Positions 1-64,000 of a stretch of 64,000 nt of DNA are shown piece after piece. The stretch's first letter is position 1; each line of letters starts with the position of its first letter. Source of the DNA: a bacterium. Its GTDB lineage: Bacteria > Sysuimicrobiota > Sysuimicrobiia > Sysuimicrobiales > Segetimicrobiaceae. Made by a program: the position numbers and the translations under genes. The stretch covers positions 186,001 through 250,000 of the forward strand of contig DATGHU010000044.1 of NCBI GenBank assembly GCA_035307765.1. The letters run 5' to 3'. The notes beneath the pieces are model-generated. The model saw nothing but the letters and a program-made list of their open reading frames with translations. It searched no databases and was not told where the DNA came from.

Positions 1-365
1 GCCGCGTTGCTCTTGGACTTGACGAGCGTCCCGCCCCCGACCACCTTGAGGATGTGTGCGCGCGCTTCGGCGGCGGTGCGCGCGACCACGACCGTGCAGC
101 CGTTCCGCGTGAGCTGCTCGGTGGCGAGGCGGACGAGCTCGTCGAGGTGGTCGAGCGCTTCCATCTTAATGGCCCGAACACGATCCTGCAGGTCGGGATA
201 GCGGCGTCGCGCGGCGGCGAGACGCGGGCGGAGCCCGTCGAACACCAGACGTCGCGCCCGGTCGGCCGAATCGTCCGCCAGGCCTGCGGCGATGCGCTGG
301 CGGAGGGGGGGAAGTTTCACCGTCGCCCGGTGACGGTCGTCGCGATGGGGGTCACGGGAGGACAT
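1..365 (-). CDS. LutB-like LUD-domain iron-sulfur protein, N-terminal part
   Basis: The gene is cut by the window edge; 121 codons are visible from an ATG at 365. The product resembles the N-terminus of LutB/LUD-domain proteins, which take part in oxidising L-lactate together with LutA and LutC. Seen: a pattern in which an alternating charged helix (DRVRAIKMEALDHLDEL, about residues 53-69) is followed by a stretch ending GGGTLVKSKSNA just before the edge. The VKSKS segment is characteristic of the LUD fold. The iron-sulfur cysteines would lie outside the window. It is divergent from the DUF488 gene, with only 32 bases between the two start codons, so a shared promoter is likely. LutB versus another LUD-domain protein cannot be decided from this part. 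Confidence 0.7.
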   Translation of the reverse strand, partial: MSSRDPHRDDRHRATVKLPPLRQRIAAGLADDSADRARRLVFDGLRPRLAAARRRYPDLQDRVRAIKMEALDHLDELVRLATEQLTRNGCTVVVARTAAEARAHILKVVGGGTLVKSKSNA

Positions 366-397
366 TCCTGCCGCGGCCGGTAAATCCCTCCGCAGCG

Positions 398-1036
398 ATG
401 CAGCTGTACACGATCGGACATTCCACGCGCACCCTCGACGATCTCGTCGAAGCGCTGCGGAGTTTTGGGGTCCGGATGCTCGTCGATATCCGCACCGTGC
501 CTCGGTCGCGCCACACCCCGCAGTTCAACCGGGAGGAGCTGGCCCGGCGCCTGCCGCGCCGCGGCATCCGCTACCGGCACCTCCCCGGGCTCGGCGGCCT
601 CCGGAAGCCGCGTCCCGACTCCACGAACACCGCCTGGAGGAACGCCAGCTTCCGGGGATTCGCGGACTACATGCAGACCCCGGAGTACTCGACGGCGTTG
701 CAGGAGCTCCGCACCCTGGCCGAGGAGGCCGGGGCGACCGCGGTGATGTGCGCCGAAGCGGTCCCGTGGCGGTGCCATCGGTCGCTGGTCGCCGATGCCC
801 TCACCGCCGGGGGCGACACGGTCTTCCACATCATGGGCCCCGCGAAGGCACACCGGCACACCCTGACCCCCTGGGCGCGGGTCGAGGGGGGGCGGGTCGT
901 CTATCCGGGCGATCCCCCTGAGCGGCATCCCGGATCCCTCCCGCGTCCGTCACGGGCCCGGCCGGCGCGCGGGGGATCCCGGGGGGTGGCGGCGCGGGCG
1001 CCGCTTCCTTCTATAAAAAGAACGGCACGCCCATGA
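398..1036 (+). CDS. DUF488 family protein
   Basis: A 212-residue protein of the DUF488 family, which has no firmly established biochemical role. Seen: the family N-terminus TIGHSTR at residues 5-11, then LVDIRTVP and SRHTPQFNREEL, and near residue 127 the conserved CAEAVPWRCHRSLVADAL block with its Cys and His residues. The last 40 or so residues are Arg/Pro-rich and go beyond the usual domain end. The gene is divergent from the LutB-like gene. Its stop codon overlaps the next start in an ATGA arrangement, so the two are probably translated together. The family assignment is secure; the function is unknown. Confidence 0.85.
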   Translation: MQLYTIGHSTRTLDDLVEALRSFGVRMLVDIRTVPRSRHTPQFNREELARRLPRRGIRYRHLPGLGGLRKPRPDSTNTAWRNASFRGFADYMQTPEYSTALQELRTLAEEAGATAVMCAEAVPWRCHRSLVADALTAGGDTVFHIMGPAKAHRHTLTPWARVEGGRVVYPGDPPERHPGSLPRPSRARPARGGSRGVAARAPLPSIKRTARP

Positions 1037-1500
1037 CGCTTGAGGTCCGCCGGCAGGTCTTGACGTACGTCGAGCGCCACACCACCATGACCTTGGCCAC
1101 GGAGGGACCCGATGGGCCGTGGGCCGCGGCGCTATTCTACGTCAGCGACGGCTTCGATCTCTACTGGCTCTCCGATCCGCAGACGAGGCACTCGCAGAAC
1201 CTTGAGCGCACCCCCCGCGCGGCCGTCACCATCCAGGAAGATTATCGGGACTGGCGGACCATCCAGGGAGTTCAGATGGAAGGGCGTGCGGCACCGGTTG
1301 GGCCGCTGGCGGCGGCCGTCCGCCCGATGGACCTGTACGTGGCCAAGTACCCTTTTCTCGGCGATTGGCGGACCCCGCCGCCGGCCCTGGCGGGGGCGCT
1401 GGCCGCCGCCCGCGTATATCGGTTCACGCCGAGCCGGGTATTGTTCATCGACAACGCCAAGGGGCTGGGCCACCGCCAAGAAGTCGCGCCCGACAAGTAG
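1033..1500 (+). CDS. pyridoxamine 5'-phosphate oxidase-like flavin-binding protein
   Basis: A 155-residue protein with the split-barrel FMN-binding fold of the pyridoxamine-phosphate-oxidase-like superfamily. Seen: a short helix, then TMTLATEGPDGPWAAALFY, YWLSDPQTRHSQNL and RAAVTIQEDY, which follow the usual strand order and the SDPxTRHxxNL flavin-site motif of the general-stress-protein branch. Members bind FMN, F420 or heme and often reduce small molecules or act as sensors; the substrate here is unknown. It starts inside the DUF488 stop codon (ATGA), so the two genes form one translational unit. The following gene is convergent. Confidence 0.82.
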   Translation: MTLEVRRQVLTYVERHTTMTLATEGPDGPWAAALFYVSDGFDLYWLSDPQTRHSQNLERTPRAAVTIQEDYRDWRTIQGVQMEGRAAPVGPLAAAVRPMDLYVAKYPFLGDWRTPPPALAGALAAARVYRFTPSRVLFIDNAKGLGHRQEVAPDK

Positions 1501-1545
1501 ACCGGGGTCATTCGCGCCCGAGAGGCGCCGCTACGGGTTCCGTCC

Positions 1546-2244
1546 TCAGAGGAGCCCCTCGCGCCGCCCCTTGGCGACAAAGAATTCCCACGTCTTCTGC
1601 ATGATCCGGCGTTCCCAGAGGCTGGCGCCGACCCGCCGGGTCTCTTCCTCGGTGAACGCGCGGGGCGTTCCCAGGACCGACGCCCAGAGCTGTTTCTTGG
1701 CGTTCTCCTCCATCCAGATCGAGGTCGTGAAGCAGGTTTCGACGTCTTCGCCGACGACCACAGCGCCGTGCCCGCGCAGCAGGGCGGCGCGGCCCGACCC
1801 CAGCGTGCGCGCTAGCGCATCGGCCTGCTCGGGGGTGCGGATCAGGTCGGGGTCGTCGTACACCGGCAGGCCCTCTCGGGGGAAGACGGCACCGAGGATG
1901 AAGACGGGCACGAGCGGCCGTCCGGCGATGGAGAAGACCGTGGCCCATTGGGGGTGCAGGTGCGCGACCGCCCGGACGTCCGGGCGCGCGGCGTAGATGC
2001 GGGTGTGGATCGGGACCTCGGTCGGCGCGTCGCCTTCGCCGGGGAGCGGCCGTCCCTGGAGGTCCACGGTGACGATATCCGCCGCGCTGACCGCGCTCCG
2101 GCCGGCCTGCCGGGCGTTGATCAACACGCGCTCCGTCCCCGGCAGACGGGCGCTCATGTGCCCGTGGAAATCCATCAACCCCTCGCCAACCAGAAGGCGA
2201 ATGGCGGAAGCGAGGAGGGATTTCAGGGCGCCGGCGTCGGACAC
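1546..2244 (-). CDS. class II aldolase/adducin family protein
   Basis: A 232-residue protein of the class II (zinc-dependent) aldolase/adducin family, related to L-fuculose-phosphate and ribulose-phosphate 4-epimerase enzymes. Seen: DFHGHMSARLPG near residue 25, the metal site AHLHP near 94-98, and LRGHGAVVVG near 157 carrying a further His ligand. It starts at GTG 2244, one base after the stop of the UbiD gene, so it is the last gene of the GntR-led operon and is probably coupled to UbiD. Family members cleave or decarboxylate hydroxy acids; with a decarboxylase and CoA transferases upstream, a role in degrading a hydroxylated acid is an inference. The substrate is unknown. Confidence 0.85.
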   Translation of the reverse strand: MSDAGALKSLLASAIRLLVGEGLMDFHGHMSARLPGTERVLINARQAGRSAVSAADIVTVDLQGRPLPGEGDAPTEVPIHTRIYAARPDVRAVAHLHPQWATVFSIAGRPLVPVFILGAVFPREGLPVYDDPDLIRTPEQADALARTLGSGRAALLRGHGAVVVGEDVETCFTTSIWMEENAKKQLWASVLGTPRAFTEEETRRVGASLWERRIMQKTWEFFVAKGRREGLL

Positions 2245-2245
2245 G

Positions 2246-3808
2246 CTAGCGGCCGCTCCGCGCCAGCACCTCCGCCCAGCCGCGCAGGAGCGATTGCCCC
2301 TTGACGATCTGCTCCGCGCTGAAGAACTTCTCGAGCCCTACCCGCTGGATCGGGTACACCGGGCGCTGGAAATCCTTGTCGTACCCAAATGGGACGGTGG
2401 CGTCGATCCCCATGCCGCCCTCGAAGCGGGTGTTCATCGCCGTCCACTGCCGGTCCCCCGCCGTGAGGCGCTCCTCGGGGATGAAGGTCTGCCCCGCGCC
2501 GCCGGGAACCGGATTGAGGATGTCCGTCCGCGGGTTCACGCGGGTGGTCAGACACCAGATGATCTCGTCCATGTTGTAGATATCGACGTCATCATCGACG
2601 ACGATCGCGAGGCGCATCCCCTGACTGCACGCCATGGCCGCGACGAGGAAGTTGCGGACCATGCCGTCATCGGTCTTGAGCCGCTTCTTGACCTGGATGA
2701 TGCAGCCGCCCCAATCGGTCATCGGGTAGGGGATGTTCACGTCCTGGACGATGCCGGGCTGGAGCCGTTCGCAGAGTTCGAAGATCGCCGACTCGCGCAC
2801 GGTGGTATCGATATTGTGACAGTCGAGCATGTGGACGCCGAGCAGGTAGAAGATCGGCTTGGTGGCGCGGCGGCGCATCGTAATGCCGGTGACGTGAAAC
2901 GTCGGCGCGCGGTACGCCTTGCCCATGTAGCCGGCCCATTCCGGATGGAACGGGAACCGTCCCTGCTTATCGGCCGCCTCGGCCTCCGCCGTTTCGTAGC
3001 GCTTGTCGCGCGGATGGAGGTGGCCTTCCAGCACCAGTTCGCAGTCGGCCACCGCCCAGGCGTCGACCGTCCGGGCCTTGACGATCCGGATGGGGAACCC
3101 CTGCACCGCACCGGCCGCGCCCAACTCGTCGCCGCCGCGGGGGAGGATCACGTAGTCGAAGCCGCCCCCGGCGATGAGGGTGGCCGCCGGTGGGAGGCCG
3201 AAGCACATCGTCAGCGGGATGGGCGTGTCGTCGTGATAGTGCTCGGTGATGACCTGCCACATATGCGAGCCGGGTGCCGACTGGAACGTGCAGATGTTTC
3301 CCCAGCGGGCGTTCATGCGGTTGTAGCCGATGTGGCTGCCCCCGTGGAAGTAGGGCCCGACGACGACGCTGTTGCCGCTGCCGATCGTTCGCTCCGATTC
3401 GAGCTCCGTGTGCCGGATCGCGACGACGTGGTTGTTGACCTCGAGGTGGTCGGTCAGGACGTCCTCCTGGCAGGGAGCCTGATCCTGCGGCACTTCCACG
3501 GGGGGCAGCGGATGGGTCAGCGCGTGGGCCAGCTTGCGCGTCCGTGCGACCGGCGTCTCCCAGCCAAACATTCGGTCGATGATGCCCATGTTGGCGAACA
3601 GATTGGTGACCGCCCGGGCGTGGGGGTAGCCTTTGACGTTCTTGAACAACAGCGGGTAGCTCCCGTCCAGCTGCTTCTGCACGCCGGTGACCTCGAGGTC
3701 CGGGTCCACCGGTACGTCCGTCTCCAAGAGCAGCCCTTCGTGCCTGAGCCACTCCAGCGTGCCGCGAAGCGATTGGATGCCGCGCTCGACCTTCACCGGG
3801 GCTGCCAT
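2246..3808 (-). CDS. UbiD family protein, divergent active site
   Basis: A 520-residue UbiD-fold protein. Family members are prenylated-FMN-dependent (de)carboxylases acting on aromatic or unsaturated acids. The start chosen is ATG 3808, with GGGAGGA eight bases upstream; an earlier in-frame codon at 3847 lacks such a site. The fold is recognisable from CELVLEGHLHP and FPFHPEWAGYM, which line up with the other two UbiD proteins in this window. Of the usual Arg-Glu-Glu active-site set, only the last Glu (E290) is kept: the Arg slot holds Gln (Q176) and the first Glu slot holds Phe (F285). It lies between a CoA transferase (44-base gap) and the aldolase (1-base gap). It may act on a different substrate class or by a modified mechanism. 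Confidence 0.88.
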   Translation of the reverse strand: MAAPVKVERGIQSLRGTLEWLRHEGLLLETDVPVDPDLEVTGVQKQLDGSYPLLFKNVKGYPHARAVTNLFANMGIIDRMFGWETPVARTRKLAHALTHPLPPVEVPQDQAPCQEDVLTDHLEVNNHVVAIRHTELESERTIGSGNSVVVGPYFHGGSHIGYNRMNARWGNICTFQSAPGSHMWQVITEHYHDDTPIPLTMCFGLPPAATLIAGGGFDYVILPRGGDELGAAGAVQGFPIRIVKARTVDAWAVADCELVLEGHLHPRDKRYETAEAEAADKQGRFPFHPEWAGYMGKAYRAPTFHVTGITMRRRATKPIFYLLGVHMLDCHNIDTTVRESAIFELCERLQPGIVQDVNIPYPMTDWGGCIIQVKKRLKTDDGMVRNFLVAAMACSQGMRLAIVVDDDVDIYNMDEIIWCLTTRVNPRTDILNPVPGGAGQTFIPEERLTAGDRQWTAMNTRFEGGMGIDATVPFGYDKDFQRPVYPIQRVGLEKFFSAEQIVKGQSLLRGWAEVLARSGR

Positions 3809-3852
3809 CGATGTCCTCCCGTGATCCGTTTTGTCATTTCGCCACACCCACG

Positions 3853-5094
3853 TTACTCGATCACGCCGTCCTCGATCAGCCGTTCAATCTCCGCACGAGC
3901 GAGGCCCAGCATCTCGCCGTAGACCCGATCGTTGTGCTCGCCGAGGAGCGGGCTCCGGCTCAGCTCCGCCGGCGTCTCGGAGAGGATGAACGGGGGCGCC
4001 TCGTAGTGGAACTTCTCCAACTCGGGATGGGGGAGCTCCTGCCAGACCCGGCGGTGCGCCAGCTGGGGGTCGGCGAAGAGGTCGGACAGCAGGCTGACGA
4101 TGCCGGCGCCGACCCCAACGGCCTGCAGCCGCTCCATGACCTCGTGCCGCCCGAACTGGCGCGTCCATCCGCCGATCAGCGCATCGAGCTCGTCCTCGTG
4201 TGCCTTGCGCGCGGCGAGGGTGGCGAACCGCGGGTCGTCCCCCCATTCGGGGTGGCCGGCCGCACGGCACAGCGCCCGCCACTCCTCCTCGCTGCACACG
4301 GCGATGACGCACCAGCGGTCCTCTCCGCGGCAGGGATAGGCGCCGTGCGGCGCGGCGTGCGGACTGCGGTTTCCCTGGCGGGTCATGACGCGGCCCGCGG
4401 CCTCGTACTCGAGCAGGGCGGGGGCAACGAACTGCAGTCCCGTCTCGTACTGTGAAAGGTCGATGTGCTGTCCCGACCCGGTGCGTCGCCGATGGTCTAG
4501 GGCCGCCATCACCGCGATCAGCCCAAAGCCCACCGCGATGAAATCGATGTAGGGGCCGAACAGCAGCATCGGCTCGCCGTGGGGCTCGCCGGCCAGATAG
4601 GTAAACCCGCTTTGGGACGTCAGCTGCGAGCCGAACCCCCGCTGGCTCGACTTCGGGCCGGTCTGGCCCATGTTGCACGAGCTCAGGTAGACGATCGATG
4701 GGTTGATCTCACGTACGGCCTCGTATCCCAGCCCATTCCGCTCCATGACCCCCGGCACGAAGTTATCGATCAGGACGTCGGCCCAGGCGGCGAGGCGCCG
4801 GCCGAGCGCCACCCCCTCGGGGTGCTTCAGGTTCAACGTGATGCCGAGCTTGTTGTTGTTGAACAACGCAAACGAGCCGGTTCGGTTCAGCCCCGGGATG
4901 TTGTCTTTGTAGGGTGGGTAGTGGACGCGGAAGCCGTCGGGGTGCGACCGCGATTCGACGCGGACGACCGTGGCCCCGTGCTCGCCCATGTGCTTGCCGA
5001 CCATCGGGCCGGCCGCGAACACGGCGAACTCCACGATCTTGATCCCGGAAAGCGCTTGAGGATGCGCCGGCAGCGCGGACGGTTCCCGGCTCAT
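3853..5094 (-). CDS. class III CoA transferase (CaiB/BaiF), Asp-containing partner
   Basis: A 413-residue class III CoA transferase, an enzyme that moves CoA between carboxylic acids. Seen: an N-terminal Rossmann-like part with VEFAVFAAGPMVGKHMGEHGA, the DNFVPGVMER region, and the helix YIDFIAVG followed by RRRTGSGQHIDLS. Asp184 sits in the position of the catalytic Asp. The ATG at 5094 is chosen because it overlaps the TGA of a 25-codon open frame (ATGA); a GTG at 5127 would add 11 residues. The upstream neighbour is a second CoA transferase lacking this Asp, and UbiD follows downstream. The pair may work as a heteromer, as described for benzylsuccinate CoA-transferase. The acid substrate is unknown. 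Confidence 0.87.
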   Translation of the reverse strand: MSREPSALPAHPQALSGIKIVEFAVFAAGPMVGKHMGEHGATVVRVESRSHPDGFRVHYPPYKDNIPGLNRTGSFALFNNNKLGITLNLKHPEGVALGRRLAAWADVLIDNFVPGVMERNGLGYEAVREINPSIVYLSSCNMGQTGPKSSQRGFGSQLTSQSGFTYLAGEPHGEPMLLFGPYIDFIAVGFGLIAVMAALDHRRRTGSGQHIDLSQYETGLQFVAPALLEYEAAGRVMTRQGNRSPHAAPHGAYPCRGEDRWCVIAVCSEEEWRALCRAAGHPEWGDDPRFATLAARKAHEDELDALIGGWTRQFGRHEVMERLQAVGVGAGIVSLLSDLFADPQLAHRRVWQELPHPELEKFHYEAPPFILSETPAELSRSPLLGEHNDRVYGEMLGLARAEIERLIEDGVIE

Positions 5095-5168
5095 GCGGTG
5101 CCCCACGCCCGCGGGAAAAACGCCCACGGCCGGCCGGCGTCCTTCGTCAGATCGCGGCGAGGGGTCAT
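5091..5168 (-). CDS. possible 25-residue coupling open frame
   Basis: A short frame whose ATG overlaps the stop of the upstream CoA transferase (TAATG at 5166-5170) and whose TGA overlaps the ATG of the downstream one (ATGA at 5091-5094). The product would be Arg/Pro/Trp-rich and matches nothing I recognise. The double overlap suggests either a translated link that passes ribosomes between the two CoA transferase genes, or chance in GC-rich DNA. Low confidence that it is a real gene. Confidence 0.22.
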   Translation of the reverse strand: MTPRRDLTKDAGRPWAFFPRAWGTA

Positions 5169-6454
5169 TAGAGGATCTTCTCGCGCCCGAGGGCGTCGAG
5201 GTCGTGCCGGGAGAGGCCCAACTCGGCGCCGTACACTTCGGCGTTGTGCTCCCCGATCCTCGGGGCGCGCCGGGTGATACCGCACCGCGCGGCCGAGAAC
5301 TTGGCGAACGGCCCGGGGTACGTCACGGTCGCGTCCAGTTCCGGATGATCCACCGATTGCCAGAACCCCCGCGCCGCGAGCTGCGGGTCGTCGCGGATGT
5401 CCCGGGCGCTGGCGACCGGATACCCGAGGATGCTGCGTTTGACCGACTCGCGCGCAAACTCGGCCTTGGTGCGCTTCGCCAGGAACGCGACGAAGGGCTC
5501 TTCCAGTCGGTCGATCTCTTCCTGGGTGCTCACGGCGATATTGAACGTCCCCCAGTCCATGCGCGCGAGCCAGTCCGGGGCCTCGCCGCACTCCGCCATC
5601 CACCGCACCATCGCCTCGTTGGAGCGCCGCCCGGCCTCCCCCCCGTAGAAGATGAAGTTGATGTGGCCGTCCTGGCACCGGTAGATCGCCCGCATGCGGG
5701 CCCCTGTGGTGCTGCGGCCGACGATGCTGCTCCCGCCGCGGTGGAGGTCCTGCCGCAGCAGGCTCCAGTAGGCCGGGGCGTTCGCCAGGGCCCAGAGGAG
5801 GCTGTCCCGCGTTGCGACGTCGACGTGCTGGCCGCGGCCGGTCACCCGACGGTAGTGGTGCGCGATGAGCGAGCCGGCCGCCGCGTGCATTCCCGTCCAC
5901 ATCGCCGCCTGGGGGAGCGAGACTCGGAGCGGCGGGCGCCCCGGCGCTCCGACGAGTGCCATCAACCCGCTCATGGCCATCGCGATGAGGTCCGACCCTC
6001 GGTGGTGGGCATAGGGGCCGCTCTGGCCGAAGGGCGTGATCGACGTGAAGACGAGCCCGGGGTTGATGTTGTGCAACGCGCGGTAGCCGAGACCCCGGGC
6101 GTCCAGATGGCCGGGGGGGAAAGACTCGATGAGGAAATCCGCTCGCCGCGCCAGTCCGCGCAGCAGCTCCTGCCCCCGGACGGTCTCGAGGGCCAGGGTG
6201 ATGCCGCGCTTGTTGGCGTTGTAGGCGAACCAGGCGAGGTTCTGCTCCGGATCCGGGTCGCGGAAAAACGGGCCCTGCTGCCGCCCCGGGTCTCCGCCCG
6301 GGGGCTCGATCTTGACGACGTCCGCCCCCAGGTCGCCCAGGATCCGGCCGCACAGCCAGCCGTCGCGGTCGGTCAGGTCCAAGACGCGATAGGGCGCCAG
6401 GACCCCGGCGTGGGGCGGCCGCCCGCCGGCTACCGGCCGGTCTGCGACGGCCAC
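5168..6454 (-). CDS. class III CoA transferase (CaiB/BaiF), subunit lacking catalytic Asp
   Basis: A 428-residue class III CoA transferase paralogue. Seen: VLDLTDRDGWLCGRILGDLG, then ADVVKIEPPGGDPGR, IESFPPGHLDARGLGY, and RRVTGRGQHVDVA near residue 200. Counting back from the TGRGQ turn, the catalytic Asp position is occupied by Ala184 within LPQAAMWTGM. This suggests a non-catalytic or substrate-binding subunit, or a branch with altered chemistry. It starts at GTG 6454, 25 bases inside the end of the GntR gene, and its stop overlaps the short coupling frame. It probably forms a complex with the Asp-containing transferase encoded next. Confidence 0.86.
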   Translation of the reverse strand: MAVADRPVAGGRPPHAGVLAPYRVLDLTDRDGWLCGRILGDLGADVVKIEPPGGDPGRQQGPFFRDPDPEQNLAWFAYNANKRGITLALETVRGQELLRGLARRADFLIESFPPGHLDARGLGYRALHNINPGLVFTSITPFGQSGPYAHHRGSDLIAMAMSGLMALVGAPGRPPLRVSLPQAAMWTGMHAAAGSLIAHHYRRVTGRGQHVDVATRDSLLWALANAPAYWSLLRQDLHRGGSSIVGRSTTGARMRAIYRCQDGHINFIFYGGEAGRRSNEAMVRWMAECGEAPDWLARMDWGTFNIAVSTQEEIDRLEEPFVAFLAKRTKAEFARESVKRSILGYPVASARDIRDDPQLAARGFWQSVDHPELDATVTYPGPFAKFSAARCGITRRAPRIGEHNAEVYGAELGLSRHDLDALGREKIL

Positions 6455-7185
6455 GTTGCGTACGCGCCCTTGAGCGCGCTCGTCCCGCCGACGCGCTCGG
6501 CGAAGTAGGTGAGGTGCTTGTGCATCAGCCGCCGGGCGCGCTGCGCGTCGCGGGCCTTGATCGCCTGTAAGATGCTTTGGTGGTCGGCGATCGCCCGCCC
6601 GGCCATCGCCGCGGCCGGCAGGTGAGCCAGGGCCTCGTAGAACGGGGTCCGGAACGAGTTGACCGTGAAGCGGAGGACCTGGTTCTTGGCTGCGTCCGCG
6701 AGCGCGATGTGAAAGGCGACACTGTGGGGCATGAAGCGGGGATCTCCCGCCTCGCGCCCGGCGCGGGCGTCCTCGATGGCCTGCCCCATCGCGGCGATGT
6801 CCGCCGCCGTGGCCCGCTTGGCGGCCAGCGCGGCGACGTACGGCTCCACGGCCAGCCGGGCCTCGGTCAATTCCACGATGGTGATCTGTTGAAGGCGGAG
6901 CAAGGTCGTCAGCGATTCGCTGACCCGCTGGGCGGTCGGCTTGGCGACGAAGGCGCCGCCGCGCGCCCCGACCTTGATCTCGATCAGCCCCTCGGATTCC
7001 AGCACGCGGAGCGCGTCGCGGACCGTGATGCGGCTCAGGGCGAACTGCTCGGCGAGATCCTTTTCCGAAGGGAGTTGATCCCCGGCGGCGAGCTGGCCGG
7101 CGAAGATGCGCGTCTTGATCTGCTGGACAATCTCGGCCGAGGCGCGGGCGAGGCGGACGGGGTGGAAGGTCTTCGCGGTCTCCAC
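6430..7185 (-). CDS. GntR family transcriptional regulator, FCD (FadR) type
   Basis: A 251-residue regulator. The N-terminal winged helix-turn-helix (about residues 15-80) contains LPSEKDLAEQFALSRITVRD and ends ESEGLIEIKVGARGG. The C-terminal helical FCD ligand domain has His residues in FHIALA, DHQSILQAI and MHKHL, typical of its metal/organic-acid site. FCD regulators usually sense small carboxylic acids and often control the operon they sit in. It is the first gene of the CoA transferase/UbiD/aldolase operon and overlaps the next start by 25 bases. An AT-rich palindrome 32 bases upstream is its likely operator. Confidence 0.9.
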   Translation of the reverse strand: METAKTFHPVRLARASAEIVQQIKTRIFAGQLAAGDQLPSEKDLAEQFALSRITVRDALRVLESEGLIEIKVGARGGAFVAKPTAQRVSESLTTLLRLQQITIVELTEARLAVEPYVAALAAKRATAADIAAMGQAIEDARAGREAGDPRFMPHSVAFHIALADAAKNQVLRFTVNSFRTPFYEALAHLPAAAMAGRAIADHQSILQAIKARDAQRARRLMHKHLTYFAERVGGTSALKGAYATWPSQTGR

Positions 7186-7216
7186 GGCGGCGGGTTCCGG
7201 GCTCCTGTGCTCAAAT

Positions 7217-7233
7217 TATATAATGATTATATA
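7217..7233. promoter_or_regulatory. AT-rich palindrome upstream of the GntR gene, likely operator
   Basis: TATATAAT-G-ATTATATA: two perfect 8-base arms around one central base, embedded in a 25-base AT-only stretch apart from the centre. It stands out strongly from the GC-rich surroundings. It lies 32 bases upstream of the GntR start and about 140 bases upstream of the divergent DUF4242 gene. The symmetry and place fit an operator, possibly overlapping a promoter -10 element. Operator function is inference. Confidence 0.6.
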
Positions 7234-7371
7234 TTTACTCCGCCGGCTGTCAAGGGTGCCGTCCGCCACGCCAGGGGGGGAAAATCCCCGGCGCGGGGAA
7301 CTCCTCCCCGCGGGTTCCGTGGTGCCCGCAGGGTTCTTCACTCGAATATCGAGCGATAAGGGGGAGCGATC

Positions 7372-7647
7372 ATGCCGAAGTACGTGATCGAGCGCGATGT
7401 TCCCGGAGCGGGCAAGCTATCGCCTCAAGAACTTCGGGCCATCTCGCAAAAATCGTGTGGGGTGCTGAACCGGATGGGCCCGCAGATCCAGTGGGTGCAC
7501 AGCTACGTCACCGACGACAAGATCTACTGCGTGTATGTCGCTCCCAACGAAGACATGGTGCGCGAGCACGCACGGCAGGGTGGGTTTCCCGCCAATCGGG
7601 TCGCTGCGGTGAAGGCCGTCATTGACCCCACGACCTCAGAGCCCTAG
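7372..7647 (+). CDS. DUF4242 domain small protein
   Basis: A 91-residue protein matching DUF4242, a small ferredoxin-like-fold domain; one characterised relative (SCO4226) binds nickel. Seen: MPKYVIERDVPGAGKLS, ISQKSCGVLNRMGPQIQW, VTDDKIYCVYVAPNE and HARQGGFPANRV, all family blocks in order. GGGGGAGCG is placed seven to eight bases before the ATG. It is divergent from the GntR gene across 186 bases that hold the AT-rich palindrome and a short hairpin (arms 7292-7298 and 7306-7312). The function is unknown; a nickel link could relate to the nickel/cobalt permease at 12134, but this is speculative. Confidence 0.85.
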   Translation: MPKYVIERDVPGAGKLSPQELRAISQKSCGVLNRMGPQIQWVHSYVTDDKIYCVYVAPNEDMVREHARQGGFPANRVAAVKAVIDPTTSEP

Positions 7648-7737
7648 CGCTTCTTGGGCCGTCCACGTCGACGGCTGAGGCCGACCCGGCGTCGGGAGCG
7701 GTCGGGGCGCAGGGATGCCCCGACCCCCGCCTGGGGG

Positions 7738-9213
7738 TTAGTGGAAGACCAGGCTCTTCACCACGACCGGCACGACGTACTGGTCGGGCATGATGCCGCC
7801 GATGTCCACGTAATCGAACTCGCGCAGCGCCACCTGATCGATGCAGGCCAGCGGCCCGACGACACCGCATTCCTCCCGGAGCATCCGCCCGACCAGGCCG
7901 GCGACGTCCGCGTCGATGACGAGCAGCAGGGGGCGGCGGGTGCCCACCGCCTCCGGCAGCGCGGCGACGATCCCCTGGCACAACTCGGACAGGGCGGCGT
8001 ACTGGGGTCCGTGGTGCCAGTGGATGGCCAGCGCAAACCGGTCCGGGCCGTCTTGGAGATCGAGCCGCCGCAGCGCCCGGCGGACGGCGTCGGCCACCCC
8101 TTCGCGTGAGGGGGTCCCCAGTCCGCGCACGGCGGCGACGGGGACGTTTCGGACCGGCAGCACCTCCGCGTCGGAGAGAAAGATCGTGTTGCCGCTGACC
8201 TGCACGGTGTACTGGGAAGCCCCGATGCAGGTGGCGCGGATCCGCTCGCGGGGCTCGAGGACGATCCGGCCCCGGCAGCGGGTGCGCAACGCCCGGGCCA
8301 GACGCGGCCCCAAGTCCCCAAACTCCGCCGCCTCGGTTCCGTACACGTACTCGGCCACCCCGCCGGAGAAGACGAGGTGCGAGAAGGGGCCGGGTGACTG
8401 GAGGCGCTCCGTAATCCAGAAGTCGCCCCCGCCGTCGAGACGCTTCCCGTCGATCACCCCAATGATGAGGTCGGCCATCCGGTCGGCCACCGCGTCGAGC
8501 GCCCGCGGCGGCACCGCCTCGCCCAGGGCGATCTCCACGCCGGCCCGCCGGGCGAACGCCCGGCCCTGCGCCTCGGCCCGCCGCAGCGCGCCGCCTCGGT
8601 CCCACGCCAAGAGGCGCGCGCCGACGTGGATGGCTCCCGTTTCTACCACCGCGCCCTTCTGGCAGACCGCAAATTTTGTGGTGCCCCCGCCGATGTCCAC
8701 GTTGAGCACCGTCGGATGCCCGGGTTCCCGGGAGAGCGCGGCCGCCCCCGAGCCGTGCGCCGCGAGCAGGCTTTCCAGGTGGGGCCCGGCGGTGGCGCAG
8801 ACGAACTTGCCCGCGTCCGCGGCGAACAACTGGATGAGCGGCGCGGCGTTTTCTTTCATCGCCGCCTCGCCGGTCGTGATCACGGCGCCGGTGTCGATCT
8901 CCGAGCGGGAGATCTCGGCCTCGCGGTAGGCCTCCTCGATGAACCGCGCCACGGCCGCGGTGTCGATCTGCGAGGCCGACGCGTACGGCGTCAGGATCAC
9001 GCGGGAGCGGAACCGGACGTCCCGTTGAACCACCTGGTAGCGGCTGGAGAGATAGCGGCCTTGGCGGGTCAAGACCAGTTCCGAGAAGACCAGGTGGGAC
9101 GTCGATGATCCGATGTCGATCCCGGCGCTGCGCAGGCGGATGTGCTCCCCGACGTAAACGGCGGGGTCCGCGTCCCCCCCCAGGTGGATGTGCTCCTGGT
9201 CGTCTTCGTGCAT
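7738..9213 (-). CDS. eutA: EutA-like ethanolamine ammonia-lyase reactivating factor
   Basis: A 491-residue actin/Hsp70-fold ATPase of the EutA family, which exchanges damaged cobalamin in ethanolamine ammonia-lyase. Seen: SAGIDIGSSTSHLVFSEL near residue 30, ITTGEAAMKENA near 113, NVDIGGGTTKFAVC near 172 (phosphate-binding loop) and ETGAIHVGARLLAWD. Length is close to the family norm. No eutB or eutC lies in the window. The upstream neighbour (67-base gap) is a two-cupin protein of the type some databases label ethanolamine ammonia-lyase-activating. It may serve a lyase elsewhere, or another cobalamin enzyme. Confidence 0.85.
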   Translation of the reverse strand: MHEDDQEHIHLGGDADPAVYVGEHIRLRSAGIDIGSSTSHLVFSELVLTRQGRYLSSRYQVVQRDVRFRSRVILTPYASASQIDTAAVARFIEEAYREAEISRSEIDTGAVITTGEAAMKENAAPLIQLFAADAGKFVCATAGPHLESLLAAHGSGAAALSREPGHPTVLNVDIGGGTTKFAVCQKGAVVETGAIHVGARLLAWDRGGALRRAEAQGRAFARRAGVEIALGEAVPPRALDAVADRMADLIIGVIDGKRLDGGGDFWITERLQSPGPFSHLVFSGGVAEYVYGTEAAEFGDLGPRLARALRTRCRGRIVLEPRERIRATCIGASQYTVQVSGNTIFLSDAEVLPVRNVPVAAVRGLGTPSREGVADAVRRALRRLDLQDGPDRFALAIHWHHGPQYAALSELCQGIVAALPEAVGTRRPLLLVIDADVAGLVGRMLREECGVVGPLACIDQVALREFDYVDIGGIMPDQYVVPVVVKSLVFH

Positions 9214-9280
9214 CGCCGCCCGCCTTCAGGCGCCGGTCATCGGCGGGGCGCGGCGGGAGGGGGGAGGGTGAGTCCCCCCA

Positions 9281-10390
9281 TCAGACGCGTACCGAGAAGC
9301 CGTCCATCCGCACCGGCACATGGCGCGCGGCGCAACGCTCGGCAAACGTCCGGTGAATGCGGAGGTCTTGGTCCTCGTACTCGATCTGGTTGCCCCCGTC
9401 CTTCTTGCTCTTGTCCACCCCCTGGATGTCCAGATAGCGCGCCACCTTCCACTTGGCGCCGCCCCACCGGATCGCCAGGTACCGGGCGGGCGTGGGGCCC
9501 GTGTTGAAGTGCTGGTGCCACCACAGCCCGGGGGGGACGAACATCGTGCCGGGATGCCACGGGATGTCGGTGAAATCTTCCGCGCCGTCGGGCCACATCA
9601 TCGAGAATCCTTCGCCCTCCAGGATGATCACGTGCGCTCCCGGGCCGTGCCGGTGGGCCTTCTTGTAGGTGCCCACCGGGAACTCGGAGATGTGCGCGCA
9701 CAGGGAGTTGTTGGCGAATTCGAACATCACGTTCTTGCCGCCCGCGCCGCGCTCGGCCCAGTCGTGAAGCTGAAACCGGTGGACGTCCGCCACGAAGTTG
9801 GTGTCCCAGACCCGCCCAGGGTACAGCGTGCCCTCGCCGCCGAAGTACCCCTGGCGGCCGTCGAAGCGGTCCAGGAAGTCGAACGGGCAGGTGAAGAGAA
9901 ACTCGGTGTTGTGGATCAGATTCATCATCATCGGGGCGGTCGTGACGCCCAAGAGGCGCGCCGGCTCGCGGCCGGAGCCGTTGTGCAGCCGGTGGGAGCA
10001 GTTGAGCGGGATCGAGAACAAGCTGCCGGTCTGCCATTCGAAGGACTGGCGGGCGCCGGCGTCGTTCCACACCTCGCACCCGCCCCGGCCCTCGACGACG
10101 AAGTAGAACTCTTCGAAGAGGTGCCGCTCCGGGGCCGTGCCCCGCCCGGGTGGAATTTCCAGAATGTAGGCGTTGTTGGTATCCTCGGTGCCCAGGAGCC
10201 TGATGTACGCCCCGCGCGCCTCCAGCCGCGGCCACGGCGCGACGGTGATGCCCCGAAGGTCCGGGACGGCGACGCCGTTCACCACGGGGATCCCCTCAAC
10301 TTCGAGCCAGCGCTCGTACGCGCTCTTGCGCCACTCTGCCGGCAGCCGATCCTCCTGGGCGATTCGCCGTTCCCCGTTGACGTCGGCCAT
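9281..10390 (-). CDS. two-cupin protein (bicupin), EutA neighbour
   Basis: A 369-residue protein with two cupin barrels. First barrel: PERHLFEEFYFVVEGRGG and SIPLNCSHRLHN (about residues 85-145). Second: KKAHRHGPGAHVIILEGEG and FVPPGLWWHQHFN (about 240-310). Both have the His/Glu pattern of a metal site. Related bicupins include gentisate-type dioxygenases and oxalate decarboxylases; this group is sometimes named after ethanolamine ammonia-lyase activation because of its eutA linkage. The ATG at 10390 has GGAGG about nine bases upstream. It lies 67 bases before eutA on the same strand. Substrate unknown. Confidence 0.82.
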   Translation of the reverse strand: MADVNGERRIAQEDRLPAEWRKSAYERWLEVEGIPVVNGVAVPDLRGITVAPWPRLEARGAYIRLLGTEDTNNAYILEIPPGRGTAPERHLFEEFYFVVEGRGGCEVWNDAGARQSFEWQTGSLFSIPLNCSHRLHNGSGREPARLLGVTTAPMMMNLIHNTEFLFTCPFDFLDRFDGRQGYFGGEGTLYPGRVWDTNFVADVHRFQLHDWAERGAGGKNVMFEFANNSLCAHISEFPVGTYKKAHRHGPGAHVIILEGEGFSMMWPDGAEDFTDIPWHPGTMFVPPGLWWHQHFNTGPTPARYLAIRWGGAKWKVARYLDIQGVDKSKKDGGNQIEYEDQDLRIHRTFAERCAARHVPVRMDGFSVRV

Positions 10391-10570
10391 TCCTGACCCC
10401 TCCTCGCGCGGACCGAGTCGATCGATCCGGCCTTTATCTTACCACCCCGCTCCGCCGCGGTCATGCGGCCCACCGCTCCTGCCCGCGCCGACCGCCTCAG
10501 CGCGGCGTGAAAGGGGAATGGTAAGGAGAACGTGAACACATCGCCAGGGGCAGACCCGGAGGGGCGTTCG

Positions 10571-12049
10571 ATGAGCATGGCGGTGGAACGCGGCCGCAGG
10601 ACCGGGCCGTACACGGACCTGCGGGACTGGCTCCGCGCGGTCGAGGCGATGGGGGAGGTCCGGCGCGTCGAGGGCGCGAGCTGGGAAGAGGACATCGGGC
10701 GGATCACCGAGATGCTCCATCACACCGAGGAGTCGCCGGCCGTCCTCTTCGACGCCGTCCCCGGCTACCCGCGGGGCTTCCGGGTGCTGGTCAATTCCCT
10801 GGGGGCCCGCCGCCGCCTGGCCTTCACGCTGGGGATGGACCCGCAGCTCGGGACGTTGGGCCTCATCGACGCGTGGGAGGAGCGGTTGAACCGGATCGAC
10901 CCGGTGCCGGTGCGTGAGGTTGCCGACGGCCCGATCTTGGAGAACGTCCTCGAGGGCGACGCCATCGACCTCTGGAAGTTCCCGACCCCCAAGTGGCACG
11001 CGCTCGACGGCGGTCGGTATATCGGCACGGCCGTGGCCAACGTCACCCGCGACCCCGACTCGGACTGGATCAACTTCGGCACCTACCGGGTGATGATCCA
11101 CGATCGGAATCGCTGCGGCCTCTACATCTCCCCCGGGAAGCACGGGCGGCTGCACCGCGACAAATACTTCGCGCGCGGCGAGGCGATGCCCGTGATCGCG
11201 ATGGTGGGCATGGACCCCATCCTCTTCCTCGCCAGTTGTTTGGAGATCCCGCTGGGGGTGAGCGAGTACGAGTGGGCGGGCGCCGTCAAGGGCGGGCCGG
11301 TGGAGGTGATCCGCGGCCGGCACACGGGGCTCCCCCTGCCGGCGCACGCGGAGATCGTGATCGAGGGGTTCGTCCATCCCAACGCGCGCCTCACCGAAGG
11401 GCCGTTCGGGGAGTGGACCGGGTACTACGCCAGCGGCAGCCGGGAGGAGCCGGTGATCGACGTGAAGGCGATCTATCACCGCCACGACCCCATTCTGCTG
11501 GGGTGCCCGCCCGAAAAGCCGCCGTACGAGGCGCATCACTTCCGCAAGTACCTCCGTTCCGGTATGCTGCGGAAGGCGCTCAAGGATGCCGGCGTCCCGG
11601 GGATCATGGGCGTCTACTGCCATCCCGTCGGCGGATGCCGCCTGCTCTACATTGTCGCGCTCCGGCAGATGTATCCCGGGCACGCGAAGCAGGCGGGGCT
11701 GCTGGCATCACAGGTGCGCGCCGGAGCCTACCTCAACCGGATGGTGGTCGTCGTCGACGAGGACATCGATATCACCGACCTCAGCGATGTGATGTGGGCC
11801 GTGCTCACCCGGGCCGACCCGGAGCAGGACTTCGAGATTCTCCGCCGCTGCTGGAGCGGGCCGCTCGATCCTGCGATCCATCCCGACCGCAAAGGGTTCA
11901 ATTCGCGGGTGATCATCGACGCCACCCGGCCCTGGGAGTGGAAGGACCGGTTTCCGATCCCGATCGGGCCGGACCCCGACTACAAGCGGCAGACCCGCGA
12001 GACCTGGGGCTGGCTCCTCGGCGGCGACGGGAAGCCGCCCGGTCGGTGA
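10571..12049 (+). CDS. UbiD family decarboxylase (canonical)
   Basis: A 492-residue prenylated-FMN-dependent decarboxylase. The active-site set is complete: Arg173 in FGTYRVMIHDRN, and Glu276 and Glu281 in EGPFGEWTGYY, numbered much as in the fungal model enzyme. Further conserved blocks are YTDLRDWLRAVEAMGEV at the start, FPTPKWHALDGGRYIGT, PGHAKQA and VVVVDEDIDI. ATG 10571 is chosen for the GGAGGGG six bases upstream; a GTG at 10532 would add 13 residues. It is divergent from the bicupin gene. It is clearly paralogous to the UbiD at 18612. Substrate unknown; aromatic or unsaturated acids are usual. Confidence 0.92.
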   Translation: MSMAVERGRRTGPYTDLRDWLRAVEAMGEVRRVEGASWEEDIGRITEMLHHTEESPAVLFDAVPGYPRGFRVLVNSLGARRRLAFTLGMDPQLGTLGLIDAWEERLNRIDPVPVREVADGPILENVLEGDAIDLWKFPTPKWHALDGGRYIGTAVANVTRDPDSDWINFGTYRVMIHDRNRCGLYISPGKHGRLHRDKYFARGEAMPVIAMVGMDPILFLASCLEIPLGVSEYEWAGAVKGGPVEVIRGRHTGLPLPAHAEIVIEGFVHPNARLTEGPFGEWTGYYASGSREEPVIDVKAIYHRHDPILLGCPPEKPPYEAHHFRKYLRSGMLRKALKDAGVPGIMGVYCHPVGGCRLLYIVALRQMYPGHAKQAGLLASQVRAGAYLNRMVVVVDEDIDITDLSDVMWAVLTRADPEQDFEILRRCWSGPLDPAIHPDRKGFNSRVIIDATRPWEWKDRFPIPIGPDPDYKRQTRETWGWLLGGDGKPPGR

Positions 12050-12133
12050 CATGAGCACTCCCGCCGGGTTCGGACGTGCGCTATGTCGTGCGGCACCCGG
12101 GAAGACCGACAACGGGCACCTGGAGGGGTGACG

Positions 12134-13141
12134 GTGATCAGAAAGGCACACACCGCGTGGCTGGGGTACGGCGGCGCGGTCCTGGGCTTGCACATCGTGG
12201 GGGTGATGGCGCTGCTCCCCGCCGCCCGCGCACACCCGTCGCTCCTCGGCATCGGGTTCCTCGCCTACACGCTGGGGTTGCGGCACGCGTTCGACGCGGA
12301 CCACATCACGGCGATCGACAACACCGTGCGCAAGCTGGCCCGGCAGGACCGAACGCCGTTGGGGGTGGGGTTCTACTTCTCGCTCGGCCACTCCACGGTC
12401 GTGTTCCTGATGGTCCTCGCCACGGCGCTGCTGGCCCGCTGGGCGCAGCACGCCCTCCCGCACCTTCAGGCGCTGGGCGGGCTGATCGGCACCACCGTGT
12501 CCGGTGGGTTCCTCGTGCTCATCGGCCTGCTCAACCTCTTCATCTGGGTCGACATCTATCTGATCTTTCAGCAGATGCGCCGCGGCGCGCACGATGCGGA
12601 GGGACTCGAGCAGCTGCTGTTGTCCCGCGGGCTCATCGCGCGCATCGCCAGCCCGCTGTTCCGGTTGATCAGCCGCAGTTGGCACGTCTACCCGCTCGGG
12701 TTTCTCTTTGGGCTGGGGTTTGACACGGCGAGCGAGGTTGCCCTCTTGGCGCTGTCGGCGGGGGCGGCGGCCAGCGCGCTGCCGGTGTGGGAGATCTTGG
12801 CGCTCCCCGTGCTGTTTGCGGCGGGGATGAGCCTGATGGACACGGCCGACGGCGTGTTCATGGCGACGGCGTACCGCTGGGCGTTCGCGACGCCGCTCCG
12901 GAAGATCTACTACAACCTCACGGTCACCGGCCTCTCGGTCGTCGCGGCGCTCCTCATCGGCCTGATCGAGCTGACCCAGGTCCTCGCCCGAACCCTCGGA
13001 CTGACCGCCGGGATCTGGGGGCGGCTGCAGGCGCTCGATCTGGGACGGATCGGGTACCTGCTGGTGGGGCTGTTCATCCTCACGTGGTCGTGCTCGTACG
13101 GTGCGTGGAGATTCCTGCGGATCGAAGAACGCGTCGGCTGA
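12134..13141 (+). CDS. nickel/cobalt permease, NiCoT (HoxN/NixA) family
   Basis: A 335-residue membrane permease with about eight membrane helices. The family signature is clear: RHAFDADHITAIDN near residue 48, FYFSLGHSTVVFLMV, and FGLGFDTASEVALL near 194. It imports Ni2+ or Co2+ using the membrane potential. GTG 12134 is preferred, with GGAGG seven bases upstream; GTG 12128 and an upstream ATG at 12083 are alternatives. It follows UbiD by 84 bases and precedes the ABC ATPase by 12. Nickel for a metalloenzyme, or cobalt for cobalamin (compare eutA), are both possible. Confidence 0.9.
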   Translation: MIRKAHTAWLGYGGAVLGLHIVGVMALLPAARAHPSLLGIGFLAYTLGLRHAFDADHITAIDNTVRKLARQDRTPLGVGFYFSLGHSTVVFLMVLATALLARWAQHALPHLQALGGLIGTTVSGGFLVLIGLLNLFIWVDIYLIFQQMRRGAHDAEGLEQLLLSRGLIARIASPLFRLISRSWHVYPLGFLFGLGFDTASEVALLALSAGAAASALPVWEILALPVLFAAGMSLMDTADGVFMATAYRWAFATPLRKIYYNLTVTGLSVVAALLIGLIELTQVLARTLGLTAGIWGRLQALDLGRIGYLLVGLFILTWSCSYGAWRFLRIEERVG

Positions 13142-13153
13142 TTCCCGCCTGCA

Positions 13154-14254
13154 ATGGTAAAGGTGACCGACCTCCTCAAACGCTTTCAGGACGGACGGGC
13201 CGCGGTCACCGCCTGCGACGGGATCAGCTTCGAGGTGCCGGCGGGTAGGTTCTTCACGCTGTTGGGCCCGTCGGGATGCGGCAAGACCACAACGCTGCGA
13301 TCGATCGCCGGGCTGGAGCGCCCCGACGGCGGGCAGATCGAGCTCGACGGCGCCGTCGTCTACTCCTCGCGCCGAGGCATTTTCGTGCCGCCCAACCGGC
13401 GGGACGTCGGCATGGTGTTTCAATCCTACGCGATCTGGCCGCACATGACCGTGTTCGAGAACGTCGCCTTTCCGCTGCGGGTCAATCGCGCCCACCCGCG
13501 ATCGCAGCTCGCGGATCGCGTCCGGCAGGCGTTGGCCACCGTCCGGCTGGATGGGCTGGAGCAGCGTCCCGCCACCCGGCTCAGCGGCGGGCAGCAGCAG
13601 CGCCTGGCGCTGGCGCGCGCGCTGATCCGGGAGCCCAAGCTGCTGCTGCTGGACGAGCCGATGTCCAACCTGGACGCCAAACTGCGGGAACAGATGCGCC
13701 TCGAACTGCGGGCGCTGCAGCGGCAGTTGGGGATCACGACGATCTACGTGACCCACGATCAGGTTGAGGCCCTGGCGATGTCGAACCTTGTGGCGGTCCT
13801 GCACGAGGGACGGATCGTGCAGATCGGCCCTCCGCGGGAAATCTACGAGCGCCCGGCCACCCGCTTCGTGAGCGACTTCATTGGGTCGACGAACTTCGTG
13901 CCCGCCCGCGTCGTGAGCCCCGCGGGCGGCGACCTGTTCCACGTGCTCACTTCCTGCGGCCCCCTGGTCTGTGCGATTCCAGACGGGGCGGCCGTCGGCC
14001 GGGAGGTTGCGGTTTCCATCAGGCCCGAGGACGTGTCCATTCACACCCAGCCGTCCGATGACGCCTGGGAGGCGACGGTCGAGCAGGTGATCTTTCTCGG
14101 CGAGAGCATGGACTGCCGTCTCTCCTCGGGCCAGGTCCCGCTCCGCGCGCGCGTCCATCCCTCCGTCCGGGTGCGGAGAGGGGACCGCGTCTTCCTGACG
14201 TTCCACCCGGAGCGGTGCACCGCCGTGCGGCCCGACGGAGGGGTCCCGGCCTGA
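13154..14254 (+). CDS. ABC transporter ATPase, Fe3+/polyamine (FbpC/PotA) type
   Basis: A 366-residue ATPase. Walker A GPSGCGKTT is at 38-46, the Q-loop MVFQ at 87-90, signature LSGGQ at 143-147 and Walker B LLLLDEP at 163-169, with the switch His in YVTHDQ. The C-terminal third is a TOBE-like regulatory domain with VSIRPEDV. This subclass drives uptake of Fe3+, spermidine/putrescine, sulfate or phosphonates. It is followed by a decayed binding-protein gene, a two-domain permease and an intact binding protein, so all three parts of an iron-type importer are present. No clear ribosome-binding site precedes its ATG; it is probably coupled to the permease gene 12 bases upstream. Confidence 0.9.
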   Translation: MVKVTDLLKRFQDGRAAVTACDGISFEVPAGRFFTLLGPSGCGKTTTLRSIAGLERPDGGQIELDGAVVYSSRRGIFVPPNRRDVGMVFQSYAIWPHMTVFENVAFPLRVNRAHPRSQLADRVRQALATVRLDGLEQRPATRLSGGQQQRLALARALIREPKLLLLDEPMSNLDAKLREQMRLELRALQRQLGITTIYVTHDQVEALAMSNLVAVLHEGRIVQIGPPREIYERPATRFVSDFIGSTNFVPARVVSPAGGDLFHVLTSCGPLVCAIPDGAAVGREVAVSIRPEDVSIHTQPSDDAWEATVEQVIFLGESMDCRLSSGQVPLRARVHPSVRVRRGDRVFLTFHPERCTAVRPDGGVPA

Positions 14255-14310
14255 CGGCGACCTGCCATCGAAGGCAGTGCGAGGTTGCCGGGTGATCCGG
14301 AGGGCAGGGG

Positions 14311-14561
14311 ATGTGCGTGATGCGTCGCTCCCTCGCGGCCCCGGGGATCGCGCTCGCGTCGGCGGCGCCCTCGAATCGCGTCGACGCCGCCGTGCGGTCG
14401 ACCGAGGACGCGGCCAGGCAAGAGGGAAGGTGATCGTCTACGGCTCGATGGAGTCCGAGACGATAGAAGCGGAGAGGATCACCACCGTCTTGATGGATGA
14501 GCTCTCCAGCGACGACTTCAGGAAATGAGCGGCGGTGTTTCGCCCCGTGTTTGGCGCGAGA
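14311..14561 (+). pseudogene. remnant of an iron-type ABC substrate-binding protein
   Basis: What remains is both ends of a binding-protein gene like the intact one at 16378. From ATG 14311 (or 14320) comes a short secretion-like leader and AARQEGR, then a stop at 14431. A one-base shift restores VIVYGSMESETIEAER, matching the AARQEGRVVVYGSLES of the intact protein. The text then jumps to VLMDELSSDDFRK, which fits the C-terminal region (LRLMRDLDDQQLRAW) of the intact copy. An in-frame TGA at 14526 sits where Trp would be, followed by AAVFRPVFGAR. About 240 internal codons are gone. It sits exactly where a binding-protein gene would be expected, between ATPase and permease. Confidence 0.78.
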
Positions 14562-14586
14562 TCACCACCGCCGGCGCGGACCCCCA

Positions 14587-16314
14587 ATGAGGGCCGATTC
14601 CCCCATGCTCCCTCGGGCCCGGCCAGCCATCGCGCGCTGGCGCGACCCCGCGCTGCTCACCGCGGTCGGCGCGGCGATCGTCCTCGCCTACCTCAGCCTG
14701 TACCCGTCCGCCATGCTCTTCTACGGCAGCCTCACCACGGCTCCGCTGGGGCAGGCCGGCCGGCTTTCCTTTGGCAACTACGTCGCCGCGTACACCGATC
14801 CCCAGATGTTTGCCGTTCTGTTCAACTCGTTCGTCTTTGCCCTCGGCGCTTCGATCCTCTCCGTCGGGCTCGCCGCCACGCTGGCCTGGGTGACGGTGCG
14901 GACGAACGCGCCGTGGCGGGGAGTGTTCGAGTTGACCGCGATCGTGCCCAACGTGCTGCCCCCGCTGCTAATCGCGATCTCCTGGACGCTCCTCGCCAGC
15001 CCGTCGATCGGCCTCTTCAACGTTGCGCTGCGGGCCGTCGTCCCTGTGGCCCGGGGGCCCCTCAACATCTATTCCCTGCCCGGTCTGATTTTCGTCGAGG
15101 GGTTGATTCTCGCTCCGCTCGCCTTTCTAATTCTGAGCGGCGCCCTGCGGAACATGGATTCGGCGCTGGAGGAGTCGGCGCGCACCGCCGGGGCCGGCCA
15201 CTGGCAGGTCATCCGCACGGTGACGCTCCCGCTGATGCGGCCGGCGATCCTGGCCGCGGGGACGCTCAACTTCGTCCGGGCGCTCGAAAGCTTTGACACC
15301 CCCGCGATCATCGCCCTCCCCGCCCGGATCGAGCTGTTCACCACGAAGATCTTCCGCGAGGCCCTCGCCGCCTATCCCCCCAACTACAACCTCGCCGCGA
15401 CGTACGGGGTGAGCCTGCTGGTCGTGGCCCTGGTGTTTGTGGCCCTGTACCGTCGATTGACCTCGCACGTCGAGGCGTTCGCCACGGTCACCGGCCGAGG
15501 GTTTCAGTCGCACCTGATCGATCTGGGGCCGTGGCGGTTCGCCGCCGCCGCCGCGGCCGGGGCCATCGTCATCCTGCTGGCCGTGCTGCCGATGGCGATG
15601 CTCGTCTTCATGTCGATCCTGCCCTACTTTCAGGCCCCGAGCTTCGAGGCGCTCCGGCACGCCACCCTCGCGCACTATGGCCAGATCCTCCACAACGACC
15701 GGGTGTACCGCGCGGTGATGCACAGCCTCTTCCTGGCGGTCGGGGGGGCCACCGTGGCGATGGGGATGTCGGCGCTCGTCGCCTACCTCACGGTCAAGAC
15801 CAAGGTCGCCGGCCGGGGCATCTTGGAAGGGCTGACGTTTCTCCCCTGGGCGTTTCCCGGCACGGCCTTTGCCATCGGCCTGCTGTGGGCGTACGTTCGG
15901 CTGCCGCTGCCGATCTACGGCACGATCTGGATCCTCCTGATCGGGTACGTGACGCGGTTTCTCCCCTACGGCCTGCGCTCCGTGACGAGCACGATCATCC
16001 AGATCCACCGGGAGATGGAGGAGGCGGCGTGGGCGAGTGGGGCCGGATTCGGGACAACGTTCCGGCGGATCCTCGTGCCCCTGATGCGGTCGGGGATCGT
16101 GGCCGGGTGGATCCTGCTGGCCACGATTTTCATGCGCGAGTTCAGCCTGTCCGTGTTCCTCTACACCCCCGCCTCCGAGCCTGTCGGGCCCCTCATGTAC
16201 TACCTCTGGCTGGACGGACAGACGGGCTCGGTGGGTGCGCTGGGGGTGCTGGTGAGCGTGATTTCGGCGGGGCTCATCATCCTCGCCCGCCGCTCCAGCC
16301 GCGGGAACAGGTGA
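14587..16314 (+). CDS. ABC transporter permease, two-domain (FbpB type)
   Basis: A 575-residue integral membrane protein with about twelve membrane helices in two homologous halves, as in iron-type ABC permeases. Each half has an EAA loop for ATPase contact: EESARTAGAGHWQVIRTVTL near residue 195, and EEAAWASGAGFGTTFRRI near 478. ATG 14587 is chosen because the protein then starts shortly before the first helix; earlier codons would read through the pseudogene. It works with the ATPase at 13154 and the binding protein at 16378. Substrate is inferred only from family (Fe3+ or another small ion or organic ligand). Confidence 0.9.
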   Translation: MRADSPMLPRARPAIARWRDPALLTAVGAAIVLAYLSLYPSAMLFYGSLTTAPLGQAGRLSFGNYVAAYTDPQMFAVLFNSFVFALGASILSVGLAATLAWVTVRTNAPWRGVFELTAIVPNVLPPLLIAISWTLLASPSIGLFNVALRAVVPVARGPLNIYSLPGLIFVEGLILAPLAFLILSGALRNMDSALEESARTAGAGHWQVIRTVTLPLMRPAILAAGTLNFVRALESFDTPAIIALPARIELFTTKIFREALAAYPPNYNLAATYGVSLLVVALVFVALYRRLTSHVEAFATVTGRGFQSHLIDLGPWRFAAAAAAGAIVILLAVLPMAMLVFMSILPYFQAPSFEALRHATLAHYGQILHNDRVYRAVMHSLFLAVGGATVAMGMSALVAYLTVKTKVAGRGILEGLTFLPWAFPGTAFAIGLLWAYVRLPLPIYGTIWILLIGYVTRFLPYGLRSVTSTIIQIHREMEEAAWASGAGFGTTFRRILVPLMRSGIVAGWILLATIFMREFSLSVFLYTPASEPVGPLMYYLWLDGQTGSVGALGVLVSVISAGLIILARRSSRGNR

Positions 16315-16377
16315 CGCCTCGACCGTCGGTGAAGGAGCACGGCGGTGGGGACTCCAGTCTCGGTTCGGGAGGGAACC

Positions 16378-17391
16378 ATGCGGCGCCGGTGGGGGCTCTG
16401 GGTGATGATCCTGGCGGGGGTCGCGCTGGCGACGGCTCTGCCCGCGGCCCGGGCGCAACCCGATCCCGTCGCCGCCGCCCGGCAGGAGGGGCGCGTCGTC
16501 GTCTACGGCTCGCTTGAATCCCCGATCTTCGAGGTTATCCAGCAGCTGTTCAAGGAGAAGTACGGGATTCCCGTGGAGTATTTCCGGTTGGCCACGAACC
16601 GGCTTCTGGATCGCGTCCTGACCGAGGTGCGGGCCGGCAAGCCGCAGTTCGATGTCGTCCTCACGAACCTCAGCCCGATGCTGATCATGAAGCAGGCGGG
16701 CGCGTTCGGGCGCTACACGTCCCCGTCGTATGCGGCGTTCCCCCCCGCCAGCCTGGACAAGGACGGCGTCCTGTCGCCTCCCTACCGCGCGGTGGTCATC
16801 AGCATCCTCTACAACACCCGGCTGGTCACGGCGGACGAGGCGCCGCGGACGCTCGAAGATCTGCTCGCCCCGAAGTGGAAGGGGAAGATCGTCATGCCCG
16901 ATCCCACCGAGCACATCACCGCGGCGATCTGGTTGGCCAATCTGCAGAGCGTGATGGGGCCACGGTATCGGTCGTTTGTGGAGGGGCTGGCCGGCCAGGC
17001 GGTGCTGGTGGATTCGTTCGACCCGGCGATGCAGAAGATCGTCGCCGGCGAGTACCCGTTGGGCTTGACCTACGTGAAGTACGTCTACATCATGGGAAAG
17101 CAGGGGGCGCCGATCGACTACGTGCGCCTCAACCCGATGCTCGCGGAAGCCCACCATGTCGCCCTGGGCATCCGGCCGAGCCACCCCAACGCCGCGCGCC
17201 TCTTCATCGATCTGTTCACCTCACGCCTGGGGCTGCTCACGCTCGCGCAGGCGGGGGAGTTCGTGCTCGTCCCCGGTATCTACCCCCCGATCAAGGACGC
17301 GAAGACGCTCCATCTCCGGCTGATGCGTGATCTGGACGATCAGCAGCTCCGGGCCTGGCGGGGTGAGTTCGGGACGTTCTTCCGGCATTGA
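16378..17391 (+). CDS. ABC substrate-binding protein, iron type
   Basis: A 337-residue exported binding protein. The signal peptide is MRRRWGLWVMILAGVALA followed by an AARA cleavage region at about residue 26. Mature blocks include VVVYGSLESPIFEVIQQLFK, GIPVEYFRLATNRLLDRV, a central LNPMLAEAHHVALG region, and PNAARLFIDLFTSRLG near the C-terminus, typical of the Fe3+/organic-ligand type 2 binding fold. ATG 16378 has GGGAGG five bases upstream. It is separated from the permease by 63 bases and belongs to the same importer. The conserved tyrosines of classical Fe3+ binders are not obvious, so the ligand may not be iron. Confidence 0.87.
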   Translation: MRRRWGLWVMILAGVALATALPAARAQPDPVAAARQEGRVVVYGSLESPIFEVIQQLFKEKYGIPVEYFRLATNRLLDRVLTEVRAGKPQFDVVLTNLSPMLIMKQAGAFGRYTSPSYAAFPPASLDKDGVLSPPYRAVVISILYNTRLVTADEAPRTLEDLLAPKWKGKIVMPDPTEHITAAIWLANLQSVMGPRYRSFVEGLAGQAVLVDSFDPAMQKIVAGEYPLGLTYVKYVYIMGKQGAPIDYVRLNPMLAEAHHVALGIRPSHPNAARLFIDLFTSRLGLLTLAQAGEFVLVPGIYPPIKDAKTLHLRLMRDLDDQQLRAWRGEFGTFFRH

Positions 17392-17583
17392 GGCGGGCGG
17401 GACGATGACCGGCGCGGACCGGCGCGGCTGCGGCACCGAGCACGGCTCCGATCTGATCGTCGACATGCCCCGCGCCCTCGGTGTCGAGTGCGGGGGTTTC
17501 AACCCGGGCGCGGCGGTTCGCGGGCTCCACGACTCCCGCGTGGACTGCGGAGGCAACACCCGCCCGGGCGACGGAGGACCCCG

Positions 17584-18597
17584 ATGATCATCGACTTCCA
17601 GCACCACTTCGTGCCCCTGGAGTTGGCCGCGCGCAGGGGGTTCGCGGCCGGGGAGCGGCGCAACCTGATCGAGGGCGGAATCCCCAAGTTCACGCTGCAC
17701 GACAAGCTGTACGATCTCGATGCACAGCTGCGGGACCTGGATCAGGCCGGCATCGACCTCGCCGTCCTCACCTGCAATCTGGGGTGGGACGCGCCGCTCG
17801 AGGAGTGCCGGCTGATCAACGAGCGGCTGTCGGAGATCCAGGCCCGGTACCCGCGGCGGTTCGTCGGGATGGCGCACGCGCCCATCGTCGAGGAGGGCGG
17901 CCTGCGGGAGGTGGAGCGGGCGGCGCGCGAGTTGAACCTCCGCGGTGTGTCGATCGCCTCGCAGGTCGGCGGGCTGCTCCTGGATGCCCCGCCGCTGATG
18001 CCGTTCTATCGGACGGCGTGCGCGCTGGACCTCGCGGTGCACGTGCACCCCGCGATGATCCCCGCGGGATACGCGTGCCTCGGCGACTACGACCTGGCGC
18101 GGATCGTCGGCCGCGAGATGGACCTCCAGCTCGCCGTGTCCCGGGTGATCGCCGGGCGGGTGATGGAGGAGTTTCCGACCCTGAAGCTGGTTTTCGCGCA
18201 CTTCGGTGGTGGGGTCGCCGCGATCAAGGAGCGGCTGGAGGCCAAAGCCGGACGGTTCGGGACCCTGCGCCGGCCGTTCGCAGAGTCCTTCGACCGCCTC
18301 TACTTCGACCTGGCCGGATTCGAGGGGGGAGCGGTCGCCTTGCGGTGCGCGCTCGCCGGCATCCGGCCCGACCGGCTGCTCTTTGCCACCGATTACCCCC
18401 AGGATTTCACGGGGGCGACGACCCAGACCGGCAAGGGCGTGTCGAGCATCCGCGACTACACGGGATTGGTTCGGACACTGGCGGGATCGGAGGCCGCGGC
18501 GCGCGCCATTCTGGGGGAGACCGCGGCCGGCCTCCTCCGGCTGGAGACCTGGGGCCGGGAGCCCTCGGGGCGCGAGTCGGCCCCGGGCACGGCGTGA
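17584..18597 (+). CDS. amidohydrolase family protein, ACMSD-like
   Basis: A 337-residue TIM-barrel protein of the amidohydrolase-2 group, which holds both hydrolases and non-oxidative decarboxylases (ACMSD, gamma-resorcylate decarboxylase). Seen: IIDFQHHFVP at the start, AVHVHPAMIPAGY near residue 157, VFAHFGGGVAAIKERL near 204, and FATDYPQDF near 265 with the metal-site Asp. The usual N-terminal His-x-His reads Gln-His-His, so one metal ligand appears changed. ATG 17584 has GGAGG eight bases upstream. It lies 14 bases before a canonical UbiD gene, so the two probably act on one pathway. A 192-base gap upstream holds nothing I can identify. Confidence 0.85.
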   Translation: MIIDFQHHFVPLELAARRGFAAGERRNLIEGGIPKFTLHDKLYDLDAQLRDLDQAGIDLAVLTCNLGWDAPLEECRLINERLSEIQARYPRRFVGMAHAPIVEEGGLREVERAARELNLRGVSIASQVGGLLLDAPPLMPFYRTACALDLAVHVHPAMIPAGYACLGDYDLARIVGREMDLQLAVSRVIAGRVMEEFPTLKLVFAHFGGGVAAIKERLEAKAGRFGTLRRPFAESFDRLYFDLAGFEGGAVALRCALAGIRPDRLLFATDYPQDFTGATTQTGKGVSSIRDYTGLVRTLAGSEAAARAILGETAAGLLRLETWGREPSGRESAPGTA

Positions 18598-18611
18598 AGA
18601 GGAGAGAACCG

Positions 18612-20033
18612 ATGAGCGATCGCGACTTGCGGGAGTGGATGACCCAGGTGGAGGAGCTGGGAGAACTCAAGGCCGTCGAGGAGGCCCACTGGGACGTCGA
18701 GATCGGGGTGATCACCGAGATCGTAATGAACCGCCACGGCCCGGCGCTGTTGTTCGACAACATCCCGGGGTATCCGGCGGGTCACCGGATCCTCGCCAAC
18801 GCCCTCGGCGGGCCGAAGCGCCTGGCCCATACGTTGGGGCTGCCCCCCGATCGCGACCTGAAGGCGCTCCTGAAACTGTGGCAGGAGAAGAATCGAGCGT
18901 TGCGGCCGATTCCCCCCCGGGTCGTGAAAGACGGTCCGGTGCTGGAGAACGTCCACCGGGGAGGGGAGATCGATCTATTGACGTTTCCCGTTCCGAAGTG
19001 GCACGAGCACGACGGCGGCCGGTACATCGGCACCGGCAGTGTGGACATCACCCGCGACCCCGACGAGGGGTGGGTGAATTTGGGATGCTACCGGGTGATG
19101 GTGCACGACCGGAACCACGTCGGCTTCTACATTTCCCCCGGCAAGCAGGGACGGATTCAGCGGGACAAATGGTTCGCCCGGGGGGGGCCGATGCCGGTCG
19201 CAATGTCCTTCGGTCACGATCCGGCCATCTTCATGGCGGGATCGCTTGAGATCCCCTGGGGAATGTCCGAATACGATTGGGTGGGGGGGGTGCGGGGGTC
19301 CGCCGTTGACGTGATCGAGGGGCCGATCACCGGGCTCCCCATCCCCGCGGCGGCCGAGATCGTGATCGAGGGATTCGTGGACCCGACCCACAAGCTGCCG
19401 GAGGGGCCCTTCGGGGAGTGGACGGGGTACTACGCCAGCGCGCGGCGGGAAGAGCCGGTGGTCGAGGTCGTCGGGCTCTACCACCGTCACCGCCCGATCC
19501 TGCTGGGCTCCCCTCCGGTCAAGCCCCCCTCCGAGCTGGCCTACTACCGCGCCTTCCTCCGCGCCGCGGCGATCGACGAGCAGCTCAGGCTGGCCGGCAT
19601 CCCGGACGTCGCCGGGGTATGGTGTCACGAGGTGGGCGGGTCCCGATTGTTCACGGCGGTCGCGATCACGCAGCGCTACCCCGGACACGCGAAGCAGGCC
19701 GCGATCGTGGCCTCGCAGTGTCACGCCGGGGCGTATCTGGGCCGCTTCGCGGTGGTGGTCGACGAGGACATCGATGTGATGAACCTCGAGGAGGTGATGT
19801 GGGCGATCTGTACCCGCTGTGATCCGGAGAGGGACATCGACATCCTCCGGCGATGCTGGAGCGGCCCGCTGGACCCGATCATCCCGCCCGAGCGGAAGGG
19901 CCTGAACTCTCGGGCGATCATCGATGCGACCCGGCCGTTCGAGTGGCGCGATCAGTTCCCCCGCGTGGCCGAATCCAGCCCGGAGCGGCGGAACGCGGTC
20001 CTGGCGAAGTGGGGCCGCACCATCCTCTCGTAG
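18612..20033 (+). CDS. UbiD family decarboxylase (canonical)
   Basis: A 473-residue prenylated-FMN-dependent decarboxylase, paralogous to the one at 10571. The active-site set is intact: Arg161 in GCYRVMVHDRN, and Glu264 and Glu269 in EGPFGEWTGYY. Other shared blocks are DLREWMTQVEELGELK, FPVPKWHEHDGGRYIGT, RYPGHAKQA and VVVDEDIDVM. GAGGAGAG precedes ATG 18612. It follows the ACMSD-like amidohydrolase by 14 bases. Substrate unknown; the partner suggests a carboxylated aromatic or heterocycle, which is inference. Confidence 0.92.
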   Translation: MSDRDLREWMTQVEELGELKAVEEAHWDVEIGVITEIVMNRHGPALLFDNIPGYPAGHRILANALGGPKRLAHTLGLPPDRDLKALLKLWQEKNRALRPIPPRVVKDGPVLENVHRGGEIDLLTFPVPKWHEHDGGRYIGTGSVDITRDPDEGWVNLGCYRVMVHDRNHVGFYISPGKQGRIQRDKWFARGGPMPVAMSFGHDPAIFMAGSLEIPWGMSEYDWVGGVRGSAVDVIEGPITGLPIPAAAEIVIEGFVDPTHKLPEGPFGEWTGYYASARREEPVVEVVGLYHRHRPILLGSPPVKPPSELAYYRAFLRAAAIDEQLRLAGIPDVAGVWCHEVGGSRLFTAVAITQRYPGHAKQAAIVASQCHAGAYLGRFAVVVDEDIDVMNLEEVMWAICTRCDPERDIDILRRCWSGPLDPIIPPERKGLNSRAIIDATRPFEWRDQFPRVAESSPERRNAVLAKWGRTILS

Positions 20034-20047
20034 GATGGCGAGGGAGC

Positions 20048-20164
20048 GTGTCGATCGCGTACCGTGACCCGCGGGTGCACCTGACGCTGCTGGGGGAGGC
20101 CGGCACGCCGCACCGCGTCCGCGCGGAGGTGGACAAGACCTGGGCGACCGCCCGGCGCCGATGA
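20048..20164 (+). CDS. possible 38-residue open frame
   Basis: A short frame from GTG 20048 that ends in an ATGA overlap with the next gene. The product begins MSIAYRDPRVHLTLL and is otherwise unremarkable; I recognise no family. The overlap with the following start is the common coupling pattern in this genome, which is the only argument in its favour. It could equally be the tail of a lost gene or chance. Confidence 0.22.
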   Translation: MSIAYRDPRVHLTLLGEAGTPHRVRAEVDKTWATARRR

Positions 20165-20613
20165 AGACGCTCCCCAGCTTCTCCGACCGGCTCGCCGCCC
20201 TCCTCATGGCCGGAACCCCCGCGGTGCTGGTCACCGTCGGAGGGGACGGGTGGGGTCACGCGGCGATGACCTGGGCCGCGGCGGACGACCCGCAGCGCGT
20301 GCGCTTCGGGGTCGACCACGGGAGCGCGACCCTGGCCAATCTGGAGCGCGACGGTCGGGCCGCCCTGCAGATCATCGGCACGGACAACATCCTGGCCCTG
20401 ATCAAGGGGCGAGCCCGGGTGAGGCGAGCGCGGATCGCCGCCGCACCGTTTCCGATGGCGCTGTGGGAGATCGCGGTGACCGAGGTCAAGGACCAGTCGT
20501 GGGGGCCGGTCGTCGTCGCTCCGCTGGCCTACGAATGGATCGGCCCGGAAGCCGCGACGCTGCGTCGCATCGAGCAGGCGGTGCTCGCCGAGCTGCGTGA
20601 CTGGTCGGGGTGA
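20161..20613 (+). CDS. pyridoxamine 5'-phosphate oxidase-like flavin-binding protein
   Basis: A 150-residue split-barrel protein. Seen: PAVLVTVGGDGWGHAAMTWAAADD, then VRFGVDHGSATLANLERDGRAAL, which is the usual substrate-proximal strand pair and the STxxNLxRDGR flavin-binding pattern. The C-terminal half (VKDQSWGPVVVAPLAYEWIG) completes the barrel. It is distinct from the paralogue at 1033. It lies downstream of UbiD on the same strand and convergent with the ABC permease. A flavin- or F420-dependent reductase role is possible; the substrate is unknown. Confidence 0.78.
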   Translation: MKTLPSFSDRLAALLMAGTPAVLVTVGGDGWGHAAMTWAAADDPQRVRFGVDHGSATLANLERDGRAALQIIGTDNILALIKGRARVRRARIAAAPFPMALWEIAVTEVKDQSWGPVVVAPLAYEWIGPEAATLRRIEQAVLAELRDWSG

Positions 20614-20661
20614 CGTCGCCGGTCCACGGGGTTGTCCGGGGCCGGTGGGCGGCGGGATCCG

Positions 20662-21504
20662 CTACCCGTGATGCAGCGGCTTCCAGGATTCGAACCGCAG
20701 TTCCAGCTGCCGCAGCGCCCACATCATGAGGATGGCGGACGTGGCCAGCATCCCGATGCCGACAAAGACGCGGTCGGTCTGGAAGGTTTCGCCGGCGACG
20801 GCGATTTCGTAACCGATCCCCGCCGTCGCTGCGGTCAGCTCGCCGACCACGATCCCCACCAGCGCCTGGCCGACCCCGAGCCGCAGCCCGGCGATCAAGA
20901 ACGGCACGGCGCCGGGCAGAACGATCGTGGCGAAGATCTGGCGGTTGTTGGCACCGAAGGATCGAGCCGTCCGGATCAGCGACTCGTCGGCGGCGCGCAC
21001 GCCGGCCTCGGTGCTGATGAGGATCTGGAAGACGGCCACCAGGAAGACCACGGCGATCTTCGACCACACGCCGATGCCGAGCCAGATGATGAACAGCGGG
21101 GCGAGCGCAATCCGCGGCGTCGAGTAGAGCGCGGAGACGAACGGCTGGAGGGCGGCGTCCAGGTCCCGGTACCAGCCCATCGCCACCCCGAGCAGGATGC
21201 CCACGACCACGGCCAGCGCGTATCCCGCCAGGAACTCGCCGCCGCTCACCCGGATGTCCTTGCCCAGGCTCCCCTCGTGCAGCATCTGCACGAACGTTGA
21301 GGCGACTCGGCTGGGGGAGCTGGTGAACAGCGGGTTGACGAGCCCAAACCGCACCACCCCTTCCCAGGCGGTGAGGGACAGGACCACGGAAACGGTCCCG
21401 ATGATCCGGGCGCGAACGGCGGGGGAACTCCTGCGGGTTCCCGGCCGACGGGGGATGGGGGGGGCCTCGCCGCGGTCCCGTCCCAGCGCCTTCTCTTCAA
21501 ACAT
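20662..21504 (-). CDS. ABC transporter permease, taurine/sulfonate/nitrate (SsuC/TauC) type
   Basis: A 280-residue permease with about six membrane helices. The EAA loop is RTARSFGANNRQIFATIVLP near residue 178, and the preceding TPRIALAPLFIIWLGIGVWSK is diagnostic of the SsuC/TauC branch. It starts at ATG 21504, overlapping the end of the ATPase gene by eight bases. The binding protein is encoded divergently at 22416. This branch carries sulfonates, nitrate, cyanate, riboflavin or pyrimidine precursors; the substrate here is not known. Confidence 0.9.
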   Translation of the reverse strand: MFEEKALGRDRGEAPPIPRRPGTRRSSPAVRARIIGTVSVVLSLTAWEGVVRFGLVNPLFTSSPSRVASTFVQMLHEGSLGKDIRVSGGEFLAGYALAVVVGILLGVAMGWYRDLDAALQPFVSALYSTPRIALAPLFIIWLGIGVWSKIAVVFLVAVFQILISTEAGVRAADESLIRTARSFGANNRQIFATIVLPGAVPFLIAGLRLGVGQALVGIVVGELTAATAGIGYEIAVAGETFQTDRVFVGIGMLATSAILMMWALRQLELRFESWKPLHHG

Positions 21505-22294
21505 GCGGCATGCCCCGGTAGGCCAGGCGCGCTTCCTCCTCGATCAGCGCCCAGATCCGGTCCTCGAGCTCCAGAAACGGCACGGTCCGCTTCACGCGGA
21601 GATCTCGCGGGCGGGGGAACGTGACGGGGAGGATGCTCTTCACCCGTCCGGGGCGGGCCGAGAGCACGACCACCCGATCGGCCAGGTAGATCGCCTCGTT
21701 GATCTGATGTGTGATGAACACCGCGGTGCGGCGGGTTTCCTGCCAGATCCGCATCAGCTCGGCCTGCATGAACTCGCGGGTCTGGGCGTCGAGGGCGGCA
21801 AAGGGTTCGTCCAGCAGGATGACCTCCGCGTCCATCACCAGGGCCCGCGCCAGGTTCACCCGCTGCAGCATCCCGCCGGAGAGCTCGGCCGGGTGATAGC
21901 GCTCGAATCCCGACAGGCCGACGAGACGGATCATCTCGAGGGCGCGGGGCACCGCGTCGCGCCGCGGGAGGCCCTGCAGTTCCAGCCCGTAGGTCACGTT
22001 CCGCAGGACGGTCCGCCAGGGCAGCAGCGACGGGCTTTGGAACACCATGGCGCGGTCGCGTCCCGGGCGGACGATCGGGCGGCCGTCGAGCAGAATCCGC
22101 CCCCCCGTCACCGGGAGCAGGCCGTCCAGGCAGTGCAGAAACGTCGTCTTGCCGCAGCCGCTCGGCCCGACCAGGCACAGGAACTCGCCGGGCTGCACGT
22201 CCACCGAAAACCCGTCCAGCGCGAGGGTCGTCACCCCGGTCCGCGGATTCTCGTACCGGACGGTGACGTCGATCGCTTCCACCTTCGCTCTCAC
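21497..22294 (-). CDS. ABC transporter ATPase, taurine/sulfonate/nitrate (SsuB/TauB) type
   Basis: A 265-residue ATPase. Walker A GPSGCGKTT is at 43-51, the Q-loop MVFQSPSLLPW follows, then signature LSGGMLQR and Walker B VILLDEPFAALD with FITHQINEA as switch region. GTG 22294 is taken as start because homology begins right after it; GTG 22282 is also possible. It is the first gene of the minus-strand pair with the permease and shares a 121-base divergent gap with the binding-protein gene. Confidence 0.9.
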   Translation of the reverse strand: MRAKVEAIDVTVRYENPRTGVTTLALDGFSVDVQPGEFLCLVGPSGCGKTTFLHCLDGLLPVTGGRILLDGRPIVRPGRDRAMVFQSPSLLPWRTVLRNVTYGLELQGLPRRDAVPRALEMIRLVGLSGFERYHPAELSGGMLQRVNLARALVMDAEVILLDEPFAALDAQTREFMQAELMRIWQETRRTAVFITHQINEAIYLADRVVVLSARPGRVKSILPVTFPRPRDLRVKRTVPFLELEDRIWALIEEEARLAYRGMPHV

Positions 22295-22415
22295 GGCTCG
22301 CCCCCGGGCGCGCGGATACCGGAGTATTACCGTGGGGCGCAAGCGGCTCCTGCAGGGAGCGCCCGCCGCTGCCTCGAAGCAAGCCACCGACGCCACCCGA
22401 GAGGGGGAAACGATC

Positions 22416-23420
22416 GTGCGGATGTCGGTCAGCCGGCGCGATTTCCTTGGGATCTCGGCGGGAGCGGTCCTGGCGGATCTGCTCGCCGCGAGCCGCGCGC
22501 CCGCGGCGGAGGTGTTGACCTCCCTCAAGGTCGGCATGTCCTTCTCCAACCTCGACGCGGTGGCGGCCTGGATCGCCGAGGACAAGCACTTCTTCGAGCG
22601 GTACGGGCTCACCGTCAGCATCATCAACATCCAAGGCGGCGCTAAGACCGTCGCCGCGATGGCCGCCGGCGACGTGCCGATCGCGTTCATCGCCGCCGCC
22701 GACATCATCAACGCCCGGGTGAAGGGCCTGCCCCTCGAGATGATCGGCGGGCTGATCAACCGATTCCCGTACGATTTCGTCGTGGCGAAGAACATCACCA
22801 CCCCGTCGCAGCTCAAGGGGGCGAAAGGGGCGATCAGCGGGTTCGGCTCGTCGTCCGACTTCGCGGTCCGCTACGCCCTGACGAAACTGGGCGTCGACCC
22901 GCAGGACGTGACGCTGCTGCAGGCCGGCAACGAGACCTCCCGGTTGGCCGCGCTCAGTTCCGGCCAGATCCAGTTCACGGTCCTGACCGCCGGATTGGAC
23001 CTCGCCGCGTTCGACCTGGGGTACAAGCCGCTCGTCAAGCTGTACACCCTGGACCAGCCCTACCAGCACACAGGGATCGCGGCCAACATCACCTGGGCGA
23101 AGGCCCATCCGGCGCTCGTGGCCGGGTTCCTCAAAGCCGTCGTCACCGCCAACGTCTTCATCAAGAACCGCCTGAACATCGCCGCGGCGCTGGCGCTGAT
23201 CCATCCGCACCTGCCGATCAAGGAGGGCGAGCTGCGCGAGGGATTTCAGCTCTACCGGGACCAGTTCTACTCCGTCTACCCGCTGGTGACCCAACCCGGG
23301 CTGGAGTTCATCCTGCGCGCCCGGAAGATCGACCAGGCCGCCACGGATTTCTTCGACAACAGCTACGTGCAGGCGCTCCAAGACAGCAACTTCGCCGCGA
23401 CGGTCGAGAAGGCGCCCTGA
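22416..23420 (+). CDS. ABC substrate-binding protein, NMT1/TauA type, Tat-exported
   Basis: A 334-residue periplasmic binding protein of the NMT1/THI5-like type 2 fold. A twin-arginine signal is present: SRRDFLGISAGAVLADLLA, with an APAAE cleavage region at about residue 31. Mature blocks include LKVGMSFSNLDAVAAWIAED, FFERYGLTVSIINIQGGAK and AAGDVPIAFIAAADIINARVKG. GTG 22416 lies eight bases after GAGGGGG; ATG 22422 is the alternative. It is transcribed away from its presumed ATPase and permease partners. Tat export means folding before export. Confidence 0.9.
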   Translation: MRMSVSRRDFLGISAGAVLADLLAASRAPAAEVLTSLKVGMSFSNLDAVAAWIAEDKHFFERYGLTVSIINIQGGAKTVAAMAAGDVPIAFIAAADIINARVKGLPLEMIGGLINRFPYDFVVAKNITTPSQLKGAKGAISGFGSSSDFAVRYALTKLGVDPQDVTLLQAGNETSRLAALSSGQIQFTVLTAGLDLAAFDLGYKPLVKLYTLDQPYQHTGIAANITWAKAHPALVAGFLKAVVTANVFIKNRLNIAAALALIHPHLPIKEGELREGFQLYRDQFYSVYPLVTQPGLEFILRARKIDQAATDFFDNSYVQALQDSNFAATVEKAP

Positions 23421-23444
23421 CCCGCACCGCCCGGGTCCCGCGGG

Positions 23445-24668
23445 TCAGGGGACGGCGGCGGTCTCTCTCACGAAGAAGAGCACCACGCTTGCCAGCAGGT
23501 AGGAACTGACCATCAGCGCGAAGCCGGCCGGAAACCCCCAGCGCGCGATCGCCAGCCCGATCACCACTCCCCACACCGCGGCACCCGTAAACGAGACCAC
23601 GTAGAACAGGCTGAAGGCGCCGTCCCGCTCCTCGTCCGTGACGATGTCGGCCAGCAGCGCCTGCGACAGCGAGCTCTCATTGTACACCGCGAGGCTCAGC
23701 ACGATCAGCGCCGCCAGGATGCCGAGGAGGCTGGCCCCCGTCCGGGCGAGCCCCGTGGTGGCGATGGCGGAGATCCACAGCGAGGCGATCATCACCGGCC
23801 TGCGGCGCCCCATCCGGTCGGCGATGCGGCCGGCGAGCAGGGGAGAGATGACGCTGCCGGCGGCGAGGAGGGAGACGAAGGCGCCGGCGGTGGAGGGCGC
23901 GAGCCGGAGCCCGGAGAGAAGATAGAGAGGGACGTAGGTGAGGATGATCCCGAGGCCGCGCCCGCCGGAGGTCAGCGCGCGGCTCAGCATCAACGCCAGG
24001 ACATTCGGGTTGCGCGCCGCGGCCAGATACGGCGGGCGCGCCCCGGCGCCCTCCGACGGGAGCCGCGCCGGCGCCGGCCGCCGGTCGTCGGCCAGGAGCC
24101 AGAAGAGCAGCCCGACGACCACCCCCGGGATCGCGAACAGCATCAGGGTGTGGCGCCAGCCGACGCGGGGCAGGAGGATCCCCACCGCCAGCGGGGTCAG
24201 CACGGTCCCAATGTTGCCGCCCGAGAAGTGCAGGGCGAACGCGGAGGCTCGCCGCTTGCGCGGGTACCAATCCGCGAGCAGCGAGGAGCCGACCGGATGC
24301 TGCGGGCTCGTGGCGATGGCGGCGAGCAGCCGGAGCCCCAGGAGAGCGGCGAAGCTGCCCGCCAGCCCGGAAAGGCCGATCGACAGGCCGAGCAGCAGGT
24401 TGCCCCCGCCGCAGAGCGCCTTCCGCCGGAACCAGCGGGACAGCCAGCCCTGGACGCCCTGCAGGAGGCCCCCCACCACGCCGATCGCGCCGACCAGCAG
24501 GCCGATCTGCGCGTACCCGAAGCCGAGCGCCTGCATCGCCGCGGGGAAGATCAAGGGGTAGAGCGTGGGCTGAATGTGGGTGACGGCGTGTGCGCAGCTC
24601 AGCAGGGCCAGATCCTTCGCGTGCCGGTCGCCCTCCGGTCGCGCCCCCGCCTCGACGGCAGCGTCCAC
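23445..24668 (-). CDS. major facilitator superfamily transporter
   Basis: A 407-residue carrier with about twelve membrane helices. Seen: CAHAVTHIQPTLYPLIFP at the first helix, the loop-2 to loop-3 region WLSRWFRRKALCGGG, LADWYPRKRRASAFALHFSG in helix 4-5, and the repeat motif GRIADRMGRRRPVMIASLW near residue 280. It resembles the fosmidomycin-resistance/sugar-efflux-like MFS branch. GTG 24668 has GGAGG nine bases upstream. It is the second gene after the two-cupin protein (89-base gap) on the minus strand, so it may import or export that enzyme's substrate or product. Confidence 0.85.
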   Translation of the reverse strand: MDAAVEAGARPEGDRHAKDLALLSCAHAVTHIQPTLYPLIFPAAMQALGFGYAQIGLLVGAIGVVGGLLQGVQGWLSRWFRRKALCGGGNLLLGLSIGLSGLAGSFAALLGLRLLAAIATSPQHPVGSSLLADWYPRKRRASAFALHFSGGNIGTVLTPLAVGILLPRVGWRHTLMLFAIPGVVVGLLFWLLADDRRPAPARLPSEGAGARPPYLAAARNPNVLALMLSRALTSGGRGLGIILTYVPLYLLSGLRLAPSTAGAFVSLLAAGSVISPLLAGRIADRMGRRRPVMIASLWISAIATTGLARTGASLLGILAALIVLSLAVYNESSLSQALLADIVTDEERDGAFSLFYVVSFTGAAVWGVVIGLAIARWGFPAGFALMVSSYLLASVVLFFVRETAAVP

Positions 24669-24757
24669 TCGGGTGACCTCCGATCGCTACCCGCGGCGCC
24701 CGGCGGGGCGCGCGGACACGGCGGCGCCCCCCGCGCCCATCGCGATGATGCCGAGCC

Positions 24758-25792
24758 TCACGTTCGCGGTTTTCCGGCGGCCTGCGGTCCGGCGTACTCG
24801 GGCGCGTGCTCCAAGCGGACGACGGCGTCGTACCCGAGCAGTTTGAAGAGGCGATTCTGCGCCGACAGAAACACGAGGGGGGCGGCCGGATCGGTGTTGT
24901 ACAGCTGGTGGACCGTGTTGTGGGGGATGTACACCATGTCCCCCGCGCCGAACTCCCAGCGGGTCGGCTCCTTTGCCACCCGGGCCATATAGCGCTCGCC
25001 GATCTCGGCCTCGACGTCCCACTGCAGGCTGTACCCCCGTCCCGAGAGGACGTACAGTGCCTCGTCGGCCATGTGCCAATGCTTCGCCGACCGGCTGCCC
25101 GCGGGGATCTCCTGCTGAAAGACGTCCGTGCTGAACGCCCGCACGTCGGTGCGTTGCGGGGAGGTGAGCACCCGCACCCGACCGTCGGGGGTGGTCTCCC
25201 ACCGGGTGTCGGATGGTTTGACGACCTTCTTGCGCTCTCCCACCCCCGCCGTCCACAGGCGGGACCAGTCCTCCGGGGGGCCGTACCGGTCGCCATCGGC
25301 GACCGGGCCGCCGCGGCCCTGCTGAATGAGGCCGAGGTACATCCAGGTGGCCTTGGCCTTCATGATCAGGCAGAGCGCGCGTTTCTGGCTGTCGGCGTTG
25401 TAGTGCCGGTGCACGGAGTCGTTGTGGACGATCACGAGGTCGTCCTTCTCCCAGTCGTACCGCTTCCCGTCGTGGATCTCGTAACCGCGCCCCTCCAAGA
25501 TGTAAAAGAGGGCTTCGTTCTGGTGCCCGTGCCCGCGGTTCGAGCCCCCCGGCGCCAACTCCACGAAGTGCATCTGCACCGTCTGCGTGAGGAACGGATC
25601 GTCGCCCGGGCCCAGGATCCACCAGGTGCGAGATTGATCGGAGTCCCCGGAGTGACCGACCCGGGCGTCATCCACCACGGTCCCCGCCCGGCGCACCCGG
25701 GGCGACGCCCGCTGGAGCCGTCGGAAATCCGAGAGGCCGTATTGTTCCGCGGTGATGCCTTTGAGGAAAACCCGCCCTTCGCGTTCGCTCAC
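24758..25792 (-). CDS. two-cupin protein (bicupin)
   Basis: A 344-residue protein with two cupin barrels. First: SNRGHGHQNEALFYILEGRGYE and VHNDSVHRHYN (about residues 80-140). Second: SAKHWHMADEALYVLSGRGY and YIPHNTVHQLYNTD (about 238-305). Each holds two or three His and one Glu, fitting a metal site. GTG 25792 is chosen for the GGAGG eight bases upstream, though the frame stays open to 25930. It differs in sequence from the bicupin at 9281. It sits upstream of an MFS gene and is divergent from ubiX. A dioxygenase or decarboxylase role is plausible; the substrate is unknown. Confidence 0.82.
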   Translation of the reverse strand: MSEREGRVFLKGITAEQYGLSDFRRLQRASPRVRRAGTVVDDARVGHSGDSDQSRTWWILGPGDDPFLTQTVQMHFVELAPGGSNRGHGHQNEALFYILEGRGYEIHDGKRYDWEKDDLVIVHNDSVHRHYNADSQKRALCLIMKAKATWMYLGLIQQGRGGPVADGDRYGPPEDWSRLWTAGVGERKKVVKPSDTRWETTPDGRVRVLTSPQRTDVRAFSTDVFQQEIPAGSRSAKHWHMADEALYVLSGRGYSLQWDVEAEIGERYMARVAKEPTRWEFGAGDMVYIPHNTVHQLYNTDPAAPLVFLSAQNRLFKLLGYDAVVRLEHAPEYAGPQAAGKPRT

Positions 25793-25921
25793 CCGCTTCA
25801 CCTCCCGGCGCCGCCGCGGCCGCGGCGCCCCGCAAAGGGGTTCCCTCCCTTCGAGTCGCTCCCCTGCTCGTTCCGCCCGCCAAAGGAATGAAATTTGGGC
25901 GCCCCGAAGTGTGCCTTCGCG

Positions 25922-26560
25922 ATGGCACACGCGCGCCGCTTGATCGTTGCCCTATCCGGATCGACCGGCCCCCACTACGGGGTCCGCCTGTTGGAAGTGC
26001 TTCGGGCGCACACCGACGTCGAAACCCACCTCATCCTGACGGCGGCCGCCCGGAAGACCATCGCCTACGAGATGGGGCGGGATCCCGCGACCGTGGCGGC
26101 GCTGGCGCACGTCGTTCACGACGAACGGAACATCGCCGGATCGATCGCCAGCGGGACCTTTGTCACCGATGGGATGGTCGTCGCGCCCTGCTCGATCAAG
26201 ACCTTGTCCGCGATCGCGAACAGCTACAACGACACCTTGACGGTGCGGGCCGCCGATGTCTGCCTCAAGGAGCGCCGGCGGCTGGTCCTCGTGGTGCGGG
26301 AGACGCCCCTGCACGCGGGACATCTCCGGCTGATGGTCGAGGCCACGGAGGCGGGGGCGGTGATTCTGCCGCCGGTGCCGGGCTTCTATCATCTGCCGAA
26401 GACGGTGGGGGATCTCGTCGACCACACGATCGTCAAAATCCTCGATCAGTTCGGCATCCACCTTGATCTGATCCGGCGCTGGACCGGGCTCGACCCCGAG
26501 GGGGCGGTGGTGAGCCTCGACCGGCCCCGCCGCAAGGGGTCCGCGAAGCCCGGCCGATGA
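25922..26560 (+). CDS. ubiX: UbiX-type flavin prenyltransferase
   Basis: A 212-residue enzyme of the UbiX/Pad1 family, which attaches a dimethylallyl group to FMN to make the prenylated FMN needed by UbiD. Seen: RRLIVALSGSTGPHYG at residues 5-20, VVAPCSIKTLSAIANSYND near 97-115, then TVRAADVCLKERRRLVLVVRETPL and VILPPVPGFYHLPKT, the full family core with its conserved Arg, Lys and Glu residues. ATG 25922 is taken as start; TTG 25895 has a better AAAGGA upstream and would add nine residues. Its stop overlaps the start of an isopentenyl-diphosphate isomerase gene (ATGA). It is the only ubiX in the window and can serve all three UbiD proteins. Confidence 0.93.
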   Translation: MAHARRLIVALSGSTGPHYGVRLLEVLRAHTDVETHLILTAAARKTIAYEMGRDPATVAALAHVVHDERNIAGSIASGTFVTDGMVVAPCSIKTLSAIANSYNDTLTVRAADVCLKERRRLVLVVRETPLHAGHLRLMVEATEAGAVILPPVPGFYHLPKTVGDLVDHTIVKILDQFGIHLDLIRRWTGLDPEGAVVSLDRPRRKGSAKPGR

Positions 26561-27726
26561 GCCGACGCCCCGCCCGGAGGACGCGGCGTCCCGTTCGGCC
26601 GCGCTCCTCCGCCGCCCCGCGCGGGCCGGTCGAGCGGCGGAAGGCCGAGCACCTGCGGTTGGCGACGTCGGGAAACGTCACCAGCCCCCGGGGCCCCGGA
26701 TGGGCCGACGTTCACCTGGTGCACCAAGCCCTTCCCGCCGCCGACCTCGACGCGATCGATCTGACGACCGAGTTCCTCGGGCATCGGCTGCGGGCGCCGC
26801 TCGCGATCGCGTCGATGACCGGGGGCCACCGCGGGGGCGGTGACATCAACGCCCGATTGGCGCGCGCCGCGGAGCGGTTCGGCGTGGCGATGGGATTGGG
26901 AAGCCAGCGCGCCGCCCTGCATAACCCCGCACTCGCCCGTACGTACGCCGTGGCGCGGGAGGCGGCCCCGCACGCGTTGCTCATCGCCAACGTTGGTGCC
27001 GCGCAACTGGTGACGCAGGAGGGCGGCCCGCCGCTGACCCACCGGCACTTGGCGGACGCGGTCGCCATGATCGGCGCGGACGCGCTGGCCATTCATCTCA
27101 ACTTTCTCGAAGAGACGATCCAACCGGAAGGGGACCGGCGAGTCGCGGGGCTGCGGGACGCGCTCGCCGACGCGGTGGGGTCGCTCGCGGTGCCCGCGAT
27201 CGCCAAGGAAACCGGCGCCGGCATCTCCCCGCACACCGCGGTGGAGTTGCGCGCCCTCGGGTTCCGGGCGCTCGATGTGGGGGGGATGGGCGGAACCAGT
27301 TTCGCGGCGATCGAGACGGCGCGGGCCGAAGCGCGGCGCGATCGCCGGCGCACCCTGCTCGGCAGGGTGTACGCCGAGTGGGGCATTCCGACGGCGGTGT
27401 CGGTCGTCGCCGCCGCCCCGGCCGGGCTTCCGCTCATCGCCACCGGCGGGGTGCGGACGGGCTTGGACGCCGCGAAGGCGATCGCCCTCGGCGCGACGCT
27501 GGTGGGGGTCGGCAGCCCCCTCCTCTCCGCGGCACTGGAGGGGGATGCGGCGATCGAGCTCTGGATCACGCAGTTCCTGGAAGAGCTTCGTGTCGCCGTG
27601 TTCCTCAGCGGCGGGACGCGCGCCGCCGAGCTCCGCTCGGCCCCCAGGGTCGTGCTGGGAGAGACACGGCGGTGGATCGAGGACATCGGCTGCGGGGACG
27701 CCCTCGCCCCGGCACCGGGAGGGTAG
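26557..27726 (+). CDS. fni: type 2 isopentenyl-diphosphate delta-isomerase family protein
   Basis: A 389-residue FMN- and NAD(P)H-dependent enzyme of the type 2 isomerase family, which interconverts isopentenyl and dimethylallyl diphosphate. Seen: ERRKAEHLRLA near residue 26, IASMTGGHRGG at 84-94, GLGSQRAAL at 113-121, HLNFLEETIQPEGD at 180-193, KETGAGIS, and LDVGGMGGTSFAAIE. The usual HLNxLQE motif reads HLNFLEE, so the catalytic Gln is Glu185. An Arg-rich N-terminal extension of about 25 residues precedes the domain. It overlaps ubiX by four bases, suggesting that it supplies the prenyl donor for prenylated FMN. The reaction should be tested because of the Gln-to-Glu change. Confidence 0.88.
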   Translation: MSRRPARRTRRPVRPRSSAAPRGPVERRKAEHLRLATSGNVTSPRGPGWADVHLVHQALPAADLDAIDLTTEFLGHRLRAPLAIASMTGGHRGGGDINARLARAAERFGVAMGLGSQRAALHNPALARTYAVAREAAPHALLIANVGAAQLVTQEGGPPLTHRHLADAVAMIGADALAIHLNFLEETIQPEGDRRVAGLRDALADAVGSLAVPAIAKETGAGISPHTAVELRALGFRALDVGGMGGTSFAAIETARAEARRDRRRTLLGRVYAEWGIPTAVSVVAAAPAGLPLIATGGVRTGLDAAKAIALGATLVGVGSPLLSAALEGDAAIELWITQFLEELRVAVFLSGGTRAAELRSAPRVVLGETRRWIEDIGCGDALAPAPGG

Positions 27727-29157
27727 GTGGTGGAGATGACCGATCTGTGCTATACGCCCGCGGTCGAGCTCCGGCGGTTGATCCGTGCCAAGCAGGTCTC
27801 GCCGGTAGAGGTGACCGAGGCCGTGCTCAGCCGGATCGACCGGCTCAACCCCGTGCTGAACGCGTTCATCACCGTGACCCCGGACCTCGCACGCCAGGAG
27901 GCCCGGGCGGCCGAGGCCCGAGTGCTCGAGGGGGAGGGGGTGCTCCCGCTCGATGGGATCCCGTACTCGATCAAAGATCTCGAGCCGACCGCGGGCATTC
28001 GGACCACGTTCGGGTCGAAGTTCTTCGAACACAACGTCCCGGCCGAAGACGGCGTGGTCGCTTCGCGCCTCAGGGCGTCCGGGGGCGTCCTCCTCGGAAA
28101 AACCAACACCCCGCACTTCGGGCACAAGGACATGAGCGACAATCTGATCGGCCCGCCGTGCCGGAACCCGTGGAAGCTGGACCGGACCTCCGGCGGCTCA
28201 TCGGGTGGCGCGGGGGCGGCGGTCGCCGCGGGGCTGGGACCGCTTGCGCACGGATCGGACGGGGCCGGGTCGATCCGCATTCCGTCGGCACTGTGCGGCG
28301 TCTTTGGCCTGAAGCCCTCGTTCGGACGCGTGCCGTCCCACCCGAACACCGACTACTGGTCCGCCCGCTCGCACAACGGCCCGATGACGCGGACCGTCCG
28401 CGATGCGGCGCTGATGCTGAGTGTCATGGCCGGACCCGACCCCCGGGATCCGCTCACGATCGACGCGCCGCCGGACGATTATCTCCGAGCCTGCGAGGGG
28501 GACCTTAAGGGCCTGCGGGTCGCCTGGAGCGGAGACCTCGGGTACGCGACCTCCGAGGTGGCCCCCGAGGTGCGGGCCATCGCCGAGCGGGCGGCCCGGC
28601 GCTTTCCCGACCTCGGCTGCGACTTGGAGGCACCGACGATCCGGTGGCCCGATCCGAGAGAGTTCCACAAGGTGATCTGGCAGGTCAGTATCGGATCGCG
28701 CATGATCGACCGGGCGATCGAGCGCCCCGCCTGGATCGAGCCGACGCTCATGCAGATGGTCCTCGCCGCCGGGAGGCTCAGCGCGATCGAGTACGCCAAG
28801 GCGCTGCTCGCCCGCACCGTCTTCTACCAGGCGGTGCGCGAGTTCTTCGATACCTATGACCTGCTGCTGACCCCCCAGATGCCGGTTGCGGCGTGGTCCG
28901 TGGACGCCGGCGCCAACGAGGGGCCCCCGGATGTTCAGGGGCGCCCGTTGCTCTTCCTCGACCGGGTGCCCTTCATGTATCCATTTAACTTCACCGGCTA
29001 TCCGGCCGCCAGCGTGCCGTGTGGGTTCACCGCCGAGGGGCTGCCGGTCGGCCTGCAGATCGTGGGTCGCTGGCACGCCGACGCAATGGTGCTGCGCGCG
29101 GCGGCGGGGTTTGAGGCGATCCAGCCGTGGGCCGAGCATCGCCCCCCGCTCGGGTAG
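27727..29157 (+). CDS. amidase signature family enzyme
   Basis: A 476-residue serine amidase (amidase signature family; relatives include GatA, AtzF-like and aryl-acylamidases). The Ser-cisSer-Lys triad is visible: Lys in GIPYSIKDLEPTAG near residue 82, and the Ser-rich RTSGGSSGGAGAAV near 156, with GSDGAGSIRIPSALCGVFGLKPS after it. It follows the isomerase gene directly: stop at 27726 and GTG 27727, with GTG 27730 and ATG 27736 as other starts. GGGAGGG lies just upstream. It is probably co-transcribed with ubiX and the isomerase gene and may release a carboxylic acid for decarboxylation. Substrate unknown. Confidence 0.9.
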   Translation: MVEMTDLCYTPAVELRRLIRAKQVSPVEVTEAVLSRIDRLNPVLNAFITVTPDLARQEARAAEARVLEGEGVLPLDGIPYSIKDLEPTAGIRTTFGSKFFEHNVPAEDGVVASRLRASGGVLLGKTNTPHFGHKDMSDNLIGPPCRNPWKLDRTSGGSSGGAGAAVAAGLGPLAHGSDGAGSIRIPSALCGVFGLKPSFGRVPSHPNTDYWSARSHNGPMTRTVRDAALMLSVMAGPDPRDPLTIDAPPDDYLRACEGDLKGLRVAWSGDLGYATSEVAPEVRAIAERAARRFPDLGCDLEAPTIRWPDPREFHKVIWQVSIGSRMIDRAIERPAWIEPTLMQMVLAAGRLSAIEYAKALLARTVFYQAVREFFDTYDLLLTPQMPVAAWSVDAGANEGPPDVQGRPLLFLDRVPFMYPFNFTGYPAASVPCGFTAEGLPVGLQIVGRWHADAMVLRAAAGFEAIQPWAEHRPPLG

Positions 29158-29226
29158 CCGGGTCGAGAATTCCGGGAGCCCGATCGTCGTTATCCGAGAG
29201 AGCCTGGGGGTCGACGCGCCGGGCGG

Positions 29227-29892
29227 ATGACGTCCCTACCCGTGAGGACCCGCGTGCCTGAAATCAACGCCGAGATCGTCGATCCGACCATACCCGGCCG
29301 GCTGGTGCTGCGGTCCGTCGCGCCGCCTTCCCCCGCTCCCGTCTGAGGCGGTCGTCCGAGTGGCGGCCGTGTCGCTCAACCGCGGAGAGGTCCGCGGGGC
29401 GATGTCGGCCCAGGCGGGCAGCCGCCCGGGGTGGGATCTGGCCGGCACGGTCGAACGGGCGGCGGCGGACGGTTCGGGCCCGCGGCAGGGCGCGCGCGTC
29501 GTGGGAATGCCGCGTCGTCGGCATCGGAGTTCGCCCCGTACCATCTTGTGGTCGAGTCGGTCGGAGGCCGCACCCTGGGCAACGTCATGGCGATGCGCGC
29601 CTCGGGGGGCACCTGTGTCGTGTTCGGCGCTTCCTCCGGCCCCGAGGCGACGTTTCACGTCGGCCGCTTTTTCGGCACCGGCGCCGTGACGTTGTACGGG
29701 CTGGTCCTCTTCAACGAACTGCGGCGCGAGCCGGCGTCGATCGGGTTGGCGAGGCTGCTGCGGCTGGTATCCGGCGGCCGCCTGCGGCCGCACATCGATG
29801 TGGAGGCGCCGTGGACGGAGATCGCGGAGATCGCCGGGCGGCTGGTGGACCGTCGCTATCCAGGGAAGGCGGTGCTGCATGTCGGGAGTTGA
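29227..29892 (+). pseudogene. decayed zinc-type alcohol dehydrogenase/quinone reductase (MDR)
   Basis: Three pieces in two frames together resemble a medium-chain dehydrogenase. Piece one starts at ATG 29227 and includes [20 protein letters not shown], ending at TGA 29344. Piece two, shifted by one base, reads [18 protein letters not shown], then [20 protein letters not shown] and GARVVGMP, the family N-terminal catalytic domain. Then about 120 residues are missing and the frame shifts back; piece three has [38 protein letters not shown] and a normal C-terminus ending at TGA 29892. The tail overlaps the next MFS gene by 14 bases. It was probably a working oxidoreductase of the amidase or MFS pathway. 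Confidence 0.82.
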
Positions 29893-31183
29893 TCGGCTGC
29901 TTCGGGGCCGCCTCCACTACGGCTGGATCGTGGCCGGGGTCACCTTCCTCACGCTGCTGACGGCCGCGGGGATCCGCTCGACGCCGGGCGTGCTGATCAT
30001 CCCGCTGGAGAAAGAGTTCGGATGGACGCGCACCACGGTCTCGCTGGCGGTCTCGATCAACCTCCTGCTGTACGGGCTGTTCGGTCCGTTTGCGGCCGCG
30101 CTCATGGACCGGCTCGGCGTGCGCCGTGTGATGCTGGCGTCGCTGGCGCTGGTCGCCACAGGGGTCGGCCTCACCACTTTCATGCACACCCCCTTGCAGC
30201 TCATCCTGCTCTGGGGCGTGGTGGTGGGGCTCGGCACCGGTACCATGGCGCTGGTGCTCGGCGCCTATATCGCGACCCGCTGGTTTGCGGAGCGGCGAGG
30301 GATCGTGATGGGCGTGCTCACCGCCAGCGTCGCCACCGGCCAACTCCTGTTCCTCCCCTCGCTCGCCTCGATCGTCGTCGTGCACGGATGGCGCTGGGCG
30401 GTGCTGGGCGTTTCCGGTGCGGCGCTCGTGATGATCCCGCTGGTCTTTGTGCTCATGCGCGACGACCCGGCGGATGTCGGTCTGCAGCCGTACGGCGCGG
30501 GCGCCGACCACGTTGCGGCGCCGGCGCGCTCGAGCGTCAACCCGGCGACCGCGGCACTGGCGGGGCTGTCCCGCGGCGCGCGCTCCCGAGACTTCTGGCT
30601 GCTCAGCGGGAGTTTCTTCATCTGCGGCGCCAGCACCAACGGCCTGATCGGCACCCACCTCATCCCGGCGTCGATGGAGCACGGGATTCCGGAGGTGACC
30701 GCCGCCACGCTTCTGGCGACGATGGGGGTGTTTGATCTGATCGGGACCCTCGCCTCCGGTTGGCTGTCGGACCGCGTGGACAACCGGTACCTCCTCTGCT
30801 GGTACTACGGGCTGCGGGGGCTCTCGCTGCTCTTCCTCCCATATGCGCTCGGGACGCAGTTTCTGGGCCTTGCGGCGTTCGCCGTCTTCTACGGTCTCGA
30901 CTGGGTCGCCACCGTGCCGCCGACCGTCCGGCTGACCGCCGACATCTTCGGGAAGCGGAACGTGGGCGTGGTTTTTGGGTGGATCAGCGCCGGCCACCAA
31001 CTCGGAGCCGCCACCGCCGCCTTCGGCGCGGGCGCCGCGCGCGTTTGGCTGGGGAGCTATCAGGTGGCGTTCATGACATCGGGGCTGCTGTGCCTGATCG
31101 CCTCCGGCCTGGTGATCCGCATCGGGGCGTCGAGGGGCGGGGTGAGCCAGGTGAGTCCCGCGGAGGTCGGGGCGTCGATCTAG
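29879..31183 (+). CDS. major facilitator superfamily transporter (OFA/MCT-like)
   Basis: A 434-residue carrier with about twelve membrane helices. The opening RLHYGWIVAGVTFLTLLTAAG with EFGWTRTTVSLAVSINLLLY is typical of the oxalate/formate antiporter and monocarboxylate branch. FGPFAAALMDRLGVRRVM (loop 2-3) and ASGWLSDRVDNRYLL (second half) are the usual MFS motifs. ATG 29879 lies inside the last codons of the decayed dehydrogenase. The branch suggests transport of a monocarboxylic or dicarboxylic acid, in keeping with the decarboxylase theme of the region. Its end overlaps the long open frame of the CopC-CopD gene. Confidence 0.88.
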   Translation: MSGVDRLLRGRLHYGWIVAGVTFLTLLTAAGIRSTPGVLIIPLEKEFGWTRTTVSLAVSINLLLYGLFGPFAAALMDRLGVRRVMLASLALVATGVGLTTFMHTPLQLILLWGVVVGLGTGTMALVLGAYIATRWFAERRGIVMGVLTASVATGQLLFLPSLASIVVVHGWRWAVLGVSGAALVMIPLVFVLMRDDPADVGLQPYGAGADHVAAPARSSVNPATAALAGLSRGARSRDFWLLSGSFFICGASTNGLIGTHLIPASMEHGIPEVTAATLLATMGVFDLIGTLASGWLSDRVDNRYLLCWYYGLRGLSLLFLPYALGTQFLGLAAFAVFYGLDWVATVPPTVRLTADIFGKRNVGVVFGWISAGHQLGAATAAFGAGAARVWLGSYQVAFMTSGLLCLIASGLVIRIGASRGGVSQVSPAEVGASI

Positions 31184-32520
31184 CCTGTCCCGCCGGACGC
31201 CGCCGTCTCCTCGCCGCCGCCGGGGCGGCGCTCGTCTGGATCGCCGTGCGCGCACCCGCGGCGATGGCGCACGCGACCCTCGTCGGGTCCGATCCGCCCG
31301 ACCTCTGCTCGCCGGTGGCGGTGCCCCGATCGTTGCCGGGCGACCCCCGATGCGCGACCGGGGTGGTCCTGCCCGGAGTCCCCTCCGCCGTGCGCCTCAC
31401 CTTCAACGAACCGGTGGAACTCGTGGGACGGGGTGTCCGGGTCCTCGCGCCGACCGGCCGGCGCGTCGACCGGGGGCCGGCGCGCGCCTCCGGGTCGGTC
31501 GTCACCATGCCCCTCGATCCCGCGGGGGCGGGGACGTATGTGGTCGTGTGGCGGGTGATCGCCCGGGACACGCACCCTTCGCAGGGCATCTTCGCCTTCA
31601 GCGTTGGCCGCCCCAGCGTCCCCGCAGGCGGCGCGGTGACGGCGGCATCCCAAGGGGCGGGGTCGATCTCCGGGCTCATCCTGCAAGTGGCGGCCCGCGC
31701 GCTCCACCTCATCGGGTACGCGCTGAGTTTCGGCGTGCTGGCGTTCCGCCAGACCGTCCTGCGGTCGCTGGGGCTCGCCGCCGGGGCGGACGTGAACCGG
31801 CGGATCTGGCGGCTCGTCGGGATCGGCGTGCTCGCCCTGCTCATCGCGGAGCCGCTCGCGCTCGTGGCGCAGACCTCGAGCCTGGGGGCGGGGACTCGCG
31901 GGCCGCTTGACCCGGAGGCGATTGGCGACGTCCTGGACTCGAGCTTCGGCCGAGTGCTGGCCCAGCGCCTAGGCGCCGCCCTGCTCCTCTGGGTGCTCGT
32001 CGGCGCGACCGGGACCGGGCCCGATCGCGCGGTGGGCGCCGCCCTGTTGCTCGGGGTGGCGGTGGCGTGCATTGACGGGCAGGCGGCCCACGCCGCCGGC
32101 GCGCGGCCGGAGTGGCTCGGCCTCGGGCTCAACACCCTGCACGTGGCGGCGATGGGCGCATGGGTCGGGGGGGTGGTCGGGCTGCTCGGGGTGTGGCGAA
32201 TCGGATCGCTCGCGGCCCGGCGCCGGCAGATCGCGGTCCGGACGGGGCGCGTGGCGATCGCGTCCCTCGCCGTGCTGGCCGGCACCGGAACGGGGATGGC
32301 GGCCCAGCACCTCGCCGGCATCTCCAGTCTGTTCAACACGACGTACGGGAGGGCGCTCGCCGCGAAACTCGGAGTGCTGCTCGTGGCGGCCGCGCTGGCG
32401 TGGGCTGCCACGCACGCGCCGGAGGATCGGCGGCGCGCGTGGTGGGTGCGCGAGGCGGCGGCGCTGCTGGCTGTCCTGGCCCTTGCCGGGCTGCTCGCTT
32501 CGCTGCCGCCGCCGGTCTAG
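31090..32520 (+). CDS. CopC-CopD fusion, copper resistance protein; start uncertain
   Basis: Domain order: signal peptide (RRRLLAAAGAALVWIAVRA, about 31198-31254), CopC-like beta domain, then a CopD-like membrane domain with about eight helices. The predicted mature protein begins HATLVGSDPP; an N-terminal His is the first copper ligand of CopC. A later WRVIARDTHPSQGIFAF block carries further ligands. Two Cys in DLCSP and DPRCATG are extra. In CopD, HLIGYALSFG, LNTLHVAAMGAWVGG and LFNTTYGRALAAKLG match. No ATG, GTG or TTG lies just before the signal peptide: the only in-frame starts are GTG 31090, deep inside the MFS gene, and GTG 31246, which would remove the signal. A frame error or a rare start codon is likely. 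Confidence 0.75.
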   Translation: MPDRLRPGDPHRGVEGRGEPGESRGGRGVDLACPAGRRRLLAAAGAALVWIAVRAPAAMAHATLVGSDPPDLCSPVAVPRSLPGDPRCATGVVLPGVPSAVRLTFNEPVELVGRGVRVLAPTGRRVDRGPARASGSVVTMPLDPAGAGTYVVVWRVIARDTHPSQGIFAFSVGRPSVPAGGAVTAASQGAGSISGLILQVAARALHLIGYALSFGVLAFRQTVLRSLGLAAGADVNRRIWRLVGIGVLALLIAEPLALVAQTSSLGAGTRGPLDPEAIGDVLDSSFGRVLAQRLGAALLLWVLVGATGTGPDRAVGAALLLGVAVACIDGQAAHAAGARPEWLGLGLNTLHVAAMGAWVGGVVGLLGVWRIGSLAARRRQIAVRTGRVAIASLAVLAGTGTGMAAQHLAGISSLFNTTYGRALAAKLGVLLVAAALAWAATHAPEDRRRAWWVREAAALLAVLALAGLLASLPPPV

Positions 32521-32755
32521 CGGGGTGGCGTGCAGGGTCCGCGGAATGCCGCGTGGGGTGCGTGTACTTCGAACGGCCGAGCCCGCCGGTCTGCTGGATG
32601 CTCTTCGAGACGTGGCCCGGGTGCGTGCGTTACCGGTGCGATCGCGTCGGGCCGCCCCGGATGTTTGTCGACCCCGCGGGCGGGGAAAAATAAGAGTGCG
32701 GTACCGCGCAATTTCTTCGAGTCAATCGGAGTGTTTCCGTTAGGAGGTGATGTAG

Positions 32756-32905
32756 ATGCCGTTTTGGCTGACGTGGTTCTTCACCGGATTGTTCGTCGCG
32801 GGTGGGGCGGCGGCCGGCGCGCACTCCGCCGCAATGAACACGGCGGACACGAACCAAACGCCGTACTACACACAGAACTTCCAACAGGGAAGTCAAGCCA
32901 AATAG
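32756..32905 (+). CDS. 49-residue single-span membrane protein
   Basis: A small gene with an excellent ribosome-binding site (TAGGAGGTGAT, ending five bases before ATG 32756). The product MPFWLTWFFTGLFVAGGAAA forms one hydrophobic span, followed by a polar Asn/Gln/Tyr-rich tail ending QGSQAK. It is not related to anything I recognise. A 12-base-pair hairpin follows 23 bases after the stop, so the gene looks like an independent short transcript. The 235 bases upstream, after the CopC-CopD gene, hold no other gene; they include a CCCCG-CGGG-CGGGG hairpin at 32672-32685 followed by A residues. Function unknown. Confidence 0.6.
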   Translation: MPFWLTWFFTGLFVAGGAAAGAHSAAMNTADTNQTPYYTQNFQQGSQAK

Positions 32906-32928
32906 TCGGGACAGGGCAGGAGGGTGAA

Positions 32929-32959
32929 GCGGGGCCGGGTGAGGTTGACCCGGCCCCGC
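32929..32959 (+). terminator. hairpin after the 49-residue gene
   Basis: GCGGGGCCGGGT and ACCCGGCCCCGC form a perfect 12-base-pair stem with a 7-base loop. The downstream tail is only GTTATCTG, a weak T tract. It lies 23 bases after the stop of the small membrane protein, which fits intrinsic termination. Confidence 0.6.
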
Positions 32960-33046
32960 GTTATCTGTCCGGTTCACTCCCGCATTTCTCGGCGAGGCTT
33001 CCCGACGCGCAGCGGTGCCCGCGCTTTCGAGAAGAGCTGCGGGCGG

Positions 33047-33730
33047 TCACGCCCCCGGGGCGGGACGTTTCCGATACGCGGCCCGAAAGCGCCGGACCGC
33101 CGACGCCCCCGATGTGTCGATGTAATCGTCGAAACCCGTTTCGGTGAGCTCGTGCCGTCCGAACAGATCGACCTCGGCCCGGGTCAGCGGCCAGGGGAAG
33201 CCGCCGGGATCGTCCTCGGTGTTCCGGGCCCGGCAGATCACGAGCAGCGTTCCTCCAGGGGCGACGAACCCGGCGACGCGCTCGACCGCCTGCGGCCGGA
33301 CGCCCGGGGGGAGCGCCTGCAGCGTGTACGCCTCCAGCACGAAGTCAAACACCGCCTGCCAGTCGGGCGGAGGCGCGAGGAGGTCGGCGTTGACGTACCG
33401 TACCGGCGACCCCGGGAACCGCGTCCGGCACCACGCGATCGCCGCCGCCGAGACATCGAACGCCACCACCTCGAAGCCGGCCCCGGCCAGCGCCTCCGCG
33501 TCATCGCCCAATCCACAGCCGACGACCAGCGCCCGCTGCCCCGTTCCCTCGAGCGCAGCGCGCGACATCCACTCCACCAGGTTCGGGTTCGGCCGCATGT
33601 CGGCCCACGGGATGCGGTCCGGCCGTCCCGCCGCCCCGGCGTACAGGAGGTCGAACCATCCCGTCGCGTCGCCGCGCGCCCACGCCTCGTCCGCGAGGCG
33701 CCGCGCCCGCTGACGGATCGTTTCCCCCAC
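33047..33730 (-). CDS. class I SAM-dependent methyltransferase
   Basis: A 227-residue methyltransferase. The SAM-binding core is clear: ALVVGCGLGDDAEALAGAGF (motif I) near residue 70, VVAFDVSAAAIAWCRTRFP (motif II), YVNADLLAPP, then FDFVLEAYTLQALPP and VAPGGTLLVICRAR. The order and FDVSxxAIxW suggest the thiopurine-methyltransferase-like group. GTG 33730 is taken as start; it lies 15 bases downstream of the M20 peptidase stop, so the two are one unit. Substrate unknown. Confidence 0.85.
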   Translation of the reverse strand: MGETIRQRARRLADEAWARGDATGWFDLLYAGAAGRPDRIPWADMRPNPNLVEWMSRAALEGTGQRALVVGCGLGDDAEALAGAGFEVVAFDVSAAAIAWCRTRFPGSPVRYVNADLLAPPPDWQAVFDFVLEAYTLQALPPGVRPQAVERVAGFVAPGGTLLVICRARNTEDDPGGFPWPLTRAEVDLFGRHELTETGFDDYIDTSGASAVRRFRAAYRKRPAPGA

Positions 33731-33744
33731 CGGCCGGACCCCCG

Positions 33745-35133
33745 CTAGGCCTCCCGCCGACCGAGCTCGCCCCGGGCGTGGGCATCGGCCAGCGTTTGGA
33801 AGACCTGAGCGCTCGTGTGGATCCCGTCGTTGAAGCGTTCCAGACTGATGTTCTCGTTGGGGCTGTGGTTGTTCTCGTCGGCGTTGGCGTAGGGCACGCC
33901 GATGTGATCGACGCCGAGGACATCGGGCCAGACGGCGTTCGGCAGGCTCCCTCCGCCGGAGAGGACGATGTAGGGGGCGACCCCGCGGACGGCTTTGATC
34001 GCCCGGGCGATCACGCCGACCGCCGGATGGTCGGGGGCCGTGCGGCTGGCCTCCATCGTGCCGAACCCCCGGGCCTGCACCTGCACCCGCGGATCGATCC
34101 TGCCGACGTGGGCCTTGACCTTCTCGAAGATCTCCTGCGTCTTTTGATCGACGACGAGGCGAATGTCGATCCGGCACTCCGCCCGAGACGGGATGATGGT
34201 CTTGGAGCCCGGCCCGACGTACCCGCTGATGAACCCGTTGATGTTGAAGTACGGCTGCAGCATGATCCGCTTCCAGTAGGTGGGACCGTCGATCTCGAGC
34301 GTGGGAAGGCCCATCGTCGCTGCGAATGCCTTGGCGTCGAAATCCATGGTCGCCAGGAGGCGCTCCTCCACCGGCCCGATGGGCCGCACGTGGTCGTAGA
34401 ACCCGTCGATCAGCACGCGCCCCGTCCGATCCACCATGGTCGACAACAGGTGGATCAGCATCCAGACCGGGTTGGGGGCCACGCCGCCTTTGTTCCCGGA
34501 GTGATTGTCCCGATCCGCTCCCTGGGCGACGAGGGTGATGCCCAGGATCCCCCGGTTTCCCAAGGAGACCGCGGGCGCACCAGACGGGTGCAGGCCGCCG
34601 TCGGAGACATAGACGAGGTCGGCCGCCAGCTTCGTGCGGTGTTCGCGCACGAAAGTGCCGAGGCTTCGCGACCCCGACTCCTCCTCGCCCTCGAAGACGA
34701 ATTTGAGATTGATCGGCGGCATCCCCGCCGCCGCCGCCCACGCCTTGGCGGCCAGCACGTGGCAGAGCAGCTGTCCTTTGTTGTCCCCCGTCCCCCGACC
34801 GTAGAGTCGGCCGTCGCGCACGGTGGGCTCGAACGGCGGCGACTGCCACAACTCCAGCGGCTCCGGGGGCTGCACGTCATAGTGGCCGTAGAGCAGGAGG
34901 GTAGGCTGCTTGGGATCCACCAAGATCTCCCCGTACACGACCGGTTGCGTGGGGGTGTCGATGATCTCCGAGCGGATGCCGAGCCGGCGCGTCAGGTCCG
35001 CGAGGTACCGGGAGCACTCCTTGACGCCCGTGTCTTGGGCGCTGATGCTCGGCTGGCGGATGAGGCCTTTCAGGATCTCGAGGGATTCCTCCCGGTGCTC
35101 GTCGATGTAGCGGTGCACGCGCTCGATGGACAT
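33745..35133 (-). CDS. M20 family metallopeptidase (dipeptidase/carboxypeptidase)
   Basis: A 462-residue zinc hydrolase of the M20 family. Metal and catalytic residues are seen in LLYGHYDVQPP (His84), GRGTGDNKGQLL (Asp117), FVFEGEEESGS (Glu150-151) and LVYVSDGG; the last His is in YANADENNHSPNENI near residue 425. A lid domain lies in between. AGGAGG sits eight bases before ATG 35133. It heads a two-gene unit with the methyltransferase. Members cleave dipeptides or N-acyl amino acids in the cytoplasm; the exact substrate cannot be told. Confidence 0.92.
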   Translation of the reverse strand: MSIERVHRYIDEHREESLEILKGLIRQPSISAQDTGVKECSRYLADLTRRLGIRSEIIDTPTQPVVYGEILVDPKQPTLLLYGHYDVQPPEPLELWQSPPFEPTVRDGRLYGRGTGDNKGQLLCHVLAAKAWAAAAGMPPINLKFVFEGEEESGSRSLGTFVREHRTKLAADLVYVSDGGLHPSGAPAVSLGNRGILGITLVAQGADRDNHSGNKGGVAPNPVWMLIHLLSTMVDRTGRVLIDGFYDHVRPIGPVEERLLATMDFDAKAFAATMGLPTLEIDGPTYWKRIMLQPYFNINGFISGYVGPGSKTIIPSRAECRIDIRLVVDQKTQEIFEKVKAHVGRIDPRVQVQARGFGTMEASRTAPDHPAVGVIARAIKAVRGVAPYIVLSGGGSLPNAVWPDVLGVDHIGVPYANADENNHSPNENISLERFNDGIHTSAQVFQTLADAHARGELGRREA

Positions 35134-35280
35134 CCAAATCCTCCTCGGGGAACCGCTCCGTTAAGAGTGCGCCGAGGGCGGACGATTTCCTGTCGCGCGG
35201 CCCCGCCACCGCGAAGGCGCTGATCGCCCAGGACGGGCGGGGGCCCGGGGGAGCAAAGCGCCGGGTGAGCGGAGGTGCGC

Positions 35281-35676
35281 CTAAGCGGTCGGGAGCGAGG
35301 CGGCTTGAACCTTTTGGCTCTCGGTCTTGATGGTGCGCACGCCCTTCCGGGAATCGCTGTAGCTTCGGATCGACTGGACCCCGAAATACAGGGTCGCCAG
35401 CACGAGGACGAAGAGCGCCCAGACGAGCGCGAACATTCGGTTGCCCAACTGCGCGGTCAGGAGCGAGATGAGAAACGCCATCGAGGCGCCGAACGTGATC
35501 CCAAAGAAGACCAGGTGGAACGCGTACCCGGTGGACGCGTGTCCGATCTGATCCAACTCCCGCTCGCTGACGCTGAACATCTCGATGACCCGGGGGATGG
35601 GGACGATCGTGACGTGTTCGGTCGCAGAGCCGGGCTCCAATCCCAGCGGGGAATCGATCCGGACATCCATGGTCAT
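35281..35676 (-). CDS. 131-residue membrane protein with two predicted spans
   Basis: I do not recognise the family. Seen: a polar N-terminus with IPRVIEMFSVSERELDQIGHAS, then two hydrophobic stretches (YAFHLVFFGITFGASMAFLI, about residues 51-70, and MFALVWALFVLVLATLYFGV, about 80-99), then a basic tail. GAGGAG lies six bases before ATG 35676. It stands alone between the peptidase unit and the molybdenum hydroxylase gene. Possibly a small membrane partner or sensor; no function is proposed. Confidence 0.6.
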   Translation of the reverse strand: MTMDVRIDSPLGLEPGSATEHVTIVPIPRVIEMFSVSERELDQIGHASTGYAFHLVFFGITFGASMAFLISLLTAQLGNRMFALVWALFVLVLATLYFGVQSIRSYSDSRKGVRTIKTESQKVQAASLPTA

Positions 35677-36015
35677 CGGCGTTCTCCTCGCAGGCGATAG
35701 ATTGCGGTCCCGGGAGACTCCGGAAGCGTCATTTGCTCTATGCCCCCCTGCCCGTGGGGCTAGACCCCCGGCTTTGGGGGCGAGCGGGCTCGGTGCGGCG
35801 ATCGATCGTTCGTCACCGGTGCGCCGCGGGACAGACGGCGGCGACCGCGATGCGCCAGGGCTTTCCTGGTCTGTCCTCAGGGTGGGGCAGGGAAGATGCA
35901 GGGGCGCGGGGCGACACGTGAGGCGCTGGTGCCTCCACGGGCCAGACCGCCCGCCGGGAGTCGGGCGCGATCCCCCGCGTGCCGAGCCCGGGTCGCGGCG
36001 GAGCTCAGACGGTCC
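35677..36015. other. 339-base gap, nothing identified
   Basis: Lies upstream of the small membrane protein gene and downstream of the molybdenum hydroxylase gene, both on the minus strand. It should hold the promoter of the former. A 5-base-pair C/G hairpin with a six-base loop (35765-35780) is the only structure seen. No coding frame in it resembles a known family. Confidence 0.5.
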
Positions 36016-38319
36016 TCAGCCTCCCCGTACTGCCCGCCACAGCTTTTCCGCGGTGAACGGCAAATCAAGGGTCTCGACGCCGAGCGGCGCGAGCGCGTCC
36101 ATCACCGCGTTGGCGAGCGCGGGCGGCGCCCCGACCGTGCCGGCCTCACCCACCCCCTTGGCTCCAAGCGGGTTGTAGGGCGAGAGCGTCTCCGTGAACT
36201 CGGCGGTCACGTCGGGCGCGTGGATGGCGTGGAGGAGCGCGTAGTCGGAGAACGTGCCGGTGAGCAGCTGCCCCCCTTCGTCGTAGACGATCTCTTCGGC
36301 GAGCGCCTGGCCGAGCCCCTGGACGATCGCTCCGATCACCTGGCCTTCCGCGAGGAGGGGGTTGATGATCCGGCCCGCATCGTCCACCGCCGCAAATTTG
36401 AGAATTCGGACACCACCGGTCTCCCGATCGATCTCGATGACGGCGGCGTACGCGCCGAAGGGATAGACCATGTCCGGGAGCGAGAACGTCCCCGACGCCT
36501 CGAGCCCCGGTTCGAGGCCGGCCGGCAGCCGCGCCGGCTGGTGCGCGGCGGCGGCGACCTCCCGAAAGGTCAGCGCACGGGACGGAGCCCCCTGGACGAA
36601 GATCCGGTCCCCGTCCCACCGAAGATCCGCTTCCGCCGCCTCGAGGATGTGCGCGGCGATCTTCCGCATCTTGGCCTTGATCTTCTCAAGTTCCCCGAAG
36701 AGGGCGGATCCTCCGCATGCCACGGAGCGGCTGCCGAACGTGCCGACGCCCTTGGGCATCAGCGCGGTGTCTCCCTGCTGAAGGGTGATGGCCTCCATCG
36801 GCACCTGAAGCATCTCGGCGGCGATCTGCCCGAACGTCGTCTCGTGTCCCTGCCCGTGCGCGGTCGATCCGGTGCGGAGGGTCACCCGCCCGTCGGGTGC
36901 CACCGACACGGCCGCGCTCTCCCAGAGCTGGCCGCCCGCCGGCTCGATGTAGACGGCGACCCCGATGCCGACGAGCCGGCCGTCCGCCACCGCCTGCCGC
37001 TGCGCCTTCCGCTGCCGCTCGTACTCGACCAGCGCGCACGCCTTCTCCAGCGCCGGCGCGTAATTCCCGGAGTCGTACACGGATCCCAGCGCCGAGCGGT
37101 AGGGGAAACGGTCGCGGCCGATGAGATTCCGGTGGCGCACCGCGACGGGGTCGAGGCCCAATTCCTGCGCGACGCGGTCCACCATCCGCTCGATCATGTA
37201 CGCCGCCTCGGGGCGGCCGGCGCCCCGGTAAGGAGCGGTGGGGACCTTGTTCGTGGCGACCCCGACGACCTCCACGCGGGCCGCCGGGATGTCGTACGCG
37301 CCGGTGAGGAGCTCGGCCGTTCTCGACGGCGGGGTGGAGGTCGATGGGTAGAGATAGGCTCCGATGTCGGAGGTGAGCTTCGCCCGCAACCCCGTGATCC
37401 GTCCGTCCGCCTCCACGGCCACCTCGACCTCCGCATCGAGCCCGCGCGCCTGCGGCGAAGAGGCGAAGTTTTCGTGGCGCGCCTCGATCCACTTGACCGG
37501 CTTCCGTGTGTCGATCGCGAGCAGGGCGGCGACGACGACCTCGGGCGCGAGATTGCCCTTGCTCCCGAAGGCCCCACCCACGTCCGGCACGACGACCCGG
37601 ATGCGGTCCTCGGGGCGGCCGAGCACGCGGCTCATCTGGGCGCGCGGCCGGTACGGTTCCTGCGCGGACACCCACAGCGTGAGGAGATCGGCGCCGTGAT
37701 CGTAGACGACGACCGCCCCGCGCGGCTCCATGGGGGCGGCGGCGATCCGCGGGATATGGAATCTCTCGCGGACCACGCGCGCCGCCGCCCGAAACGCCGC
37801 GTCGACATCCCCGCTGCCGCGGGTCATGCGGATCAGGACGTTGTCCGGCACCGTTTCGTGAAGGACCACCGCGCCGCTGAGGCCCGCCGCCACATCGGCG
37901 ACGACGGGGAGGGGATCGTAGTCGATCTCCACCAGCCGCGCCGCGTCGATCGCCGCGGCGCGGCTCTCCGCGAGGATCCCTGCCACCGCCTCCCCGGCAT
38001 ACCGGACCGTCCCCGCGGCCAGGACGGGATGGGGGATCTGTGCGATCTCGGCATCCTTGAGCGGGTTCACCGGCATGGGATGGATCCGGCCGACGAGATC
38101 CTGCGCGGTCATCACCGCCATGACCCCGGGCGCGCGGCGCGCGGCGTCCGCCTCCACGGCCCGCAGGCGGGCGTGCCCGTGCGTGCTGCGCACGATGACC
38201 AGGTGCGCCATGCCGGGCAGCGTCATGTCGCCGACGTACGTCGCCCGGCCCCGGAGGAACCGGAGGTCCTCCCGACGCTTCAGAGGGCGGCCGATCCATT
38301 GCGTCGCCGGGCTGCTCAT
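36016..38319 (-). CDS. molybdenum hydroxylase large subunit (xanthine/CO dehydrogenase family)
   Basis: A 767-residue molybdopterin-cytosine-dinucleotide-binding subunit of the xanthine-dehydrogenase superfamily. Seen: IGRPLKRREDLRFLRGRATYVGD at the N-terminus, VVPDVGGAFGSKGNL near residue 257, APYRGAGRPEAAYMIERMVD near 366, GSTAHGQGHETTFGQIAAEM, and GAKGVGEAGTVGAPPAL near 730 with the catalytic Glu. The active-site loop lacks the Cys-containing motif of true aerobic CO dehydrogenase, so it is a form-II-like or other hydroxylase. The usual FAD and 2Fe-2S subunit genes are not next to it. It follows pyrD by 12 bases. It may hydroxylate an N-heterocycle or aldehyde. Confidence 0.9.
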   Translation of the reverse strand: MSSPATQWIGRPLKRREDLRFLRGRATYVGDMTLPGMAHLVIVRSTHGHARLRAVEADAARRAPGVMAVMTAQDLVGRIHPMPVNPLKDAEIAQIPHPVLAAGTVRYAGEAVAGILAESRAAAIDAARLVEIDYDPLPVVADVAAGLSGAVVLHETVPDNVLIRMTRGSGDVDAAFRAAARVVRERFHIPRIAAAPMEPRGAVVVYDHGADLLTLWVSAQEPYRPRAQMSRVLGRPEDRIRVVVPDVGGAFGSKGNLAPEVVVAALLAIDTRKPVKWIEARHENFASSPQARGLDAEVEVAVEADGRITGLRAKLTSDIGAYLYPSTSTPPSRTAELLTGAYDIPAARVEVVGVATNKVPTAPYRGAGRPEAAYMIERMVDRVAQELGLDPVAVRHRNLIGRDRFPYRSALGSVYDSGNYAPALEKACALVEYERQRKAQRQAVADGRLVGIGVAVYIEPAGGQLWESAAVSVAPDGRVTLRTGSTAHGQGHETTFGQIAAEMLQVPMEAITLQQGDTALMPKGVGTFGSRSVACGGSALFGELEKIKAKMRKIAAHILEAAEADLRWDGDRIFVQGAPSRALTFREVAAAAHQPARLPAGLEPGLEASGTFSLPDMVYPFGAYAAVIEIDRETGGVRILKFAAVDDAGRIINPLLAEGQVIGAIVQGLGQALAEEIVYDEGGQLLTGTFSDYALLHAIHAPDVTAEFTETLSPYNPLGAKGVGEAGTVGAPPALANAVMDALAPLGVETLDLPFTAEKLWRAVRGG

Positions 38320-38331
38320 CGACGCCGCGCC

Positions 38332-39396
38332 TTACCGGTTGTCGATCCCGACCGCCTGCTCCACCGTGGAGAGACCGTCGCGGGCGAGGAGGGCTCGGAG
38401 CCCGGCACTGATCCGGCGTGGGGTGGCGGGGCCCCCGTAGACGAACCCGGTGTACAACTCCACAAGCGTCGCCCCCGCCTTGATCTTCTCATAGGCATCC
38501 TCCGGGGTGAAAATTCCGCCCACCCCGATGATCGGCAGGCGGCCGCGCGACAGCCGCCACAGCGTGCGGATCGTCTGCGTGGCGAGCCCGCGCAGCGGCC
38601 TCCCGCTCACGCCCCCCGCCTCGTCCTTCGACGCGCCGCGGAGCGCGTCCCGCCGAATCGTCGTGTTCGTGGCCACCAACCCGTGCGCCCGGCCGTCCAT
38701 CGCCGCGACCACCTCTTCCAGTTCGGCCTCGGTGAGATCCGGGGAGACTTTGACGAAGAGGGGTTTCTCCCCGAGCGCGCGGTTGCGCTCCGCCAGGCGG
38801 TCGAGGAGCGGGACGATCGCCTCGCGCATCTGGAGGTTGCGCAGACCCGGGGTGTTGGGAGAGGAGAGGTTCGCCACCAGGAAATCCGCGTATGGATGCA
38901 GGCGCTCCATCGACAATGCGTAGTCCTCGGGTGCGGATTCGTTGGCGACGATCTTCGATCTTCCGATGTTCGCGGCGAGGGGGATCGGATAGCGCCTCCG
39001 GCGCAGGGCGGCGAGCCGGCGCGCCACGACTTCCACCCCCGGGGAGTTGAATCCCAGCCGGTTGATCAGCGCGGTGTCGTCCGGCAGGCGGAACACGCGC
39101 GGGCGCGCGTTGCCGGGTTGCGGGTGCGCCGTCACCGTGCCGATCTCGGCGAACCCGAACCCGAGGGCCGGCCACGCCCAGAGCGCCCGCGCCGCCTTGT
39201 CGAACCCGCCGGCGAGCCCGACGGGGTTCGGGAACCGGATCCCGCCCACGGTGATCGCCAGCTCGGGCCCGCCCGCGGGGCCGCGCAGGCGCGACCACCA
39301 CGGGCCCGCGGCGGCGAGCAGCGAGAGGATCATCTCGTGGCTCGACTCGGGATCGACCCCAAAGAGGAGAGGCCGGATCACCGTGCGGTATATCAT
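38332..39396 (-). CDS. pyrD: dihydroorotate dehydrogenase (quinone), class 2
   Basis: A 354-residue membrane-associated FMN enzyme oxidising dihydroorotate to orotate with quinone in pyrimidine synthesis. Class 2 features are the N-terminal helix region IYRTVIRPLLFGVDPESSHE, VGLAGGFDKAARAL, RLGFNSPG, and NLSSPNTPGLRNLQ with the catalytic Ser. IIGVGGIFTPEDAYEKIKAG and ALVELYTG-type FMN phosphate blocks (here ATLVELYTGFVYGG) lie near the C-terminus. ATG 39396 follows GGGAGCC closely; the frame stays open to 39438. It is divergent, across 147 bases, from a dihydroorotase/hydantoinase-like gene. Confidence 0.93.
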   Translation of the reverse strand: MIYRTVIRPLLFGVDPESSHEMILSLLAAAGPWWSRLRGPAGGPELAITVGGIRFPNPVGLAGGFDKAARALWAWPALGFGFAEIGTVTAHPQPGNARPRVFRLPDDTALINRLGFNSPGVEVVARRLAALRRRRYPIPLAANIGRSKIVANESAPEDYALSMERLHPYADFLVANLSSPNTPGLRNLQMREAIVPLLDRLAERNRALGEKPLFVKVSPDLTEAELEEVVAAMDGRAHGLVATNTTIRRDALRGASKDEAGGVSGRPLRGLATQTIRTLWRLSRGRLPIIGVGGIFTPEDAYEKIKAGATLVELYTGFVYGGPATPRRISAGLRALLARDGLSTVEQAVGIDNR

Positions 39397-39543
39397 AGGA
39401 CGGCTCCCTGTCGGCGGGCTGCGGATCCCCGCATGCACCGCGACCCATTATACTCGACGGCGCGCAGGGCGATCGGGGCGAGGGGAGGGCGGCGCAGAGG
39501 CGGACGTCCCCCGTCGGCGGGGAAGCCCGCGGGGGGTGATGGG

Positions 39544-40908
39544 ATGACCGTCGATCTGATCGTGAAGAACGGCACGATCGTCACCCCGCTGTCGGCCCAG
39601 CGGGGGCACGTCCTCGTCACGGACGGCAAAGTGCTCGGCGTGACGATGGGGAACGTTCTTCCCGAGGCACGCCAGGTCATCGACGCCACCGGCCTCCACG
39701 TGCTCCCCGGCCTGATCGACCCCCACGTCCACTTCCGGGTGCCGGGGCTCGACTACAAGGAGGACTTCGACACCGGCTCGCAGGCGGCCGCGGCCGGCGG
39801 GATCACGACGGTCATCGACATGCCGAACGTGATCCCCCCGACCGCGACCGTGGAAGGCTTTCAGGCCAAGGTGGCCTGCGTGCGCGGCCGGGCCTACGTG
39901 GATTACGGGATCTACGCCGTGATCCTCGAGGGCCACGCAGACCAGATCCTCCCGCTGGCCGATGCGGGGGTGGTCGGGTACAAGATCTTCCTCGGAGAAA
40001 CGGTGGGAAACATTCCCGCCCCTCAGGACGGCGAGATCATTGACGCCTGGCGCATCATGGCCCAGACTGGGCTGCGCTGCGGGGTCCACGCCGAGGACAA
40101 CGGCATCATCCTCTACCTCAGGAAGAAGCTCCAAGCCCAGGGTCGCCGCGATCCGCTCGCCCACCTGGAGTCCCGGCCCCCGGTCGCCGAAGCCGAGGCG
40201 ATCTCCCGGGCCATCCTGTTCGCCCGGGAGGTGGGGAGCAAGCTGATGATCCACCACATGAGCTGCGCCGAGGGGGTCGACCTCGTCCGGCGCGGCAAGA
40301 ACAGCGGCGTGGACGTGGTGGGGGAGACCTGCCCCCACTACCTGTTGATGGAAGGCGAGGACATGGTGCGGATGGGCCTGGGGGCGCTGCTGAAGATGAA
40401 CCCACCGGTCCGCTCCCGCCCCCACGGCGAGGCGCTGTGGCGGGGCGTGTTGGACGGAACGATCGAGGTGATCGGGACCGACCACTCCCCCCACACCCCC
40501 GAGGAAAAGATGGCCGACGCGCCGATGGGGGACATCTGGAAAGCCGCGGCGGGCTTGGCCGGAGTGGAGACGAGTGTCCCCTTGATGCTCACTCAGGTCA
40601 ACGCCGGCCGGATCAGCCTCAGCCAGTACGTCCGGGCGCAGGCCGAGGGCCCCGCCCGGGCCTGGGGGCTCTGGCCGCGCAAGGGCCACCTCGGCCGCGG
40701 CGCGGACGGGGACCTGACGATCGTCGACCTGGCGCGGGAAGGGACGATCGACAAGGACACGCTGCACAGCAAGAGCAAGGTGACCCCGTTCCACGGCTTC
40801 CGCGTCAAGGGGATGCCGGTCTATACGATCGTCCGCGGCACCGTCGTCATGAAGCACGGGGAGATTTGCGGGAACCCCATCGGGCAACTGCTGCGCCCCG
40901 CGGGGTAG
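39544..40908 (+). CDS. dihydroorotase/allantoinase/hydantoinase family cyclic amidohydrolase
   Basis: A 454-residue two-metal amidohydrolase. Metal ligands are visible: GLIDPHVHFRVPG near residue 57 (His-x-His), GYKIFLGETVG near 140 (the Lys usually carboxylated), MIHHMSC near 235, and GTDHSPHTPEEK near 313 with the Asp. Length and motifs fit allantoinase, dihydroorotase and dihydropyrimidinase equally. Divergence from pyrD argues for dihydroorotase, the preceding step of the same pathway; the substrate-binding residues were not examined in enough detail to decide. Confidence 0.87.
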   Translation: MTVDLIVKNGTIVTPLSAQRGHVLVTDGKVLGVTMGNVLPEARQVIDATGLHVLPGLIDPHVHFRVPGLDYKEDFDTGSQAAAAGGITTVIDMPNVIPPTATVEGFQAKVACVRGRAYVDYGIYAVILEGHADQILPLADAGVVGYKIFLGETVGNIPAPQDGEIIDAWRIMAQTGLRCGVHAEDNGIILYLRKKLQAQGRRDPLAHLESRPPVAEAEAISRAILFAREVGSKLMIHHMSCAEGVDLVRRGKNSGVDVVGETCPHYLLMEGEDMVRMGLGALLKMNPPVRSRPHGEALWRGVLDGTIEVIGTDHSPHTPEEKMADAPMGDIWKAAAGLAGVETSVPLMLTQVNAGRISLSQYVRAQAEGPARAWGLWPRKGHLGRGADGDLTIVDLAREGTIDKDTLHSKSKVTPFHGFRVKGMPVYTIVRGTVVMKHGEICGNPIGQLLRPAG

Positions 40909-41015
40909 CGGTGCGGCCCCGGGATCGCCGGAGCGGCCCCGATCACGTATACTGGAATTGGAGCGGTAGCGCGTGGGTGGGCCCCGAGGCCCCGACGCGG
41001 AGGGAGCGAAGCCGG

Positions 41016-41417
41016 ATGCAGCGTCGCGTTCGGGCCGTCGTGATGAGGGGCGGCACGAGCCGGCCGGTGTTCTTTCACCAGGCCGACCTGCCCGAGGATC
41101 CCGAGACCCGTGACCGGGTCATCCTCTCGATCTTCGGCGTCGGCGACCCCTACGGCCGACTAGATCGAGGGGCTGAGCGGGGCGACCTCCGTCACCAACA
41201 AGACCGCGATCATCGGTCGGGCCTCGGTTCCCGACGCCGATGTGGACTGCACCTTCGGCCAGGTCAGCATCACGCCCCCGTTCATCGATTACGGCAGCAA
41301 CCGCGGGACACCTCCGCCGCCGTCGGCCCGTTCGCGATCGAGGAAGGGGCGTTGATTCCGCCCTCGGTCTGGCCGCAGACCGTCCTCCGTGCGGCCGCCG
41401 CCCCCCGCGGCCGGTGA
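41016..41417 (+). pseudogene. PrpF-like isomerase, frameshifted N-terminal remnant
   Basis: The first third of a PrpF/4-oxalomesaconate-tautomerase-type protein, in pieces. From ATG 41016: RVRAVVMRGGTSRPVFFHQADLPEDP ... FGVGDPYGR. At about 41163 a stop (TAG) and frame change occur, and the second frame reads IEGLSGATSVTNKTAIIGRA, DADVDCTFGQVS and FIDYGSNRG. At about 41305 the first frame resumes with TSAAVGPFAIEEGALIPPS and ends at TGA 41417. Intact members have roughly 390 residues, so the C-terminal two thirds are lost. The next gene starts six bases later. Confidence 0.8.
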
Positions 41418-41422
41418 CGCCC

Positions 41423-41767
41423 ATGGCCGAGCCGGGGATCCGTCAGATCCAGGTGGGAGCGGGGCGGGAGAGCGGCCCCGGCATCCGAGTGTGGACCGTT
41501 TCCGGCGAACGGGTGACGGTCAACTACGTGGAGCTGCAGCCGGGGGCGGTGACGAAGGTCGATCACCACTCGAACGAACAGATCAACTACGTCTTGGAGG
41601 GCCGGATCGAAGTCCGGCTCGGGCCCGACGGCGGGATCTGCCAGTCGCTGGAGCGGGGCGCCACCGTCATCGTCCCGCCACACGTCGAGCATCAGTTCCG
41701 GGCTCTCGGCGGCGCGGCGGCCATGCTGGGGATCATCAGCCCGGCCAGGATCCCCCAGTCCGCCTGA
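41423..41767 (+). CDS. single-domain cupin protein
   Basis: A 114-residue cupin. Seen: VNYVELQPGAVTKVDHHSNEQINYVLEGRIEV (first conserved motif with His-His and Glu ligands) and ERGATVIVPPHVEHQFRALGG (second motif with His). ATG 41423 lies six bases after the PrpF-like remnant. Small cupins act as isomerases, dioxygenases or sugar binders; no substrate can be named. The following gene is a methyltransferase 41 bases away. Confidence 0.82.
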   Translation: MAEPGIRQIQVGAGRESGPGIRVWTVSGERVTVNYVELQPGAVTKVDHHSNEQINYVLEGRIEVRLGPDGGICQSLERGATVIVPPHVEHQFRALGGAAAMLGIISPARIPQSA

Positions 41768-41808
41768 TCACCGCGCGGCCGCGGTCGTCGCCTTGGAAGG
41801 AGGCGGTG

Positions 41809-42396
41809 ATGGAGGATGATGCGGCGGTGCGCGCGCTGCTGGATGAGCTGGCCGAGGCGGGGCGCGAGAACGATGCGCGGGAGACCGAGCGGGCCCGGCG
41901 GTTTCTCAACGTCGCCCCGGAGACCGGCCAACTGCTCGCGATCCTGATCCGGGCCACCGGCGCGCAACGCATCCTCGAGATCGGCACGTCCAACGGGTAC
42001 TCTACGATCTGGTTGGGGTGGGCGGCGCGCGAGACCGGGGGCCACGTGACCACGATTGAACGCGCCGCGGACAAGGTGGCGATGGCAAAGGCGAATCTCG
42101 CGCGTGCCGGCCTCTCCGAGCGGGTGACGATTCAGCACGGGCCGGCGCTCGACGTGCTGATGACACTGCCCGGCCCATTCGACCTCGTGTTTCTCGATGC
42201 CGATCGGCCGAACTACCTCGCCTACCTCGACCTGCTGGTTCCCCGAGTGCGGCGCGGGGGATTGCTCGTCACGGACAACGTGCGCTCGCACGCGCACGAG
42301 CTGGGAGACTTCCTCCGCCGGCTGCGGGCTGATCCCGGACTCGAGACCGTCACCGTGGAAACGGGGAACGGGCAGGAAGTGACGTACAAGCGCTGA
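41809..42396 (+). CDS. SAM-dependent O-methyltransferase, caffeoyl-CoA OMT-like
   Basis: A 195-residue O-methyltransferase of the class I, metal-dependent catechol/caffeoyl-CoA type. Seen: RFLNVAPETGQLLAILIRA, then RILEIGTSNGYSTIWLGWAA (motif I) near residue 55, HVTTIERAADKVAMAKANL, FDLVFLDADRPNYLAYLDLL near 125 with metal-binding Asp residues, and LLVTDNVRS. AAGGAGG sits seven bases before the ATG at 41809. It probably methylates a catechol-like or carboxylate substrate. Convergent with the M24 fragment. Confidence 0.88.
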   Translation: MEDDAAVRALLDELAEAGRENDARETERARRFLNVAPETGQLLAILIRATGAQRILEIGTSNGYSTIWLGWAARETGGHVTTIERAADKVAMAKANLARAGLSERVTIQHGPALDVLMTLPGPFDLVFLDADRPNYLAYLDLLVPRVRRGGLLVTDNVRSHAHELGDFLRRLRADPGLETVTVETGNGQEVTYKR

Positions 42397-42414
42397 CGGC
42401 CGACGGCCCTGCCG

Positions 42415-43383
42415 CTACCCTCCGGCCACCAGCAGGTCGAGCGGCAGCCGGCCGGCCAGCCGTTCGTGGCCGGTGTCGGTGATGATGAAGGTGTGCCCGA
42501 AGAAGAGCCCGAGCAGGCCGTCGGCGGTGATGGGGTTGGGCTCCAGCATCAGCGTTATCCCCGGCTTGATGACTCGGTCCTCCGGGTCGGCGTGGACGGC
42601 TTCGACCGAGACATCGGGGGCGTGGCTGACCAGGTCCAGGCTGTGGAGGATGGTCGGCCGCGACTGGTATCCCTTTTGCCGGAAGAACGCGGCCTTCTCC
42701 CGCACCGCCTCGAATGGAGCGCCGGGCCGCAGTTCCGCGGCGAGGAGGGTAAACCCCGGGAGCACCACCTCGTCGAACATGCGCCGCACCCGATCCGTCG
42801 GCGTCCCCACGCAGATCGGCACCCCCACCTGGGCCGTGTAGCCCTCGTAGCCTGCCGCCAACTCGCTGAGGATCAGATCTCCCCGCTGCAGGCGCCGCGC
42901 CGAGGGGCGCGGGTTGCCGAAGACCATGCGGGGACGGTCCATGGGCGTGGAGCCGATGATCAGAAAATCGATCTCCCCTCCGCCCCCGAGGATCGCGTGG
43001 GCCGCCGCCGCCTTCACCTCATACTCCGGCACCCCGGGGCGGGCGGCCTCGACCATCGCCAGGGTCGCCGCCGCGCAGAGGTCGCCGGCCCGGCGGACCC
43101 GCTCGAGTTCGGCCGGGCTCTTCGTGACGAGGAACTCGTGGAAGAAGTCACCGACCGGCTCCACCCGCGCTTCCGGCAGAGCCTCGGTCAGCGTGCGGTG
43201 CTGGTTCACCGGCATGTAATCCCCGTACCGCGGGTCGATGACCGTGAGGCCGATCCGTCCCGCTTCCATGTGCAGCTCCCGGATCCGCTCCACCAGCAGC
43301 TCGGCAAACTGGCCGCGGCCGGCCGGGCGCACATCGCGGACGGCGACCGCGCGCCGGGTCGCCTCGATGTGGGTGCCCCCCGC
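42415..43383 (-). pseudogene. M24 (Xaa-Pro aminopeptidase-like) protein, N-terminally truncated
   Basis: About 320 residues of an M24 "pita-bread" protein. It enters in mid-domain at GTHIEATRRAVAVRDVRP near 43380, then LLVERIRELHMEAGRIGLTV, FHEFLVTKSPAELERVRRAG and GDLILSELAAGYEGYTAQVG, ending IKPGITLMLEPNPI. The creatinase-like N-terminal part and a proper start are missing. Upstream the same frame reads only out-of-frame remains of another gene. An internal start cannot be excluded, so a shortened protein may still be made. Metal ligands appear incomplete, as in some creatinase-like members. Confidence 0.7.
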
Positions 43384-44161
43384 TTGCGGTGCCCCGCGTC
43401 GTATTCGTCCAGATTCTCGACCCAGCAGAACACGGCGAAATGGTAGGCGAGAGCCGCTCGATAGTGCGCCTCCCCGGCGGTCATCGGCCGGTCCTCTCGC
43501 GCGGCCTCCGCGGCCAGCCCCTCGTGCCGGTTCCCCAGGGCCATCCACGCGCCGTACCACTCGGGCCACGCCTGCAGGGGGTCGACCGTTCCCCGGTAGT
43601 CATGGAACACCGCCGTGTCGGTCTGCCCGGAGACCAGCGCGGCGACGCGTCCCGCGGTGGTGGTGGGGACCACCGTCACGTCCTCCACCTTGAGCCCCGC
43701 CGCGGCCAGGGCGGCCCGGTTCATGCGGTCGATGAACCCCCCGGGGGGGCTGCTGAGGCCCACTTTCTTGCCCTTGAGATCCTTGATCGTCTTGATCGAG
43801 TCGCGGGCGATCATCATCACCGGCAGCTTCGCCGCGGTGTCGTAAAAGCCCACCAAGGGCACGCCGTTGCCGTAGGCTTCCTCGCAGTTGATGTAGCCGA
43901 TGTTCACGCCGCCGGCGATCGCGGCGGTGAGCCCCCGGGTGGACCCTTCGAAGTCCTTGACGTCGAGGTCGATCCCGAACTTGTCCATGTACCCCAGTTG
44001 CTTGGCGAGCTCCACCGGGGTGTGGACGACGTTGGGCGGCGCGACCGGCATGGAGAAGATGATCTTGCGCTTCTGGGGCTGCGAGGACGCCGGCACGAGG
44101 ACCCCGGAGAGGAGCGCGGCCCCCAGGAGCACCGACAATAGGATGGCGACGCCGGACGCAT
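43384..44161 (-). pseudogene. chimeric remnant: NMT1-type binding protein joined to an alpha/beta hydrolase fragment
   Basis: From 44138 the reading frame encodes most of a lipoprotein-like or secreted binding protein: APPNVVHTPVELAKQLGYM, KFGIDLDVKDFEGSTRGLTA, GGVNIGYINCEEAYGNG, LKGKKVGLSSPPGGFIDRM, up to TDTAVFHDYRGTVD near 43581. It then turns into WPEWYGAWMALGNRHEGLA, TAGEAHYRAALAYHFAVFCW, which fits the N-terminal part of FrsA-like alpha/beta hydrolases, and stops matching near 43383 where the M24 fragment begins. The ATG with the good ribosome-binding site (44161, GGAGGGAG) is out of frame with the body by two bases; only TTG 44138 is in frame. Three genes thus appear fused by deletion. 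Confidence 0.75.
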
Positions 44162-44602
44162 CGTGTTCTCCCTCCTCCGCTCAGTGGGTGATGCCATATC
44201 GAACGGGGACGTCGCGCCGGTACTCGCACCCGCCCCCGACACCGCCCGCGCACTCGACGTCTGGTTGAGGGATGGATCGAAACTCCTCCCGAGCGGGAGC
44301 GGCTCCCTGCCGCCGCTCCGCCCGGCGGGCACAAAATCGGGGACCGCCACCCTCGATCACCGCGCAGCCCTCGATCGAGCCGCGGGCCAGCGGGCAAACC
44401 CTCCGCCCCGGGGATTTGTCGCTCGAGCGCCCGGTCCCCTTTCGCCGCCCGCCCGCGAACCCCTGTGCCAGCGTGGCGGGGCGGTTTCTCCCCGGAGGCC
44501 CGCGCGAGGGTTCGGGAAAGTCGGTGTAGAACGGGGGCAACCGGGCGGCCCCGGCGCCGCCTCGGTTGCTTGAAAGACAGCAGATCGTTTGAGGAGGTCG
44601 AT
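44162..44602. other. 441-base gap with no recognisable gene
   Basis: Lies between the chimeric remnant (minus) and the beta-propeller gene (plus), so both transcripts start here. The frames in it are Pro/Arg-rich and resemble nothing known. Imperfect GC-rich inverted repeats are present around 44290-44330 but no clear terminator or tRNA. It may include further eroded coding sequence. Confidence 0.45.
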
Positions 44603-45670
44603 ATGGTGTCGCTTCGGCGTCTTCACGCCCTCCGTTCCCTGGGCTTCATCTTTGCGGGGCTGATCGGGTTACTGCTGTTGACGCTGCCGGTGATCGCCGC
44701 CGATATGGCGCTTCCACTCCCGCACGTGGACATCCCGCCGATCGCGGGGAAGACCGGGTCCTTCGACATCATCGACATCGATCAGGCGGGCCATCTTCTG
44801 TATTTGGGCGATCGGACAACGAAGGGGGTGGACATCTTCGACATCTCGTCGCCCTCCGCCCGCTACCTGCAGACCGTGCCCACCGGTCCCGCCAACGGGG
44901 TGCAGGTGGCCAAGAACGTGAACAAGGTGTTTGCCGGGACCAACGACAGCAGCGTCGCCATCATCGATGTCAACCCCGCCTCTCCCACGCGCAACACCGT
45001 GATCGCCAAGCTGAGCACCGGCGGCAAGAAGCGGACCGACGAGATGGACTACGATCCCAGGGAGAAGAAGCTGTACGCGGCCAACAGCGACGACGGGATC
45101 GTCAGCGTCATCGATGCGGTGAAGGACACGATCATCAAGCAGTTCAAGGATCTGGGCCCCGGGTTGGAGCAACCCCGCTACAATCCGGGCGACGGGATGA
45201 TGTACATGACCAGTTCCGAACAGAACGCCGTCTTTCAGTTCGATCCGGCGAAGGACGTGATGGTCAAGAAGTATGATGTCGGGGTCGCCTGCGACCCGAA
45301 TGGCCTGGCGATCAATCCGGCCACGAACCAGGGGCTGCTGGGATGCTCGAACAAGAAGACCCCGATGGCCATTCTGTGGGACCTGAAAACCCACACCGCG
45401 GTGTCGACCTATACCCAAGTGGGCGCCGGCGACATGGCCTTCTACTATCCCAAGGAGAACCTGTACCTCTTCGCCGCCTCCAATTTCCCCGCGGGGCCCG
45501 CCCTCGCGGTGTTTGGCGGATCGCCCGTGCATTGGATCGGCAACATCCCGACGGCGGCGGGCAGCCACGCGCTGGGCTTCGACGAGACCAACCACGTCAT
45601 CTATACGCTGGACCAGCGACCGAACAGCGCCGGGCTGATGGCCTTCTGGCTGCCCGAGCTCCCCAAGTAG
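44603..45670 (+). CDS. secreted YVTN/NHL-type beta-propeller protein
   Basis: A 355-residue exported beta-propeller. An N-terminal signal (RSLGFIFAGLIGLLLLTLPV then IAADMA, cleavage about residue 34) is followed by repeated blades with the pattern aliphatic-Y/F-A-A/G-N/S: LLYLGDRTTKGVDIFDI, KVFAGTNDSSVAIIDV, KLYAANSDDGIVSVIDA, MMYMTSSEQNAVFQFD, LYLFAASNFPAG and VIYTLDQRP. GAGGAGG lies before ATG 44603. It stands alone, with its own upstream gap and a strong terminator. Such proteins bind ligands or act in redox or cell-surface roles; no function is assigned. Confidence 0.87.
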   Translation: MVSLRRLHALRSLGFIFAGLIGLLLLTLPVIAADMALPLPHVDIPPIAGKTGSFDIIDIDQAGHLLYLGDRTTKGVDIFDISSPSARYLQTVPTGPANGVQVAKNVNKVFAGTNDSSVAIIDVNPASPTRNTVIAKLSTGGKKRTDEMDYDPREKKLYAANSDDGIVSVIDAVKDTIIKQFKDLGPGLEQPRYNPGDGMMYMTSSEQNAVFQFDPAKDVMVKKYDVGVACDPNGLAINPATNQGLLGCSNKKTPMAILWDLKTHTAVSTYTQVGAGDMAFYYPKENLYLFAASNFPAGPALAVFGGSPVHWIGNIPTAAGSHALGFDETNHVIYTLDQRPNSAGLMAFWLPELPK

Positions 45671-45696
45671 CGCGCCGTCAGGGGCACGCCCTTGCC

Positions 45697-45724
45697 GGGC
45701 CGGCCGGTGTTTCTCGGCCGGCCC
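45697..45724. terminator. bidirectional hairpin between convergent genes
   Basis: GGGCCGGCCG (45697-45706) pairs perfectly with CGGCCGGCCC (45715-45724) around an 8-base loop, followed by CGGACGTTTTA. It lies 26 bases after the propeller gene and eight bases beyond the end of the minus-strand amidohydrolase gene, so it can serve both. Confidence 0.7.
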
Positions 45725-45732
45725 CGGACGTT

Positions 45733-46722
45733 TTAGCCGCCGAGCAGCCTCGCGGCGTTGCCGCCGAGGATCTTCGCTTCGTCCTCGGGCGGGAGGCGGA
45801 GCGCCCGCACCACCTCGGTCGGACGCTCCACGCCCATGTCAAACGGATAGTCCGAGCCGAGGAGCACGTGGTCGGCGCCTGCGTAGTCGACCAGCGTGCG
45901 CAGGACGTCCGGATCGTGGGTCACCGTGTCGAAGTAGAAGCGCTTGAGCGACGCCTCCGGCGATTCCTTGAGGGTGGCGCGCGCCTGCGGGTGAAATGTG
46001 TGCGCATGGCGGAGCCGCCCCCGCAGGCCCAGGATCGCGCCGCCGCCGTGAGCGAGCAGGATCCGCAGGCAGGGATGCGCCTCCAGTACCCCCGCCATGA
46101 TCAGATGGGCGGCGGCGATCGTCGTCTCGAAGGGGTTGCCGACGGTGTTCGAGAGGTAGTACTCCTCGAACACCGCCAGGTCGAACCCTCTGGTGGTGGG
46201 GTGAATGAAGACCAGGGCGCCCAGCGCCTCCGCGGCCTCCCAGAACGGCCGGAACCGATCGTCCCCCAGGTACACCCCGCGCACACTGGCGCTGACCTCC
46301 ACCCCGGGCAACCGGAGGGTTCTGACCGCGTGCTCGAGCTCCCGCACGGCCACGCCGGGGTCCTGGAGGGGTACCGTGCCGAGGGCGTCGACCCGGTGGG
46401 GGCGCGCCTCGACGAGTCTGGCCAGCGCTTCGTTCTGGATCCGGCCCGCCCGATGGGCGTCGGCGGTGGGGAGATGATACCCGAGGAGCGGGACCCAGGG
46501 GCAGAGCACGACCCGCTCGACGCCGGCGGCGGAGAGATGCTCGAGCACCGCGTCCACCCGCACGAACTCGTTCACCACGGACCGAACGACCCGGCCGCCG
46601 AGTTCGATGTCCTGTCGGCCATCCACCCGGGCCACCCGCGGCCGCCAGGGATCGGGGTGCGCGGCGTCCCAGGTGATCTCGGGGACGATGATGTGGACGT
46701 GCGCGTCGATGGCGCCGCTCAT
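45733..46722 (-). CDS. amidohydrolase-2 family protein
   Basis: A 329-residue TIM-barrel metal enzyme. Seen: GAIDAHVHIIVPE (His-x-His) at the start, ALVFIHPTTRGFD near residue 167, CLRILLAHGGGAIL near 220 and HVLLGSDYPFDMG near 285 with the metal Asp. This group includes hydrolases and non-oxidative decarboxylases of aromatic acids. Its ATG overlaps the stop of the hydroxyacid dehydrogenase gene (ATGA), making it the last gene of the seven-gene operon. It is related in type to, but clearly different from, the one at 17584, and keeps both N-terminal His ligands. Confidence 0.88.
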   Translation of the reverse strand: MSGAIDAHVHIIVPEITWDAAHPDPWRPRVARVDGRQDIELGGRVVRSVVNEFVRVDAVLEHLSAAGVERVVLCPWVPLLGYHLPTADAHRAGRIQNEALARLVEARPHRVDALGTVPLQDPGVAVRELEHAVRTLRLPGVEVSASVRGVYLGDDRFRPFWEAAEALGALVFIHPTTRGFDLAVFEEYYLSNTVGNPFETTIAAAHLIMAGVLEAHPCLRILLAHGGGAILGLRGRLRHAHTFHPQARATLKESPEASLKRFYFDTVTHDPDVLRTLVDYAGADHVLLGSDYPFDMGVERPTEVVRALRLPPEDEAKILGGNAARLLGG

Positions 46723-47600
46723 CGTGGCAGGTCACTGAGGCGCGCCAGGGCCTCGCACACCGCGGCGAAGTCCTTGTGCGCGAGCCCCAGTCCCCTGGCC
46801 GCCGTCAGGAACTCGTTGGCGACGGCGGTCGTGGGCAGCGGGACGTTGAGCGCCCGGCCCATCTCCAGCGCGAGCAGCATGTCTTTCTGCATCATATTCA
46901 CGGTAAACAGCACCTCGTCGGGGTCGCGAAGGACGAACGGCCCGCGGTAGCGGATCATCGGCGAGGCGATGGCGCTGTTCAAAAGGACCTCCGCCGCGAG
47001 GGAACGGGGGATGCCGCCCTTCTCCGCCAGCAGGATCCCCTCGCTGAAGGCGAGCATCTGCACGGCCAGGTTCAAATTGGTCGCCACTTTCATCAGCGCC
47101 CCATGGCCGTTGACGCCGACGTAGGTGACCTTGGGGCCGATGTCCAGCAGGATCGGGGTGACCGCCTCGCAGGTCGCCTTGTCCCCGCCGACCATGAACG
47201 ACAGCTTCCCCTCCCGCAGGGTGACCACGCTCCCCGAGACGGGCGCGTCGAGCATCCGCGCCCCTCGTTCGGCCACCCGGGTCGCCAGGTCCCGGCTCGC
47301 CGCCGGACTGACGGTGCTCATGTCGATGTAGACTCGGCCCTGCCCGAGCCCGGCCAGAATGCCGTCGGGTCCATCCGTCACCGCCGCGAGCGCTCGGGTA
47401 TCTGAAACCATCGTGAAGATCACGTCCGCGGATTCGGCGACCGCCCGCGGCGTGTCCCGCCACTGCATCCCGGCATCGATCAAGGGCTGGGCCTTGAAGC
47501 GGGTCCGGTTGTAGCCGACCACCGTGCGACCCGCCTTCAGCAGCCGCGCGACCATGCCGGCGCCCATGGATCCCAACCCCACGAATCCCAATGTGCGCAT
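46719..47600 (-). CDS. NAD(P)-dependent beta-hydroxyacid dehydrogenase (3-hydroxyisobutyrate type)
   Basis: A 293-residue oxidoreductase of the 3-hydroxyisobutyrate/tartronate-semialdehyde reductase family. Seen: LGFVGLGSMGAGMVARLLKAG (dinucleotide-binding, cut here to 20 residues: LGFVGLGSMGAGMVARLLKA) at the N-terminus, DMSTVSPAASRDLA, DAPVSGSVVTLREGKLSFMV near 115, and GHGALMKVATNLNLAVQM with the catalytic Lys near 171. ATG 47600 has GGAGGGCC shortly before. It follows the imidazolonepropionase-like amidohydrolase by 23 bases and overlaps the next gene by four. Confidence 0.9.
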   Translation of the reverse strand: MRTLGFVGLGSMGAGMVARLLKAGRTVVGYNRTRFKAQPLIDAGMQWRDTPRAVAESADVIFTMVSDTRALAAVTDGPDGILAGLGQGRVYIDMSTVSPAASRDLATRVAERGARMLDAPVSGSVVTLREGKLSFMVGGDKATCEAVTPILLDIGPKVTYVGVNGHGALMKVATNLNLAVQMLAFSEGILLAEKGGIPRSLAAEVLLNSAIASPMIRYRGPFVLRDPDEVLFTVNMMQKDMLLALEMGRALNVPLPTTAVANEFLTAARGLGLAHKDFAAVCEALARLSDLPR

Positions 47601-47623
47601 GCGGGGCCCTCCGCTTTCCGCCG

Positions 47624-48904
47624 TCATCGCCCCGCGACCGCTCCCTGGGTGCCGGGGCCGCCGTGCACGATCGAACCGGCGAGCATCACCATCTCCGGGC
47701 GCCGCAGGACGGTGAGATCCGCCAGCGGGTCCCCGGCGACCGAGATGATATCCGCCGCGAGCCCCACCCGAAGCGTGCCGGTCTCGGCGGCGATCCCCAT
47801 CGCGTCCGCCGCAGCCGAGGTGGCCGCGGCGATCGCCTCACCCGCCGCGGCCCCCGCTTCGCACAGGAGTTCCATCTCCGCGACCAGCCCGTCAAACGGC
47901 GTGAAACGCCATCCGGCATCCGTGCCGGCGATGAGGCGCACGCCGGCGGCCCGGAGGCGTCCGGCCTGATCCAGGTTGTTCTGCAGCATGCGCCGCCACC
48001 GCTCGAGCGTCGCCTGCTCCTCAGGCGTTCGGCGGTCCTTGGCCGACAACGCCTCGATGACGTAGTGCCCGACGCTGAGGGTCGTGGTCACCGGCGTCCC
48101 CGCCCGGGCGATGGCGTCCGCCACCTCAGGCTCGAACTTCTGGCGGCCCTCCGGGTCGATCAGGAAGTTGGCGTGCTCGATCTGGTCCGCACCCGCGTCC
48201 AACGTCTGCCGGGTGGCGGCGCCGCACAGCGAGTGCACCCCCACCCGCCGTCCGAGCCGGTGGGCCTCCTCGACGGCCGCCCGCAGTTCTTCGGCCGTGT
48301 ACGACGGCCGCCACGACATCGTGCCGACCGTCCCGCCCCCCGTGGCCATGATCTTGATGTAGTCGACCCCCGACTTGACGAGCCCGCGGACCGCGGCGCG
48401 CATCCCCTCGATGCCGTCCGCTTCGCCTCCAAAGTACCAGCAGTGCCCGCCGGTGATCGTGATCGGGCGGCCGCAGAGATGCAGGCGGGGACCGACGACC
48501 CCTCCGAGGTGCTGGGCGCGCCTCAGGTCGAGGGTGGTCTCCCGCATCCCGCCGCAGTCGCGGAGGGTGGTGATGCCGGCGGCGAGCGCGCGCCGGGCGT
48601 TCTCCGCCGCGGCGATCGCGAGCACCCCCTGGGGCTCCCGCACGGTGGTCTCAAACGGGGTGCCGTCCCCGGGGAGGACCAGGTGGACGTGCGCATCGAT
48701 CAAGCCGGGGAGGAGCGTTTGGCCCCGAAGATCCAACACGTCGGCGTCGGGGGGCCAGCGGGATCCGGCGCCTCCCCCCGGGACGATCTCGCAGATCCGG
48801 CCGTCGCGGACGACGATCGTGGGATCCGCGACCGGCGGCGTTCCGGTGCCGTCGATCAGCCGGGATGCGCGCAGCACCGTCCATCCCGAACGTGCCGGTA
48901 ACAC
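47624..48904 (-). CDS. metal-dependent amidohydrolase, imidazolonepropionase-like
   Basis: A 426-residue amidohydrolase with the composite beta-domain plus TIM barrel. Seen: RLIDGTGTPPVADPTIVVRD at the N-terminus, LPGLIDAHVHLVLPGDG near residue 65, DYIKIMATGGGTVGTMSW near 175 (bridging Lys), GVHSLCGAATRQ, DQIEHANFLID near 233, and LIAGTDAGWRFTPFDGL near 310. GGAGGAGG lies four bases before GTG 48904. Related enzymes open cyclic imides, cleave prolidase-type dipeptides or hydrolyse amides. Within the operon it follows the creatininase-like gene by 38 bases, fitting stepwise amide degradation. Confidence 0.88.
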   Translation of the reverse strand: MLPARSGWTVLRASRLIDGTGTPPVADPTIVVRDGRICEIVPGGGAGSRWPPDADVLDLRGQTLLPGLIDAHVHLVLPGDGTPFETTVREPQGVLAIAAAENARRALAAGITTLRDCGGMRETTLDLRRAQHLGGVVGPRLHLCGRPITITGGHCWYFGGEADGIEGMRAAVRGLVKSGVDYIKIMATGGGTVGTMSWRPSYTAEELRAAVEEAHRLGRRVGVHSLCGAATRQTLDAGADQIEHANFLIDPEGRQKFEPEVADAIARAGTPVTTTLSVGHYVIEALSAKDRRTPEEQATLERWRRMLQNNLDQAGRLRAAGVRLIAGTDAGWRFTPFDGLVAEMELLCEAGAAAGEAIAAATSAAADAMGIAAETGTLRVGLAADIISVAGDPLADLTVLRRPEMVMLAGSIVHGGPGTQGAVAGR

Positions 48905-48942
48905 CGACCCTCCTCCTTTGTCCCCTGCGGCGGGACCGGTGA

Positions 48943-49704
48943 TCAACCCGCCAGGATCCCGGCTTCGATCATCTGCGCCACGCGCTCGATCCGCTCCTGA
49001 AACATCTTCTCTCCGAGCGCGGCGGTCGATCCGCGGGCGTCGCCGAGGATTCCGGTCGGACTCATCGTGTCCATCGGGGGCGGCACCTTGGAGCGCCAGC
49101 GGATCGACGCATCGCCGACGAACCCCTCGCACGCCTTGTCCATCTGCACGAGGTCGGGGCGATGGGCGAGCATCAGGGACGTTTCCCCCTGCGCGGCGTG
49201 GACGCCGAGGCGGGTCATGTCCAGGCCTTCCCGGGCGGCGAACTTCTTGGTGTTCTCGAGCCACTCGTCGAAGTCGGTGATCGTCGAGATCCGGATCCCG
49301 CGGTGCTCGTCGCGCAAGCGTGCCAGGACGTTCCGGATCGCGCGATAGTTTCCCCCATGGCTGCAGAGCAGCACAATCTCTCGGAAGCCGTGGCGGGCGA
49401 GGGACCGGCAGACGTCGGCGATGACCGCTTCCAAGGTGGTCTCTTCGATGCTCACCGTCCCCGCCATCGGCAGGTGTCCCGCCGAGTAGCCGAGGGTGAC
49501 CACCGGGGCGACCAGCGCGTCCCCCAACCGGCGGGCGAGGCGGATGCCGGTCGCGTAGCCGAGGTAGGTGTCGGTGCCGATCGGCAGGTGGGGCCCGTGC
49601 TGCTCCATCGCGGCGAGCATCACGATGACGCGGTGCTTGCCCGAAGCGATGGCATCCTTGACTTCGGGCCAGGTCATCTCTTCGATCAGGACCGTATCCG
49701 GCAT
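48943..49704 (-). CDS. creatininase/creatinine amidohydrolase family protein
   Basis: A 253-residue metal hydrolase of the creatininase family, which includes creatininase, the mycofactocin protein MftE and formamide hydrolases in flavin and archaeal synthesis. Seen: MTWPEVKDAIASGKHRVIV, AAMEQHGPHLPIGTDTYLG near residue 33 (Glu and His metal ligands plus Asp), LGYSAGHLPMAGTVSIEETT, and VLLCSHGGNYRAIRNVLARL near 110. GGAGG lies six bases before ATG 49704. It opens the enzymatic part of the operon, 50 bases after the permease gene. Confidence 0.9.
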   Translation of the reverse strand: MPDTVLIEEMTWPEVKDAIASGKHRVIVMLAAMEQHGPHLPIGTDTYLGYATGIRLARRLGDALVAPVVTLGYSAGHLPMAGTVSIEETTLEAVIADVCRSLARHGFREIVLLCSHGGNYRAIRNVLARLRDEHRGIRISTITDFDEWLENTKKFAAREGLDMTRLGVHAAQGETSLMLAHRPDLVQMDKACEGFVGDASIRWRSKVPPPMDTMSPTGILGDARGSTAALGEKMFQERIERVAQMIEAGILAG

Positions 49705-49754
49705 CGGGTTCCTCCTTGATCTCTCGCCGCTCCGCCAGCGGGGAAGGCGAACCG

Positions 49755-50633
49755 CTAGATGCGGAGCCTCGGATCGAGCACGTCGCGCAGGCCGTCCCCC
49801 AGCATGTTGACGCCCAGCACCGTCAGCATGATCGCGATCCCGGGAAACGTCGAAATCCACCACGCATCGCGAAGGTAGTCCCGCCCTTCGCTCAGCATGC
49901 GACCCCACTCCGGGGTCGGCGGCTGGCTCCCCAGCCCGATGAACGAGAGCGCGGCCGCCGCCAGGATCGCGCTCCCCATCCCGAGCGTCGCCGCGACGAT
50001 GATCGGCGCGACGATGTTGGGGAGGATGTGCCGGACGAGGATGGTCGGGATCGGGACGCCGACCACCCGGGCAGCCTCCACGTACAGCTGTTCTTTGGCG
50101 ACGAGGACCGATCCTCGCACCAGGCGTGCGTAATACGGGACGCCCGAGATCCCCACGGCGATCATCAGGTTCCGGAGGCTGGGGCCCAGGACGCTGACGA
50201 TGGCGAGCGCGAGCAGGATGCCCGGGAACGCCAGCATGACGTCGATGATTCGCATCAGGATCCCGTCCACCTCGCGCCCGTAGAACCCGGCCACAAGCCC
50301 CACGGCCGTTCCGGCGGTTGCGGCGATCCCCACCGAGATGAACCCGATGGTCAGAGAGATGCTGGACCCGTGGATGACCCGGCTGTAGACGTCCCGGCCG
50401 TATTGATCGGTGCCCATCCAGTGTGTCGTGTCGGGCCCGCGGAGCGCCGCGGTGATGTTGATCCTGGTGGGGCTGTTCGGCGCAAGCGTGTCCTGTCCGA
50501 GCGCGATCAGGAAGAGGGCGATCACGATGCACAGCCCGACCATCGCCCCCTTGTGGCGGCGGACGCGCGGAAGCATGCGGGCCCACGAGGAGCGCGGGGC
50601 GCGGGTCGCGACCGGGATGACCAGCTCAGCCAT
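49755..50633 (-). CDS. dppC: ABC transporter permease, oligopeptide/dipeptide (DppC) type
   Basis: A 292-residue permease with about six membrane helices. The N-terminal domain has the family motif TTHWMGTDQYGRDVYSRVIHG near residue 69 (first twenty: TTHWMGTDQYGRDVYSRVIH). The EAA-type loop YVEAARVVGVPIPTILVRHI is near 185, and AAALSFIGLGSQPPTPEWG closes the C-terminal part. It overlaps the dppB-like gene by eight bases. It works with the permease at 50626 and binding protein at 51607; no ATPase gene (DppD/F) is in this operon, so a shared ATPase elsewhere must be used. Confidence 0.91.
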   Translation of the reverse strand: MAELVIPVATRAPRSSWARMLPRVRRHKGAMVGLCIVIALFLIALGQDTLAPNSPTRINITAALRGPDTTHWMGTDQYGRDVYSRVIHGSSISLTIGFISVGIAATAGTAVGLVAGFYGREVDGILMRIIDVMLAFPGILLALAIVSVLGPSLRNLMIAVGISGVPYYARLVRGSVLVAKEQLYVEAARVVGVPIPTILVRHILPNIVAPIIVAATLGMGSAILAAAALSFIGLGSQPPTPEWGRMLSEGRDYLRDAWWISTFPGIAIMLTVLGVNMLGDGLRDVLDPRLRI

Positions 50634-51549
50634 ACCGGATCCGCGGATCGACCGCGGCGTAGATGACGTCCACGGCGAGGTTGATCATCACGTACCCGAC
50701 CGCGACGAAGAGCACGACGCCCTGAACGAGCGGGAAATCCTTGTTCAGGATCGCGTTCACCAGGAGCTGGCCGATCCCGGGCCGGCCGAAGACGGTTTCG
50801 ATGATCACCGTCCCGGCCAAGAGGCTGCCGAACTGCAGCCCGAAGATCGTAATGATCGGGATCAGCGCGTTTTTCAGGCCGTGCCGCAGCACCACCCCGA
50901 GGTTCGCCAACCCTTTCGCCCGGGCGGTGGTCATGTACTCCATCCGCAACACCTCGAGCATGCTCGAGCGGGTGAGACGGGCGATGATCGCCGCCGCCCC
51001 CATCCCGAGCGCGAGCGCCGGCAGCGGCAGATGATCGAGCCCCCCCCCGCCGGCCGCCGGCAGCCATCCCAGGTGGAGGGAGAAGATGAAGATCAGCAGC
51101 AGGCCGAGCCAGAACGAGGGCATCGAGATCCCCACCAGGGCCACCATCATCGAGGCCAGGTCGATCCAGGAATTCTGGCGGACCGCGGCGATGATCCCGA
51201 GCGAGATCCCGAGGCCGCTGCTGAACGCGAGCGCGGCCACCGCGAGTTGCACCGTCGAGGGGAGGACCTCCAGGATCTCCCCGGTCACGGGACGCCGGTC
51301 GCGGATCGACTCTCCCAGGTCACCGTGGACGGCGTTCAAGACGAACCGGCCGTACTGGATGGCGAACGGATCGTTCAGGTGGAGCTGGGCGCGCATTCTC
51401 GCGATCTGCTCGGGGTTGGTCTGGAATTCGCTGAGCATCATCTTGACGGGGTCACCCGGAATGAGGAACAACATCGAGAACACGGCAAGGGACACCCCGA
51501 AGACGACCGGAAGAGTGACAAGCAGCCTCGCGGAGATATATCGGGTCAC
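50626..51549 (-). CDS. dppB: ABC transporter permease, oligopeptide/dipeptide (DppB) type
   Basis: A 307-residue permease with about six membrane helices. It begins YISARLLVTLPVVFGVSLAV and IPGDPVKMM, then DPFAIQYGRFVLNAVHGDLG near residue 60, RARGLANLG-type EAA loop (here YMTTARAKGLANLGVVLRHG) near 205, and ETVFGRPGIGQLLVNAILNK near 245, all typical of DppB/OppB. Located between the binding protein gene (57 bases away) and the dppC-like gene (overlap). A stable hairpin lies in the gap before it. Confidence 0.92.
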   Translation of the reverse strand: MTRYISARLLVTLPVVFGVSLAVFSMLFLIPGDPVKMMLSEFQTNPEQIARMRAQLHLNDPFAIQYGRFVLNAVHGDLGESIRDRRPVTGEILEVLPSTVQLAVAALAFSSGLGISLGIIAAVRQNSWIDLASMMVALVGISMPSFWLGLLLIFIFSLHLGWLPAAGGGGLDHLPLPALALGMGAAAIIARLTRSSMLEVLRMEYMTTARAKGLANLGVVLRHGLKNALIPIITIFGLQFGSLLAGTVIIETVFGRPGIGQLLVNAILNKDFPLVQGVVLFVAVGYVMINLAVDVIYAAVDPRIRYG

Positions 51550-51570
51550 GGCCCGCCCCTGAGCACGACG

Positions 51571-51600
51571 GGGCCGGGGCCGGTGCGCCGGCCCCGGCCC
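51571..51600 (-). other. strong hairpin between binding-protein and permease genes
   Basis: GGGCCGGGGCCGG and CCGGCCCCGGCCC form a perfect 13-base-pair stem with a TGCG loop. It lies seven bases after the binding-protein stop and 21 before the permease start. No T tract follows on the minus strand. Such intercistronic hairpins often protect the binding-protein message or cause partial termination, giving more binding protein than permease. Confidence 0.65.
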
Positions 51601-51606
51601 GGGTGG

Positions 51607-53205
51607 CTACTTCGCGATGTACACGTCGCTCAGCACGGGGTAGGCGGAGTAGTCGTACGTGGTGCCTTTGACGTTGCCCCGCAGCACCCACACCGAGTAC
51701 TCGTCCACCAGGGGGACGGTGACCGCCTGATCGACCAGGATCTTCTCGATCCGCGCGTAGATCGCCCGCCGCTTGGCGGGATCGAACTCCGCCGTGCCCG
51801 CGCTGATCAGCTTATCGACCTCAGGGTTCGAGTAGCACGCCCAGTTGAAGTTGCCGTGCACGTTGGCCGAATCGAACAGCGCGTACAACCCGTCCCAGTC
51901 GACGGCCCGCAGGAACATCACCGGTCCGTTGGTGGCGCAGTGGTAGTTGTCCTCGTACCACGGCGGCCTGGCCTGGCTCTTGATCCTGGCGTCGACCCCG
52001 AGCTGCAGGAGCTGGCCCTGCAGCAGCTCGATCTCCGGGAGGTTGCCGCCGCCGTAGTTGATCGAGTTGATGCTGAGCGTGAGGGGCTTCCCGTCCTTCA
52101 TCCGGATGTTGTTGGGCCCCATCTTCCAGCCGGCCTCGTCCAGGAGCTGCGCGGCTTTCTGCGGATTGTACGGGTACTCCGCGCACAGCGCGGGGGTGGC
52201 CAGCATCGCCTGGGTCAACGGGGCGCAGGCCGGCTTGCCCAGGCCCTTGTACACGGACTCCACGAACGCCGCGCGGCTGATCCCGTACTCCAGCGCCTGG
52301 CGGACCTTGAGGTCGTTGGTCGGCGCCAGCGTGACGTTGAGGAGCCAGATGCGCGGCGCGCCCGGATAGGGGCTGCGCTCTACCCGCAGGGCCTTGTCGC
52401 CCTCCAGCCGCGCCAGCACCGCGGCCGGGGTGTTCAGCGCGCTGATCATCTGCGTCTCCCCGGATTGGATCGTGGTCACCCGTGTCCCCGGCTCGGGGAT
52501 GATCTTGAACACGATCTTGTCCAGGTACGTCGGTCCCTGGTGGGTGCTCCAGGGTTCTTTGCGGTTGAAGTCCGGATTGCGGGCGATCGTGATGTGATCT
52601 TTCTGCGCATACTCGGTGACGAGGAAGGGGCCGCTGCCCACGGGCTTCTGGTTGACGGCGTCCCCCTGGGTGGGCGTCGTCTTCGGCGAGACCAGCGCCA
52701 GCGGGCCGCCCGCGGCGTAGGAAAGGAACGGCGCGTAGGCATCCTTGAAGCTCACCTGAACGGTGTAGTCGTCGATGACTTTGGAGCCCGCGTAGCCGGT
52801 CAGGTTGGCGAGCGCCCCGCCGGCCTTGAAGTGGGGATCGACGATCCGATCGAAGTTCCACTTCACCGCCGCGGCGTTGAGCGGGGCCCCGTCGCTGAAT
52901 TTGGCGTCTTTGCGGAGGGTAAAGGTGAACGACTTCCCGTCCGGGGACACCTTGTAGGCGGTGGCCAGCCAGGGCACGATCTTGCCGTCCAAGCCCTGGT
53001 ACAAGAGATTCTCCAGGACGCTCGAGGTGATCTGGTAGGTGACCGCGGACGGAGAAGCCTGCGGGTCGATCGTCGGGGGCTCCTGGTCGAGCCCGACCGT
53101 CAGCGTCCCGCCGCTCGGCGGCGCGGCCCCGACGCCGGTGCCGGCAGCCGCGAGGACGAGGACGACCACTCCCACGCCCCACCAGGTGTGTGGCCACGTT
53201 CGCAT
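51607..53205 (-). CDS. ABC substrate-binding protein, peptide/nickel (DppA/OppA) type
   Basis: A 532-residue exported binding protein of the large peptide-binding family. The signal peptide WWGVGVVVLVLAAAGTGVGA precedes APPSGGTLTVGLDQEPPTID. Later blocks include LVPWLA-type (here IVPWLATAYKVSPDGKSFTF), RKDAKFSDGAPLNAAAVKWN, GSGPFLVTEYAQKDHITIAR, LNVTLAPTNDLKVRQALEYG and DEYSVWVLRGNVKG. ATG 53205 has GGAGGG seven bases upstream; the frame stays open to 53241. It is the first gene of the seven-gene operon. Ligand unknown; peptides, opines, nickel-chelates and cyclic compounds are all seen in the family. Confidence 0.92.
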   Translation of the reverse strand: MRTWPHTWWGVGVVVLVLAAAGTGVGAAPPSGGTLTVGLDQEPPTIDPQASPSAVTYQITSSVLENLLYQGLDGKIVPWLATAYKVSPDGKSFTFTLRKDAKFSDGAPLNAAAVKWNFDRIVDPHFKAGGALANLTGYAGSKVIDDYTVQVSFKDAYAPFLSYAAGGPLALVSPKTTPTQGDAVNQKPVGSGPFLVTEYAQKDHITIARNPDFNRKEPWSTHQGPTYLDKIVFKIIPEPGTRVTTIQSGETQMISALNTPAAVLARLEGDKALRVERSPYPGAPRIWLLNVTLAPTNDLKVRQALEYGISRAAFVESVYKGLGKPACAPLTQAMLATPALCAEYPYNPQKAAQLLDEAGWKMGPNNIRMKDGKPLTLSINSINYGGGNLPEIELLQGQLLQLGVDARIKSQARPPWYEDNYHCATNGPVMFLRAVDWDGLYALFDSANVHGNFNWACYSNPEVDKLISAGTAEFDPAKRRAIYARIEKILVDQAVTVPLVDEYSVWVLRGNVKGTTYDYSAYPVLSDVYIAK

Positions 53206-53389
53206 CCCAACATCCCTCCCCTGTATGCGAGACGTACGCACCGGCGGATCCTGTGACGCTGCTGGGTAACGGAGGCGAGTGTAGGGTGCGGTCGCGGTGC
53301 CGCGACCGGGCGCTCCGGTGCGGGGTCAGCCGACCCCGATGGAATGATTCGGCGGAAACCTCCGGGCCCCTTGGTGGGTGCGGAGGCCG

Positions 53390-54430
53390 TCAGCCGGCGC
53401 GGGCGGGGTGGCCGGGGGCGGGGAAGATCACCTCGCGCAGATACCGGGCCGCGTCCTCCGGGGGGACCGTATTAATGTAGAACCCCGACCCCCATTCGAA
53501 CCCGGCGACCTGCGACAGGCGCGGGATGATTTCGATGTGCCAGTGGTAGAAGTGGGCCACCTTCGCGTCGTAGGGCGCGGTGTGGATGATGAAGTTGTAC
53601 GGCGGGTTGCTGAGGCAGTGGTAGAGCCGCCCCAGCGTGTCGTGCATGGCTTCCGCCAGCGCGGGGATCTGCGCTTCGGTCAGGCTGCCGAAGGCGGCCT
53701 CGTGCCGTTTGGGCATCAGCCAGCACTCGAACGGGCACCACGCGGCGAACGGGGCGAAGGCGACGAACTCGCCGTTTTCCCAGACCACCCGGGTCTGTGT
53801 CGCCGCCTCCTGGCCGAGGAGGTCGCAGTAGACGCAGCGGCCCTCCCGGGCGAAGTAGGCCTGTGCGCCTTCGAGTTCCTCCGTCGCCCGCTTCGGCACG
53901 ATCGGCAGCGCGATCAGCTGGGTGTGCGGATGGCTGAGGGACGCACCGGCGGAACGACCGTGATTGCGGAACAGCAGCAGGTATTTGAAGCGCTCGTCCC
54001 GATCCAGATCGCGGTACCGTTCGCGATACATCCAGATCGCCGACGCCAGCTGCGCCGGGGTCATCGTCGCCGGATGGAGGGCGTGATGAGGGGTCTCGAT
54101 GATGACCTCGTGCGCCCCCACGCCGCCCATCGTCTCAAAGATTCCGTCAATCGTCGCGGCGGTCGAGCCTTCGATCCGCAGAGCCGGGAATTTGTTTGGG
54201 ACGACCCGCACCTCCCACCCCGGCGAGTTGGCGAGGGTGCCGGGGCGCCGCACCGCCGCGATCTCCGGCGGCGTCTTGGCCTCCTGCCCCTCGCAGAACG
54301 GGCAGGAGGCGGAATGGTTGGGTGTCGTCTCCTGCTGCGGGAAGTCCGTCGGACGCGCCGCGCGTTCGGTGGCGATGATGACCCAGCGTCGAGTGATCGG
54401 GTCTTTGCGGAGCTCAGGCACTGCGCACAT
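53390..54430 (-). CDS. galT: galactose-1-phosphate uridylyltransferase
   Basis: A 346-residue enzyme of the histidine-triad superfamily that exchanges UMP between UDP-glucose and galactose 1-phosphate. Seen: LRKDPITRRWVIIATERAAR at the start, CPFCEGQE at residues 43-50 (zinc Cys pair), GAHEVIIETPHH near 105, and GASLSHPHTQ with the catalytic His-Pro-His at 167-169. HWHIEIIPR and AGFEWGSGFYINTVPPE lie near the C-terminus. It could also be the related ADP-glucose/phosphate adenylyltransferase type. It follows glgA by 138 bases on the same strand. Confidence 0.9.
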   Translation of the reverse strand: MCAVPELRKDPITRRWVIIATERAARPTDFPQQETTPNHSASCPFCEGQEAKTPPEIAAVRRPGTLANSPGWEVRVVPNKFPALRIEGSTAATIDGIFETMGGVGAHEVIIETPHHALHPATMTPAQLASAIWMYRERYRDLDRDERFKYLLLFRNHGRSAGASLSHPHTQLIALPIVPKRATEELEGAQAYFAREGRCVYCDLLGQEAATQTRVVWENGEFVAFAPFAAWCPFECWLMPKRHEAAFGSLTEAQIPALAEAMHDTLGRLYHCLSNPPYNFIIHTAPYDAKVAHFYHWHIEIIPRLSQVAGFEWGSGFYINTVPPEDAARYLREVIFPAPGHPARAG

Positions 54431-54568
54431 CCTTTCGTCAGCTATTGGTGCACGAAGCGGCAGAGTCTCAGACCTGTTTCGCAGCGATCGACCCCCTCAC
54501 CATTCTGCTCGAGATCCGGCCGTCTGGCATTCGTCCGTTCGAAGGAGATGCACTATCGGCCGGAGGGT

Positions 54569-56050
54569 TCATCGGGATGCCCCCCGCGCCTGGGTGGCGC
54601 GCCGGTAGGCGTCGACGTAGCGGGCGGCGGAGCGCTTCCAGGAGAAGTCCTGGCGCATCCCCACCGACTGGAGCCGCCGCCACACGGCAGGTTCGCGGAA
54701 CGCGGCAAGCGCCCGGCTGGCCGCCCCCAGCAGCGCCTCCGGAGCGTACGGCTCAAAGACAAACCCGTTGGCCGTCCCCCGGACGAGGGTATCGGGGGTG
54801 GCATCGACGATCGTATCGGCCAATCCCCCGGTCTTCCGCACCACGGGGACGGTGCCGTACCGCAGGCTGTACAGCTGATTCAAGCCGGAGGGTTCGTATC
54901 TGGACGGCATGAGGAACAGGTCGGCCCCCGCCTCGATCCGATGGGCGAGGGTCTCATCGAACCCCAGGGTGACCGCGGCGCGTCCCTTGAACCGCTCGTG
55001 GATCTTCCGAAACCGCGTGTGATAGACCGGGTCACCGGTGCCGAGCAGCGCGAACTGCGCCCCCCAGCCCAGAATCGTTTCAATCGTCGCAGCGACCAGG
55101 TCGAGGCCTTTTTGGTCGGCGAGTCGCGTGATCATCCCGATCAGCGGTGCCCGGGAATCGAGGTCAAGCCCGAGGGTGCGCCGCAGCTCCTCCTTGCACG
55201 CGGCCTTGCCCGTGAGATCCTCCGGCGTGAAGCGGGCGGGGATCAGCGGGTCCGTGGCCGGATCCCAGGCGCCGTAGTCGACGCCGTTCAGGATGCCGAC
55301 GAGCACGTCCGCGCGCTCCCGCAGCACGCCCTCCAGGCCGCACCCGAACTCTTCGGTCTGGATCTCCCGCGCGTACTGCTCGCTGACCGTGCTGAGCAGG
55401 TCCGCGAAGATCACCCCGCCCTTGAGGAGATTGATCTTTCCATAGAACTCGATTCCCCGCGGGGTGAACAGGTCGCTGGGCAGCCCGGTGACGGGAAGCC
55501 GCTCCGCGGGAAACAGACCCTGGTACGCCAAGTTGTGGACGGTAAAGAGGGTCCCGGTCTCCGCGCACACCGCATCGCGCGGTTCGACCCGCAGCCAGAC
55601 GGGGAGCAACGCGGTCTGCCAGTCCTGGCAGTGCAGCACGTCCGGCGTCCATCCGAGATGCCGGAGCAGGGCCTGCGTCCCGCGGCAGAAGACGGTAAAC
55701 CGTTCCAGGTTGTCGGCGTAGTCCCGGGCCCCCTCACCGTACAACCCTTGACGGTCGAACGCCGCGTCGTTGGCGATCAGGTACACGGGGACCGGGCCCC
55801 CCGGCAGGCGGCCCTCGAAGAACTGCACCTCGGTCCGATCGTCGCCGAGGGGAACCGGCGCGCCGCCGAGGGCGCGGAATCCGAACCGTCCGCGCTCGAT
55901 CGTCCGGTATCCCGGAAGGATCAGGCGAACGTCACACCCCATCTCCGCCAGCGCGGGAGGGAGCGCCCCGGCCACATCGGCGAGCCCGCCGGTTTTGGCG
56001 AAGGGAACCGCTTCCGAGGTGCACACGCAGACCCGGAGCGCCGCGGTCAC
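54569..56050 (-). CDS. glgA: glycogen/starch synthase (ADP-glucose type)
   Basis: A 493-residue GT5 glycosyltransferase that elongates glycogen from ADP-glucose. Seen: AVPFAKTGGLADVAGALPPA near residue 14-33 with the nucleotide-binding KTGGL, LHCQDWQTALLPVWL near 140, TVHNLAYQGLFP near 165, ILNGVDYGAWDPATD near 255, and SRYEPSGLNQLYSLRYGTVP near 390, followed by VRKTGGLADTI with the second KTGGL. GTG 56050 overlaps the stop of the upstream cupredoxin-like gene (GTGA). With galT downstream, this is a sugar-nucleotide/storage-polysaccharide unit. Confidence 0.93.
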   Translation of the reverse strand: MTAALRVCVCTSEAVPFAKTGGLADVAGALPPALAEMGCDVRLILPGYRTIERGRFGFRALGGAPVPLGDDRTEVQFFEGRLPGGPVPVYLIANDAAFDRQGLYGEGARDYADNLERFTVFCRGTQALLRHLGWTPDVLHCQDWQTALLPVWLRVEPRDAVCAETGTLFTVHNLAYQGLFPAERLPVTGLPSDLFTPRGIEFYGKINLLKGGVIFADLLSTVSEQYAREIQTEEFGCGLEGVLRERADVLVGILNGVDYGAWDPATDPLIPARFTPEDLTGKAACKEELRRTLGLDLDSRAPLIGMITRLADQKGLDLVAATIETILGWGAQFALLGTGDPVYHTRFRKIHERFKGRAAVTLGFDETLAHRIEAGADLFLMPSRYEPSGLNQLYSLRYGTVPVVRKTGGLADTIVDATPDTLVRGTANGFVFEPYAPEALLGAASRALAAFREPAVWRRLQSVGMRQDFSWKRSAARYVDAYRRATQARGASR

Positions 56051-56421
56051 GGCCGGACCGTGAGGCTGCTGGCCGGTGAATCGGTCCCCGGGCGCCCTCC
56101 GAGCAGCCGGTAGGTTCCCGGTTTGCTGAAGGTCACGTCCAGGCTCCCCGTGCCCTCCGGTGGGAGGTCGGCGACTTGGGCCACGACCCCCATTCCCTGC
56201 ACCGTGAACGTGTGGTCTTCGCGGCCGGCGTTGAGGATCGCGAACCGGACGGAGCCGGGGTGGAGGAGGATGACCGCGGGATCCAGCGTCGTGTCGGTGA
56301 GGGTGATGCGGATTTCCTCGGGTTTGACGGCGCGGGTCAGCCGGCGCCAGAGGGTGTGCGTGGTCGCGGCGGCGATGAAGAGGAGGGTGATCGCGGAGAG
56401 GCCGAGCGCCGCCACGCGCAT
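56047..56421 (-). CDS. membrane-anchored cupredoxin-like protein, copper loop degenerate
   Basis: A 124-residue protein. An N-terminal hydrophobic span (LGLSAITLLFIAAATTHTLW) is followed by a cupredoxin-like domain: IRITLTDTTLDPAVILLHPG, VRFAILNAGREDHTFTVQGM and DVTFSKPGTYRLLGGRPG. In functional cupredoxins the last loop carries Cys and His ligands; here it reads YRLLGGRPG, so a type 1 copper site is unlikely. ATG 56421 is the best start, though the frame is open further upstream. It overlaps glgA by four bases. It may be a structural or sensory domain. Confidence 0.65.
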   Translation of the reverse strand: MRVAALGLSAITLLFIAAATTHTLWRRLTRAVKPEEIRITLTDTTLDPAVILLHPGSVRFAILNAGREDHTFTVQGMGVVAQVADLPPEGTGSLDVTFSKPGTYRLLGGRPGTDSPASSLTVRP

Positions 56422-56695
56422 CGGATGTCCCACCCTGCGCGCGCTCGGGAGGCGGCCGCGGCCTCTTCCCGGTCGGGGTCGCCCGATCTCGATAGCCACG
56501 TCCCCGAAAGTTCGCCGCGCGCAAAACGCGGTCCTTCCCCGCCGGCGCACGCGGGCCGCGGAAGGAAGGTCCGCCCAGGGCCACCCGGTCCCGCGGGAGG
56601 AGGAAGACGTCTGCCGGGACCGGAACATACGGGGCGCCCGCCGCGCAGATTTGGCGGAAGCGGCCCGCGCGGCCGGTTGCCAAGGAGGTGTCGAC

Positions 56696-57928
56696 GTGTA
56701 TCGGTTTCTTCGAGGACTGCCCGTGCTGGTGCTGGTTCCCGCGCTCTTTCTGAGCCTGGTGACGACCGGTCAGCCCGCGGTGTCGGAGATCAAGATCGGG
56801 GCGGTACTCCCGCTCACCGGACCGTTTGTCGCCTCGGGCACCTACTTTCGCCAGGGGTACGGCATGGCCGTCGACGAGGTCAACCAGGCCGGGGGACTGG
56901 ACGTCGGCGGCGCGAAGTACCGGATCGCCCTCACGATCCTCGACGACGGCAGCGACGCGACGCGCTCCCGGAGCCTGGTGGAGAAACTCGTGACCGACCA
57001 GCACGTGAACTTTCTCCTGGGCGGATACGACACGTCGTTGGTCGAGGCGCAGGAGGTTGTCCCGGACCAATACAAGATCCCGTACGTCGAGGGGGGCGGG
57101 GCGGCGTCGGAGATCTTCAAGCGCGGCTACAAATACGTCTTCGGCACGCTGGCCAGTATCTACAACATGGGCAAGTTCACGGTGGAGTTCATTACCGCTC
57201 AGCAGGCCGCCGGCAAGCTGCCCAAGCCCTTGACGATCGCCCTGGTGTGGGAGAACACCGACCACGGGAAAGACTACGAGACGGCGCTGGTCGAAGAGGC
57301 CCAAAAGCACCCGGACCTGTTCAAGGTCGTGCTGAACCAGCCGTTTCAATTGAACGGGAGCGACTTCAGCCCGCTCCTCCAGCAGGTCAAAGCGGCAAAC
57401 GCGCAGGCATTCCTCTCCGATGCCCACCTGCCGGACTACATTACGATGCACCGGCAGTACCTGCAGCTGGGCCTGTACCATCAGTTCGTCTCCTACGGTG
57501 GCCGCGGCCCGGATCAGAAAGGGCGGCAGGCCCTCGGCCCCGGGGCCGATTACCTCGTGGCGGCGGTGTGGTGGACCCCCGCGCTGAAGGACCCGGCCTC
57601 CCAGCTCTTCACCGACAAGTACACCAAGCAGTATCATCAGGTGCCGGACTGGTTCCAGGCGGTTTCGTACGACACGGCTCGGGTGCTCTTCCAGGCCATC
57701 CGGGAGGCCCACAGCCTCGGCGGGCCGGCCGTCCGCGACGCGTTGTCGAAAACCGTGATGCACAACTCGCTCCTGCCGGGCGGCACCATCCGCTTCACGG
57801 CGGACGGGCAGATCGTGGCTCCGTACGTGATGGTGCAGAACACCCCGGGCAATACGGTCCGCATCATCTGGCCGCAGAAGCTCCCGGAGGCCCGAGACCC
57901 GATCCTCCCCCTGCCGCACGTGCAGTAG
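56696..57928 (+). CDS. livK: branched-chain amino acid-type ABC binding protein
   Basis: A 410-residue exported type 1 binding protein. The signal is RFLRGLPVLVLVPALFLSLV with cleavage near residue 25. Mature blocks are IKIGAVLPLTGPFVASGTYF, YGMAVDEVNQAGGLDVGGAK, LLGGYDTSLVEAQEVVPDQY and LTIALVWENTDHGKDYETAL. AAGGAGG precedes GTG 56696. It heads a complete livKHMGF operon. The family takes up leucine-type amino acids but also amides, urea and aromatic acids; ligand unknown. The 274-base gap upstream is divergent with the cupredoxin-like gene. Confidence 0.92.
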   Translation: MYRFLRGLPVLVLVPALFLSLVTTGQPAVSEIKIGAVLPLTGPFVASGTYFRQGYGMAVDEVNQAGGLDVGGAKYRIALTILDDGSDATRSRSLVEKLVTDQHVNFLLGGYDTSLVEAQEVVPDQYKIPYVEGGGAASEIFKRGYKYVFGTLASIYNMGKFTVEFITAQQAAGKLPKPLTIALVWENTDHGKDYETALVEEAQKHPDLFKVVLNQPFQLNGSDFSPLLQQVKAANAQAFLSDAHLPDYITMHRQYLQLGLYHQFVSYGGRGPDQKGRQALGPGADYLVAAVWWTPALKDPASQLFTDKYTKQYHQVPDWFQAVSYDTARVLFQAIREAHSLGGPAVRDALSKTVMHNSLLPGGTIRFTADGQIVAPYVMVQNTPGNTVRIIWPQKLPEARDPILPLPHVQ

Positions 57929-57954
57929 CGCGGCGGCGGGCCGAGGCGGGCGGC

Positions 57955-58836
57955 GTGTTCTCAGCACAGAACCTGATCGCGGTCGGGATCGCCGCGCTCC
58001 TGACCGCGGGGTTGTACGCGGTGATGTCGTACGGCCTGGCGATTATCTACGGGGTCATGAAAGTGATCAACCTCAGCCACGCCGGGTTCCTGATGCTGGG
58101 GGCGTTCATGACCCTGGTGTACTTTCAGCAGTGGCACCTCGACCCAATCCTCGGTGCGTTTGTCAACCTGCCCGTGTTCTTCGGCGTGGGGTGGGTGGTG
58201 CACCGCGTCCTGGTCCGGCGCGTGGTCAGGGCGTTGCCGATCGCGTCCCTCCTCCTGCTGTTCGGCGTGTGGCTCGTCCTCCAAAACCTCGCCCTGGCGA
58301 TTTGGGGGGGCGAGGACCAATCGATCATCACCGCGTACACCTACAAAGCCCTGGCCGTATTCGGCTTCCGGATCCCGGTCACGCGCCTCATCGTGTTTGT
58401 CGTGGCCCTCGGTGTCCTCTCTATCCTCCACTTCGCGCTGGGGCATACCTATCTGGGGAAGGCGCTCCGCGCCACCGTGCAGGACCCCACCGCGGCGCTG
58501 CTTGTGGGCATCGACACCGAACGGATCAGCTCGTGGGCGTTCGGGCTCGGCACCGCCTTCGCCGCGTTCGCCGGCAGCCTCCTCACCCTGCTCTTCAGCT
58601 TCAACCCCGACTTCGGCGGCGCGTTCCAACTCAAGAGTTTCACGATCATCGTGCTGGGCGGATTGGAGAATCTCCCGGGGGTGGCGGTGGGGGCGGCCAT
58701 CCTCGCCTTCGCGGAATCGTACGCCGTGCTGTTCATGCGGGCCAGCCTGCAGAACGTGATCGCCTACGCCCTCCTCGTCGTGGCGCTCATCGTGATGCCC
58801 GGCGGAGTGGGGCAACTGCTGGGGAACCGTTCCTGA
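57955..58836 (+). CDS. livH: branched-chain amino acid-type ABC permease (LivH)
   Basis: A 293-residue permease with about eight membrane helices. Seen: LTAGLYAVMSYGLAIIYGVM then KVINLSHAGFLMLGAFMTLV near residue 35, FALGHTYLGKALRATVQDPT near 163, SSWAFGLGTAFAAFAGSLLT, and SFTIIVLGGLENLPGVAVGA near 230, the standard LivH pattern. GTG 57955 lies 26 bases after the livK stop. Pairs with livM. Confidence 0.92.
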   Translation: MFSAQNLIAVGIAALLTAGLYAVMSYGLAIIYGVMKVINLSHAGFLMLGAFMTLVYFQQWHLDPILGAFVNLPVFFGVGWVVHRVLVRRVVRALPIASLLLLFGVWLVLQNLALAIWGGEDQSIITAYTYKALAVFGFRIPVTRLIVFVVALGVLSILHFALGHTYLGKALRATVQDPTAALLVGIDTERISSWAFGLGTAFAAFAGSLLTLLFSFNPDFGGAFQLKSFTIIVLGGLENLPGVAVGAAILAFAESYAVLFMRASLQNVIAYALLVVALIVMPGGVGQLLGNRS

Positions 58837-58846
58837 CCACGGGCTG

Positions 58847-59821
58847 ATGGTGCGCTCCGCCCGGTCCCTGCTCCCGGCCCCCGCGCTCGGTTTCCTCCTC
58901 GCCTCGGTCCCGTTCTTATTTCCGCGAAACATCACGCTCCTCAACTTGGGCTTCCTGACCTTTCTGTTCGTGGCGCAGGGGATCGCCTGGAACATTCTCG
59001 GTGGGTTCGCCGGCTACGTGTCGTTCGGCTACGCGGCGTTCTACGGTCTGGGCGCCTACACGACGGCGCTCCTCTGGCTCGCGGGCTGGCCGCCGGTCCT
59101 CACCTACCCTCTGGCCGGCTTCGTGGCCGCGGCATTCTCGCTGGTCGTGGGGGTGCCGACCCTGCGCCTCGTGGGGCCCTACTTCTCGATTGCCACGATC
59201 GGCGTTGGGGAGGCGATGCGGATCCTGATGCTCAACCTGGACCGGATCACCGGCGGCGCCTCCGGCTTGAACCTGCCGACGTCGGTGCCGTCCAAGGCGT
59301 GGTTCTACCTGGTCGGGCTGATGTTCGCGATCGGGGCGCTGGCCGTCGCCGCGGCGGTCCGCCGCTCGCGATTCGGACTGGGGCTTCTGGCGCTCCGGAT
59401 GGACCAGGAGGCGGCCGAGGCCCTGGGGGTGCGCACCGCGCTGTTCAAGAACATGGCCCACACCCTCAGCGCGTTCATCGTCGGGGCCTGCGGGGGGCTG
59501 TACGCCACCTACCTTCAGTTTGTGCACCCCGACACCGTGTTCAGCTTCACCCAGAGCATCAGCCTGGTGCTGATCGCGCTGATCGGCGGGCTCGGCACCT
59601 TATGGGGGCCGGTGCTGGGGGGGGTGATTTTCTACGTCGTCCAGGACTATCTGCAGACGAGTTATCCGACCTTTCACCTGCTGGTCTACGGGGTGCTCTT
59701 GATCCTTATCCTCCTCTTTGAGCCGAGAGGCCTGGTCGGTGTGGCCGGGCGCTTTCGGCGGTCGCCGATGCTCCCCCCCGGACCCGGGGCGGCGGGATCC
59801 GGCGCGGGGGAGGTGCGATGA
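58847..59821 (+). CDS. livM: branched-chain amino acid-type ABC permease (LivM)
   Basis: A 324-residue permease with about nine membrane helices. Seen: FVAQGIAWNILGGFAGYVSF near residue 38, GYAAFYGLGAYTTALLWLAG, GPYFSIATIGVGEAMRILML near 105, SRFGLGLLALRMDQEAAEAL near 175, and LIGGLGTLWGPVLGGVIFYV near 245. ATG 58847 lies ten bases after the livH stop, and its own stop overlaps livG (ATGA). Confidence 0.92.
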   Translation: MVRSARSLLPAPALGFLLASVPFLFPRNITLLNLGFLTFLFVAQGIAWNILGGFAGYVSFGYAAFYGLGAYTTALLWLAGWPPVLTYPLAGFVAAAFSLVVGVPTLRLVGPYFSIATIGVGEAMRILMLNLDRITGGASGLNLPTSVPSKAWFYLVGLMFAIGALAVAAAVRRSRFGLGLLALRMDQEAAEALGVRTALFKNMAHTLSAFIVGACGGLYATYLQFVHPDTVFSFTQSISLVLIALIGGLGTLWGPVLGGVIFYVVQDYLQTSYPTFHLLVYGVLLILILLFEPRGLVGVAGRFRRSPMLPPGPGAAGSGAGEVR

Positions 59822-60552
59822 CGCCCGCACTCACCCTCGACGGGGTGACCAAGCGGTTCGGCGGGCTGCAGGCGGTCCAAGACGTGTCGCTGCGCATCGC
59901 CCCCGGCGGGATCACGGGGCTGATCGGCCCGAACGGAGCGGGAAAGACGACGCTGTTCCGGGTCATCGGTGGATCGATGCGCCCCACGGCAGGGCGCGTC
60001 GTGTGCGGGGAACGCGAGATTACGGGGTGGAGTTCCCACGCCATCTGCCGGCTCGGCATCTGCGTCACGCACCAGATCGTGCGCCCGTTTCCCGACCTCA
60101 CTGTGCTGGAAAACGCGCTGGTGCCCGCCGCCTTTGGGAGCGGCGGTCGGCTGCCGCATCCCCCGCGGGTGGAAGCGGAGGAGGTGCTCGAGTTTACGGG
60201 CCTCGCCCCCCGGTCCGACGTGCCGGCGTCCGTCCTCACCCTCGCCGAGCGCAAGCGCCTGGAGATCGCGCGGGCGCTGGCCACCCGCCCCACGATCCTG
60301 CTGCTGGACGAGGTGCTGGCCGGGCTCAATCCGACCGAGACGGAGCGCGCGGTGGAGCTCGTTCGGCGGATCAAGGCCCGCGGCATCACGATCGTGATGA
60401 TCGAACACGTGATGCGGGCCGTGATGGCGCTGTCCGACCGCGTGCTGGTCTTGAATCACGGTCGGCTGATCGCCGACGGGCTGCCGTCCGAGGTGGGGAA
60501 TCTGCCCGAGGTCATCGAGGCCTACCTCGGACAGCCGTTGGGGGCGAACTGA
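59818..60552 (+). CDS. livG: branched-chain amino acid-type ABC ATPase (LivG)
   Basis: A 244-residue ATPase. Walker A GPNGAGKTT is at 37-45, the Q-loop THQIVRPFP near 83, and Walker B ILLLDEVLAGLNP with the switch MIEHVM follow. The ABC signature reads LTLAERKRLEIARAL, where the usual central Gly is Ala and the following Gln is Glu; this could lower ATPase coupling or be offset by its partner. It overlaps livM by four bases and livF by one. Confidence 0.9.
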   Translation: MTPALTLDGVTKRFGGLQAVQDVSLRIAPGGITGLIGPNGAGKTTLFRVIGGSMRPTAGRVVCGEREITGWSSHAICRLGICVTHQIVRPFPDLTVLENALVPAAFGSGGRLPHPPRVEAEEVLEFTGLAPRSDVPASVLTLAERKRLEIARALATRPTILLLDEVLAGLNPTETERAVELVRRIKARGITIVMIEHVMRAVMALSDRVLVLNHGRLIADGLPSEVGNLPEVIEAYLGQPLGAN

Positions 60553-61265
60553 TGGCCGCGCTGCTCGAGGTCGACTCGATCGTCGCCGGGTACGGCCAGG
60601 TCCGAGCCCTCTGGGATGTGTCGCTGATCGTGGACGACGGCGAGATCGTCTCGCTGCTCGGCGCGAACGGCGCCGGCAAGACCACCACGATGCGAGTCCT
60701 CTCCGGCCTGCTTCGGCCCCAGGCCGGCACGGTGACCTTCGGCGGCCGGGTGATCCACCGGCTGCCCTCACCCCGAATCGTGGAGGCGGGGCTGGTGCAG
60801 ATTCCCGAGGGGCGGCGGTTGTGGCCGCGCATGACCGTGCTGGAAACCCTGGAATTGGGCGCGTACGCCCCGCCCCTCCGCGCCCGCAAGCAGGAGACGC
60901 TCGACTGGGTGCTGTCCCTCTTCCCCCGACTCCGAGAGCGGCGGACCCAGCTGGCCGGGACGCTGTCCGGAGGGGAACAGCAGATGCTGGCGATCGGTCG
61001 GGGATTGATGAGCCGGCCGCGCCTGCTGATGCTGGACGAGCCGTCGCTCGGGTTGGCGCCGATCCTGGTCCGCGACGTCTTCGCCATCATCAGGGAGATC
61101 AATGCGCGGGGGGTGACGGTGCTGCTCGTGGAGCAAAACGTCCGGCAGGCCCTCGAGATCGCCCACCGGGGATACGTGCTGGAGACCGGTCGGATCGTGC
61201 GCGCCGGGTCGGCGGCGGACCTGCTGAACGACCCGGAGATCAAGCGGGCGTATCTGGGGATCTAA
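60552..61265 (+). CDS. livF: branched-chain amino acid-type ABC ATPase (LivF)
   Basis: A 237-residue ATPase. Walker A GANGAGKTT is at 37-45, LVQIPEGRRLWPRMTVLETL is the LivF-type Q-loop region, the full signature LSGGEQQMLAIGRGLMSRP is followed by Walker B LLMLDEPSLGLAP and the switch LLVEQNV. It starts within the livG stop (TGATG). It should form the ATPase pair with LivG, supplying the intact signature motif. It ends 24 bases before the convergent glycerate kinase gene. Confidence 0.93.
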   Translation: MAALLEVDSIVAGYGQVRALWDVSLIVDDGEIVSLLGANGAGKTTTMRVLSGLLRPQAGTVTFGGRVIHRLPSPRIVEAGLVQIPEGRRLWPRMTVLETLELGAYAPPLRARKQETLDWVLSLFPRLRERRTQLAGTLSGGEQQMLAIGRGLMSRPRLLMLDEPSLGLAPILVRDVFAIIREINARGVTVLLVEQNVRQALEIAHRGYVLETGRIVRAGSAADLLNDPEIKRAYLGI

Positions 61266-61289
61266 GGACGGCGGGGCGGCGGCCCGCCA

Positions 61290-62684
61290 TCAGAACGCCC
61301 GATCTGCGGCCGGATCTCCGCTGAGGATCAGCACGAGATCGTTGACGTTGGTGCTGGTCGGGCCGATCCGAATCAGATCGCCGACGGCGTCGAGGAGCGG
61401 GTAGGCGTTGTTCTCCGCCAGGTAGTGCGCCGGATCGAGCCCCATGGTGCGCGCGCGCTCCAGGCTCGTGCCGTCCGCCACCGCCCCGGCGGCGTCGGTG
61501 GGGCCGTCCATCCCGTCCGTCGCGAAACTGACGAGCAGCGTGGTCGGCAGCCCGGTCAGGCCGCGCACGGCGCCGAGCGCCACCTCTTGGTTGCGGCCGC
61601 CGCAGCCGCTGCCGACGACCGTGACGGTGGTTTCCCCCCCGCACACGATGCAGGCCGGCCGCGACACCGGGTGGCCGGTGGCCCAGACTTCACGGGCGAT
61701 CCCCGCCAGCGCCTTGCCGACCTCGCGCGCCTCGCCTTCCATATAGGTGGAGAGCAGCAGCGCGCGAAACCCCAACTGCTCGGCTTTCGCCACCGCCGCC
61801 CGGGCGGCGGTGGCGTTGTCGGCGACGACCTCGACTCGGCTCGCGGAGAACGCGGGGTCCCCCGGCTTGGGGGTCTCGGGAGCGGTCCCGCCCACCCCTC
61901 GGCGGAGGACGGCCAGCACGGCGGGGGGCACCCGGTCCGTGAGCCGGTATTTCACCAGGATCGCGAGCGCGTCGGCGTACGTGGTGGGATCGGGCACCGT
62001 AGGCCCCGAGGCGATGGCGTCGAGCGGGCTGCCGACGATGTCCGACACCACGAGCGTGAGGAGGCGCGCCGGGTACGCCGCCCGGGCCAGCTGGCCCCCC
62101 TTGATCCCGGACAGGTGCTTGCGCACGGTGTTGATCTCGGTGATGTCCGCGCCGGAGCGCAGGAGGAGGTCGGTGGCCTTGACCTTGTCGGTCAGCGTCA
62201 GCCCCTCCCGGGGCAGCGGGAGCAGCGCGGACCCCCCGCCCGATATCAGGCAGATCACAAGATCCTGGGGGGTGAGCCCCGCGATCAGGCCCAGCATCTC
62301 CGCCGCGGCCGCCGCGCCGGCCGCGTCAGGCAGGGGGTGGGCGGCCTCCCGGAGGACGATCCGCCGAAGCGGGACGGTGTTTCCGGTCCGTACCGTGATC
62401 AGGCCGGCGGTGATGCGGTCCTCGAGGAGGTCTTCGATTACCCGCGCCATCGGGGCGCACGCCTTACCGGCCCCGATCACGATCACCCGTCCCGCGGGCG
62501 GAAGTGCCACGCCGTGCCCGTTCACCAGCAGCGTGTCCTCCTCGCGGTGGACGGCTCGGGCGGTGACGGTGTAGGCATCGACCGCCCTCAGCGCGTGGGC
62601 GAGGATCTGCACGGCGGCGCGGCGCAGCGCGGCCGTTTCGGTGACGCGAAAGAGCGTGTCGTCGATCCTCGGCTGCAGGGTCAC
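61290..62684 (-). CDS. glycerate 2-kinase (GckA/MOFRL family)
   Basis: A 464-residue kinase converting D-glycerate to 2-phosphoglycerate, the last step of glyoxylate or serine-type glycerate use. Seen: RVIVIGAGKACAPMARVIED near residue 65, HPLPDAAGAAAAAEML, CLISGGGSALLPLPREGLTL near 145, INTVRKHLSGIKGGQLARAA near 185, LVVSDIVGSPLDAIASGPTV, and the MOFRL domain GGETTVTVVGSGCGGRNQEV near 350. GTG 62684 overlaps the DUF3830 stop. The hydroxyacid dehydrogenase at 46719 could supply glycerate if it reduces tartronate semialdehyde, which is speculative. Confidence 0.92.
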   Translation of the reverse strand: MTLQPRIDDTLFRVTETAALRRAAVQILAHALRAVDAYTVTARAVHREEDTLLVNGHGVALPPAGRVIVIGAGKACAPMARVIEDLLEDRITAGLITVRTGNTVPLRRIVLREAAHPLPDAAGAAAAAEMLGLIAGLTPQDLVICLISGGGSALLPLPREGLTLTDKVKATDLLLRSGADITEINTVRKHLSGIKGGQLARAAYPARLLTLVVSDIVGSPLDAIASGPTVPDPTTYADALAILVKYRLTDRVPPAVLAVLRRGVGGTAPETPKPGDPAFSASRVEVVADNATAARAAVAKAEQLGFRALLLSTYMEGEAREVGKALAGIAREVWATGHPVSRPACIVCGGETTVTVVGSGCGGRNQEVALGAVRGLTGLPTTLLVSFATDGMDGPTDAAGAVADGTSLERARTMGLDPAHYLAENNAYPLLDAVGDLIRIGPTSTNVNDLVLILSGDPAADRAF

Positions 62685-63052
62685 TCCACCCGCTCGATCC
62701 TCACCTTGCTCGATCCGCGCACGGCTTTGAAGGCCGTCGGATCACCGACCACCCGTCCGACGACGTTGACCGGGCTCGCCGGCCGGATCTCGCTCCCGCG
62801 GCTCGCCGGCGTCGGCCCGAAGAAGATGCAGAAGGCGCTTCCGGGGGGCCAGTAGCCGAGGTCGCCCATCTCCACGACCTCGCGGGGCGACTCCGGATCG
62901 CAGGTCACGGGGATGGAGAAGTAGATCTCATCTCCCCAGGTGTTGCCCCGTCCCTCGATCGGCAGCGCCTGCCAGATGGCCTCGGCGGTCCGACTCGCGT
63001 TCAGCGCGGCCTCGCAGGTGACGGTTGCCGCCGTGATCCGGATCTTTCGCAT
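62681..63052 (-). CDS. DUF3830 family protein (cyclophilin-like fold)
   Basis: A 123-residue protein of the DUF3830/cyclophilin-like family. Seen: TCEAALNASRTAEAIWQALP, then IEGRGNTWGDEIYFSIPV, GDLGYWPPGSAFCIFFGPTP and NVVGRVVGD. GGAGGA-type site precedes ATG 63052. It is coupled to the glycerate kinase (overlap of four bases) and follows the metallo-hydrolase by ten bases. Such small beta-barrel proteins occur with metabolic genes, but no activity is established that I know of. Confidence 0.82.
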   Translation of the reverse strand: MRKIRITAATVTCEAALNASRTAEAIWQALPIEGRGNTWGDEIYFSIPVTCDPESPREVVEMGDLGYWPPGSAFCIFFGPTPASRGSEIRPASPVNVVGRVVGDPTAFKAVRGSSKVRIERVE

Positions 63053-63062
63053 GACGTCCTCC

Positions 63063-63857
63063 TCACTCCAGGACGATTGGACAGGACCGGCCGTTGGGGG
63101 GCACCGCCAGCACCCGACCGATCGCCCCCCGGGCCTGCGCGATCGACTCCACCACCGTGTCGCGCGCCAGGGAGGCCAGATTGTTCACCTCGCTGAGATG
63201 CGCCAGGCAAACGGCCCGTGAACCGCCGGCCGCCGTACGCGCCAGCGCCCGGGCGGCATCGTCGTTGCTCAGGTGCCCCCGGGGGCCGAGGATCCGGTTC
63301 TTGAGGAACCAGGGATACGCGCTCACGTTCAACAGTCGCAGATCGTAGTTGGACTCCAGGATGACGAGGTCGGCCCCCGCAAGGTGGTGGTCGAGCGCTT
63401 CGCTGGCGCTGCCCAGATCCGTCGCGATCATGATTCGGTGGCGCGCCGCCGCCAGGGTGAAACCCACGGGCTCCGCGGCATCGTGGGAGACCGGGAAGGC
63501 CGTGATCTCGAACGCCCCCACCGCAAACGGCCGGCCGGTCTCAAACGTGCTGACGGTCGCTCCGGCCAGGGCCGTATCGGCGGCGGCGACGGTGGCGGCG
63601 TTCGCGTGCAGCGGGATCCCGAACGCTCGGCTCAGCGGGCCGGCACCCTTGGCGTGATCGTCATGTTCGTGGGTCAGCAGGATCGCCGAGAGCGCAGGGG
63701 GGGCTACTCCCACCTCGGCGAGGCTGCGCTCAATCGCTTCCGCCGACAGGCCCGCATCGATCAGGAGCCGCGTCGACCCTGCTTCGAGCAACAGCACGTT
63801 CCCCGCGCTGCCGCTCGCGAGGACGACCGCCCGCAGCCCGGAAGGGAAAGGGGTCAC
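63063..63857 (-). CDS. metallo-beta-lactamase fold hydrolase (WalJ/YycJ-like)
   Basis: A 264-residue MBL-fold hydrolase. Seen: VVLASGSAGNVLLLEAGSTR near residue 9, LIDAGLSAEAIERSLAEVG, the metal motif LLTHEHDDHAKGA near 57, TAFPVSHDAAEPVGFTL near 115, IATDLGSAS, and LAHLSEVNN near 230. This matches the WalJ/YycJ phosphodiesterase-like group, probable 5'-to-3' exonucleases acting in mutation control or cell-wall signalling. GTG 63857 overlaps the stop of an upstream frame (GTGA). Confidence 0.88.
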   Translation of the reverse strand: MTPFPSGLRAVVLASGSAGNVLLLEAGSTRLLIDAGLSAEAIERSLAEVGVAPPALSAILLTHEHDDHAKGAGPLSRAFGIPLHANAATVAAADTALAGATVSTFETGRPFAVGAFEITAFPVSHDAAEPVGFTLAAARHRIMIATDLGSASEALDHHLAGADLVILESNYDLRLLNVSAYPWFLKNRILGPRGHLSNDDAARALARTAAGGSRAVCLAHLSEVNNLASLARDTVVESIAQARGAIGRVLAVPPNGRSCPIVLE

Positions 63858-64000
63858 GGATTCGAGCCCTGCGCGGGGACCAGCGGAGGCACCCGGGTCG
63901 CGCGGATGTGCGTGGCCGGATCGATGGGAGCCCACCGTTCCCCGCGGTGCGCGGGGTGCGCACCCGAAGGCGCCGCCTGCACGAGTCGGGGGCAGAGACC
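63854..64000 (-). CDS. C-terminal end of an unidentified protein
   Basis: The last 48 codons of a frame entering from the window edge, ending in TGA that overlaps the metallo-hydrolase start (GTGA), as is common here. Visible residues include GERWAPIDPATHIRATRVPP and end PAQGSNP. No family can be named from this piece. Confidence 0.4.
   Translation of the reverse strand, partial: GLCPRLVQAAPSGAHPAHRGERWAPIDPATHIRATRVPPLVPAQGSNP

Follow-up and report, generated by a model that had tools for sequence, protein, structure and literature searches.

A Glu-type type 2 isopentenyl-diphosphate isomerase linked to ubiX and ubiD in several bacterial phyla: a putative component of prenylated FMN supply

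The window, as we call the whole 64,000-nucleotide stretch of DNA analysed here, carries the flavin prenyltransferase gene ubiX translationally coupled to a gene of a type 2 isopentenyl-diphosphate isomerase (IDI2), in which a Gln of the family is replaced by Glu. Isomerases with this replacement (Glu-type) recur next to ubiX or ubiD in varied gene orders, and it is very probable that they are coupled to the metabolism of prenylated FMN (prFMN). The pair in the window is best read, with reasonable though not high confidence, as the donor-making and the donor-using part of a prFMN supply module, that is, a predicted IPP/DMAPP isomerase dedicated to UbiX. The pair and its surroundings are composed of the following features:

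24758..25930, minus strand: bicupin gene, divergent from ubiX (PF07883, two matches)
25922..26560, plus strand: ubiX, flavin prenyltransferase; start at ATG 25922 or possibly at an upstream TTG at 25895
26557..26560, plus strand: ATGA, overlap of the ubiX stop and the IDI2 start (sequence)
26557..27726, plus strand: Glu-type IDI2, type 2 isopentenyl-diphosphate isomerase (TIGR02151, AlphaFold model)
27109..27111, plus strand: GAA codon for Glu185, in the slot of the family's Gln160, S. shibatae numbering (sequence, alignment)

The four-base overlap described in the first-pass annotation is thus present, as ATGA at 26557-26560. UbiX of the window matches the family models TIGR00421 (230 bits, cut-off 109) and NF004685 (254 bits), and IDI2 matches TIGR02151 (360 bits, cut-off 281). 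Solved structures nearest to this UbiX are 6qlg (A. niger Pad1), 1sbz and 6m8t. It resembles UbiX/Pad1 proteins in family scores above cut-off and in the aligned Glu and Tyr motifs, and is unlike them in the translational coupling of its gene to that of an isomerase. The bicupin gene also keeps its place beside ubiX in four other loci (L011, L034, L035, L036), with copies 75-84% identical.

The AlphaFold model of the window IDI2 (pLDDT 95.7) has its best PDB match in 2zrw, the S. shibatae IDI2 with FMN and IPP (TM 0.94, rmsd 1.5), indicating the IDI2 fold. In the alignment of the two proteins, Glu185 stands opposite Gln160 (HLNFLEE vs HLNPAQE), in agreement with the earlier placing of a Glu in the catalytic Gln slot. 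Because the Gln160 equivalent is missing, membership in IDI2 is claimed here by fold and family model, and the activity is predicted.

Residues were compared between 28 Glu-type and 66 Gln-type sequences, leaving out five His-bearing non-Glu sequences; groups are defined by residue 185, so that the Glu/Gln difference exists by construction, while retention of the other residues does not. Among about 46 near-invariant IDI2 positions, full departure of the Glu-type is limited to Gln160 (Gln in 66/66 Gln-type sequences), with, in addition, a mild Ala/Gly exchange at position 124. In 28/28 Glu-type sequences, the equivalents of Arg7, Lys8, His11, Ser96, Arg98, His155, Asn157, Glu161 and Lys193 are kept; Arg7, Lys8, Arg98, His155 and Glu161, which are near the substrate in S. 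shibatae, are among them, and the active site is in this respect retained. At position 249 every Glu-type sequence has Phe, and the Gln-type has Trp, Met or Phe. Compared with known IDI2 proteins (S. shibatae 2zru/2zrw, T. thermophilus 1vcf), the Glu-type shares fold, length, near-invariant residues and FMN-barrel, and differs in Glu for Gln160, in having Phe at position 225, where Trp is usual, and in linkage to ubiX/ubiD. Some archaeal and Thermoleophilia IDI2 homologues (L058, L061, L064, L119, L120) have His at the Gln160 position.

In IDI2, N5 of the reduced FMN acts as the acid/base (review PMC3509576). Enzymes with Ala in place of Arg7, Lys8, Arg98, His155 or a neighbouring residue mostly retain 1-35% activity (PMC3509576); the Gln161 printed in that review is, from the sequence numbering, probably Gln160. 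The residue at Gln160 therefore need not be critical. As a guess, Glu185, placed near the substrate, may adjust the rate, the binding of metal or the specificity.

To characterize the recurrence of the pair, contigs were scanned with the Glu-type alignment, and a class sample of Thermoleophilia and a phylum sample of Chloroflexota were searched. This disclosed 28 distinct Glu-type IDI2 genes in genomes of the ANGP1 lineage, Chloroflexota and Thermoleophilia/Actinomycetota. Inspecting flanks of up to 7 kb where contigs allow (1.5 kb or less for some of the 68), ubiX or ubiD was found within 7 kb of 26/28 Glu-type IDI2 genes and of 0/68 IDI2 genes without Glu (Fisher p ~2e-21 under an independence of genes that does not hold). 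Every UbiX-linked isomerase found has the Glu. The recurrence expected by the first-pass annotation is therefore observed in several phyla, and the counts of 26/28 and 0/68 rule out chance neighbours.

At least five gene orders could be distinguished: ubiX-IDI2 in ANGP1, IDI2-PhdC-like-ubiX and IDI2-ubiX in Thermoleophilia, ubiD-IDI2 in L044, and ubiD followed by two CoA-transferase-like genes and IDI2 in seven Chloroflexota. In L047, IDI2 is flanked by two ubiD genes. Survival of the linkage through such rearrangement is the strongest evidence of functional coupling. In L041 (2337-5280), PEP-utilising, phenylphosphate-synthase-like ORFs were noticed by eye between UbiD and the Glu-type IDI2.

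UbiX was found in 26/28 genomes with a Glu-type IDI2. The two unlinked Glu-type genes belong to G065, on a short contig of 6.7 kb, and to G430, both without UbiX over cut-off; Glu thus does not need UbiX. Conversely, an unlinked UbiX occurs in 12/26 of the searched genomes with Gln-type IDI2, so UbiX can do without a linked isomerase. These two sets of genomes rule out that Glu depends strictly on UbiX. The neighbours of the Glu-type gene of G065 on either side are ORFs resembling, by eye, 4,5-dihydroxyphthalate decarboxylase (L046:140-1126 and 2321-3367); the first had no match in an NCBIfam scan.

In a tree built with the column of residue 185 left out, Glu-type sequences fall into one subclade, which also holds four Gln sequences. 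The Gln sequences within it are unlinked, as the model of coupling predicts. Parsimony needs three changes for Glu, which can be read as a single gain plus two losses; there is accordingly no support for Glu having arisen several times independently. Being essentially of single origin, Glu has a tie to UbiX/UbiD that rests on one origin, and the three independent pairs available for comparing Glu with linkage are too few for a formal test.

Twelve genomes of the window's family were compared. UbiX and Glu-type IDI2 are found together in seven and are both missing from five (G005, G008, G009, G010, G011), and the Glu-type gene always overlaps ubiX or follows shortly after it. UbiD, searched in nine of the 12 genomes, agrees with this pattern of co-inheritance. 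A Gln-type paralogue exists in five genomes, away from ubiX and not following UbiX; both types coexist in three. In L005-L009 this paralogue is fused to a C-terminal YjbQ/UPF0047 domain, as determined by a domain search for L006:1423-2958 only (TIGR00149 105 bits, PF01894) and by eye for the other four, which are similar. No IDI2 over cut-off was detected in G005, G009 and G011, and no type 1 isomerase (IDI1) in the family members searched, G005 included, whereas IspH is present in G000 (the window's genome) and in the members searched. IspH makes DMAPP without any isomerase, IPP being its major product. With IspH present, IDI1 absent and some members showing no IDI2 over cut-off, these bacteria seem able to make their bulk isoprenoids without an isomerase, and in G000 an isomerase is not strictly needed for DMAPP. 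Searches of G000 (3.8 Mb, 96% complete) for IDI2 and IDI1 yielded a single IDI2 over cut-off, the Glu-type. The second ordinary isomerase that might have served UbiX, named earlier as a point against the module, was thus not found in this genome, though IspH is present.

These distributions bear on the possibility that an ordinary isoprenoid IDI2 is hitch-hiking in a mobile island of aromatic catabolism, with a neutral change of Gln to Glu. The essentially single origin of Glu and the two unlinked Glu-type genes fit such an explanation, as does the activity of about 1-35% kept by Ala mutants nearby, probably also of this Gln (PMC3509576). Still, the linkage has held in several phyla and across five or more gene orders, within the family the Glu-type tracks UbiX and the Gln paralogue does not, and in the three members without IDI2 over cut-off the isomerase seems dispensable; we regard hitch-hiking as improbable. 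It is instead rather likely that Glu-type IDI2 is an FMN-dependent IPP/DMAPP isomerase, its activity being predicted, which forms a distinct subclade inherited with UbiX/UbiD.

A different question is whether the clade with the Gln-to-Glu change has been neofunctionalised for prenyl-flavin metabolism, for example as an isopentenyl-monophosphate isomerase making DMAP or as a prFMN-handling enzyme. Taken as a whole, this is unlikely, though it deserves to be weighed in both forms. In the first, the Glu-type would convert isopentenyl monophosphate to DMAP and pass a monophosphate donor straight to UbiX. DMAP-specific UbiX enzymes do exist: the position deciding on the space for the beta-phosphate is Phe181 in DMAP-specific PaUbiX and Gln203 in DMAPP-specific AnUbiX (PMC6541611), and in E. 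coli DMAP comes from NudJ or ThiM (PMC12359138). Moreover, the one residue that is switched has near-substrate residues around it, and it is fixed in the linked clade. On the other hand, equivalents of Arg7, Lys8, Arg98, His155 and Glu161 are all kept, and in an alignment the PaUbiX 181 position is occupied by His and not by Phe in every linked UbiX. The UbiX of O157, with His164 there, uses both DMAP and DMAPP and does better with DMAPP, although specificity is not decided by this position alone, as the same study cautions (PMC6541611). We consider monophosphate use by the Glu-type a slim prospect. The Glu switch described in the first-pass annotation is confirmed; the altered chemistry or monophosphate substrate suggested there may exist but is not needed, with near-substrate residues kept and a UbiX His as in a user of DMAPP.

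Operons of Thermoleophilia/Actinomycetota contain one more component. In five loci (L045, L048, L049, L163, L164), a gene for a protein of about 160 residues stands between IDI2 and ubiX and overlaps or directly adjoins each of them. PhdC-like homologues, located between IDI2 and ubiX or beside IDI2, were positioned as follows:

L045, 7068-7547: PhdC-like homologue
L049, 3699-4181: PhdC-like homologue
L163, 8122-8601: PhdC-like homologue
L164, 8457-8930: PhdC-like homologue
L077, 952-1425: PhdC-like homologue

A profile of six PhdC-like proteins matched PDB entries 9SRG (7e-10) and 9NK0 (6e-10), which places them with PhdC; 9SRG is PhdC itself, a proven prFMN maturase (PMC13040415). The Glu of PhdC that is Ala in the variant entry 9nk3 is conserved in the Thermoleophilia operon proteins. 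The operon phdA-phdB-phdC of Mycolicibacterium fortuitum (UbiD, UbiX and prFMN maturase; PMC13040415) likewise clusters UbiD, UbiX and PhdC-like genes for cofactor supply; the operons described here differ from it in the additional IDI2, a putative donor-making enzyme.

Such operons, common to UbiX, UbiD and the PhdC-like maturase, would also suit the second form of neofunctionalisation, in which the Glu-type protein acts on prFMN (binding, isomerising, repairing or maturing it) or on a UbiD substrate, and not on IPP. An FMN-binding barrel with N5 chemistry beside prenyl groups is compatible with this role. However, all IPP-site residues except Gln160 are retained, several genomes besides G000 share with it the Glu-type as sole IDI2 over cut-off, and the Glu-type is present in G065 and G430, which have no UbiX over cut-off. 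We consider an action on prFMN or a UbiD substrate improbable as well.

Three UbiD proteins had been named as fed by the pair, and three genes with PF01977 do lie within the window, one of them followed by a gene of a split-barrel protein:

2246..3847, minus strand: ubiD c, divergent UbiD-family protein (PF01977 98 bits)
10532..12049, plus strand: ubiD a, UbiD-family (de)carboxylase (PF01977 222 bits)
18612..20033, plus strand: ubiD b, UbiD-family (de)carboxylase (PF01977 217 bits; best NCBIfam model phenylphosphate carboxylase beta, under cut-off)
20161..20613, plus strand: FMN split-barrel (PNPOx_N) protein directly 3' of ubiD b (PF01243 31.6 bits)

A fourth UbiD gene of G000 is located on another contig (C21). 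The NCBIfam models closest to the UbiD proteins of the window are VdcC and phenylphosphate carboxylase beta, UbiD enzymes of aromatic-acid metabolism, with scores below the cut-offs of both. The protein at 20161-20613 is a predicted distant relative of the PhdC-like maturases in Thermoleophilia operons. Its identification as PhdC was considered and is not upheld: a search with this protein alone gave no match to PhdC with E of 10 or below, the search of G000 with the PhdC-like profile gave no match over threshold, this copy included, and the conserved PhdC Glu is absent from it in the alignment with the PhdC-like set. In G002, G003 and G007, split-barrel copies adjacent to ubiD are the family's best PhdC-like matches.

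Combining these observations, we propose that Glu-type IDI2 would convert IPP to DMAPP as a local supply, from which the co-translated UbiX would transfer the prenyl group to FMNH2, giving prFMN. The cofactor would then pass to UbiD (de)carboxylases of the aromatic-acid catabolic cluster, in some lineages via the PhdC-like maturase, and on induction of a UbiD pathway the coupled isomerase would raise prFMN supply. The reading of the pair as a cofactor module, offered from the window alone, hence gains its first half, an isomerase within the prFMN system, from recurrence, PhdC-like operons and the tracking of UbiX; its second half, donor supply with flow of DMAPP to UbiX, is predicted from sequence.

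We found no published coupling of an isomerase to ubiX in the open-access literature, an incomplete sample. Each of the parts is of a known kind, while their combination and the fixation of the residue switch seem to be new. How cells obtain the dimethylallyl donor of prFMN is not well established, and the routes known from E. coli, such as NudJ and ThiM, are side activities (PMC12359138). Glu-type IDI2 offers a natural single-residue variant for probing the mechanism of type 2 isomerases, and, if the proposed function is true, it could be used directly to engineer UbiD biocatalysts, which the supply of cofactor can limit. An isomerase coupled to UbiX, in some lineages together with a PhdC-like maturase, would then add a third genetic component to the UbiX/UbiD system. 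The results suggest that uncultured soil and groundwater bacteria of several groups have a private supply line for the prenyl group of prFMN.
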